Source: a virus | Virus record (IMG/VR): IMGVR_UViG_3300023184_000353 | Coordinates: 1 to 32,485 of that record | DNA: 32,485 bases | Strand: one strand, 5' to 3' | Part shown: one piece after another, positions 1-32,485 of the stretch | Layout of the letters: every line of letters starts with the position of its first letter | How positions within the stretch are numbered: the first letter of the stretch is position 1 | Made by a program: the position numbers and the translations under genes | Notes under the pieces: generated by a model | What the model saw: only the letters and a program-made list of their open reading frames with translations | The model's database searches: none | Told to the model about the DNA's origin: nothing

Positions 1-2
1 TT

Positions 3-989
3 GAATCATATTTAAGTTACTTAGTTATTGGTACAAACAAAGGTGTTCGTGTTGCAACTACCGATACTAATGGTGTTGAGGGAAGTATTGGATACGGTCC
101 AATTATTATTCCTTCAACTCAAACAGATGATCTTTATCCTGATACTGGTTTAGATTTTTGTTTCCGTGATCGTTACGTATATGTTACTGGTTCTATTGAT
201 GGTTATGTTGGCACATACCGTATTGATCTTAGTAATCAAATTGAAACATTAATATTTCCTTATGCAAAAGATGCTTTCCTTACAACTACTACTGGCTATG
301 CAACTAGCGTAGACTTTTTGGGTAACAGTAATCAATTAGTATTTACTACTTCTGGTAGTAATGGTATTGCTATACAGTCTTTAACTACTCTTGCTGCTTC
401 TGGATATATTACAACAGGCAAGATTCGTTTTAGTACTCTTGAACCTAAAAACTTTAAACGTCTTATTGGTCGTGGTAATTTTACTGCAGGTAACTTTACT
501 CTTGCATCTGTTGCTACTAGTTCTTCTGGTGTTGAAACAGTTTATGATCACATTAGTTATAATTCTGGTGTTGCTGCTGTTGAGGTAACTACTTCTACTC
601 CAGCAGTAGCACAAGAATTTCTTGCATACAAGTTTACTTTAGAACGAGATAGCACTACGACTAGCACTGGTCCTACGTTTCGTGGCTATCAAGTAAAAGC
701 AACTATTGCTACACCAAGACAACGTGTTATTAAGTTTCCTGTATGGTGTTATGATATTGAGACTGATCGTTTTAATGTTGTTGTTGGATATCAAGGTCGT
801 TCTTATGCTCGTATTCAATTGTTAGAAGAGATTGAAAAGAGTGGTGATGTTCTTACGTTTCAAGATTTTACTACTGGTGAAACTTTACAAGTTGTTATTG
901 AGCAAGTTACTTTTACTCGCATGACTCCACCCGACCGTAGGTTTGATGGCTTTGGTGGAGTACTTGATATTACTGTGAGAACAGTATGA
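3..989 (+). CDS. Virion/tail-associated protein, 3' part only
   Basis: The reading frame is open from the first bases of the window to the TGA at 987-989, so the N-terminus lies outside; an internal ATG at 318 is not the real start. The visible 328 residues are rich in Ser, Thr, Gly and Val and look like repeated short beta strands (for example YLVIGTNKGVRVA near the start and RDRYVYVTGSIDGYVGTYRI after it), as in beta-propeller or beta-sandwich domains of phage baseplate or receptor-binding proteins. It sits directly before the lysis genes, the usual place for the last tail genes. The structural role is inferred from composition and position; I recognise no catalytic motif. Confidence 0.6.
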   Translation, partial: ESYLSYLVIGTNKGVRVATTDTNGVEGSIGYGPIIIPSTQTDDLYPDTGLDFCFRDRYVYVTGSIDGYVGTYRIDLSNQIETLIFPYAKDAFLTTTTGYATSVDFLGNSNQLVFTTSGSNGIAIQSLTTLAASGYITTGKIRFSTLEPKNFKRLIGRGNFTAGNFTLASVATSSSGVETVYDHISYNSGVAAVEVTTSTPAVAQEFLAYKFTLERDSTTTSTGPTFRGYQVKATIATPRQRVIKFPVWCYDIETDRFNVVVGYQGRSYARIQLLEEIEKSGDVLTFQDFTTGETLQVVIEQVTFTRMTPPDRRFDGFGGVLDITVRTV

Positions 990-1180
990 GTGCTGTTGAT
1001 TGGGCTGCTCTTTTTGTTTCTATCCTTACTATTCTTTCATGTGTTGCTATGAGTATTAAATGGTTGGTGAAACATTATTTGTCTGAACTTAAACCTAACG
1101 GTGGTGCTTCTATGATGGATAAAGTTAATCGTCTTGAGATCCGTGTTGATGAAATCTATAGATTGTTGGTGGAAAAATGA
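986..1180 (+). CDS. Small membrane protein, holin candidate
   Basis: 64 residues. One hydrophobic segment spans about residues 6-27 (WAALFVSILTILSCVAMSI), followed by a charged C-terminal stretch with heptad spacing (MDKVNRLEIRVDEIYRLL) that could form a coiled coil. The start overlaps the previous stop as ATGA, so it is translationally coupled to the tail gene, and it lies just upstream of the endolysin. An N-terminal membrane helix plus a short coiled coil is common in phage holin-like or spanin-like accessory proteins. Holin is inference; a membrane anchor for a tail or lysis component is also possible. Confidence 0.6.
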   Translation: MSAVDWAALFVSILTILSCVAMSIKWLVKHYLSELKPNGGASMMDKVNRLEIRVDEIYRLLVEK

Positions 1181-1293
1181 GTTTTGGTTTTGGTCCTAGT
1201 GAAGTGATCCCTTTGGGTGTAGATTTCCCTGAACTTGATATTAGTTGGTTGGACGATGATGAAGATGAATCAGAGGGTGGGTTATTAATATGA
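1177..1293 (+). CDS. Tiny acidic protein between the membrane protein and the endolysin
   Basis: 38 residues, with an acidic cluster near the C-terminus (WLDDDEDESEGG). Both ends overlap neighbours by 4 nt in ATGA form: the ATG at 1177 overlaps the upstream stop, and its TGA at 1291-1293 overlaps the endolysin ATG at 1290. That double coupling is the main evidence that it is translated. No domain recognised. It may simply carry ribosomes onto the endolysin gene. Confidence 0.6.
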   Translation: MSFGFGPSEVIPLGVDFPELDISWLDDDEDESEGGLLI

Positions 1294-1763
1294 GTCAAGC
1301 AGACAATGTATTAAAGTATGCACGTAAGCATGCAGATGAGAAATATAAAGAGGGACCAAACAATCAAACACTTTTTGGGAAATGGTTTGGTTTGGATAAT
1401 AATCCGTGGTGCATGATGTTTGTTATGTGGTGTATGTCTGCCGGTAAGGCTAAAGATTTAGTAACTCGTACTGCTAGTTGTGAGGCTATGGAAGCCTGGG
1501 CAGTAAAGAACAAGATGACTGTGCCGGTGGATAAGGTTGAGGCTGGGGATATTTTGCTTTTTGATTTCCACAAGGAAGGCAAGGCTGTGCATGTGGGGTT
1601 TGCCTTGGGTGGAGTAGATAAAAATACGCATTTGATTAACACTGTGGAAGGCAATACCTGCAAGGACGGGGCTGGTTCACAAGCCAATGGGGATGGCGTT
1701 TATTACAAGCATCGCAATCCCACAACCGTGAGGGTTGTTGTCCGACCAAAATGGAGTGAGTAA
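1290..1763 (+). CDS. CHAP-domain endolysin (peptidoglycan amidase/endopeptidase)
   Basis: 157 residues, most of which form a CHAP (NlpC/P60-like) cysteine hydrolase fold that cleaves peptide or amide bonds in peptidoglycan. The catalytic Cys is C41 in NPWCMMFVMW, the His is H101 in HVGFAL, and the polar third residue is probably E120 or N122 in VEGNT. GDILLFDF (about 86-93) is the usual strand before the His. There is no signal peptide and no obvious cell-wall-binding repeat, so release would need a holin; small membrane proteins flank it on both sides. Phages also use CHAP domains in tail tips, but the compact single domain and the lysis-cassette position favour endolysin. Confidence 0.85.
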   Translation: MSQADNVLKYARKHADEKYKEGPNNQTLFGKWFGLDNNPWCMMFVMWCMSAGKAKDLVTRTASCEAMEAWAVKNKMTVPVDKVEAGDILLFDFHKEGKAVHVGFALGGVDKNTHLINTVEGNTCKDGAGSQANGDGVYYKHRNPTTVRVVVRPKWSE

Positions 1764-1958
1764 ATGAATCCCAAGTTACAGGCTATGTTGATGTCCTATT
1801 TCCGTGCTGCTATGGCTACGGTAATTGCAATGTATTTGGCTGGTAATACTAACCCAAAGGCTCTGGCTGCCGCTGGTCTTGCGGCTGTGGCTGGTCCTCT
1901 GCTGAAGGCACTTGATCCTAAGGCTAAAGACTTTGGTCTTGGCGGTCCTAAGAAGTAG
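1764..1958 (+). CDS. Small hydrophobic protein, holin-like
   Basis: 64 residues with two hydrophobic stretches (AAMATVIAMYLAG, about 15-27, and ALAAAGLAAVAGPLLKAL, about 33-50) and a basic tail ending GGPKK. The ATG follows the endolysin stop with no gap. Two short membrane helices and a positively charged C-terminus match the general design of small class II holins. It is the last gene before a strong terminator, so 986-1958 forms the end of the rightward late transcript. Holin is inference from topology and context, without a family match. Confidence 0.6.
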   Translation: MNPKLQAMLMSYFRAAMATVIAMYLAGNTNPKALAAAGLAAVAGPLLKALDPKAKDFGLGGPKK

Positions 1959-1993
1959 CCTTTAAACGCCCCTGAAGGGGGCATACAGACAAG

Positions 1994-2039
1994 AACCCCC
2001 GTCTAGGTATCTCACCATACCTGGCGGGGGTTTCTTTTT
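1994..2039 (+). terminator. Intrinsic terminator closing the late/lysis operon
   Basis: An inverted repeat (AACCCCCG ... CGGGGGTT, with an inner AGGTA/TACCT pair) is followed by TTTCTTTTTG. A smaller GC hairpin (GCCCC/GGGGC, 1968-1982) precedes it. It stands between rightward lysis genes and convergent leftward genes. The T-run is on the + strand only, so efficient termination is expected mainly for rightward transcripts. Confidence 0.85.
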
Positions 2040-2052
2040 GTTTACGGGGCTG

Positions 2053-2250
2053 CTATGCCTTTTTGCTAGGAACCGTTTTACGGGTAGTAGTCTTCTTAAC
2101 GGCAGGCTTATAGAGATCTTCAGACATAATTTTACCTAAAGTTTTATTTAATTTACGGTCATACAATTTATCTTGAATGTAATGCTTAACTTCCTTAACT
2201 AACTCTAAACCAACCAGGGCAAGGAACACACCCTCAAAAATATCTTTCAT
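2053..2250 (-). CDS. Small protein with N-terminal hydrophobic helix and basic tail
   Basis: 65 residues. Residues 4-18 (IFEGVFLALVGLELV) are hydrophobic, and the C-terminus is rich in Lys and Thr (VKKTTTRKTVPSKKA). It overlaps the upstream WhiB-like gene by 4 nt and is the last gene of the leftward operon. A peripheral or membrane-anchored protein is plausible. I do not recognise the family. Confidence 0.6.
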   Translation of the reverse strand: MKDIFEGVFLALVGLELVKEVKHYIQDKLYDRKLNKTLGKIMSEDLYKPAVKKTTTRKTVPSKKA

Positions 2251-2513
2251 GCTCTACTCTCCTCAATCACTTGTCTAGGAATAATACCCAACCTTGTTCT
2301 TATCTTTTGCCTATCTTTATCTGTAGTACCAGACCAAAACCCACGAACACGCACACTCAAAGCATAATCTAAACACTCAACTTTAGCATCACACGACTTA
2401 CATATTCTTGTAAGAGTATCTTTATTCTCATAAGTTGTAGGGTTATCAGGTTGAGTAAACCACATCTCGGTATCAGTACCCGCACATGCAGCATCATTTT
2501 TAAACGCTTCCAT
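2247..2513 (-). CDS. WhiB-family iron-sulfur transcriptional regulator
   Basis: 88 residues with the full WhiB signature: four cysteines (C10, C38, C41, C47; C..//..CxxCxxxxxC) that would bind a [4Fe-4S] cluster, followed by the turn motif GFWSGTT (consensus G[VI]WGG) and a basic C-terminus (about 64-88) for DNA contact. WhiB proteins are confined to actinobacteria and their phages and act by binding the principal sigma factor region 4 and altering promoter choice; phage WhiB proteins such as that of mycobacteriophage TM4 can repress host whiB2. The gene starts right after the FmdB-like gene's stop and overlaps the next gene by 4 nt. This is the strongest host marker in the window. Confidence 0.9.
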   Translation of the reverse strand: MEAFKNDAACAGTDTEMWFTQPDNPTTYENKDTLTRICKSCDAKVECLDYALSVRVRGFWSGTTDKDRQKIRTRLGIIPRQVIEESRA

Positions 2514-2675
2514 CTAACCCCCCGTGCTGTAGAATCCACTACCCTTAAAATGTACTGGTGTAGAAGACCATACACGCACCATTAGTTCTCCACATAATCC
2601 ACATGCTTCAGGCATGTTGCTGTTAGTTTCTTCAAACTTGCCACAATAATTACATTTAAAATCATACGTTGGCAT
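2514..2675 (-). CDS. FmdB-type zinc ribbon protein
   Basis: 53 residues. It begins MPTYDFKCNYCGKFEE, has a second CxxC at CGLCG, and ends VHFKGSGFYSTGG. These are the hallmarks of the short FmdB/CxxC_CXXC_SSSS zinc-ribbon family: two CxxC knuckles and a conserved FKGSGFY tail. The TAG at 2514-2516 abuts the WhiB start at 2513, and the 5' end overlaps the gene upstream by 14 nt. Zinc binding is expected. Family members are often called putative regulators without firm function; here it may be an RNA- or protein-binding accessory co-expressed with the WhiB-like regulator. Confidence 0.8.
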   Translation of the reverse strand: MPTYDFKCNYCGKFEETNSNMPEACGLCGELMVRVWSSTPVHFKGSGFYSTGG

Positions 2676-2883
2676 TTAATTGTTCCTCAATAGCCTGAAT
2701 GGTGGGGCAGGGATAAATGTGAGCGCACCAACACATCAATTTTTCTTTAGTAGGTACCCAGTCTGGTATTGAATTTGGTTTATGTAACTCCACTATTGCG
2801 CTAAGAGCAAAATGAATATCTAGGTGGTCGCATAAAGAGTTACGCTTTTCCCATAAAAACATTAACAATTCATCGTGTGTCAT
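2662..2883 (-). CDS. Conserved actinophage-type small protein with CxC/C motif
   Basis: 73 residues. The C-terminal half contains WCAHIYPCPTIQAIEEQL, a motif I associate with small actinobacteriophage proteins of unknown function. The N-terminus (MTHDELLMFLWEKRNSLC) is probably helical. Overlaps the zinc-ribbon gene by 14 nt and the micro-gene upstream by 4 nt. The Cys residues (M/WCWC, YPC) might bind metal, but they do not form a classic ribbon. Function unknown. Confidence 0.65.
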   Translation of the reverse strand: MTHDELLMFLWEKRNSLCDHLDIHFALSAIVELHKPNSIPDWVPTKEKLMCWCAHIYPCPTIQAIEEQLNANV

Positions 2884-2963
2884 CTAAACAACTCAATAGT
2901 ACAGTAAACAAAATTTCCAATAGATATAATTAACATTACACTCCATACTATGTCATGAATCAT
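2880..2963 (-). CDS. 27-residue single-pass membrane micro-protein
   Basis: A 27-codon frame reading MIHDIVWSVMLIISIGNFVY and ending with a few polar residues, hydrophobic over about residues 5-20. It fits the operon exactly: its ATG overlaps the upstream stop as TAATG at 2963, and its TGA overlaps the downstream ATG at 2880-2883. This double coupling makes translation plausible despite the length. No family recognised. Confidence 0.5.
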   Translation of the reverse strand: MIHDIVWSVMLIISIGNFVYCTIELFR

Positions 2964-3181
2964 TAGTCACATCCATCTACATCTACTGGAGTAGGAGCAG
3001 TAGCCAAACTACCACACACTGCACACTCCATATCAAGGAAATACATGGTGATCTCACCATCTTCAAACTTACATTTAACATTCCACACTTCAGAACCACA
3101 CGGACACACCTCAACAGGCATACCCCGATAGTCCATTGCTGCACTGTAGTCAGGTTTAAGATTAATTATTGGTTCACTCAT
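2963..3181 (-). CDS. Small zinc-ribbon-like protein
   Basis: 72 residues from the preferred start MSEPIINLKP. An AAAGGA element lies about 8 nt upstream, and that start gives only an 8-nt overlap with the sigma-like gene; a longer version from 3226 is possible. Two Cys pairs, VCPCGSEVW and ECAVCGSLA, flank a beta-rich segment (KCKFEDGEITMYFLDM), a probable zinc ribbon. Function unknown; it may act with the adjacent sigma-like factor. Confidence 0.65.
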   Translation of the reverse strand: MSEPIINLKPDYSAAMDYRGMPVEVCPCGSEVWNVKCKFEDGEITMYFLDMECAVCGSLATAPTPVDVDGCD

Positions 3182-3809
3182 GCTCTTGTCCTTTAACATC
3201 TTTGTCATTAAACGGTCGCCAACCACCTAAGTGTTTAATTAAAGAACTAATAGCACGTTGCACTTTCATCCTAGCCCCATCAGGGGTAGTATTTAAAGTG
3301 TTTGCAATACTATTCCATTCACTTTGTTCATTAGTAAAACGTAAACGCAATACATTTTGTTTTGTTTCACTTAACTTATAAAAGGACGAAGCAATATCAG
3401 AACGCAAAGCCAACCAATTATTACCATCAGATACTTCTCCTTTGGTGTGCTTTGTGTTAAGATCTTTAATTTTCGTAGGTATTTCATAAGACTCCGTAAT
3501 GATAGAAGGAAGAAATGCTTCAACTACAGATGTATCATAGTAATATAAATCGGATATATCGTACCCAATAATGCGTGCTTTCTCACGCTCACAAAACTTA
3601 AGAGCAGCATTACGCAATGATTTAGCAATTAACTTATCACAATCTTTTTGTTCTAAAGCAGACCACTCTTTATATTTTTCTGGATGCCCAACAAACCATA
3701 CCCACAACTCTTGAGCAATATCATTTGATTCCACCATAGAATACTTTTTAGAATATTCAGCACTCAACTGTGTAACCATAGATATATAATCTTCTATATA
3801 ATTATTCAC
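3174..3809 (-). CDS. Sigma-70-like RNA polymerase factor
   Basis: 211 residues. The N-terminal part (about 12-45, with VESNDIAQELWVWFVGHPEKY) resembles sigma region 2, where DIAQE is typical of the helix that contacts core polymerase. The C-terminal part (about 146-195, LSETKQNVLRLRF ... IANTLNTTPDGARMKVQRAI) is a clear region 4 helix-turn-helix for -35 recognition. The middle is divergent, so this is an ECF-like two-domain factor. A phage sigma factor could redirect host polymerase to phage promoters, perhaps those in the 13.3-13.5 kb region. It overlaps the metallophosphoesterase by 4 nt. DNA binding without polymerase binding is the main alternative. Confidence 0.75.
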   Translation of the reverse strand: MNNYIEDYISMVTQLSAEYSKKYSMVESNDIAQELWVWFVGHPEKYKEWSALEQKDCDKLIAKSLRNAALKFCEREKARIIGYDISDLYYYDTSVVEAFLPSIITESYEIPTKIKDLNTKHTKGEVSDGNNWLALRSDIASSFYKLSETKQNVLRLRFTNEQSEWNSIANTLNTTPDGARMKVQRAISSLIKHLGGWRPFNDKDVKGQEHE

Positions 3810-4546
3810 GGTAATGTAATCTCACCATTAATAATAGGAACAGCATAAGGAATAACTTTTCTTTTATCTTGAATAAGAATACCAAGACCTTGCTGCCAGT
3901 TAGCAACACCCGCTGTAAGATATTCTGCCTTGCGAATGTCCATCAAGTGACCAACCTCAAGACCATACAAAGTATTTAACTTTCCATACATACCTGTAGT
4001 CTCATGCTGCAAACCCAACCTGTGTGTGTGACCACACACTACTGACTTGCCTAACTTACGGGCAAGACTCATGGCTGTTGAACCAGGCACACGATTAAGA
4101 TTGGATTCATCACCGTGAGCCATCACCCAACCAGGAATTAACTCAGTCATCTTATGCAAGTAAGTAATACCAAGACTATTGTAGCCCAGTAACTCTTCAA
4201 TTTGCAATGACTTTAAACTAGAAAATGCTGGCGCATACTTGCGCATGTAAGTATCAATACGATCAGTATGATTAGACCGTTGAATAATAAACTTCTTATT
4301 TTTACCAAGAGCAGTCTTAAGATTAGACATAATTTCTTGAGTAAGATCAATACTTTTTTGCAACGTATGAGCATACTCACCTGCCATGCCTTTGTTCCAA
4401 CGACTAGGCTCGGGTGCATCTAACTCATCACCCACACACCACAACTCATCAGGTTGGTAGGCTGCAATAAAACTAGCGGTAGCCTTCAGTGCTTTGGGAT
4501 CGTGATATGGGATCTGAAGATCTGACAACACTACTATGCGCTTCAT
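3806..4546 (-). CDS. Calcineurin-like metallophosphoesterase
   Basis: 246 residues. The metal-binding motifs appear in order: SDLQIPYHD (D9, with H15), VGDELD (D40), QRSNHTDR (N92/H93, standing for GNHD), AHGDE (H144) and CGHTHR (H173/H175). This is a two-metal phosphoesterase for a phosphomonoester, phosphodiester or nucleotide substrate that the sequence does not reveal. Third-motif GNHD to SNHT changes are common in phage members. A GGATAAGA element precedes the ATG. The gene overlaps the upstream DUF1599-like gene by 74 nt, an unusually long overlap here. It sits among replication genes, so nucleic-acid or nucleotide processing is likely. Confidence 0.85.
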   Translation of the reverse strand: MKRIVVLSDLQIPYHDPKALKATASFIAAYQPDELWCVGDELDAPEPSRWNKGMAGEYAHTLQKSIDLTQEIMSNLKTALGKNKKFIIQRSNHTDRIDTYMRKYAPAFSSLKSLQIEELLGYNSLGITYLHKMTELIPGWVMAHGDESNLNRVPGSTAMSLARKLGKSVVCGHTHRLGLQHETTGMYGKLNTLYGLEVGHLMDIRKAEYLTAGVANWQQGLGILIQDKRKVIPYAVPIINGEITLP

Positions 4547-4832
4547 TCTTATCCACGCCTTCCCACTGTCCTCTTTGGACTAGTATGGCAATGATGGCAT
4601 AGTTTGCTATATCTATAAACGAATCCTCTAAAGATTCATAATTCGGCGTGTCGTTTTGATTTTCATATAAGTTATTAATTCGTGCTAGTTTGTCATACAT
4701 TCGTACTCTTAGTCCATTTAGTGGACCACCAGGAGCAAGTGCAATATTGTAAGGACCATAGTCTTTATGCTTCTTGACCAGCACTGATACAAGTTCTTCT
4801 AAGATTACACGGGCATCAGGCTCAAGACTCAT
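4473..4832 (-). CDS. DUF1599/Nmad1-like, MazG-type all-helical protein
   Basis: 119 residues. KKHKDYGPYNIAL near residue 20 and the helix ESLEDSFIDIANYAIIAILVQRGQW around 66-90 match the DUF1599 (nucleotide-modification-associated domain 1) pattern, which resembles helical MazG/dUTPase-type pyrophosphohydrolases. ED..D in the later helix would be metal ligands. The last 25 or so residues (rich in Ser and Arg) lie in the overlap with the metallophosphoesterase and look unstructured, probably constrained by the other frame. A nucleotide-pool or modified-base role is plausible; the substrate is unknown. Confidence 0.7.
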   Translation of the reverse strand: MSLEPDARVILEELVSVLVKKHKDYGPYNIALAPGGPLNGLRVRMYDKLARINNLYENQNDTPNYESLEDSFIDIANYAIIAILVQRGQWEGVDKNEAHSSVVRSSDPISRSQSTEGYR

Positions 4833-5127
4833 CTAACATTTCCTTTGCCCTCTTATCAAAGTCTTTCATGGATGCCTCAACTGCCAGTTCCTCCCACAAT
4901 TTCTCTGCTTTACCAGAAGGAGTGGCTATAAATATAGCAGCCAAAGCAAGAATCATCTTTCTTGTGTCATTAATATCTATCTTAGTTGACTCATAGATAT
5001 CTTGTAATGCTTCTAAAATATTAATTTGTTTTCTATTTGATATGGGTATAGCAATTGCATAATCCATACTTTCAACATGTTCCCACAAACTTTCATCCAG
5101 AGGTAATACATTCTCTGATTCGCTCAT
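4822..5127 (-). CDS. Hypothetical helical protein
   Basis: 101 residues from ATG 5127 (MSESENVLPLDE); a GTG four codons upstream at 5139 is an alternative, and neither has a decisive ribosome site. The predicted content is mainly helical and acidic, with a hydrophobic stretch RKMILALAAIFIATP in the middle that may be a buried helix rather than a membrane segment. Overlaps the DUF1599-like gene by 11 nt and the TOPRIM gene by about 35 nt. No family recognised. Confidence 0.6.
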   Translation of the reverse strand: MSESENVLPLDESLWEHVESMDYAIAIPISNRKQINILEALQDIYESTKIDINDTRKMILALAAIFIATPSGKAEKLWEELAVEASMKDFDKRAKEMLDES

Positions 5128-5743
5128 TGATCCACTCACTCCCCAACCTAGTCACTACACTATTAACATCTTCACCCTCCGGCATACTAATGATATTAAC
5201 ATTAGGTAATTCCCTACTGATTTTCTTGCCGAACTCTTGCCCTGCTGTATCACCATCAGCCAACACCATAACAATATCAAAATCATCTAATATTTTAGTG
5301 TAGTGAGACTTCCAATTGTTAGCACCAGGAATACCTACTGTTGGATGCTCAGTTTTAACTGACATTATAATACAATCAAACTCACCCTCGGTAACACACA
5401 CATACTTATGTGCTACAAATAAAGCAGGCGTATTAAACATAGTAGTCTTAGCACCAACCAACCCCATATACTTAGGGTCTTCACCGTGATAACCTCGGAA
5501 TCTGATATCTACTACACCTGACGGTGTGATGTACGGTATTGCTAACCTACCTTTATACTGCTCATGACCTGGCAGTGGATCTACGACCACTCCCAGATGA
5601 AACTGTTGTGCTTCTTCTACCGACAGACTGCGACCTTCTAGATACTCTTCCGCTATTTGTATGTGGCTCGCGTACTGTTGCGTAGCCTTCAGCAAGAACT
5701 GTCTGTGCGAACTCGATAGCCTCACTGAACGACATCCTTTCAT
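5093..5743 (-). CDS. DNA primase, TOPRIM (catalytic) part
   Basis: 216 residues if read from ATG 5743. From about residue 18 the sequence is primase-like: QQYASHIQIAEEYLEGRSLS and QFHLGVVVDP match the segment just before the DnaG catalytic core, and the TOPRIM motifs follow (CVTEGEFDCI with E119; LADGDTAG with D163 and D165). The first 15 or so residues (MKGCRSVRLSSSHRQF) are the out-of-frame shadow of the zinc-domain gene and do not look like protein. The zinc-finger half is in the neighbouring frame (5562-5939), so the two parts probably make one primase through a +1-type frame change near 5690-5705, or are two separate polypeptides. TOPRIM primases synthesise RNA primers for replication. 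Confidence 0.8.
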   Translation of the reverse strand: MKGCRSVRLSSSHRQFLLKATQQYASHIQIAEEYLEGRSLSVEEAQQFHLGVVVDPLPGHEQYKGRLAIPYITPSGVVDIRFRGYHGEDPKYMGLVGAKTTMFNTPALFVAHKYVCVTEGEFDCIIMSVKTEHPTVGIPGANNWKSHYTKILDDFDIVMVLADGDTAGQEFGKKISRELPNVNIISMPEGEDVNSVVTRLGSEWINERIRECITSG

Positions 5744-5939
5744 GCAATTGGATTAAAGTATAAGTATCACCAGCAACACCACAACCATGACATTTAAAAA
5801 CATTCTTATCATAATTAACTGCTGCCGAAGCATGCGTATCTTCATGAAAAGGACAACGCATCTTACGCCACCCTCCACCTATGGCGGGGGTGGCGGCTTG
5901 AATATAATTTAAATAAAATTCAACGCTTGGTTTCTCCAT
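5562..5939 (-). CDS. DNA primase, CHC2 zinc-finger N-terminal part
   Basis: Starts at ATG 5939, with AAGGAGAG six bases upstream; a TTG directly before it is unlikely. The CHC2 zinc motif is complete: MRCPFHEDTHASAAV and FKCHGCGVAGD (C29, H32, C50, C53). It continues with HERMSFSEAIEFAQTVLAE, the normal helix after the finger. Beyond about residue 80 the frame degenerates into Ser/Arg/Thr-rich sequence (SRRSQSVGRRSTTVSS), which is the shadow of the TOPRIM frame. The real protein therefore probably leaves this frame around 5690-5705. The zinc finger recognises the priming site on single-stranded DNA. It overlaps the resolvase gene by 20 nt. Confidence 0.8.
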   Translation of the reverse strand: MEKPSVEFYLNYIQAATPAIGGGWRKMRCPFHEDTHASAAVNYDKNVFKCHGCGVAGDTYTLIQLHERMSFSEAIEFAQTVLAEGYATVREPHTNSGRVSRRSQSVGRRSTTVSSGSGRRSTARS

Positions 5940-6270
5940 CAAGTACTCTCCTTAATAAATCAACCCACACATGTCCAGGCATGGTGCAGTACCAATCGGC
6001 AGGATTCCCCCGTCCTTTCCGCTTGTGCCACACCACGCCCGTCCACGCTTTATCGTTAGCCATTTCGGTTAACAACTCTTCTGTCCATCCAGCCAAATCC
6101 ATACGTGCATGATTCTTAATTTCAATAGTCACACCAGGCATACCTGATATGTCACCCTTATCTAACGTAGCACCAGCCAACCTACGATCAACATAAGGAA
6201 ACCAATCTTTAAGATACTTGACCACATCGCGTTCCGCATTACTACCCTTTGCTTTGGCTGCACTACTCAT
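5920..6270 (-). CDS. PD-(D/E)XK nuclease, Holliday junction resolvase-like
   Basis: 116 residues. The motif order fits small PD-(D/E)XK resolvases (VRR-NUC/Hjc type): E13 in SNAERDV, D40 in DKGDISG and the E-x-K pair E50/K52 in VTIEIKN, followed by a helix with LAGWTEELLTEM. Such enzymes cut branched DNA left by replication or recombination before packaging. It lies between the primase and helicase genes with a 1-nt overlap to the helicase. Substrate specificity cannot be read from sequence; a general structure-specific nuclease is the alternative. Confidence 0.75.
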   Translation of the reverse strand: MSSAAKAKGSNAERDVVKYLKDWFPYVDRRLAGATLDKGDISGMPGVTIEIKNHARMDLAGWTEELLTEMANDKAWTGVVWHKRKGRGNPADWYCTMPGHVWVDLLRRVLDGETKR

Positions 6271-7112
6271 TAATAAATTTCCATCCCGTCATCTAATGTA
6301 TCCTGCTTAATCTCTTGCCTATAATCTTTAAGGATATCCTCAAGATACATAGCACCAGGTTCAAAAGCCAGAGTAACATAAGTAGCACCAGTATGATCAG
6401 CACGACCATACCTATTCTTAACAGGAGCAATACACAAATATAAATCCTCACCCTGCTGCATCTGTCCTACTGTCAACACCATAGCAGGAATCTGACTTAC
6501 CATACCCTGCAACGCTGACCTGGGCTGACAAGGAAAACCAGGTGCACCTTCTTTAGTATGATGCAACACAAGCACACACGCATTAGTATCCCGTGCAAGA
6601 TACTTTAACTCTTTCATTACTGCACGCATACCAGCAAACTCTTCATGCCCATCCATTGCAACATCCATAAGATTATCTACAACTATAAGAGTAGGACTCT
6701 TGCCCCACATAGTTTCAAAAGCAGCAACCTCTTCATCAAGATCCTTCAACGTGGGTGTTGGTTCAAACGACCAATACAAATGACTATACTCACGCAACAT
6801 TTCTTCAGCACGATCAGGATCAGTCTTCAACATATGTTCAGCAAAAGACTGATTAATCCTACCCTTCAATGCCAACAAACGCATAGCCATAGTATGAGCA
6901 TTAGTATCCGCAGAAAAATATAGAGTCGGTTGCTTCAATCGTGCTGCAATATGCAAAGCAATAGAAGACTTACCAGCACCAGGAGTACCAGCAATAATAG
7001 TTACCTCTGCTCTACGCAGAATAATACCTTCCCTCTGAAAAGCCTGAAAGGTAGGCGGCAATGGTTCTCCGCCTACCTCTGGCTTGCCTATACTACGGCG
7101 TAATGTTTTCAT
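6270..7112 (-). CDS. RecA/DnaB-fold ATPase, probable replicative helicase
   Basis: 280 residues. Walker A is GTPGAGKS (42-49) and Walker B is TLIVVDNL (141-148, D146). ACVLVLHHTKEG (about 178-189) matches the strand and sensor that follow Walker B in DnaB/RepA-type hexameric helicases, and YGRADH near 240 fits the later loop. There is no N-terminal primase-binding domain, so it is a single RecA domain like RepA or KaiC-type phage helicases, probably unwinding DNA with the adjacent primase. A recombinase-like role is possible but less likely given the missing RecA L1/L2 signatures. TAATG-type 1-nt overlaps link both neighbours. Confidence 0.8.
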   Translation of the reverse strand: MKTLRRSIGKPEVGGEPLPPTFQAFQREGIILRRAEVTIIAGTPGAGKSSIALHIAARLKQPTLYFSADTNAHTMAMRLLALKGRINQSFAEHMLKTDPDRAEEMLREYSHLYWSFEPTPTLKDLDEEVAAFETMWGKSPTLIVVDNLMDVAMDGHEEFAGMRAVMKELKYLARDTNACVLVLHHTKEGAPGFPCQPRSALQGMVSQIPAMVLTVGQMQQGEDLYLCIAPVKNRYGRADHTGATYVTLAFEPGAMYLEDILKDYRQEIKQDTLDDGMEIY

Positions 7113-7564
7113 TACTGCTTAACTTGGTCTGCCACAAAATTATTATAAGCAGGATCTCCAGCCTTAACATACTGAGTCGTACACTTAGTAGGATCACCTT
7201 GCTTAGCAGGACAGAAGTAACCTTTATAAGGACCAAACTTACCAGTCAACCCATGAATCTTAGTCATAGTCCCATGAGGACACACACGACTACCAGTACC
7301 AGGCATACCAGGATTATTAGAAACAACCTGTTCAACACTAGCACCTACACTATTTACTAAATTTTGTACAGCCTGTGTTGCTGACGGTGCTTGCATTTGA
7401 ACACCACGCACTGCTGCTTCAAGTTCACCTACTGCTGAAGTAAGAGAAGCCAAAGCATTAGCAACAAGAGTATCTAACTCTTCGCCATTATCCGCACGAA
7501 CAGTAACCAAACTATTGTTTGGTGTTTTAACAGTAATGCTGATTGGTGATTCTGTACTACTCAT
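7112..7564 (-). CDS. Hypothetical protein with C-terminal zinc-binding segment
   Basis: 150 residues in two parts. Residues 1-85 hold a short beta start (ISITVKTPNNSLVTVRA) and a helix (VANALASLTSAVGELEAAV). Residues 88-135 hold RVCPHGTMTKIHG ... YFCPAKQGDPTKC, with three Cys and His suitable for a zinc site. It is coupled to the helicase and to the Cas4-like nuclease by short overlaps, so a replication accessory role such as ssDNA binding or nuclease partner is a reasonable guess. No named family assigned. Confidence 0.6.
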   Translation of the reverse strand: MSSTESPISITVKTPNNSLVTVRADNGEELDTLVANALASLTSAVGELEAAVRGVQMQAPSATQAVQNLVNSVGASVEQVVSNNPGMPGTGSRVCPHGTMTKIHGLTGKFGPYKGYFCPAKQGDPTKCTTQYVKAGDPAYNNFVADQVKQ

Positions 7565-8340
7565 ATCATCTCCTTGATTGGTGTAACTAGATTTTTCTTT
7601 GTATCACGAAAAGCACGAACCTTCATAGCCAGTTCAATACCTTTCCATCCTTGTTTGATATCAACAAAGTGAAGTTCACACTTGCCACTACCCGCAGGTA
7701 AATGCACAATGATTCCTTTCTCTTGATTAACATCACCCCAAGACGAACGGGTTGCCGTAGCAGGGTCATACGGCAAACCGTGAGCATACACTGCTAACTG
7801 CATAGCAATCTTATTAGGGTAAGAAATACTACCAGTTTTAAGATCAGAAATAAACAACTCGCCCTTGTACTTTACAATACGATCAGGCGTACCAGCAATC
7901 TTAAACTTATCAAGCACACAAAACTGTTCAATGTTTACATTCTCAAAATCTTTAGTTGCTTCATGATAAGCCTGAATATCAGCAACATAATCCTCAGGTA
8001 TCACACCCAAGTCTTGACCACGATCTAACTTTTCAGTAAGAGTATGAAGAGCAGTACCAATAGTGGCTTGTGTTGTAGCACCTGCTGCTTCCATTGAATC
8101 TTCAACTAACTTATCCATCTCTAACTTGTTATCACGCATAGCACTGGCTGCAAGTAAAAGATCAGGACGCAAAGTTAAACCCGTTGCTGCCATCCGTAAC
8201 TTCCATGCTACTAATGCAGTGCCATCATCTAATGAACCAGCAACTGTAGTTGTCCGAGTATACGGCACTGGCTTGCCACCCTTGGGCGGCACAACCATTG
8301 GTCTGCCATATCTATCCCGTTGTATTTCTACTTCTGCCAT
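7561..8340 (-). CDS. Cas4/RecB-like PD-(D/E)XK exonuclease
   Basis: 259 residues. The motifs of the PDDEXK_1 (Cas4/RecB C-terminal nuclease) group are present in order: GTALHTLTEKLD (H99, E103), IAGTPDRIVKYKG (D153), LFISDLKTG (D166, K168) and QLAVYAHGL (Q181/Y185). The usual Cas4 iron-sulfur cysteines are not seen, so this is the shorter phage form that processes DNA ends in replication or recombination. AAGGAGA lies six bases before the ATG. No CRISPR array or Cas1/Cas2 is present, so a CRISPR role is not indicated. The long hairpin at 8364-8404 is in its leader. Confidence 0.8.
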   Translation of the reverse strand: MAEVEIQRDRYGRPMVVPPKGGKPVPYTRTTTVAGSLDDGTALVAWKLRMAATGLTLRPDLLLAASAMRDNKLEMDKLVEDSMEAAGATTQATIGTALHTLTEKLDRGQDLGVIPEDYVADIQAYHEATKDFENVNIEQFCVLDKFKIAGTPDRIVKYKGELFISDLKTGSISYPNKIAMQLAVYAHGLPYDPATATRSSWGDVNQEKGIIVHLPAGSGKCELHFVDIKQGWKGIELAMKVRAFRDTKKNLVTPIKEMI

Positions 8341-8363
8341 GTTCTCTCCTTAAGTAAAGGCTA

Positions 8364-8404
8364 GTGGAGGGTAGGGAAGGAGAGTGCCAAAACCTACCCA
8401 CCAC
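8364..8404. promoter_or_regulatory. Long inverted repeat in the leader of the nuclease operon
   Basis: GTGG-A-GGGTAGG (8364-8375) pairs with CCTACCC-A-CCAC (8393-8404): 11 base pairs around one A/A mismatch, with a 17-nt loop. It lies in the 81-bp gap between the winged-helix gene and the nuclease gene, the largest gap inside this stretch of the leftward operon. No T-run follows on either strand, so a plain terminator is unlikely; an operator, RNA processing site or attenuator is possible. Confidence 0.6.
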
Positions 8405-8421
8405 CAACCTATATGAATCAC

Positions 8422-8811
8422 TCAGTTAACGGAAGGATTCTGAGCGATAATTATTCCACAATTAGTACAGTAATTATTTTGCCTACCATGCGGTTCAACA
8501 GTAATTGTACTAGTAACATAATCAGGATGCAAATAAACCTTGCAACCTAATCTACTTTTATTAGTCCGTACTATCTGCCCTGTTTTATGCAAGACAGATA
8601 GTATACCACTGGCTGAGCCATGATGAATTTTTGTTTCTAGGCTTAACTCTTTCCAAGTTAAACCCCATGATCTCATTTGCTTTATTAACTCTAATGCTTT
8701 TGTCTGATTATTTTTTTCTTTACCAGACTTAACATTATTTAATGCTCTATCTTTAGAAGTACTACTACCTGACCAACCTGCTGTTCCATTATATGGAAGT
8801 ACTGTTGTCAT
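8422..8811 (-). CDS. Winged-helix DNA-binding protein with Cys pair tail
   Basis: 129 residues. The start MTTVLPYNGTAGWSGSSTSK has the GWSGSxTS signature seen at the N-terminus of some actinophage helix-turn-helix proteins. Residues about 38-95 (ALELIKQMRSWGLTWKELS ... SGILSVLHKTGQIVRT) fit a winged helix with a recognition helix near SASGILSVL. The C-terminus has YCTNCGI, one zinc knuckle half. It probably binds DNA as a repressor or replication factor; the target is unknown. It overlaps the small gene upstream by 4 nt. Confidence 0.7.
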   Translation of the reverse strand: MTTVLPYNGTAGWSGSSTSKDRALNNVKSGKEKNNQTKALELIKQMRSWGLTWKELSLETKIHHGSASGILSVLHKTGQIVRTNKSRLGCKVYLHPDYVTSTITVEPHGRQNNYCTNCGIIIAQNPSVN

Positions 8812-8966
8812 ATTAATTCCACCTTATGTACGTCAAGAAGATATGCTTTACGCAATAGGATTGCAATTATTTTTTCAATATCTGTAGAAGATAAATCTTC
8901 ACAATCATCCATCATACTAACAGTAACTTTATAATCAAACTGAGGACGTTTACTCTTCTTCAACAT
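8808..8966 (-). CDS. Small hypothetical protein
   Basis: 52 residues from ATG 8966 (MLKKSKRPQFDYKVTVSMMD); an upstream in-frame start at 9032 would add only the antisense-like shadow of the next gene, while AGGA ten bases before 8966 supports the short form. It ends LLRKAYLLDVHKVELI and overlaps the winged-helix gene by 4 nt. It resembles a beta strand plus helix unit and is acidic in the middle (DDCEDLSSTDIEK). Function unknown. Confidence 0.6.
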   Translation of the reverse strand: MLKKSKRPQFDYKVTVSMMDDCEDLSSTDIEKIIAILLRKAYLLDVHKVELI

Positions 8967-9291
8967 CAGTAATATCCTGAATGTAAGTATTTTTATGATC
9001 ATAATCAAACATAATTTCAGTAGCATCTTCAATCACTTGCTTAAGATCATCTTCATCTTCAGCCTCAACACCACTAAAATCAAAAGCAAACACAACAGTA
9101 CCACTAAACTTACGCTTTATTTTATCTGCTTTAATTTGTTCAAGCAAATCATTAACATCATCTAAAGAAACAGTAGCCTCTTGATTACTCCATTCAAGAT
9201 TAGCAAAAAAAGCATGAACTTCTTTGCGTATTACTTTAATTGATAATTCTAATTCGTCAACAGCAGCGTGATTATATCCAATCATAGTCAT
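8950..9291 (-). CDS. Acidic hypothetical protein
   Basis: 113 residues, acidic especially at the C-terminus (GVEAEDEDDLKQVIEDATE ... DVEEE). AAGGGGAAAGTT precedes the ATG at good spacing. The central segment (KFSGTVVFAFDFS) looks like a beta hairpin flanked by helices. No family recognised. Located between the DUF932 gene and the winged-helix gene in the same leftward operon. Confidence 0.6.
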   Translation of the reverse strand: MTMIGYNHAAVDELELSIKVIRKEVHAFFANLEWSNQEATVSLDDVNDLLEQIKADKIKRKFSGTVVFAFDFSGVEAEDEDDLKQVIEDATEIMFDYDHKNTYIQDITDVEEE

Positions 9292-9301
9292 AACTTTCCC
9301 C

Positions 9302-10294
9302 TTAAACTAGTTGTGCAATGGACAAAGCACGATCTTTAATAGCATCGCTCTTACCTGTAATGGCAGCAAGCGCACGCCGATCACCACTACCACCCTTCCA
9401 ATGATCAGCATACTCAATTACCGCCTGCCACAAACCAAACGCAGTACCCCTAATATTTTCTTGCGTATCAGATTCACTATAAATATGCCAAGATCTTTCT
9501 CTTGCTTCCGTAGCAATAGTCATAGCACGCTTTTCGCCTTGAGTAAGCAAAGAATAATCAACATTCTCTGCTATTTTAGGCAAAGGAAATACTCTATTAA
9601 AATACTCACGCGCTTTATCACGAGCAACTTGCTTAGCACTAAGATCATAAGCAACAGTTTCATACAAAGCAATAGACTCATAAGTCAATTGAGTAATGTT
9701 ACTAATATCAGCCACCGATAAATTATTATTTTGAGTATGCTTCATTGTATAAGTAAACGCATTCTTATTCTTACCCATTATAGTACGATTGATTTGATTA
9801 GAACAAAACAAACGCTCAATAATAGGCTTAACAATAACAGAAGAAGAACCATCATGCGAAGTTTTCACCAACAAAAAAGCACAATGAGGATCATTAGCAA
9901 CATTAACACCAGTAGGCAACTCCAACAACATCCACACTGAAGCACCATTATTATACTCACCCGCTGCTGTATACCTAGCATCACCAGAATCAACAAGCGC
10001 ATCCATTGCACTAAACACTTCCATGTTTTGTACAATCTTATACTTGTTACCTACCACACCAATCACTGAAGCCTCACCATTGTGAGTCTTTACAACACCT
10101 ACTTTATTATCAACAGGCAAACCAATCGTAAGATTTTCCTGCTCCGATACAGGATAAGTATACCGTGCTTGCAAATCATGCAACGATACAGTCCAATCCA
10201 AACCTGCCTGTTGTGCTGCACTAGCAGCAGAGGTAGCCTCTACTGCTGTACCTGCACGCTTCCATGCTGACTGTCTAACTGTTGTTGTTGTCAT
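9302..10294 (-). CDS. DUF932 (TIGR03299-like) phage/plasmid protein
   Basis: 330 residues that match the DUF932 layout: a start rich in Ala and Thr, AGLDWTVSLHDLQ (about 30-42), a central VGNKYKIVQNMEVFSAMDAL (about 82-101), and a C-terminal FGLWQAVIEYADHW segment ending in the ALSIAQLV helix. Proteins of this family occur in phages and plasmids, often beside replication genes; the activity is not established. AAGGAGAGAGT precedes the ATG. The length is normal for the family. It lies in the middle of the leftward early operon. Confidence 0.8.
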   Translation of the reverse strand: MTTTTVRQSAWKRAGTAVEATSAASAAQQAGLDWTVSLHDLQARYTYPVSEQENLTIGLPVDNKVGVVKTHNGEASVIGVVGNKYKIVQNMEVFSAMDALVDSGDARYTAAGEYNNGASVWMLLELPTGVNVANDPHCAFLLVKTSHDGSSSVIVKPIIERLFCSNQINRTIMGKNKNAFTYTMKHTQNNNLSVADISNITQLTYESIALYETVAYDLSAKQVARDKAREYFNRVFPLPKIAENVDYSLLTQGEKRAMTIATEARERSWHIYSESDTQENIRGTAFGLWQAVIEYADHWKGGSGDRRALAAITGKSDAIKDRALSIAQLV

Positions 10295-10321
10295 TACTCT
10301 CTCCTTTAGTTAGTTGTTTAA

Positions 10322-10732
10322 TTAAAGATACTGATTAATAGATTTCATAGTAGAAGTACTTACATACTGTTCATCAGTCATACGCAAAACACGCAAAGCG
10401 TTGTTAATTTCTTCTTTTGATTCACGATATTTCCACTCAAGCATTGATTCAAAGTTACGACTTGGTTCTTCAGGCAATTTTATTTTAGGAATATCAAAAT
10501 CAATGTTACAAGAACCATTATAGCGAGGAGCAATTCTAATATTTTCTGCTTTAGAAAAATTATCAACTAATAATTTTGCTGCTTGCTTTTTCCAAGCATC
10601 TAATGTTTTTTGATAATTTGCTTCATTTGTTTCTTGATTAGAATAATTTTTTTCAACTTCTGTTAACTTTGTTTCAAGTGCTTTGATTACTTTACTAACA
10701 GGAACCTTAATAGTTAAACTTTTACTTGCCAT
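10322..10732 (-). CDS. Hypothetical coiled-coil protein
   Basis: 136 residues from the second of two tandem ATGs (MASKSLTIKVPVSK), which has better spacing to AGGAG than the first at 10735. A helical segment (about 12-60, VIKALETKLTEVEKNYSNQE) has heptad character, and the rest is mixed. It is followed by the DUF932 gene and overlapped 5' by a 54-codon gene. Co-occurrence with DUF932 suggests a common process. Function unknown. Confidence 0.6.
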   Translation of the reverse strand: MASKSLTIKVPVSKVIKALETKLTEVEKNYSNQETNEANYQKTLDAWKKQAAKLLVDNFSKAENIRIAPRYNGSCNIDFDIPKIKLPEEPSRNFESMLEWKYRESKEEINNALRVLRMTDEQYVSTSTMKSINQYL

Positions 10733-10886
10733 CATTTTCTCCTTTATTTAGTGTTGTATAAATCCATGCCCAATCATAAGTAGTATCATGCTTTAAAGTT
10801 TCCGTAACTTTATTGCGTGCTTCATCATCATCATCAGCCTTAACATAAAACACAATACACACACTATAAGTATTAATACCAACCAT
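10722..10886 (-). CDS. Small hypothetical protein with perfect ribosome site
   Basis: 54 residues (MVGINTYSVCIVFYVKADDD ... DWAWIYTTLNKGENDGK). GGAGGAAAC immediately upstream is one of the best ribosome-binding sites in the leftward operon. It overlaps the transglycosylase-like gene by 14 nt and the coiled-coil gene by 11 nt. A beta strand, an acidic turn (DDDDEAR) and a helix are visible. No family recognised. Confidence 0.65.
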   Translation of the reverse strand: MVGINTYSVCIVFYVKADDDDEARNKVTETLKHDTTYDWAWIYTTLNKGENDGK

Positions 10887-11310
10887 GTTTCCTCCAATGC
10901 TCCCATGCTTTAGACGGCGACTTATAACGATGATCTATATACGACAGCCCCCGCTCAATCTGACGAGGGGCTGGAGTACTAGGATCAAGATCAAGAATCT
11001 GAGGAATACCAAACGCAGTAGACTTCTCATTCTTAGCCTGATGATCCCAATTAGACTCTTTAGTCCACAACTTAATCAATGCACGATACTCAGAACGAGA
11101 AGACCATTGAGGATAATGCAAATCTATCATAGTTTTAGCATAACTTTTAGAAACCGCAGTTGTCCACGATTTCTTAAAAGGTTCCGAATGCGGATGCACA
11201 AACCTATCAGCCAACGCAACAGTATACGCTTCACTATGTTTAGGATAAGAAACAAAAGACCAGACAGTAACATACATGATACTCAAAGTAGCAATGATTT
11301 TTCTAATCAT
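10873..11310 (-). CDS. Secreted lytic-transglycosylase-like protein
   Basis: 145 residues. Residues 1-29 look like a signal peptide or anchor (MIRKIIATLSIMYVTVWSFV with basic start). The C-terminal half matches short goose-lysozyme/SLT-like domains of actinobacteria: ALIKLWTKESNWDHQAKN with probable catalytic E85, STAFGIPQIL, then YIDHRYKSPSKAWEHWRKHGWY. It would cleave glycan strands outside the membrane. It is in the early leftward operon, far from the endolysin, so it may act in entry, envelope remodelling or superinfection exclusion rather than final lysis; this is inference. Confidence 0.75.
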   Translation of the reverse strand: MIRKIIATLSIMYVTVWSFVSYPKHSEAYTVALADRFVHPHSEPFKKSWTTAVSKSYAKTMIDLHYPQWSSRSEYRALIKLWTKESNWDHQAKNEKSTAFGIPQILDLDPSTPAPRQIERGLSYIDHRYKSPSKAWEHWRKHGWY

Positions 11311-11423
11311 TTACTAGCCCACAAATCATAAGCCTGATCTGCAGCAGCACCAATATCATACTCATCTTCATCATAAACATCATCCGATATAGGATCACCA
11401 TCAATAAACTGTGGCTCACTCAC
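11307..11423 (-). CDS. Tiny acidic protein, GTG start
   Basis: 38 residues, strongly acidic (SEPQFIDGDPISDDVYDEDE) with a small Ala-rich helix at the end. The GTG start overlaps the upstream TGA (GTGA) and its own TGA overlaps the ATG of the transglycosylase-like gene, with AAGGGA nine bases upstream. The precise coupling at both ends supports translation. Function unknown. Confidence 0.55.
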   Translation of the reverse strand: MSEPQFIDGDPISDDVYDEDEYDIGAAADQAYDLWASK

Positions 11424-11590
11424 ACCACCACATCCCTTCTATTAATCAACTCATTAGCCTTTTCAATCCAAGCCAACATTAAACGAGCACAATTATTAGA
11501 CTCCTTCAAATACATATCAGCAGTTTCAAGAGCCTGTTTAATACGTTCATCCAAATCATTTACAATAGAATCATCCTCAAACTCACACAT
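11420..11590 (-). CDS. Small helical protein
   Basis: 56 residues: an acidic start (MCEFEDDSIVNDLDERIKQA) and then a long amphipathic helix (LKESNNCARLMLAWIEKANE). The ATG overlaps the upstream stop as TAATG at 11590, and the TGA overlaps the next GTG start. No family recognised. One of three linked very small genes between the transglycosylase-like gene and a strong terminator. Confidence 0.6.
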   Translation of the reverse strand: MCEFEDDSIVNDLDERIKQALETADMYLKESNNCARLMLAWIEKANELINRRDVVV

Positions 11591-11748
11591 TACAAACCCC
11601 CCTCAATCCACAAAACTTGACAAGGACCAGTAGAACTTCCTCTTAAATCACAATCAACCACAACATGAGACACCAACATACACATTGTCCACAACATAAT
11701 AATAAACAAAAATATAACAGTCAACCTACCACGCCTAGTCAACCTCAT
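11590..11748 (-). CDS. Small single-pass membrane protein
   Basis: 52 residues: a basic start (MRLTRRGRL), a hydrophobic helix (TVIFLFIIMLWTMCMLVSHVV, split here as about residues 10-30), and an exterior tail with two Cys (DCDLRGSSTGPCQVLW) that could form a disulfide. The Shine-Dalgarno GGGGAG is six bases before the ATG. First gene after the strong terminator at 11818-11860. Basic-in topology would put the Cys tail outside, consistent with the secreted transglycosylase-like protein downstream in the same operon. Confidence 0.6.
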   Translation of the reverse strand: MRLTRRGRLTVIFLFIIMLWTMCMLVSHVVVDCDLRGSSTGPCQVLWIEGGL

Positions 11749-11817
11749 CACATACTCCCCTCAATATAAAATAAAACCGACATGCAATTGTCTATACAGG
11801 CTACGGCTTTGCCCCCG

Positions 11818-11860
11818 AAAAAAAGGGAGAGGAGGAGAGCCGAAGCCCCCCTCCCCTCCC
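11818..11860 (-). terminator. Strong intrinsic terminator with UUCG loop
   Basis: On the - strand GGGAGGGGAGGGGGGC, a TTCG tetraloop and GCTCTCCTCCTCTCCC make a long GC stem directly followed by seven T. It ends the short leftward transcript that carries the SSB-like gene, so the genes to its left need read-through or a promoter in 11749-11817. I see only weak promoter candidates there (TATATT-type box, no good -35). Confidence 0.9.
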
Positions 11861-11867
11861 GCTTGAA

Positions 11868-12200
11868 CTAACCTACGATCTCATCCACAACCAGTTGCAA
11901 CTGAGGGGTATACTTAGAATCCTTGGGCGGAAACTTAGTCTTCAGAGAACCCTTGAGGGTTACTAGCGAGGTGTGAGGGGTGTCCATGCGACCAGCATCA
12001 AGAGCCGCTAACGCATCAACCACTGCGGGTTCAAAAGATACGATATTAATACCGAACTTATAGATCTCACGATCATGCGTTCCATCTGTAAACGCCGACA
12101 CCTCACGCTGATCAAGCCATCCGACCACCATCACGCCACGCTCATTCTTGAAGGTACGGATCTTTTGAACTTTACCTTGCACACTGATCTCGTTTAACAT
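11868..12200 (-). CDS. Probable single-stranded DNA-binding (OB-fold) protein
   Basis: 110 residues, mostly beta. ISVQGKVQKIRTFKNERGVM and VVGWLDQRE at the start and VTLKGSLKTKF ... PQLQLVVDEI at the end resemble the strand pattern of SSB-type OB folds, where a G-x-L strand and a final LVVDE strand are typical. It is shorter than bacterial SSB and lacks the acidic DDDIPF tail. GGAGTAAGAT precedes the ATG. The dedicated strong terminator behind it suggests high or separate expression, as expected for an SSB. The family assignment is by pattern only. Confidence 0.6.
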   Translation of the reverse strand: MLNEISVQGKVQKIRTFKNERGVMVVGWLDQREVSAFTDGTHDREIYKFGINIVSFEPAVVDALAALDAGRMDTPHTSLVTLKGSLKTKFPPKDSKYTPQLQLVVDEIVG

Positions 12201-12259
12201 ATCTTACTCCATATCCATTAGTAGTTTATAGATCCATTTACTTACCGTACTTACTTACT

Positions 12260-12297
12260 GAGAGACTGCGCCCTCAACGGAGTGGGCGCAGTCTCTC
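12260..12297. promoter_or_regulatory. 14-bp perfect inverted repeat between two leftward genes
   Basis: GAGAGACTGCGCCC (12260-12273) and GGGCGCAGTCTCTC (12284-12297) are exact complements separated by ten bases. No T-run follows on either strand. Next to it is a short direct-repeat tract of TACTTAC units (12239-12259). It lies in the 114-bp gap between the 12315-12722 gene and the SSB-like gene. It could be an mRNA processing or stability element, a T-less terminator, or an operator. Confidence 0.7.
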
Positions 12298-12314
12298 ATC
12301 CCTACCATTATCTT

Positions 12315-12722
12315 TTAACAGTTTTGACAACCTGCTTCTATCTTTGGTGTGAACAGCATGCACGCTTTACACAACCGCATACCTTTCACATATATTGGAT
12401 CATCAACCATGTCGAGATGATGGAACCCAAGCGCATGCTCCTCATCTAAACCATCAACCATGCTGTGACCAGCATAAGTATCAGTAGTCATCCGATACTC
12501 ATGCCTCAACCTGCCATCTGCTTGAACAGTCACCGATTCTGTCCAGTCATGACCACTGGGCTGTACGAGATCGCAAAGATATCCGTGCAGCCCATACTGA
12601 CCATCACGCTCCCATGCACTATCGTTTTCATTAGTACCATCATCAACCGACGACTTAAGATATTCGACCAATGTCATAGTGTGGATGGTCATACCTTCCT
12701 CAAAGTTGTCAATCCAGTTCAT
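12315..12722 (-). CDS. Hypothetical protein with C-terminal zinc-binding motif
   Basis: 135 residues. The first gene of the leftward operon, preceded by GGAAGGTG. Many His, Asp and Trp occur in the middle (YGLHGYLCDLVQPSGHDW). The C-terminus has CKACMLFTPKIEAGCQNC, a four-Cys set that would bind zinc. As the first early gene next to the control region it may be a regulator or host-takeover factor; that is position-based inference. No family recognised. Confidence 0.6.
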   Translation of the reverse strand: MNWIDNFEEGMTIHTMTLVEYLKSSVDDGTNENDSAWERDGQYGLHGYLCDLVQPSGHDWTESVTVQADGRLRHEYRMTTDTYAGHSMVDGLDEEHALGFHHLDMVDDPIYVKGMRLCKACMLFTPKIEAGCQNC

Positions 12723-12760
12723 GTTGCACCTTCCTTGTTTGTATCTTTTCAGTCCGCGAT

Positions 12761-12981
12761 CTACGGAACTGCACGCTTTGTTTTGTTGTCAAGGGCTGAC
12801 CCTTTTGGGGGTCAGCATGCTAGGAACGGGTATTTCAGATAGTCATAATTTCGGACTGTGATTTGTCGCACACCCGTTTTTGGTGTGGGGCAAATCATGG
12901 TTCGGACTATCTGAAATAAATAAGGAGCGCTCTGCGCTCCCCGTTCCGTACCCTTGACAACGAAACAGTGGAGTTCCGTAG
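12761..12981 (+). ncRNA. Structured RNA domain 1 (multibranched)
   Basis: Nested pairings: CTACGGAACT 12761-12770 with 12972-12981; GTTGTCAAGGG 12785-12795 with 12951-12961 (extended by a few more pairs); hairpin CTGACCC/GGGTCAG 12796-12815; GGAACGGG 12823-12830 with 12940-12947; TATTTCAGATAGTC 12831-12844 with 12905-12918 (14 bp exact); 12855-12865 with 12891-12901; CACACC/GGTGTG 12869-12887; GGAGCGC/GCGCTCC 12924-12940. Where pairs are not Watson-Crick (12857/12899, 12858/12898, 12784/12962) they are G-T on the + strand and would be A-C on the other, so the RNA is read rightward. No credible protein frame covers it. Confidence 0.75.
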
Positions 12982-12992
12982 TAGTAGATAAC

Positions 12993-13207
12993 CTGCCGTC
13001 TGACAGATGCGAACGCGCTCGTGGTGTGTCAAGCCATCTCACGAATGTGAGATAAGGCTGCTCCTGACACGCCCGATAGCGCGGGAGCATGGTTCCCCTG
13101 AAGGCAAGTCGAGTATGCGCGAGGCGCTAGACTCGCCATACCTCGCAGGCGAGGCGTTAGACTCGCCAGCCTTCGGGCAGGAACCCCTGTCAGACAGTAA
13201 CCGGCAG
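12993..13207 (+). ncRNA. Structured RNA domain 2 (pseudoknotted, GC-rich)
   Basis: Outer helices CTGCCG 12993-12998 with 13202-13207 and TCTGACAG 12999-13006 with 13187-13194. Inside: CGCGCT 13014-13019 with 13078-13083; GGTGTGTCA 13023-13031 with 13065-13073 (one G-T pair, valid only on +); GCC/GGC plus ATCTCAC/GTGAGAT 13033-13058 with a GAAT loop; TGCTCC 13059-13064 with GGAGCA 13084-13089, which crosses the previous helix as a pseudoknot; GGTTCC 13091-13096 with 13180-13185; a GCC-TTCG-GGC hairpin 13169-13178. GC is 75 of 120 at 13081-13200, far above the surrounding genes. Together with domain 1 it may be one long RNA. Confidence 0.75.
13119..13167 (+). repeat. Tandem 19-nt hairpin repeat inside RNA domain 2
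   Basis: GCGAGGCGCTAGACTCGCC at 13119-13137 recurs at 13149-13167 with 18 of 19 identical, period 30. Each copy can fold by itself (GCGAG/CTCGC and GGCGAG/CTCGCC), and the first copy can also pair with CCTCGC at 13141-13146, so alternative folds compete. Confidence 0.8.
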
Positions 13208-13250
13208 ACATAAAAAAAGTTTATAGTCACTAACAAACTAACTACCCCTC

Positions 13251-13319
13251 CAGACAGCCAAGCAGACAGATCTCTACTGCACCTCAGTAGGTATGTCTGT
13301 CAGCATGGCTGACAGTCTG
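13251..13319 (+). ncRNA. Structured RNA domain 3 (stem-loop cluster)
   Basis: CAGACA 13263-13268 with 13294-13299 encloses CTACTG/CAGTAG 13274-13290 with a five-base loop. GTCAGC-ATG-GCTGAC follows at 13299-13313. An outer pairing of CAGAC and AGCC (13251-13259) with GGCT and GTCTG (13307-13319) competes with it. Probably a continuation of the same transcript as domains 1 and 2; 13208-13250 between them is AT-rich and looks unpaired. Confidence 0.55.
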
Positions 13320-13361
13320 TTCTGACAGTCTTTGACCCTAGGTATGTTAACGGACACGCTA

Positions 13362-13388
13362 ATGTATACATGTATCTCTGTCTATAAT
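13362..13388 (+). promoter_or_regulatory. Candidate rightward promoter with palindrome at -35
   Basis: TATAAT at 13383-13388 is a perfect -10 box. The expected -35 position has no TTGACA; instead it carries the exact palindrome ATGTATACAT (13362-13371), overlapping a second, TACATGTA. This arrangement suits an activated or repressed promoter for the late operon that starts at the terminase. Confidence 0.5.
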
Positions 13389-13394
13389 TATTTG

Positions 13395-13418
13395 GGGGTA
13401 TAGTGACTGGGGTATAGT
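13395..13418 (+). repeat. Tandem GGGGTATAGT elements
   Basis: Two exact 10-nt copies (13395-13404 and 13409-13418) with a period of 14. Each contains GGGTAT, the -10 word used by SigB/SigF-type actinobacterial sigma factors, though no GTTT lies at the proper distance. They could be targets of the phage sigma-like factor or of another DNA-binding protein. Confidence 0.5.
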
Positions 13419-13444
13419 TTGTCCTATTTTAATATATTCTGTTT

Positions 13445-13460
13445 TGTGATCTGTATCACT
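13445..13460. promoter_or_regulatory. CRP/GlxR-like operator half-palindrome
   Basis: TGTGA-TCTGTA-TCACT matches the CRP-family consensus TGTGA-N6-TCACA at nine of ten fixed positions. Actinobacteria use GlxR-type CRP proteins with such sites. It is downstream of the candidate TATAAT box and upstream of the terminase. A chance match in AT-rich DNA is possible. Confidence 0.35.
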
Positions 13461-13515
13461 TTTTGTTCGTTTTAGGTGTTTGAACGGATTAATATAGATG
13501 TAGGGTTGTTTTTGT

Positions 13516-13545
13516 AAGCAAGCCTTTTAGAGTCTTGCTTTTATA
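13516..13545 (+). terminator. Weak terminator-like hairpin before the terminase
   Basis: AAGCAAG (13516-13522) pairs with CTTGCTT (13534-13540), followed by TTATAT. A 7-bp stem with a short T-tract is weak. If real it would end an RNA of about 800 nt that began upstream of 12761, keeping the structured RNA separate from the terminase message. Confidence 0.4.
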
Positions 13546-13602
13546 TCTGTGACAGTCTGTTCTGTATATAGGATGGGTAAGTTCTGTCCTAAGGGGGTCA
13601 CG

Positions 13603-15489
13603 ATGGGTTTTAAGTCTGGCGGGGATCACCATTTGGTGAAATCTGTGGCGGATGCTAAGGCTTCTGTTTTGGCTCATGTGGCTGCTGGTACTTCGGTGCA
13701 TGCGGCTATGGTGGCTGCTGGTAAGAAGCCGGATACAGTGCGTCAATGGTTGGTGAGGGATCCTCAGTTTGCTGCTGATTTGGCTGCGGCAAAGGAGTTG
13801 GGTGAGAAGCAATCTTTTGATGCTATGGGTGTGGAAAAGGATTCTATTCCTTTTAAGGACTTCAGTAAAGCCTTTTTGGATCAAACGGTCTTTCCGCATC
13901 ATCAGGATTGGATTGATCTGTTAGAGGGCAGGGAACCTTCTTGGGTTCATCCTTCTATGATATATGAGCCTGGGGAACGGTCACGGTTGTTGGTTAATGT
14001 TCCTCCAGAACATGCCAAGTCTACGGTGATTACGGTTAACTATTCTACTTACCGCATCGCCCTTGATCCCAATGTTCGTATCATTGTGGTGTCGAAGACT
14101 TTGGTGAAAGCACGCGAGTTCGTGTATGCCATTAAGCAACGGTTGTCCCATCCCCGCTGGCTCAAACTGCAGACCGCATATGGTCCTGAGGGCGGGTGGA
14201 AAGAGGACGCTGATACTTGGCGCACCGATACAGTATACCTCGGCGGCGATGCGCGTAATTCTTCAGAGAAAGACCCTACCCTCCAAGCACTCGGCATGGG
14301 TGGACAGATCTATGGTGCTCGTGCTGACCTCATTATCTTGGATGACGTTATCACTACTGCTAATGCTCATGAGTGGGAAAAGCAATTAGATTGGTTACAG
14401 AAAGAAGTTATTACCCGTTTAGGTAAAAACGGTAAACTGTTAGTGGTAGGGACACGCATTGCAGCAAATGACCTTTACAAAGAACTCAGAAACCCTAAAC
14501 ACTGGTCTGGTGGTAAAACTCCTTTCACTTATATGGGCATGCCTGCGGTATTGGAGTATGCGGAAAAACCGCAAGACTGGGTTACTTTATGGAAAGAGTC
14601 GGACGTACCGTGGGATGGGGATGATACTACTCCTCAGGAAAACGGCTTCTTCCCCAAATGGGATGGGCAAACCCTATTCAAAAGACGAAGCGAAGTAACC
14701 CCTTCCACTTGGGCGCTAGTCTACCAGCAAGAAGATATACAAGAAGATTCTATATTTCCACCTGCTTTAGTTAATGGTTCAACTAACAGTATGCGCCGTA
14801 AAGGTCCACTTAAGTCTGGCGCGGTAGGTCATCCTCAACACGTTGAGGGTTACACCATTATTGGTTTTGATCCATCCATGTCAGGACATGCTGCTTTTGT
14901 AGCATTAACATACAATCGAGCAGACGGTAAACTATACGTCCTTGATTGTGTTAACATGGCTGAACCTACTCCACAAAAAATTCGTGCCATGATGGAAGAC
15001 ATGGTGACACGATACAATCCACAAGAATTTCGTATTGAAATCAACGCCCATCAGAAAGCATACTCTTTAGATGAAGATCTACGAAACTGGTTTGCTGCAC
15101 GCGGCGTACGGCTTGACGCTCACTTTACAGGCAAAAACAAATGGGACACCTCATTCGGTATTGCCTCTATGTCTATGCTCTTTGGAACCATACGGGAAGA
15201 AAAGTTTCAAAAGAACAACCTTATTGAACTTCCTTCAAGTGAAGGATCGGAAGGCATTAAAGCATTAACACAACAACTACTTACCTGGAAACCCGAAACA
15301 AAAGGTAAAACAGACTGTGTAATGGCATTATGGTTTGCTGTCATTAGGGCAAGAGAAATGATGCAACAGTCATCTAACGCTGCCAAGTTTGTTTATAACC
15401 GTTGGTCAACTCAAGCGCAGACAGATCGTAGGGTTGCAATCAATCTTGATGAAGCCTTTTCTGATCAATGGAATGAAATTTACCGATAA
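13603..15489 (+). CDS. terL: Terminase large subunit with TerS-like N-terminal domain
   Basis: 628 residues from ATG 13603, chosen because AAGGGGG lies six bases upstream; in-frame starts at 13549 and 13573 lack this. Residues about 15-65 (KASVLAHVAAGTSVHAAMVA and TVRQWLVRDPQFAADL) are a helix-turn-helix like small terminases. The packaging ATPase follows: Walker A PPEHAKST (134-141), Walker B LIILDD (243-248), coupling motif VVGTR (281-285). The RNase H-fold nuclease has D423 in IIGFDPS, E479 in RIEINA and D571 in KTDCVMAL. It cuts concatemers and drives DNA into the prohead through the portal. No separate small terminase gene is visible, so the N-terminal domain may supply DNA recognition. 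Confidence 0.9.
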   Translation: MGFKSGGDHHLVKSVADAKASVLAHVAAGTSVHAAMVAAGKKPDTVRQWLVRDPQFAADLAAAKELGEKQSFDAMGVEKDSIPFKDFSKAFLDQTVFPHHQDWIDLLEGREPSWVHPSMIYEPGERSRLLVNVPPEHAKSTVITVNYSTYRIALDPNVRIIVVSKTLVKAREFVYAIKQRLSHPRWLKLQTAYGPEGGWKEDADTWRTDTVYLGGDARNSSEKDPTLQALGMGGQIYGARADLIILDDVITTANAHEWEKQLDWLQKEVITRLGKNGKLLVVGTRIAANDLYKELRNPKHWSGGKTPFTYMGMPAVLEYAEKPQDWVTLWKESDVPWDGDDTTPQENGFFPKWDGQTLFKRRSEVTPSTWALVYQQEDIQEDSIFPPALVNGSTNSMRRKGPLKSGAVGHPQHVEGYTIIGFDPSMSGHAAFVALTYNRADGKLYVLDCVNMAEPTPQKIRAMMEDMVTRYNPQEFRIEINAHQKAYSLDEDLRNWFAARGVRLDAHFTGKNKWDTSFGIASMSMLFGTIREEKFQKNNLIELPSSEGSEGIKALTQQLLTWKPETKGKTDCVMALWFAVIRAREMMQQSSNAAKFVYNRWSTQAQTDRRVAINLDEAFSDQWNEIYR

Positions 15490-15500
15490 GGAAATAATTA

Positions 15501-17267
15501 ATGTTATCTATACAACAGATACAACATAAAGTAGAATCGTTAAGGTTGCGTGCAGCCAAACGTGATTCTATTAACTTTGATGTCCTTACTGTACGTCAAG
15601 GTCGTATTTCTGAGGTATATCCAAAATTTTTTCCTTCAGGTATAGATCAAAATGTTGTTGCTAACTTTATTGATATTGTTGCACGAGACTTATCTGAAGT
15701 AATAGCACCATTACCATCTATTAACTGTAGTGCAGCAAATCAAGTATCTGATCGTGCACGTCAATTTGCTGACAAGCGTACACGTATTGCATCAAACTAT
15801 TTCCGTCATTCTGATCTCCAGGTAGCAATGTATTCTGGTGCAGATATGTACATTACATATGGTTTCGTTCCATTCATTATAGAGTTGGACGAAGAAAAAA
15901 AATTGCCACGTATTCGCATAGAAAATCCGATAGGTGCTTATCCTGAATTTGATCGCTATGGACGTTGCGTTGCTTTTGCAAAAAAATACTCTTTAACTCT
16001 TGGAGAAGTGGTTTCACAATTCCCAGAGTATGAAGATCAACTGTTGGGTAAAGAAAAATATAGTAGGGATTTAAATAGTAAAGTAGAATTAATACGTTAC
16101 TATGATAAAGATCAATCTGTTCTTTACATGCCTGCACAAAACAATTTAGTTTTATCTCAAGCAAATAATCTACTTGATAGAATCAATGTTGTTATTGCTC
16201 GCCGCCCAACGGTAGATAATGAATTACGTGGACAGTTTGATGATGTACTTGGTATCCAGTTGCTCCGAAATAGGTTTGCATTACTTGCAATGGAAGCAGC
16301 AGAAAAATCAGTACAAGCACCAATTGTTTTACCTCAAGATGTTCAAGAACTTCAATTGGGTGGCGATGCTGTTATTCGTACAGCAAACCCTGCCGGTGTT
16401 CGCAGAGTAGAGTTAACTTTACCTCAAGGTGCTTTTACTGAACAACAAATTCTTAATGAAGAACTTCGTGTGGGTGCTCGTTATCCTGAATCACGGACAG
16501 GTAATGTTAACGCTAGTGTTATTACTGGTCAAGGTGTACAAGCACTCCTGGGTGCATTTGATACTCAAATTAAATCTGCTCAAGCAATTTTTTCTGCAGC
16601 ATTACGTGATGTTATTGAAATATGTTTTGAAATTGATGAAAAGTTTTTCAATGAAGAAAAAACTATTCGTGGTGTAGATGCTGGATCTCCTTACGTTATT
16701 ACGTATCTACCTTCAAAAGATATTAAAGAAGACTATTCTGCTGATGTAAGATATGGTATGCTTGCTGGTTTAAACCCAGCACAGGGTCTTATTTTTATGT
16801 TGCAGGCTTTGGGTGGTAAACTTATTTCTAAAGATTTGGCTATGAGGGAACTTCCTTTCAATGTTAACGTAACTCTTGAGCAAGAAAAAATTGAGATTGA
16901 AGACATGCGTAATGCTTTGCTTGGATCTTTGCAAGCCTATACGCAGGCTATTCCTCAGATGGCTGCTTCTGGTGGTAATCCTGAAGATATTATTCGTAAA
17001 ATTTCTGGGGTAATTAAAGCACGTCAACAAGGTAAAGCAATTGAAGATGCTATTGAAGATGTCTTCACTCCGCCTGCGCCTCCTGCTGGGGCATCTCCAG
17101 TTGAGCAACCCGTCCCCTCTGCTCCTGGCGCTCCAGCGGGAGGTGTTGCACCTCAAGGTCAAGAAGCACCACCACAAAGACCCGAACTTCAAACACTTTT
17201 AAGTTCTCTTACTGGTACTGGTCAAACACAATCAACAGCAAGGTTAAGTCGGCAAAGAGCAGTATAG
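15501..17267 (+). CDS. Portal protein
   Basis: 588 residues, immediately after the terminase, with AAGGAAATAATT before the ATG. It forms the dodecameric DNA gate at one capsid vertex. Typical portal features: an alpha/beta wing (SGADMYITYGFVPFIIELDE, PIGAYPEFDRYGRCVAFAKK), the long helical stem and clip region around 285-375 (LEL ... ESRTGNVNASVITGQGVQAL), and helices at about 440-505. The last 75 residues are Pro/Ala/Gln-rich (PPAPPAGASPVEQPVP) and probably disordered. The assignment rests on order, length and pattern. Confidence 0.85.
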   Translation: MLSIQQIQHKVESLRLRAAKRDSINFDVLTVRQGRISEVYPKFFPSGIDQNVVANFIDIVARDLSEVIAPLPSINCSAANQVSDRARQFADKRTRIASNYFRHSDLQVAMYSGADMYITYGFVPFIIELDEEKKLPRIRIENPIGAYPEFDRYGRCVAFAKKYSLTLGEVVSQFPEYEDQLLGKEKYSRDLNSKVELIRYYDKDQSVLYMPAQNNLVLSQANNLLDRINVVIARRPTVDNELRGQFDDVLGIQLLRNRFALLAMEAAEKSVQAPIVLPQDVQELQLGGDAVIRTANPAGVRRVELTLPQGAFTEQQILNEELRVGARYPESRTGNVNASVITGQGVQALLGAFDTQIKSAQAIFSAALRDVIEICFEIDEKFFNEEKTIRGVDAGSPYVITYLPSKDIKEDYSADVRYGMLAGLNPAQGLIFMLQALGGKLISKDLAMRELPFNVNVTLEQEKIEIEDMRNALLGSLQAYTQAIPQMAASGGNPEDIIRKISGVIKARQQGKAIEDAIEDVFTPPAPPAGASPVEQPVPSAPGAPAGGVAPQGQEAPPQRPELQTLLSSLTGTGQTQSTARLSRQRAV

Positions 17268-17277
17268 GAGATAGATC

Positions 17278-17517
17278 ATGGCAGGGGACGACTTTAAAAA
17301 TAAAGTAGATGAAGCCATAAAACAAATTGCTGACACTGACCCTAATGGTCATAATCAAATCTGTACTAATTGGATTATGATTACTGAATGGGCAGACTTT
17401 GAAGGCGTAAGATATTTACATACATTAAGTAGTGACTCCATGACACCTTGGTTAGCGCAAGGCATGTTGAGTTATGCGGAAGCATATGACTACGAAGAAG
17501 AAGAGGATGACAAGTAA
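17278..17517 (+). CDS. Conserved small protein after portal
   Basis: 79 residues with AGGAGATAGATC before the ATG. The middle (NWIMITEWADFEGVRYLHTL ... TPWLAQGML) resembles a small actinophage protein family with W..I.EW.D..G.R and TPW..GML; the C-terminus is acidic (YDYEEEEDDK). Position between portal and internal virion protein suggests a head-assembly factor, but the function is unknown. Confidence 0.65.
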   Translation: MAGDDFKNKVDEAIKQIADTDPNGHNQICTNWIMITEWADFEGVRYLHTLSSDSMTPWLAQGMLSYAEAYDYEEEEDDK

Positions 17518-17518
17518 T

Positions 17519-17944
17519 ATGGCATCACAACAAGGTGGATATCAACAACCTAATAATCCAGCACCAGTTTCGGGACCTGGTGCTTTATCTCAACGTACTG
17601 ATGGTGGGGCAACTGAAGGTATGACTCAACCTCAACAATCTTATACTGGTGGTGCTTATGGATTTAATAAGTCTATGGCTGAGCAACAAAGTGGTGCTCC
17701 TTTAGCCGGTAATCCTGTACCTCAAATGTCTACAGCCATACCACTTAATGCTCCTACTCAATTTCCTGATCGTCCTATTACTCATGGTATTGATATGGGT
17801 GCTGGTGCTGGTTCTGAAGCAATGTATGGAATGAGCAATTACACTCCATCTTTTATTGATACTATTAAACAACTTACTCAGTTTGATCCTTCAGGTGAAG
17901 CAGAATTGATTTATAGATCTATTCAAGATAGTGGTCTTGGATAA
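17519..17944 (+). CDS. Low-complexity virion-associated protein
   Basis: 141 residues from ATG 17519 (MASQQGGYQQPNNPAPVSGP); an ATG at 17507 with GAAGAAG upstream is an alternative. The first 110 residues are Gln/Gly/Pro/Asn-rich and likely disordered; the last 30 (FIDTIKQLTQFDPSGEAEL) are helical. TAATG overlaps the following gene by 1 nt. Possibly a chaperone or small partner of the giant protein downstream. Function unknown. Confidence 0.55.
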   Translation: MASQQGGYQQPNNPAPVSGPGALSQRTDGGATEGMTQPQQSYTGGAYGFNKSMAEQQSGAPLAGNPVPQMSTAIPLNAPTQFPDRPITHGIDMGAGAGSEAMYGMSNYTPSFIDTIKQLTQFDPSGEAELIYRSIQDSGLG

Positions 17945-20900
17945 TGCAAATCCTGAACCCAGTTGTTGCTGAGGTAAGTCCTAATATTTATGCTGCTGCT
18001 CAGCAAGCCGGTCTTGATTCAACTGGATTAAACCAAGTTGAACAGATGAGTTTTGCTATTAAAAAGCATCGTGAGTTAAATAAACTTAATCCTGATATTG
18101 CTCGTAGTGAATTTGATAAACTTGATTCTCGTATTAAAGATGGAATGAAATTTCTTTTTAAAGATGCGTCTTATTTAACACCTCCTCCTGATGCTGGAAA
18201 TAAAGTATGGGGTGCCATTAAGGCTGTTGGCAAAGTTATTGCTAGTCCTCTTATTGGTTTGTTTTCTTTAGCACATGATTATAATCGTATTATTAATTCA
18301 CCATATCTTGCTATCCGTCAATCTCAAGAAACTGGTCAATCTTTTTTTAGTAAAAAAGTTTGGTCTGCTGCTTGGAATGGCAAAGAAATTTATGACACAC
18401 AGGCTCTTAAAGAAGCAACCTCTATGTTTGGAAACGAAGACGTTGCTGTAGCCAGAGGTCTTTTGGGTGGTAAAACTCCTGGTGAAATAATTCAAGAATA
18501 CGGCAAGGTAGATAATAAAATACTTGCTTCTATTACTAAAGCATTTGATAAGCCTAATGATTTTCGTCAAGTTTTAGATGGTGTTAAATACGCTCAAGTA
18601 AGTCCTGGTCGTGATATTGCACGCATGATGGATGACAAGCCACCGGCTAGTGGTGGTTTGCATGGAGATTACATTGATGGTACAACTAAAAATGTTTCTG
18701 GTGTACTAGATTTTGTTTATCAGTTAGCAATTGATCCTTTAACTTGGCTTACTGGTGGTGGTAGTAAAGCATTTACTATAGGTGAAAGGCTTTCTAAAAC
18801 TATTACTGAAGCAGCCAATGCTGGTGATCTTGCTGGTGGTGTTGCCAAGGTTATGCAAAATCGTCGCGTTAATCAATTGTGGGAAAATGAACTTGGTCCT
18901 GCTATCAAAAATTATTCTGATGCAACAACTACTGCAGAAAAAACTGTTGCTTATGATGAGATTGCTAGACAATTTCCTGGGTATCGTAATCGTGAAGTTA
19001 TTGATACTCTTTCGCGTGGCAAAGTTCATGATGCTAAATCTGCTAAAAACTTTTTTGAACAAGCACAAAATGTACACCTTATGCTATCGGGTCGTGTTGA
19101 TGGTGTAACATATTATCGCAATGGTGTTGCTGTTGCTAAGCGTTCACGTAACATGTCTGATGGTATGCTTGTTGCTTTAGATAGTATTTTTAATCCTACT
19201 ACTTCTAAAACTGTTGGTAGATTAAATATTCAAGGACGTAGCATTGCTGAACTTGAAGCCAAGGGTAATGATATTCATGATGTTCTTTTAAAGGCTGGTC
19301 AATCACTTGATGATCTTGCTTCTAATCCAGTAATTCTGGGTATTCAAAAAGAAATTAAAGGTCTTAAAAAGTTAGGTCAATTGGCTGCACGTAGTCCTGC
19401 TGGTCTTGAAATTAAGATTGGTGAGAATGCTATTGAGACTGCACAGAATTTTAATGTTGTTGCTCGTCAACTTTTGCCTCGTGATCTTGCTAATTTTATG
19501 ACAACAAAGTTTCTTGAATCTAAGGCTGATGAACAGGCTGTTATTGTTCGTAATCTTTATGCTTCTATTATGATGAAGCATGGTTTGAATGGTCATCCTG
19601 AGGGTGAAAAACTTATTGAAAGTGTTTTGCGAGATAAGTTTGGTGATAAGGTAGGTTTTACTACTGTATCTAAAACTGAAATTAATGCTGAACATGCTAA
19701 ATTTATGGACCCTAATAGCATTAAATTAGAAAACAATGTTCCTATTCTTAATAGTGATAATCCTATTCAAATTTGGCAGTCAACTCATGCTATAGGTTCT
19801 TTGCCTTATGCTGAAATTGCTAAGGTTGCTTATCAAATTAAATCTAAAAAGAACATTATGAATGCTATGGGTGGTGCTACTAGTAGCGATTTTGCCCGTA
19901 AAATGGTTGATGCTTGGTCTGTTCTTACTTTGTTTCCTCGTCTTGGTATTCGTAGTGCTATTGACGAAGGTTTAATGTTTATTTTAACTGCACCTGGTAA
20001 AGATCTACTTGATTACGCTCTTCGTAAGGGTCATCGTTTAGGTAAAGTATCTACTGCTTTTACTGGTTCTAAAGAATCAACTGGTCCTATTAAAGCAGCA
20101 TTAAGTAAAATGCTTGGTGGTAATACTTATGATGCTATTTCTTCTGAAAAACGTAAAGAAATTATTGAAGCACTTGCTACAAGTAAAGGTATTAATCCTG
20201 AAGATTTAAGTAATATGGAAAAGCGTTTGGCTATTGGGGAACATGCTGAAAAATTATTTAGCAAAATGCTTGATGATGAAAGCATGGGATATTTGCTTCA
20301 AGGATTAGTTCATTCACCTGATATGTTAACTTCTGTTGCACAATCTCTTGTGGCTCGTAGTGGTTTGTCTGGTAATTTTGGTGAAGACATTGTTGCTGCA
20401 ATGATTACTCCAAGTAATCTTGATAAGGCTTTGGCTGATTTAGGTCTTAAAATGTCACCTGGAACTCAAACAGTATCAAGTGCAAGACTTAATGATATGC
20501 AATTAAGTATTGTACATTTTGAGCGGTTTGTTAAAACTTTTGGTGGTGCAACTAGAAAATATGGTCAATATGTTTATGATCCTACTGAAGTATTTTTAAG
20601 AAACAACGCTCTTAAACCTGGACAAAATTCTAATATAGTTGTTAATGGAAAACCTCAAGAATGGTTTGAGCGTGCTATTGATGAACTTGCTGGTGCTGCT
20701 GGTGTTCGTTGGGATGATCGTCTTAATAAATATGTAGTCTTTGACCAAAAGGCTGTTGATGCTTTTAAAGTAATGTCTGGTCGCAGTCAAGAGTTATTAC
20801 AACAAGGTGCTGATGATGTTGCTATCGTACGTGATCAAGTAGGTCGTCAACTTGTTGATATGTATAATACTTTTCATGGTGGTGCAAATAATTATAATCA

Positions 20901-23055
20901 AGCATTAATGGATATTGTTCGTTCAAATCATAATAATATTACTGCTGTTACTAATGTAAGCAAGCCCTGGACAAAGGCTGTTTCTCGTATTGGTATAGAT
21001 GATTTTCGTACTGCAACAATAAACCATCGTATTAATGGTGATGTTTCAACTAACATTGATCTTGATATACTTACTGACATTCCTTCTGTATGGAAAAAGT
21101 ATGGCAATAAAATGATGGAATCAATGGACCGTCAAGTAAATGCTATTTTCCGTCAGCCTGCAGTAATGGTTACTTATACTTCTTTGCGTAAAAAATATGC
21201 TGGTATTGAACGACAGTATCATAAAGATATGGTTGCTGAACTTACTGCAAAAAATGTAGCAGCCAAGGGAAGTGCTAAGAAATCCGTTTCTGAAATTGAA
21301 GAGATAGCAAAGTCTTTTACAGAAAAACGTTTTACAGAAATCTTAACCCGTGAAGCAGCAGATCATGTGCTTAAGTATGCTGATAACCCTGCAATACGAA
21401 GCAACTTTGCTTTTAGTTCACGTACTCTTGGACGTTACTATCGGGCTACTGAAGATTTTCAACGCCGTATCTTTCGTATGAAAGAAGTACCATTGCGTGT
21501 ACTTTATCGTATGAGGTTAGCACACTTAGGTTTAGATGCTAGTGGTGCTGTTTATAAAGATATTAATGGTGAACAGTATGTTATTATGCCTACTGATAGT
21601 ATTATCTTTAAGGCTACTGATGCTACTATTCGTAAGTTAACTGGCAACTCTGGCTATAGCCAACCTATGTTTAATGATTTTACTTTTAAATTGCGTATGG
21701 TTAACCCATCATTTTCTCAAGATGCTGGTTTGCCCACTTTGTCTGGTCCTGTTGCTGGTCTTGGTGTAGTTGCTATTCAAAGCATTCTTGGTAATGTTAA
21801 TAAGATTCCAATCTTTGGTGGGCTACTTGATCAACCTGGTAAAAAGGCTGCACAAGTTGTTGATAGTTTTGCTTTAGGTAGTATTGGTGACAATATTGAT
21901 GTGACTAAGGCTATTGTTCCTGCTAGTTTGCAAAAGTTGTGGGCAATAATTGACCCCACAGAGAAGAGTCGTCAAGAAGTTACTGCTGCACAGCAGGCTA
22001 TGGCTTATAATGCTGCTCATGGAACTTTCCTTAAGGCTGATGCTAGTGAAGAAGACAAGGCTAAGTATCTTAAGAACATTAGAATTAGCGCACATAACAT
22101 TTTGGCTATGCGTAACTTCCTTGGTTTAATTTCACCTGTTTCACCTAGCATGCAGGAAGGTGTTGACCTTCCAGGTTATCTACGTAAGGTAGGTATTACT
22201 GGTTTGCGTCCTGAGTTCTTTGATATTCTTCAAGGTATTGCTAAAAACAATGCCAAGTATGGTGATGTTCAAGATCCTTATGAGTTGGCTTTGGCTACTT
22301 TTATTGGTAAGAACCCTAATAAGTTAGTGTATACGGTTGCTCGTACTGATAAGCAAACACGGGTTATTGTTCAGAATACTACTGAGTTACAGAATTGGGC
22401 TATTGAGAATAAGTCTTTGATCAATACTTATGGTGAGGCTGCTTATATTTTTGCTCCTCATGTGGGTAAGTTTAATGCTTCTTCTTATGCTTGGCTTGAG
22501 GCGGCTGGTCTTGTTAAGAGTGTTTCTTTAGAAAACTATTATACTAATTTGCTTGTTGTTCAAGATAAACAAGCATATTATAATGTGGCTCGTTTAGAAA
22601 AAGAAGCATTGTCTAATACTTCTGATCCTGAATTACGTGCTCAGATCATTAAAGATAGTACTGCTACTCGTGATAATTTAAAGGTTTCTAATCCTTTGTT
22701 GTCTAAGGCTTTGATTGGTGATGGTAATCAGATTGGTGCAGAAAGTAAGTTGCTTGCTTCTGTTGAGCAAATTGTTTCTAATCCTAATACTTCTATTGAT
22801 CCTGGTACTCGTCAGAGAATGAATCTTGCTATTAAAATAATTAAAGATTTTATGTTGTTTGCTTCTGATCCCAGTATGAAAGATGTTGTTAATTTTGCTG
22901 ATTTAAAACGTGATCGTAAAGCACAAGTGGAGGCTAATTTGCGTGACCTTATGGCGGGTGACTTGTATGTTACTGAGGCTAATCGCGCTATCTTTAGTTC
23001 TATTCTTGATTTCTATTCTCGTGACAGTTATGTTGCTTTGAAGAAGGGTTCTTAA
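17944..23055 (+). CDS. Giant (1703-residue) putative internal virion protein
   Basis: The largest gene of the window, in late order between portal and scaffold. It starts with a 1-nt TAATG overlap. Sequence is mostly helical with amphipathic segments. A hydrophobic stretch near residues 83-110 (VWGAIKAVGKVIASPLIGLF) and another around 655-680 (LGIRSAIDEGLMFILTAPGK) could insert in membranes. No enzymatic motif is obvious to me. Proteins of this size lying between portal and capsid in short-tailed phages are often ejected with the DNA. The position and the membrane-active segments suit an ejection or internal core protein. A tape measure protein is less likely at this map position. Confidence 0.6.
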   Translation: MQILNPVVAEVSPNIYAAAQQAGLDSTGLNQVEQMSFAIKKHRELNKLNPDIARSEFDKLDSRIKDGMKFLFKDASYLTPPPDAGNKVWGAIKAVGKVIASPLIGLFSLAHDYNRIINSPYLAIRQSQETGQSFFSKKVWSAAWNGKEIYDTQALKEATSMFGNEDVAVARGLLGGKTPGEIIQEYGKVDNKILASITKAFDKPNDFRQVLDGVKYAQVSPGRDIARMMDDKPPASGGLHGDYIDGTTKNVSGVLDFVYQLAIDPLTWLTGGGSKAFTIGERLSKTITEAANAGDLAGGVAKVMQNRRVNQLWENELGPAIKNYSDATTTAEKTVAYDEIARQFPGYRNREVIDTLSRGKVHDAKSAKNFFEQAQNVHLMLSGRVDGVTYYRNGVAVAKRSRNMSDGMLVALDSIFNPTTSKTVGRLNIQGRSIAELEAKGNDIHDVLLKAGQSLDDLASNPVILGIQKEIKGLKKLGQLAARSPAGLEIKIGENAIETAQNFNVVARQLLPRDLANFMTTKFLESKADEQAVIVRNLYASIMMKHGLNGHPEGEKLIESVLRDKFGDKVGFTTVSKTEINAEHAKFMDPNSIKLENNVPILNSDNPIQIWQSTHAIGSLPYAEIAKVAYQIKSKKNIMNAMGGATSSDFARKMVDAWSVLTLFPRLGIRSAIDEGLMFILTAPGKDLLDYALRKGHRLGKVSTAFTGSKESTGPIKAALSKMLGGNTYDAISSEKRKEIIEALATSKGINPEDLSNMEKRLAIGEHAEKLFSKMLDDESMGYLLQGLVHSPDMLTSVAQSLVARSGLSGNFGEDIVAAMITPSNLDKALADLGLKMSPGTQTVSSARLNDMQLSIVHFERFVKTFGGATRKYGQYVYDPTEVFLRNNALKPGQNSNIVVNGKPQEWFERAIDELAGAAGVRWDDRLNKYVVFDQKAVDAFKVMSGRSQELLQQGADDVAIVRDQVGRQLVDMYNTFHGGANNYNQALMDIVRSNHNNITAVTNVSKPWTKAVSRIGIDDFRTATINHRINGDVSTNIDLDILTDIPSVWKKYGNKMMESMDRQVNAIFRQPAVMVTYTSLRKKYAGIERQYHKDMVAELTAKNVAAKGSAKKSVSEIEEIAKSFTEKRFTEILTREAADHVLKYADNPAIRSNFAFSSRTLGRYYRATEDFQRRIFRMKEVPLRVLYRMRLAHLGLDASGAVYKDINGEQYVIMPTDSIIFKATDATIRKLTGNSGYSQPMFNDFTFKLRMVNPSFSQDAGLPTLSGPVAGLGVVAIQSILGNVNKIPIFGGLLDQPGKKAAQVVDSFALGSIGDNIDVTKAIVPASLQKLWAIIDPTEKSRQEVTAAQQAMAYNAAHGTFLKADASEEDKAKYLKNIRISAHNILAMRNFLGLISPVSPSMQEGVDLPGYLRKVGITGLRPEFFDILQGIAKNNAKYGDVQDPYELALATFIGKNPNKLVYTVARTDKQTRVIVQNTTELQNWAIENKSLINTYGEAAYIFAPHVGKFNASSYAWLEAAGLVKSVSLENYYTNLLVVQDKQAYYNVARLEKEALSNTSDPELRAQIIKDSTATRDNLKVSNPLLSKALIGDGNQIGAESKLLASVEQIVSNPNTSIDPGTRQRMNLAIKIIKDFMLFASDPSMKDVVNFADLKRDRKAQVEANLRDLMAGDLYVTEANRAIFSSILDFYSRDSYVALKKGS

Positions 23056-23057
23056 TT

Positions 23058-24698
23058 ATGGCTGATCTAAATTCTTCTGATAAGTTGGCTGCTGCAAAAG
23101 AAGCATATTATCAAGCAGGTATAGAATATGGTTATATTGAAAGAAATGTTAATGGCGATTATGGTTCTTATACTCGTATAAAAAAATATCCTCGTGGTTC
23201 AGATGAATATAATGCTGCTTTAAAACAATACAAGTCTGATAAAGTAGCATTAGATGCAGCAAAAAATAAAGTTGATACTGCTAAAAAGAATCTTGATGCT
23301 TTAACTGCTGCTGAAACTCAATCTAAAAATTCTGTTAAAGCAAAAACAAAAGCAGATAAACAATTTAAGACTGCAACAGATGAATATAATAAGGCTAAAG
23401 ATCTTAATGATCCTACTGCTTTAAAACAGGCACAGGATAAAGTTACTGCTGCTAAGGAAGCGCAGACTGCTGCTGCTAATCTTGGTAAAAAGAAATCTGA
23501 AATTAAAAATGTTGTACCTACTGCAGATAATACTGATCCTTATTTAAAAAATCTTACAATTGTTGATACCAATGGTAGTCTTTCTATTCAAGACACTAAT
23601 GCTAAACCTGTTTATTTTATACCAGTTAAACCTAATACTATTTTCCCTGGACAAAAAGTAGAAATTAATCAACAACCTTATAGCACTATTGCTATGGCTC
23701 GTGCAGCATATTTAAAGTCTATTGGACCAAATGGTATAGATAATTTAAAAAAGTCTTTGCTTGCTTCTGGTTATATTAATTCTACTCAATATAAAACTAA
23801 TGACTATATTGCTGGTCTTGATGCTTCTATTAATGATTTTAGTGTTACTAGTCTTCAGGGTTATCAGTTTGAAAATAAAAAAGATTTTGGTACTATTGAG
23901 TCTTTTATTGCTAGTCAACAAAAAAAGTCTGGTATTAATTTAACTAAGACTACTTCAAATATTGATTTTAGTACTCGTACTGAATCTGATACTCTTGTTA
24001 ATGGATACTTTAATGGATTGCTTGGTCGTTCTGCTACACAAAATGAACGTGATGAATACTTTAAAGAGTTACATGCAGCAGAAAATAAAGCAGTTGCTAA
24101 TCAAACTGTTACTCGTGATAGTGAAGGTGCTGCTCGTAGTGTTGTTAATGTTGGTTCTGTTCTTACTGATACTGATCGTCTTGTTATTGCTGGTAAAATT
24201 GCTAAACCTTATTTAACTGGTACTAATATTGATAAAGTTATTTCTGGTGGTGGTAAGGCTGCTCAAGATATTCGTGATATGCAAGCATATGGGAATGCTT
24301 ATGGTATTAAACTTGATCCAGCAATGGCTTTAAGTTATGTGGCAGATTCTTTAACTCCTGGTAGTTCTCTTGATAAGCAGAAGGAACGCATTCGTCAAAC
24401 TTCTATGACAATGTATAAAAATCTTAAGGATCATATTAGTGGTGGTGGTACTGTTGCTGATATTGCTCAACAGTATCAACGTAGTAAAATGAATATTCTT
24501 GAGTTGCCTGCTTCTCAGTCTGATATAATGGATTCTGATATTCAAAATGCTTTGCATGATCCTAAAGGTTTAATGAGTATTACTGATTATAATCTTTCTT
24601 TATATAAAGATCCTCGTTATAGGTTTACTGCTGGTGCTCATGATAGGGCTGCTCAAATGGCTAATAATATTTTACAATCTTTTGGGTTGGTGGGTTAA
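23058..24698 (+). CDS. Coiled-coil structural protein
   Basis: 546 residues. The N-terminal 160 residues are Lys/Ala-rich with heptad spacing (ALDAAKNKVDTAKKNLDALT, KQAQDKVTAAKEAQTAAANL), a long coiled coil. A middle beta-rich part follows. Around residue 315-345, YFNGLLGRSATQNERDEYFK resembles a short helical repeat found in phage virion proteins. It is translated just after the giant protein (2-nt gap) and before another Ala-rich protein, so the three probably form one assembly. Role unknown. Confidence 0.55.
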   Translation: MADLNSSDKLAAAKEAYYQAGIEYGYIERNVNGDYGSYTRIKKYPRGSDEYNAALKQYKSDKVALDAAKNKVDTAKKNLDALTAAETQSKNSVKAKTKADKQFKTATDEYNKAKDLNDPTALKQAQDKVTAAKEAQTAAANLGKKKSEIKNVVPTADNTDPYLKNLTIVDTNGSLSIQDTNAKPVYFIPVKPNTIFPGQKVEINQQPYSTIAMARAAYLKSIGPNGIDNLKKSLLASGYINSTQYKTNDYIAGLDASINDFSVTSLQGYQFENKKDFGTIESFIASQQKKSGINLTKTTSNIDFSTRTESDTLVNGYFNGLLGRSATQNERDEYFKELHAAENKAVANQTVTRDSEGAARSVVNVGSVLTDTDRLVIAGKIAKPYLTGTNIDKVISGGGKAAQDIRDMQAYGNAYGIKLDPAMALSYVADSLTPGSSLDKQKERIRQTSMTMYKNLKDHISGGGTVADIAQQYQRSKMNILELPASQSDIMDSDIQNALHDPKGLMSITDYNLSLYKDPRYRFTAGAHDRAAQMANNILQSFGLVG

Positions 24699-26006
24699 GT
24701 GGCTAGAGTTAAAGAAGAAAATTTAAATCCAGTTGCTCAATCACCTGGAATTCGTGCTATTACTAATCTTGCTACTGATGCACCTTCTGCTCCTTTGGCT
24801 GCTGTTGCTAATACTGATGTTCAACGACAACTTGCTGAGATGACTGCACAGTATAATACTTTGCTTGCTGGTAATCCTAAAGCCAAGGCTGCTGCTGCTA
24901 AGATTGCTGCGGAAAAGGCTGCTGCAGATAAGGTTGAAGCAGATCGTTTAGAGGCTGCTAAACCTATAGTTGTTACTGGTGGTGTAACTCTTGCTGGTGG
25001 TCCTAAGGATATGGGTGGTCCTGGTGGGGATGATCCATATAACTCAGATATGTCAACAGTATCAACTGGATCTTCTTATAAACCACCAGTTAGTGATGAA
25101 ACTAAAGATGCTTATGCTTTAGTTAAAGAAATTTTTCGTAACTATGGTTTAGAAGATTTGTATGGTCCTCTTGAGGATATGATGAGGACTGGTGTTGGTG
25201 CTAATGAGGCTGCTCTTCTTTTAAAAACTAGTGATAAATATAATAAAGATGCTCAAGGCAATCCTATTGGTTATGCTAAAAGGTTTGCAGGTAATACTGC
25301 CCGTCTTAAACAAGGTTTAAATGTTATTGACGAAGGCACGTATCTTGCTATGGAAAAATCTTATGAAAATACTTTAAGAAATAATGGTCTTGGTACTATG
25401 TTGAGTACTGATCGTAATAAAAACAATGCTCTTTTTGCTGATTATATTGCAAAAGATATTGATACTGTTGAGTTTAAAAATCGTATTGATACTGCTGTTG
25501 ATTTAATTCAGAATGCTAATGCTGCTACTAAACGTATGGCTAAAGAGTATTATGGTATTACTGATTTAAATCTTATTGAGTTTGCTCTTAGTCCTGAAGA
25601 AACTGCTAAGAAGTTAGAGGCTAAGGCTAATGCTGCACGTTTTGGTGGTATTGCTGCTAATGTCTTGGCTGGTACTGAGGGTGCTATGGCTCCTTCTGAA
25701 GCGTACGCTTCTAGTTTAGTTAAATCTGGTTTAACTGATGAGCAAGTAAGTCTTGGTTATCAAAATGTTGCTGATGTTCTTCCTACTACTAAAAAACTTT
25801 CTGATATTTATCAAGAGTCTGGTAGTGGTTACACTCAACAAATGGCTGAAAGTGAGTTCTTGGATAAGAATGCTTCTGCTGCTGCAAAGCGTAAAAGATT
25901 TGCTTCTTTAGAGCGTGGTACTTTTAGTTCAGATAGTGGTCAAACAAATACTGCTTTTGCTAGTAAAAATTATTCTTTAAATAATACTTCTGCTGGACAA
26001 TACTAA
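24699..26006 (+). CDS. Ala/Lys-rich structural protein, GTG start
   Basis: 435 residues starting at GTG 24699 directly after the previous TAA, with GGTGGG upstream. Residues about 60-90 (AAAAKIAAEKAAADKVEADR) form a helix or coiled coil; a Gly-rich linker (GGPKDMGGPGGDDP) follows; residues 130-300 are helical. Composition and position link it to the two upstream proteins. Thr/Ser/Asn-rich end. No known family; the structural role is inferred. Confidence 0.55.
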   Translation: MARVKEENLNPVAQSPGIRAITNLATDAPSAPLAAVANTDVQRQLAEMTAQYNTLLAGNPKAKAAAAKIAAEKAAADKVEADRLEAAKPIVVTGGVTLAGGPKDMGGPGGDDPYNSDMSTVSTGSSYKPPVSDETKDAYALVKEIFRNYGLEDLYGPLEDMMRTGVGANEAALLLKTSDKYNKDAQGNPIGYAKRFAGNTARLKQGLNVIDEGTYLAMEKSYENTLRNNGLGTMLSTDRNKNNALFADYIAKDIDTVEFKNRIDTAVDLIQNANAATKRMAKEYYGITDLNLIEFALSPEETAKKLEAKANAARFGGIAANVLAGTEGAMAPSEAYASSLVKSGLTDEQVSLGYQNVADVLPTTKKLSDIYQESGSGYTQQMAESEFLDKNASAAAKRKRFASLERGTFSSDSGQTNTAFASKNYSLNNTSAGQY

Positions 26007-26126
26007 TAAACTCCTATGTGACCGACCAGCCCACATAGCGTATAAGACTGGTAGTGAGATCCAGACCAATTCCCCGATTGGAATCTGAGGCTTGCGACTA
26101 CTACAAATAGAAAAGGGTGGGTTGCT
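26007..26126 (+). promoter_or_regulatory. Structured leader before the scaffold/capsid genes
   Basis: A 120-bp gap in an otherwise tight late operon. It holds a CTATGTG/CACATAG hairpin (26014-26038), a CTGG/CCAG pairing (26047-26064) and CCAAT/ATTGG (26066-26080), then AAAAGGGTGGG as ribosome site. A weak promoter could be TTGGAA with TACAAA 18 bases on (26078-26107). It may raise expression of scaffold and capsid. It does not fold as a tRNA. Confidence 0.45.
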
Positions 26127-26603
26127 ATGAGCAACAACGATTGGGATGATGACGATGACGACCTCGATACTGAAACTGAAACGTACATGGATGGTAGTGA
26201 CTTACTTAAAAAGTTACGCAAAGCCAAGCGTTCTGATGAGAAACGTATTAAGGAACTTACTGAGCAACTTGAGGGTTTATCCAAGTCGCAGCGTGAGCGT
26301 ACAGTCAAAGAAGTCCTAGAAAAAAGGGGCGTTAACCCTAAGGCACAGCGTTTGATTCTTAAAGATTTAGATGAAGTTAACGAGGAGTCAGTAAATAACT
26401 GGCTCGAAGATAACGGTGATCTATTTGGATTGACTCAACCCGAGGTGTCTGAAGAGAAAGAACTTAATCTTGCTGCATTGCGTCAACAAGATGTTATTAC
26501 TCAATTGGGTACGACTCCTGGTAGAGCAGATGATTTATTGAACCGAGTTTTAAATGCGGCTTCCGCTGAAGAACTCACTGATCTTATCTACTCTCAACAA
26601 TAA
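26127..26603 (+). CDS. Scaffolding protein
   Basis: 158 residues, very acidic start (NDWDDDDDDLDTETE), then a highly charged helix with heptads (LKKLRKAKRSDEKRIKELTE) and a compact helical C-terminus. Directly upstream of the major capsid gene, the standard position for a scaffold that shapes the prohead and then leaves. Length is typical for small scaffolds. No protease gene is seen, so it may exit intact. The role is inferred from position and composition. Confidence 0.7.
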   Translation: MSNNDWDDDDDDLDTETETYMDGSDLLKKLRKAKRSDEKRIKELTEQLEGLSKSQRERTVKEVLEKRGVNPKAQRLILKDLDEVNEESVNNWLEDNGDLFGLTQPEVSEEKELNLAALRQQDVITQLGTTPGRADDLLNRVLNAASAEELTDLIYSQQ

Positions 26604-26620
26604 TCCATAGTAATTTCCTA

Positions 26621-26636
26621 TCACCTTTGGAGGTGA
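26621..26636 (+). promoter_or_regulatory. Hairpin containing the capsid gene Shine-Dalgarno
   Basis: GGAGGTGA (26629-26636) is a near-perfect anti-16S complement six bases before the capsid ATG at 26643. It is also the 3' arm of TCACCT-TTGG-AGGTGA (26621-26636), so folding would hide the ribosome site. It may tune capsid translation. Confidence 0.6.
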
Positions 26637-26642
26637 CGAACA

Positions 26643-27599
26643 ATGGCTAATGCCTATACAAGTACGGGATCAAGTACCCTCGGCGGAACCGCTGGTGGCG
26701 CTGGTTTAGTACAAAAAGCATACGACCGTTTGCTAGAATTTGCATTGCGTTCGGAGCCGCTTATTCGTAGTGTTGCTGACAAGCGCCCTGCCAAATTGGC
26801 GAATCCTGGCTCAACTGTAGTTCTTCAGATCCATCAGGATCTTTCTGAGCAGGCAACTGCTCTCACTGAAGCAACTGAGCGTGACTCTGTTGCTATCAGT
26901 ACACCAACCTCTGTTACCATTACTCTCGCTGAGTATGGTAACTCGGTTCTTGTTACCCGTGCGTTGGAACTCTTCAGCCTTGCTGACGTAGATCCAGCCG
27001 TGGCTAACATCATTGCATTCAACCTTGCTGGCTCGATTGATACTGTTGCACAAACAGAACTTCGTGGCGGAACCAACGTAATTTATGCTGGTGCTACTGC
27101 GACTTCGACTGCAACAATTACTGCTGCAGCAACTATTACTTCCGCTAACTTGCGTAAGGCTGTTGCTAAGTTGCGTTCCGGTAAGTCTGTCCCACGCAAG
27201 AACGCACTCTACTGGTGCGGTATTCACCCTGAAGTTTCACACGATCTTCGTGCAGAAACGGGTGCTTCTGGCTGGCTCCTTCCTCATCAATACGGTTCTT
27301 CACAGGACAGTATTTGGGCTGGAGAAATCGGTACGTATGAAGGTGCTTACTTCGTTGAGTCTCCTCGTATGTACAATACTACTGATGGTGCATCAAGCGC
27401 ACGCAACTACCGCACTATTCTTGCTGGACAGCAAGGACTTGCGGAGGCGGTTGCTGAAGAGCCACACGTAGTTATTGGTCCGGTCATTGACCAACTGATG
27501 CGTTTCCGTCCGATGGGTTGGTACGGTGTTCTTGGTTTCAAGCGTTACCGCGAAGAAGCCTTGTACCGTATTGAGTCTGGTTCTTCAATCGCTTCATAG
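26643..27599 (+). CDS. Major capsid protein (HK97 fold, N4-gp56-like)
   Basis: 318 residues. The pattern fits N4-gp56/P22-type coats: an N-terminal helix (LVQKAYDRLLEFALRSEPLI), a beta-rich domain with TEATERDSVAISTP and VTITLAEYGNSVLVTR, a long helix with VANIIAFNLAGSIDTVAQTE, the ANLRKAVAKLRSG helix, and a C-terminal strand FRPMGWYGVLGFKRYR. The gene has its own strong ribosome site and a terminator right after it. Codon use differs from its neighbours: five of six Phe are TTC and seven of ten Asn are AAC, while the gene at 24699-26006 uses mostly TTT. That fits selection for high expression. Confidence 0.85.
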   Translation: MANAYTSTGSSTLGGTAGGAGLVQKAYDRLLEFALRSEPLIRSVADKRPAKLANPGSTVVLQIHQDLSEQATALTEATERDSVAISTPTSVTITLAEYGNSVLVTRALELFSLADVDPAVANIIAFNLAGSIDTVAQTELRGGTNVIYAGATATSTATITAAATITSANLRKAVAKLRSGKSVPRKNALYWCGIHPEVSHDLRAETGASGWLLPHQYGSSQDSIWAGEIGTYEGAYFVESPRMYNTTDGASSARNYRTILAGQQGLAEAVAEEPHVVIGPVIDQLMRFRPMGWYGVLGFKRYREEALYRIESGSSIAS

Positions 27600-27612
27600 T
27601 TGATTGATAGTT

Positions 27613-27649
27613 AGACAGGGGGGCGATCCTTCCCTGTCTTTCTATGTTT
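27613..27649 (+). terminator. Intrinsic terminator after the capsid gene
   Basis: AGACAGGG (27613-27620) pairs with CCCTGTCT (27632-27639), followed by TTCTATGTTT. It would attenuate the late transcript, making capsid mRNA more abundant than the genes further right. Confidence 0.8.
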
Positions 27650-27665
27650 AAATTAAGGAGATAGA

Positions 27666-27941
27666 TTGGCTACATATACATTCCTTACACCTACCCTTGA
27701 ACAAGGACCTATAGGTGGACATAGGTTGCATCAATTTTTTAAACAACGCACTAAGAGTTATACTGTCATTAATGATGGTGGTGTTTATTCTTTAACGCAG
27801 TATCCTTCTGAAGATGATCTTAAGACTTATACTGCCTATTATATGGGTGGTTGTATTCATACTGGTGTGTCTGATGCTATTCGTACTGCAATGATTGCTG
27901 CTAATATTGGTATTACTGCTACTAATTTTACGGTGGAATAA
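27666..27941 (+). CDS. Hypothetical late protein, TTG start
   Basis: 91 residues starting at TTG 27666, five bases after AAGGAG. MATYTFLTPTLEQGP, then a beta segment TKSYTVINDGGVYSLTQYP and YYMGGCIHTGVSDAIRTAM. The stop overlaps the next ATG (TAATG). Capsid-decoration or head-completion proteins occupy this spot in many phages, but no family can be named. Confidence 0.6.
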   Translation: MATYTFLTPTLEQGPIGGHRLHQFFKQRTKSYTVINDGGVYSLTQYPSEDDLKTYTAYYMGGCIHTGVSDAIRTAMIAANIGITATNFTVE

Positions 27942-28267
27942 TGTTTTTACATAGGGAACGTGAACATCCTGAATATGTTGAGGGATGTTTTGGTTGTAAA
28001 ATAAGTACTCTTCAAACTAATTCTGGTGATGCTTCTGGTAATAAGAGTATGGCTACTAAGAAGTGGGATGGTGAGTTACAGGCTTATCGTGATGCAAGAG
28101 CACAGGGTATTCAACCTGCTGGTACTTCTATGAAAAATATTGTGGAAGCACATAAGGCTTCAGAAACTTTGGGTTCTGCTTATGATGCTAATACTATGGT
28201 AAGAGCAAATAAGTTAGATAAACGTACGGCTCATGTTATGAAGGAACTAAAGGAAGCAGGAATCTAG
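27941..28267 (+). CDS. Conserved actinophage-type small protein
   Basis: 108 residues. REHPEYVEGCFGCKISTLQ at the N-terminus is a frequent actinobacteriophage motif of unknown role (two Cys close to a His). The rest is helical and charged (KWDGELQAYRDARAQG, DKRTAHVMKELKEAG). Overlaps its neighbours by 1 nt on both sides. Confidence 0.65.
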   Translation: MFLHREREHPEYVEGCFGCKISTLQTNSGDASGNKSMATKKWDGELQAYRDARAQGIQPAGTSMKNIVEAHKASETLGSAYDANTMVRANKLDKRTAHVMKELKEAGI

Positions 28268-28440
28268 TGGCTAAGATGTCAGATAAGAAGCAGGATGCTA
28301 AAGTTATGAAAAACATGAAGCCTTTTCAGAAGGCTGCATTTAAAAAGGCTGATAGTAAGATGGATGCTAAGAAGCCTTCGGCTAAGGTTGATTCTAAAAT
28401 GGATAAGGCTCTTGCTGCTAAGATTAAGAAGGGTAAATAA
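28267..28440 (+). CDS. Small lysine-rich protein A, GTG start
   Basis: 57 residues, with repeated Lys/Ala/Met/Asp (MKNMKPFQKAAFKKADSKMD), ending KIKKGK. GTG at 28267 overlaps the upstream TAG (TAGTG) and its stop overlaps the next ATG (TAATG). It is likely to bind nucleic acid or an acidic partner. No family recognised; one of several short basic proteins in a row. Confidence 0.6.
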   Translation: MAKMSDKKQDAKVMKNMKPFQKAAFKKADSKMDAKKPSAKVDSKMDKALAAKIKKGK

Positions 28441-28565
28441 TGCCTACTGTTGGTAATATGAAATTTCCTTATACTGCTAAGGGTAAGGCTGCTGCTAAGA
28501 AGGCTGCAGCAAAGACTGGTCAAAAGATGGAATCTAAACCTATGAAAAAAGCAAAGAGCAAGTAA
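28440..28565 (+). CDS. Small lysine-rich protein B
   Basis: 41 residues. GNMKFPYTAKGKAAAKKAAA recalls short phage proteins with a KFPYT.KG.AAAK core. The ATG and stop each overlap a neighbour by 1 nt. Very basic and helical; possibly DNA-condensing inside the head. The function is not established. Confidence 0.6.
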   Translation: MPTVGNMKFPYTAKGKAAAKKAAAKTGQKMESKPMKKAKSK

Positions 28566-28753
28566 TGGCTGATGTTAATAATAATAAAGTAAAATTTGGT
28601 GGAGATAAAGGTTTTGAATTTGGTAAACCAAAGTATCTACCTTCAAAAGAATTTGATAAATTAGTTAACACTGGTGTAAAACCAAAATCGCCACGCACTA
28701 CTGCTGGTATTGCTGGCAAGTCTGGTAAATCAGTAAACCAACTCTTCAAGTAA
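28565..28753 (+). CDS. Hypothetical basic small protein
   Basis: 62 residues: an Asn-rich start (MADVNNNKVKFGGDKGFEFG), then Lys/Pro/Gly/Ser-rich sequence (KPKSPRTTAGIAGKSGKS). TAATG overlap with the gene before. Short motif AGIAGK recurs in the protein at 29651-30238, suggesting a shared origin or a common binding partner. No family recognised. Confidence 0.55.
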   Translation: MADVNNNKVKFGGDKGFEFGKPKYLPSKEFDKLVNTGVKPKSPRTTAGIAGKSGKSVNQLFK

Positions 28754-28769
28754 ACCAAGGTAGGGGACG

Positions 28770-29462
28770 ATGGCTAAGCAAAAGAAAGAAACCTTAGCAG
28801 TAGCCTGGTGCGACAACGGTATGGTTGATGGCAAGTTTATGGAAGGTGTTGTAGACACTCTCATAAATTCTGGTGTTAATTTCTGTGGTTCACTTAGGGC
28901 ATATGGTAATCAGATTGCTCGTCAACGTGAACTGTTAATTAATCATTGGTATGATAGTAATAAATCTGATTGGTTGTTGTGGCTTGATTCAGACATTATG
29001 ATTACTCCAGATAAGTTTCTTAAACTGTGGGCACATCGTGATGCTGAAAAGTTTCCTTTGTTGACTGGTGTGTATTTTACTAGTAATGAACCTGAGCAGC
29101 CTTTGATGCAGCCTTTGGCTACTGTATATGAGTTTGCTGATACTGATGATGGTGTGGGTATCAGGCGGCTTGATCCTTTGCCTAAGGATACTTTTATGCA
29201 AGTGAGTGCTGCGGGTATGGGTTTTTGTTTGATGCATCGTAATGTGATTACTCGTATTAAAGAGGCTTTGCCTGGTGTTCCTTTCTTCACTGAGGTGGGA
29301 ACTGGTAAGCAATTTACTGGTGAGGATATTTATTTCTTTGCTGTTGTTAATAAGGCTGAGGTTCCTTTGTGGTGTGATACTGGTGCCACTGTTGGTCATA
29401 TGAAGCGTTTCAATATGGATGAACATTATTATGATGCTTTCAATAAAAATAATACTAACTAA
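28770..29462 (+). CDS. GT-A-type glycosyltransferase
   Basis: 230 residues. AVAWCDNGMVDG and GNQIARQREL at the start, then LLWLDSDIMITPDKF with the DxD pair D73/D75 that binds the metal and nucleotide sugar, and GEDIYFFAVV (E185, D186) as the catalytic/acceptor region; H210 in TVGHM is a further metal ligand candidate. This is the layout of small family-2-like GT-A enzymes. It lies in the virion gene cluster, so the acceptor may be a structural protein or host surface glycan; the sugar is unknown. Confidence 0.75.
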   Translation: MAKQKKETLAVAWCDNGMVDGKFMEGVVDTLINSGVNFCGSLRAYGNQIARQRELLINHWYDSNKSDWLLWLDSDIMITPDKFLKLWAHRDAEKFPLLTGVYFTSNEPEQPLMQPLATVYEFADTDDGVGIRRLDPLPKDTFMQVSAAGMGFCLMHRNVITRIKEALPGVPFFTEVGTGKQFTGEDIYFFAVVNKAEVPLWCDTGATVGHMKRFNMDEHYYDAFNKNNTN

Positions 29463-29489
29463 TAATATATAATAGTAAAGGTAAATGAT

Positions 29490-29651
29490 ATGGCTAAGGG
29501 TATGGGTTTTGCTGCTGCACAGAAAAGTATTGCTAAGAAGCAAGGTATTCCTTTAAAGAATGCTGGTGCTATTTTGGCTGCTGGTGCTCGCAAGGCTAGT
29601 TCTGCTGCTAAAAAAAATAATCCTAATTTGAAGAAAGTGAAGGGTAAATAA
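29490..29651 (+). CDS. Small lysine/alanine-rich protein C
   Basis: 53 residues. GFAAAQKSIAKKQGIPLKNA followed by ILAAGARKASSAAKK, ending KVKGK, matches a short conserved phage family with GF.AAQK.IAKK.G and AGAILAA.ARKAS. AAAGG precedes the ATG; the stop overlaps the next gene (TAATG). Strongly basic. Possibly nucleic-acid binding. Confidence 0.65.
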   Translation: MAKGMGFAAAQKSIAKKQGIPLKNAGAILAAGARKASSAAKKNNPNLKKVKGK

Positions 29652-30238
29652 TGGCTAGATTAGATAGACCCGATAGTACTGGTGGTGGAGCAGGCATTGG
29701 TGGTGGTGCTCGTACTGGTGCTGGTATTGCTGGTAAGGCTGGTTCTAATGTGCGACCTATTTATAAATCAGGTTCTACTGGTTATGCTCCTGTAAAAAAT
29801 AGTGTGCCTCTTAACAATAATCAGTTTAAGGCTTCAGGTAGTCAAGGTAGTGCAAAACCACAACCGTCTACTCGTACTGGTGATGTTAGAGTTAATCCTA
29901 AAAATAATCCATTAGATGGTTTTCCTAAAGAAAAAACAATTCCTAGTCAACAACAACTTGGTACCGCTAAGGGTAATGCTCGTGGCATGAAAGCAGCAAC
30001 TGCAAAACTTTCTAAAGGTAATGCTGCTCGTGAATATCAAAAAGATAAAATTGATATGATTAAAACAGCAAATCCAAAAATGTCTTCACAAGATGTATTT
30101 GCATACTCAAGTCATCCTGGTTATGCTTCACAAAAAAGCAATGAACGTATTCGTCAGGGTAAAGATTCTTCCCCTAAACAAATTGCTAGATATCAAAAAT
30201 CTGAAATTAAAGATTTTCGTAAACGACCATCAAAGTAA
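29651..30238 (+). CDS. Basic, Gly/Ser/Lys-rich hypothetical protein
   Basis: 195 residues. The first 90 residues are disordered-looking (STGGGAGIGGGARTGAGIAG); the later part is basic and helical (NAAREYQKDKIDMIKTANPK, KQIARYQKSEIKDFRKRP). It is likely to interact with DNA or virion surfaces. No enzyme motif. No family recognised. Confidence 0.55.
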   Translation: MARLDRPDSTGGGAGIGGGARTGAGIAGKAGSNVRPIYKSGSTGYAPVKNSVPLNNNQFKASGSQGSAKPQPSTRTGDVRVNPKNNPLDGFPKEKTIPSQQQLGTAKGNARGMKAATAKLSKGNAAREYQKDKIDMIKTANPKMSSQDVFAYSSHPGYASQKSNERIRQGKDSSPKQIARYQKSEIKDFRKRPSK

Positions 30239-30246
30239 GGTAATTT

Positions 30247-30543
30247 ATGTCTACTCCTGCTTGGCAACGCAAAGAAGGCAAAAATCCAAAAGGTGGTTTA
30301 AACGCCCGTGGACGGGCTTCTGCCAAAGCACAAGGATCCAACCTTAAGGCACCCGTAAAAAGCGGCGACAACCCCCGTAGAGCCTCGTTCTTGGCACGCA
30401 TGGGTGGTATGCCTGGACCTGAACGTAAGCCTAATGGGGAACCAACAAGACTGCTCCTTTCACTTAATGCTTGGGGAGCATCTTCTAAGGCTGATGCTAA
30501 GTCTAAAGCGGCAGCGATATCTAAAAGGAATAAGAGTAAATAA
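30247..30543 (+). CDS. DUF6321-like conserved basic phage protein
   Basis: 98 residues. WQRKEGKNPKGGLNARGRAS and RRASFLARMGGMPGPERKP are the signature of a short family found widely in marine and freshwater phages, ending with LNAWG. Very basic. AAGTAAGGT precedes the ATG. The codons in its first third (GCC, CGT, AAC, AAG) are less AT-rich than in the neighbours, a mild sign of separate origin or expression selection. Function unknown. Confidence 0.7.
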   Translation: MSTPAWQRKEGKNPKGGLNARGRASAKAQGSNLKAPVKSGDNPRRASFLARMGGMPGPERKPNGEPTRLLLSLNAWGASSKADAKSKAAAISKRNKSK

Positions 30544-30722
30544 TGCCTAAGGCTAAGTCTAAAGTAAATGAGGCTGGTAATTATACTAAGCCTGGTATGC
30601 GTGCCTCTTTATTTAAGAGTATTAAGGCTGGCTCTAAGGGTGGAGATCCTGGTGAGTGGTCTGCTCGTAAGGCTCAGTTGCTTGCTGTTCAATATAAAAA
30701 GGCTGGCGGAGGTTACAAGTAA
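30543..30722 (+). CDS. Conserved small basic phage protein
   Basis: 59 residues, with AGNYTKPGMRASLFKSIKAG, KGGDPGEWSARKAQLLAVQY and KAGGGYK, a core I recognise as shared by many unrelated phages. Both ends overlap neighbours by 1 nt (TAATG). Function unknown; it travels with the DUF6321-like and DUF5872-like proteins next to it. Confidence 0.7.
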   Translation: MPKAKSKVNEAGNYTKPGMRASLFKSIKAGSKGGDPGEWSARKAQLLAVQYKKAGGGYK

Positions 30723-30958
30723 TGGCATTGGCTAAGTCTCAGAAGTCTTTAAAAGACTGGACTGACCAGAAGTGGAAGACCTCTGACGGCAAACCATCTG
30801 AAGGTAAGAAAAGATATTTGCCTGCTGCTGCTTGGGCTTCTTTAAGTCCTTCAGAGAAAGCAGCAACTAATAAGACTAAGGCTGCTGGTAATGCTAAGGG
30901 CAAACAATTTGTAAAGCAACCTAAATCAATTGCAAAGAAAACTGCGGGGTATAGATAA
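30722..30958 (+). CDS. DUF5872-like conserved basic phage protein
   Basis: 78 residues. SLKDWTDQKWKTSDGKPSEG, RYLPAAAWASLSPSEKAATN and FVKQPKSIAKKTAGYR match the DUF5872 layout. Basic and mostly helical. Third of a trio of small families that often occur together in phage genomes. Role unknown; packaged DNA-binding or head-associated proteins are plausible. Confidence 0.7.
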   Translation: MALAKSQKSLKDWTDQKWKTSDGKPSEGKKRYLPAAAWASLSPSEKAATNKTKAAGNAKGKQFVKQPKSIAKKTAGYR

Positions 30959-31233
30959 TGACAGTGGGTACTGCGGGTAGAACTTTATGTTCTGAACTTA
31001 ATCGTCTAGCCAATGGTGGCACGTACCCTGCTATGACTGATATGAAAGATAGCACTGGTGCTGCTAATGCTTGGGCTGGTACTACTGGTCGTGGACTTCT
31101 TGCTGCATTAAACATTAAAGCCAATGCCAGTAGGCAACCTTCAGCATTTAAGGGACTTAATGCTGTGTGTAATGAACTTGCTGGCACTACTGGTTTGACT
31201 GCTACTGTAGCATTAAGGAGTATAAGTTCATGA
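30958..31233 (+). CDS. Hypothetical virion-module protein
   Basis: 91 residues, GTAGRTLCSELNRLANGGTY and ALNIKANASRQPSAFKGLNA, ending in ATVALRSISS. TAATG overlap with the gene before and ATGA overlap with the connector gene after. Helical, small residues. A head- or neck-related role is inferred from position; no family assigned. Confidence 0.55.
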   Translation: MTVGTAGRTLCSELNRLANGGTYPAMTDMKDSTGAANAWAGTTGRGLLAALNIKANASRQPSAFKGLNAVCNELAGTTGLTATVALRSISS

Positions 31234-32192
31234 CTACTTTAAATGATATGATTAATGAAGTATCTTTAAATCTTTCTGGTTACACTCTTGTTCAAGATCG
31301 TGCTACTCATATTACGGAAGATGTAACAGCAACTGCTTCAACTATTGCTGCACCTATTATACTTAAATTTGCTTCTACTGATAGTATTGGTAAAGGTGTA
31401 ATTGAAATTGATGAAGAACTTATTTGGATAGATAACTATGATCGTGTTGGTAACACGGCAACTGTTTCTCCATATGGTAGGGGATACTTAGGCACTACTA
31501 TTGCTGCACATACTGCTGGTGCTAAGACAACTATTGCTTCTACTTTTCCTAAATTTAGTATTAAACGTACTATTAATGATACTATTAGTTCTATCGGTTC
31601 TTCTATTTTTGCTGCAGGTACAACTACTATTACTTCTAATGCTGCTGTGTCAGCATTTAGATTACCTACTACAGGTAGTAGTTTAAACATTCGTGATGTT
31701 CTTAGCGTATCATATCAAACTATTGGTGCAAGTAAAGAATGGCTACCTATTCGTTCTTGGCGTTTAGATAATAATGCTAACACTACTGCTTTTGATAGTG
31801 GTCAAACTATTTCTATCTATGATAATATTCCTTCAGGTCGTACTATTCAAATAGTATATTCTAAAGAACCAGTACCTTTTACAACTACTATTAATGCAAC
31901 TTACACTACCCTTACAGCAATTAATAATCAAGTGTTTACTGATGTTACTGGTTTACCTGAGTCTTGTAAAGATCTTATTATTCTTGGTTCTACTTATCGT
32001 TTGCTTTCTAATCTTGATCCAGCGCGTGCATCAATGACTAGTCCTCAAGCAGATGAGATTGATTCTAAGCGTCCTTTTGGTTCTTCTTCTTCTATTACTA
32101 AGCAAGTGTATGCTTTGTTTAATCAACGGTTAAATGAAGAAATAAAGAAACAACAAGACAAGTATCCTATTCGTATCCATTATAGTCTTTGA
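31230..32192 (+). CDS. Probable head-tail connector/adaptor or tail protein
   Basis: 320 residues. The start (MTTLNDMINEVSLNLSGYTL) and the segment IDEELIWIDNYDR ... TVSPYGRGYLGTTIAAHTAG resemble adaptor proteins that follow capsid genes in phages; the C-terminus is helical (DLIILGSTYRLLSNLDPARA). The N-terminal helix plus beta domain design suits a neck protein. The family is not certain, and a tail tube or baseplate part is possible. Confidence 0.55.
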   Translation: MTTLNDMINEVSLNLSGYTLVQDRATHITEDVTATASTIAAPIILKFASTDSIGKGVIEIDEELIWIDNYDRVGNTATVSPYGRGYLGTTIAAHTAGAKTTIASTFPKFSIKRTINDTISSIGSSIFAAGTTTITSNAAVSAFRLPTTGSSLNIRDVLSVSYQTIGASKEWLPIRSWRLDNNANTTAFDSGQTISIYDNIPSGRTIQIVYSKEPVPFTTTINATYTTLTAINNQVFTDVTGLPESCKDLIILGSTYRLLSNLDPARASMTSPQADEIDSKRPFGSSSSITKQVYALFNQRLNEEIKKQQDKYPIRIHYSL

Positions 32193-32203
32193 TAGGCAAA
32201 TAG

Positions 32204-32485
32204 ATGACAACTAGAAAATATTCTTCTCGTGCTCAACAGACTACTTTAACTAGTGGTATTACTTCTAGCGATACTACTATGACTGTTGGTTCTGGTTCTA
32301 ACCTTATGGGTGGTAAAACACCTGCAGTAGGTGAAACTTATACTGTTGTTATTGATCCCGATACTGCTCTTGAAGAAATTGTTGATGTAAGTAATTATTC
32401 GTCAGGTAATACTCTTACTATTACTAGAAGTATTGATACAGTAAGTGGTGCTCAGGCTCACTCTGCTGGCGCTATTGTGCGTCAT
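32204..32485 (+). CDS. Virion structural protein, 5' part only
   Basis: 94 codons are visible from ATG 32204 and the frame runs open past the window end. The sequence is Thr/Ser-rich beta (TRKYSSRAQQTTLTSGITSS, VVIDPDTALEEIVDV). ITRSIDTVSGAQAHSAGAIV resembles the GRGYLGTTIAAHTAG segment of the gene before it, so the two share a related beta domain common in phage tail proteins. Confidence 0.6.
   Translation, partial: MTTRKYSSRAQQTTLTSGITSSDTTMTVGSGSNLMGGKTPAVGETYTVVIDPDTALEEIVDVSNYSSGNTLTITRSIDTVSGAQAHSAGAIVRH

Follow-up and report, generated by a model that had tools for sequence, protein, structure and literature searches.

The leader RNAs of phage late operons (lambda 6S/late leader, HK022 put) are short and conserved and act in cis, and the packaging RNA (pRNA) of phi29 is much shorter than the RNA considered here. 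The pRNAs are described as variable in sequence and conserved in fold (PMC12670572). In staphylococcal phages, a structured RNA of about 400 nt from the terminase region, the cabRNA, is read by a host defence protein (PMC10686824). The large RNAs GOLLD and ROOL are often found near tRNA islands, GOLLD sometimes carrying a tRNA inside, and have reached cages from unrelated sequences (PMC12286853); the RNA multimers described so far need many specific contacts.

The window, that is, the whole stretch of 32,485 nucleotides analysed here (IMG/VR record IMGVR_UViG_3300023184_000353), contains a gap of 826 bp without coding sequence (between 12722 and 13549) that separates a 135-aa gene on the - strand from terL on the + strand. 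A first-pass annotation had placed a large non-coding RNA in this gap and regarded it as possibly a divergent relative of GOLLD or ROOL or a new class of long phage RNA. The first of these assignments finds no support in the searches. With Rfam 15, the part of the window in question is free of matches (E up to 1), and the separate search of the locus (E up to 10) yields only chance matches far under the cutoff; the GOLLD, ROOL, OLE, HEARO and phage pRNA models match at neither setting, and among 16 relatives no model reaches the gathering threshold. A miRNA-like hairpin at 12854-12904 was discarded as a chance match (27 bits, the cutoff being 80). According to ARAGORN, neither the window nor any of 45 relatives contains a tRNA.

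The terL-slot RNA, as the predicted molecule is called here, thus is GOLLD/ROOL-like in kind, with a length of hundreds of nucleotides, an ornate multibranched structure, a phage origin and no known partner or function, but is not a member of either family: it has no Rfam match and no tRNA neighbourhood, its sequence is unconserved between close phages, and its position is fixed beside terL. With cabRNA it shares a structured character, the terminase region and a similar order of size. However, cabRNA lies inside the terS/terL coding sequence, whereas the present RNA occupies a non-coding slot upstream of terL that shows large turnover; moreover, contact with CBASS is a feature of cabRNA. In the literature searched, no structured RNA is described ahead of terL for this lineage. 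What survives of the proposed new class is narrower, namely an undescribed family within one terL lineage, which the analysis supports.

Predicted fold and flanks of the terL-slot RNA

Folded as a + strand RNA, the segment 12745-13230 has a minimum free energy (MFE) of -259 kcal/mol, compared to a mean of -158 kcal/mol for dinucleotide shuffles (n = 100; z = -15.3; 0 of 100 as low), and this fold is the strongest among all loci compared. The two successive multibranched folds of the first-pass annotation reappear as drawn in the form of domains 1 and 2 (Table 1), nearly all helices of which have pairing probabilities (P) of 0.84-1.00 in the MFE structure, mostly above 0.95, with one isolated pair at 0.70. 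Against mononucleotide shuffles, z is about -16.6 for domain 1 and about -8.4 for domain 2. The third stem cluster, also noticed at first pass, folds with -31.9 kcal/mol (z about -6.6), and the GC-rich patch within the AT-rich phage is confirmed as well (75 of 120 at 13081-13200, the window as a whole having 39% GC). The - strand of the same segment folds too, as inverted-repeat-rich regions do in general, but less stably (-228 kcal/mol, z -12.8), and 10 of the 181 pairs of the MFE structure are G-U on the + strand; the earlier argument that such pairs favour a rightward RNA accordingly holds.

Table 1. Features of the slot between the left gene and terL and of its flanks, in coordinates of the window
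Feature	Position	Strand	Remarks
Left gene	12315..12722	-	135 aa; no family match; slot flank outside the RNA
Domain 1	12761..12981	+	MFE helices P 0.95-1.00
Domain 1, outer helix	12761-12770/12972-12981	+	
Domain 1, 16-bp helix	12779-12794/12952-12967	+	
Domain 1, hairpin	12795-12816	+	
Domain 1, inner stem	12823-12829/12941-12947	+	
Conserved arm module	12826..12924	+	homologous to L012, L029, L082, L033
Domain 1, long arm	12831-12918	+	
Domain 1, further hairpin	12924-12940	+	
Domain 2	12993..13207	+	MFE helices mostly P 0.84-1.00
Domain 2, closing helix	12994-13006/13187-13206	+	
Domain 2, long arm	13007-13090	+	
Domain 2, three-way junction	13091-13185	+	
Hairpin, loop GCGCUAGA	13119..13136	+	loop class GCNYUAGA
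Hairpin, loop GCGUUAGA, second copy of the module	13148..13167	+	direct repeat D1
Third stem cluster	13251..13319	+	within the stretch alignable to relatives; terminator-like site on +
Conserved block, ~43 bp	13465..13507		blastn 82-95% over 30-45 nt, most loci
terL	13549..15489	+	PHROG large subunit E 3.8e-68, small subunit E 1.6e-4; slot flank outside the RNA

A helix crossing the second domain (13059-13064 with 13084-13089) had been proposed in addition. Its letters (TGCTCC and GGAGCA) are indeed complementary, but both arms are already engaged in nested helices (13007-13010/13087-13090, P = 0.98; 13032-13035/13056-13059, P = 0.99), and freeing them costs 8.6 kcal/mol, roughly what the knot would gain, so that this helix is an alternative pairing and not an extra one. 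For ROOL, multiple pseudoknots are predicted; at the present locus the comparison covered this one crossing helix, which competes with nested helices.

No coding signal or protein signature was found in the fold region, and a coding explanation is set aside in view of the open reading frames of the slots, which differ in length and match nothing. A recognisable + strand promoter was not found at the locus. The second hairpin of the third stem cluster (13297-13315) is followed by a weak U-rich tail, a terminator-like site on the + strand that is a possible 3' end of the RNA. The weak terminator annotated further downstream (13516-13545) corresponds to an inverted repeat at 13516-13540 followed by TTTTAT, which stays below the threshold of the terminator scan. 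The RNA would accordingly be a large + strand molecule of ~450-570 nt, extending from ~12755 to 13210 or 13320.

As to the flanks, the left gene has no relatives in IMG/VR. The two left genes are separated at 12259-12298 by an inverted repeat without mismatches (15 bp, loop of 10 nt; TGAGAGACTGCGCCC) that looks like a terminator. On the other side, residues about 33-93 of the terL product give weak PHROG and Pfam matches to small terminase subunits, N-terminal to the large subunit, and the protein is possibly a natural TerS-TerL fusion. Further along the late operon, a 1703-aa protein (17944-23055) has no Pfam match.

Turnover of the slot among terL relatives

Searches with TerL recovered 471 IMG/VR loci, 80 of which were kept as relatives (identity up to 83%). 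Upstream of terL, blastn aligns only 13241-13412 and 13465-13567 to these 80 loci and leaves the big fold unaligned; blastn detects no homologue. The locus has no blastn match in INPHARED, exact patterns from domains 1 and 2 retrieve unrelated contigs or nothing from IMG/VR, and a search for terL in genome_contigs finds none. The RNA of the window itself is without a close homologue in the collections searched. By TerL, the nearest named isolates are Streptomyces phages (43%), which makes an actinobacterial host plausible. The left ends of Streptomyces Beephvirinae were considered as the same element and rejected, being moderately structured with the - strand better, and a shared 10-mer, CAGCCTTCGG, was not counted as homology as it is probably a mere UUCG tetraloop.

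The position of the element is nevertheless constant. Among the 80 relatives, most loci with enough upstream sequence have a strong fold at about -900 to -340 from terL, in the space that separates the divergent left gene from the control block of terL, as in the window. In a large majority of the strongly structured loci, the + strand folds lower relative to its own shuffles than the - strand and contains more G-U pairs, a tally that is no formal test because kin sequences are counted repeatedly and only six shuffles were made per locus. The terL-proximal block taken as a whole yields a weak consensus fold, with + no better than -, and no fold is therefore claimed for it. Within it, the segment 13465-13507 is kept in nearly all terL relatives, RNA-less ones included, and may be a promoter, a cos-like site or another control site. 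The slot of one locus, L048, holds ~200 extra hairpin-rich bases compared to other members, among which a motif similar to GCAGACGCC occurs several times. In many of the terL contigs (loci L006-L084), the sequence upstream of terL stops within ~800 bases, as though assembly broke off in the hypervariable or strongly structured slot.

The extent of turnover was measured on ordered pairs from 36 loci with long flanks, in which terL is at least 93% identical. No alignable sequence is left in 65% of the pairs at -1000 to -700 and in 68% at -700 to -340, compared to 0% at -340 to -30 and in terL itself and at most 11% in segments downstream of terL; in the left arm, the values are 1-39% at -1000 to -4000 and 43% beyond -4000. 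The slot is thus the least alignable stretch nearby. Furthermore, protein genes of the SLOG/YspA or DUF4326 families extend to between -416 and -545 in at least nine relatives; the fold is missing from these loci and the terL-proximal block is kept. Two such genes on the slot side of RNA-less relatives, L022:4058-4462 and L040:233-619, encode a SLOG (YspA-like) or DUF4326 protein. Given that the slot is unalignable between close phages and contains a protein gene instead in some, it very likely is an exchangeable location for accessory genes, the RNA being one of them. Such rapid turnover can also result from relaxed sequence constraint and does not require conflict.

Recurrent modules and covariation

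Despite this turnover, part of domain 1 has homologues among the RNAs that occupy this slot in other phages. The arm at 12852-12904 (ACUGUGA...UCAUGGU, with tandem U-G/G-U pairs) lies at -694 from terL, and matching arms with a span of 43-45 nt are found at -644 to -675 in L012, L029, L082 and L033. The core pattern of the arm occurs seven times on the + strand in 781 kb, in five homologous arms and two unrelated places, and never on the - strand. A covariance model that included the window (R1) matches it for that very reason, and the match is discounted; a second model, R2, was therefore built from L012, L029, L082 and L033 only. Leaving aside the training sequences and their reverse strands, the best match of R2 in 723 kb is the arm module of the window on the + strand (28.7 bits, E = 2.6e-4; E = 1.2e-5 in a search of the window alone), the E-values being rough owing to a short calibration. 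The next untrained match in another phage, at 17.9 bits, falls in the slot region of L046. Pattern search followed by confirmation with the model adds L099/L102 (TerL 72% identical), L111, L137 and L165; other contigs with the letters of the arm have no comparable model score.

Compensatory change is apparent in two alignments. In that of the arm (A1), 94.8% of the cells pair and seven pairs show two-sided change, a result not reached in any of 500 shuffles; in the core of the L041-type subfamily (A3; 13 sequences), 92% of the cells pair, 13 two-sided changes are present (0/500 shuffles), slid partners destroy the pairing, and two G-U pairs are invariant in 13/13. The two-sided changes are the stronger part of this evidence, considering that kinship inflates the shuffle control and that an alignment-derived structure tends to beat its slid versions on cells paired. 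The clear covariation sits in the relatives, specifically the L041-type subfamily, and mostly does not come from the window itself.

Hairpin modules recur among slots with changed stems and conserved G-U pairs. Loops of the class GCNYUAGA on stems of at least four Watson-Crick pairs occur 12 times on the + strand in 46 kb of slots, on seven different stems, and three times in 1.35 Mb elsewhere, a motif that was spotted first and counted later on the same loci; two of these hairpins are in the window. A model of domain 2 alone has four weak non-self matches (E 0.37-9.8), all on the + strand and all in slots, which is suggestive of homology between this domain and other slots.

The large rightward structured non-coding RNA of the first-pass annotation is borne out, as a prediction, by its energy relative to shuffles, by the asymmetry of the strands, by the conservation of G-U pairs, by the covariation seen among relatives and by the independent covariance-model match, and a family of structured + strand RNAs can be postulated with high confidence. 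The computations demonstrate a fold with a preferred strand and no coding signal, the reuse of modules and an extreme turnover of the slot.

Possible roles of the slot RNA

The proposed scenario is that of an RNA gene residing in an exchangeable slot that is bordered by the divergent left genes on one side and by the conserved control block of terL on the other. The RNA would be transcribed during infection, fold into a stable, largely double-stranded particle and act in trans, with selection retaining the fold along with a few loop and G-U motifs and rewarding new sequence. A trans-acting RNA with a variable partner best fits the combination of turnover, exchange with small protein genes and preservation of the fold, and a fold that is kept while new sequence is rewarded suggests a role in contact with a variable host or defence partner and not in a fixed assembly step. 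Contacting such a component, the RNA could be a decoy, sponge or inhibitor of an RNA-binding protein, a nuclease or a sensor. Partners of this kind exist, given that cabRNA, a structured RNA from the terminase region, can be read by host immunity (PMC10686824). A host- or defence-facing function, considered by itself, is accordingly put forward tentatively; the entire chain, from transcription through action in trans to a host or defence target, is put forward with more reserve, and it is doubtful that the slot is a hypervariable cassette of modular RNAs that serve as antagonists or decoys against host defences and are swapped with small protein genes.

Among the alternatives, the RNA might form the 5' portion of the mRNA of terL and, in cis, control transcription or translation of the late operon, through mRNA stability or by antitermination of the kind known from HK022 put and the lambda late leader. 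As late-operon leaders do, it lies on the same strand and immediately precedes terL and the late genes, and in the interval from the fold to terL the terminator scan detected no strong site. Yet the hairpin at 13297-13315 is a candidate terminator, and, unlike the known leaders, the terL-slot RNA is long, exchangeable and sometimes missing: a cis control element should align when terL is at least 93% identical, and at least nine relatives without the fold keep the terL-proximal block. This interpretation appears fairly unlikely.

It is distinctly unlikely that the RNA forms an RNA-only multimer of the GOLLD/ROOL type, without shared ancestry, that is, a cage or homo-oligomer for scaffolding or storage. 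The size, the ornate fold, the phage origin and the lack of a protein partner are alike, and cages have arisen from unrelated sequences in GOLLD and ROOL (PMC12286853), but a requirement for many specific contacts is hard to reconcile with near-complete sequence turnover, and tRNAs are absent nearby in the window and 45 relatives.

The inverted repeats could instead act at the DNA level, as a cos or pac site, a replication origin or a cruciform, with the RNA fold as a by-product. The slot adjoins a gene with small- and large-subunit terminase parts, and Streptomyces phages with related TerL have their left genome end ~640 bp upstream of terL. However, the conserved G-U pairs (the tandem U-G/G-U of the arm and the two that are invariant in 13 sequences) would count as mismatches if the hairpin were DNA and would read A-C on the opposite strand, the folding energy favours the + strand, and the slot is missing or unalignable in close relatives, so this option is improbable. 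Still more improbable is a leftward leader of the divergent left operon that would regulate how the 135-aa gene or its counterparts are translated: the fold stops a short distance from the left gene's start codon, and the first helix of the L041-type family overlaps the ribosome-binding site of that gene, but in most relatives both the energy and the number of G-U pairs speak for +, and on the window R2 scores 15.4 bits for - compared to 28.7 for +. Finally, a packaging RNA that, like phi29 pRNA, acts on the terminase motor is highly improbable, even though it would be a structured phage RNA near packaging functions, here adjacent to terL, with a sequence that varies under a kept fold as that of pRNAs does in the source cited above, because pRNA is shorter, essential and of one conserved architecture whereas the terL-slot RNA is far longer, modular, unmatched by the Rfam pRNA models and missing in relatives with conserved TerL. 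In general, absence or lack of alignment between such close phages disfavours an essential cis site or a part of the packaging machinery.

An accessory RNA acting in trans on a variable partner would have implications for the detection and the evolution of phage RNAs. The large phage RNAs described previously are recognisable through conserved sequence and structure, and their function is unknown; in the terL-slot family the fold persists while most of the sequence is replaced, so sequence-based surveys would miss most members. A single slot with many alleles makes the proposed role directly testable via allele exchange between close relatives. If the RNA indeed faces the host, it would represent a structured RNA that evolves like an anti-defence gene.
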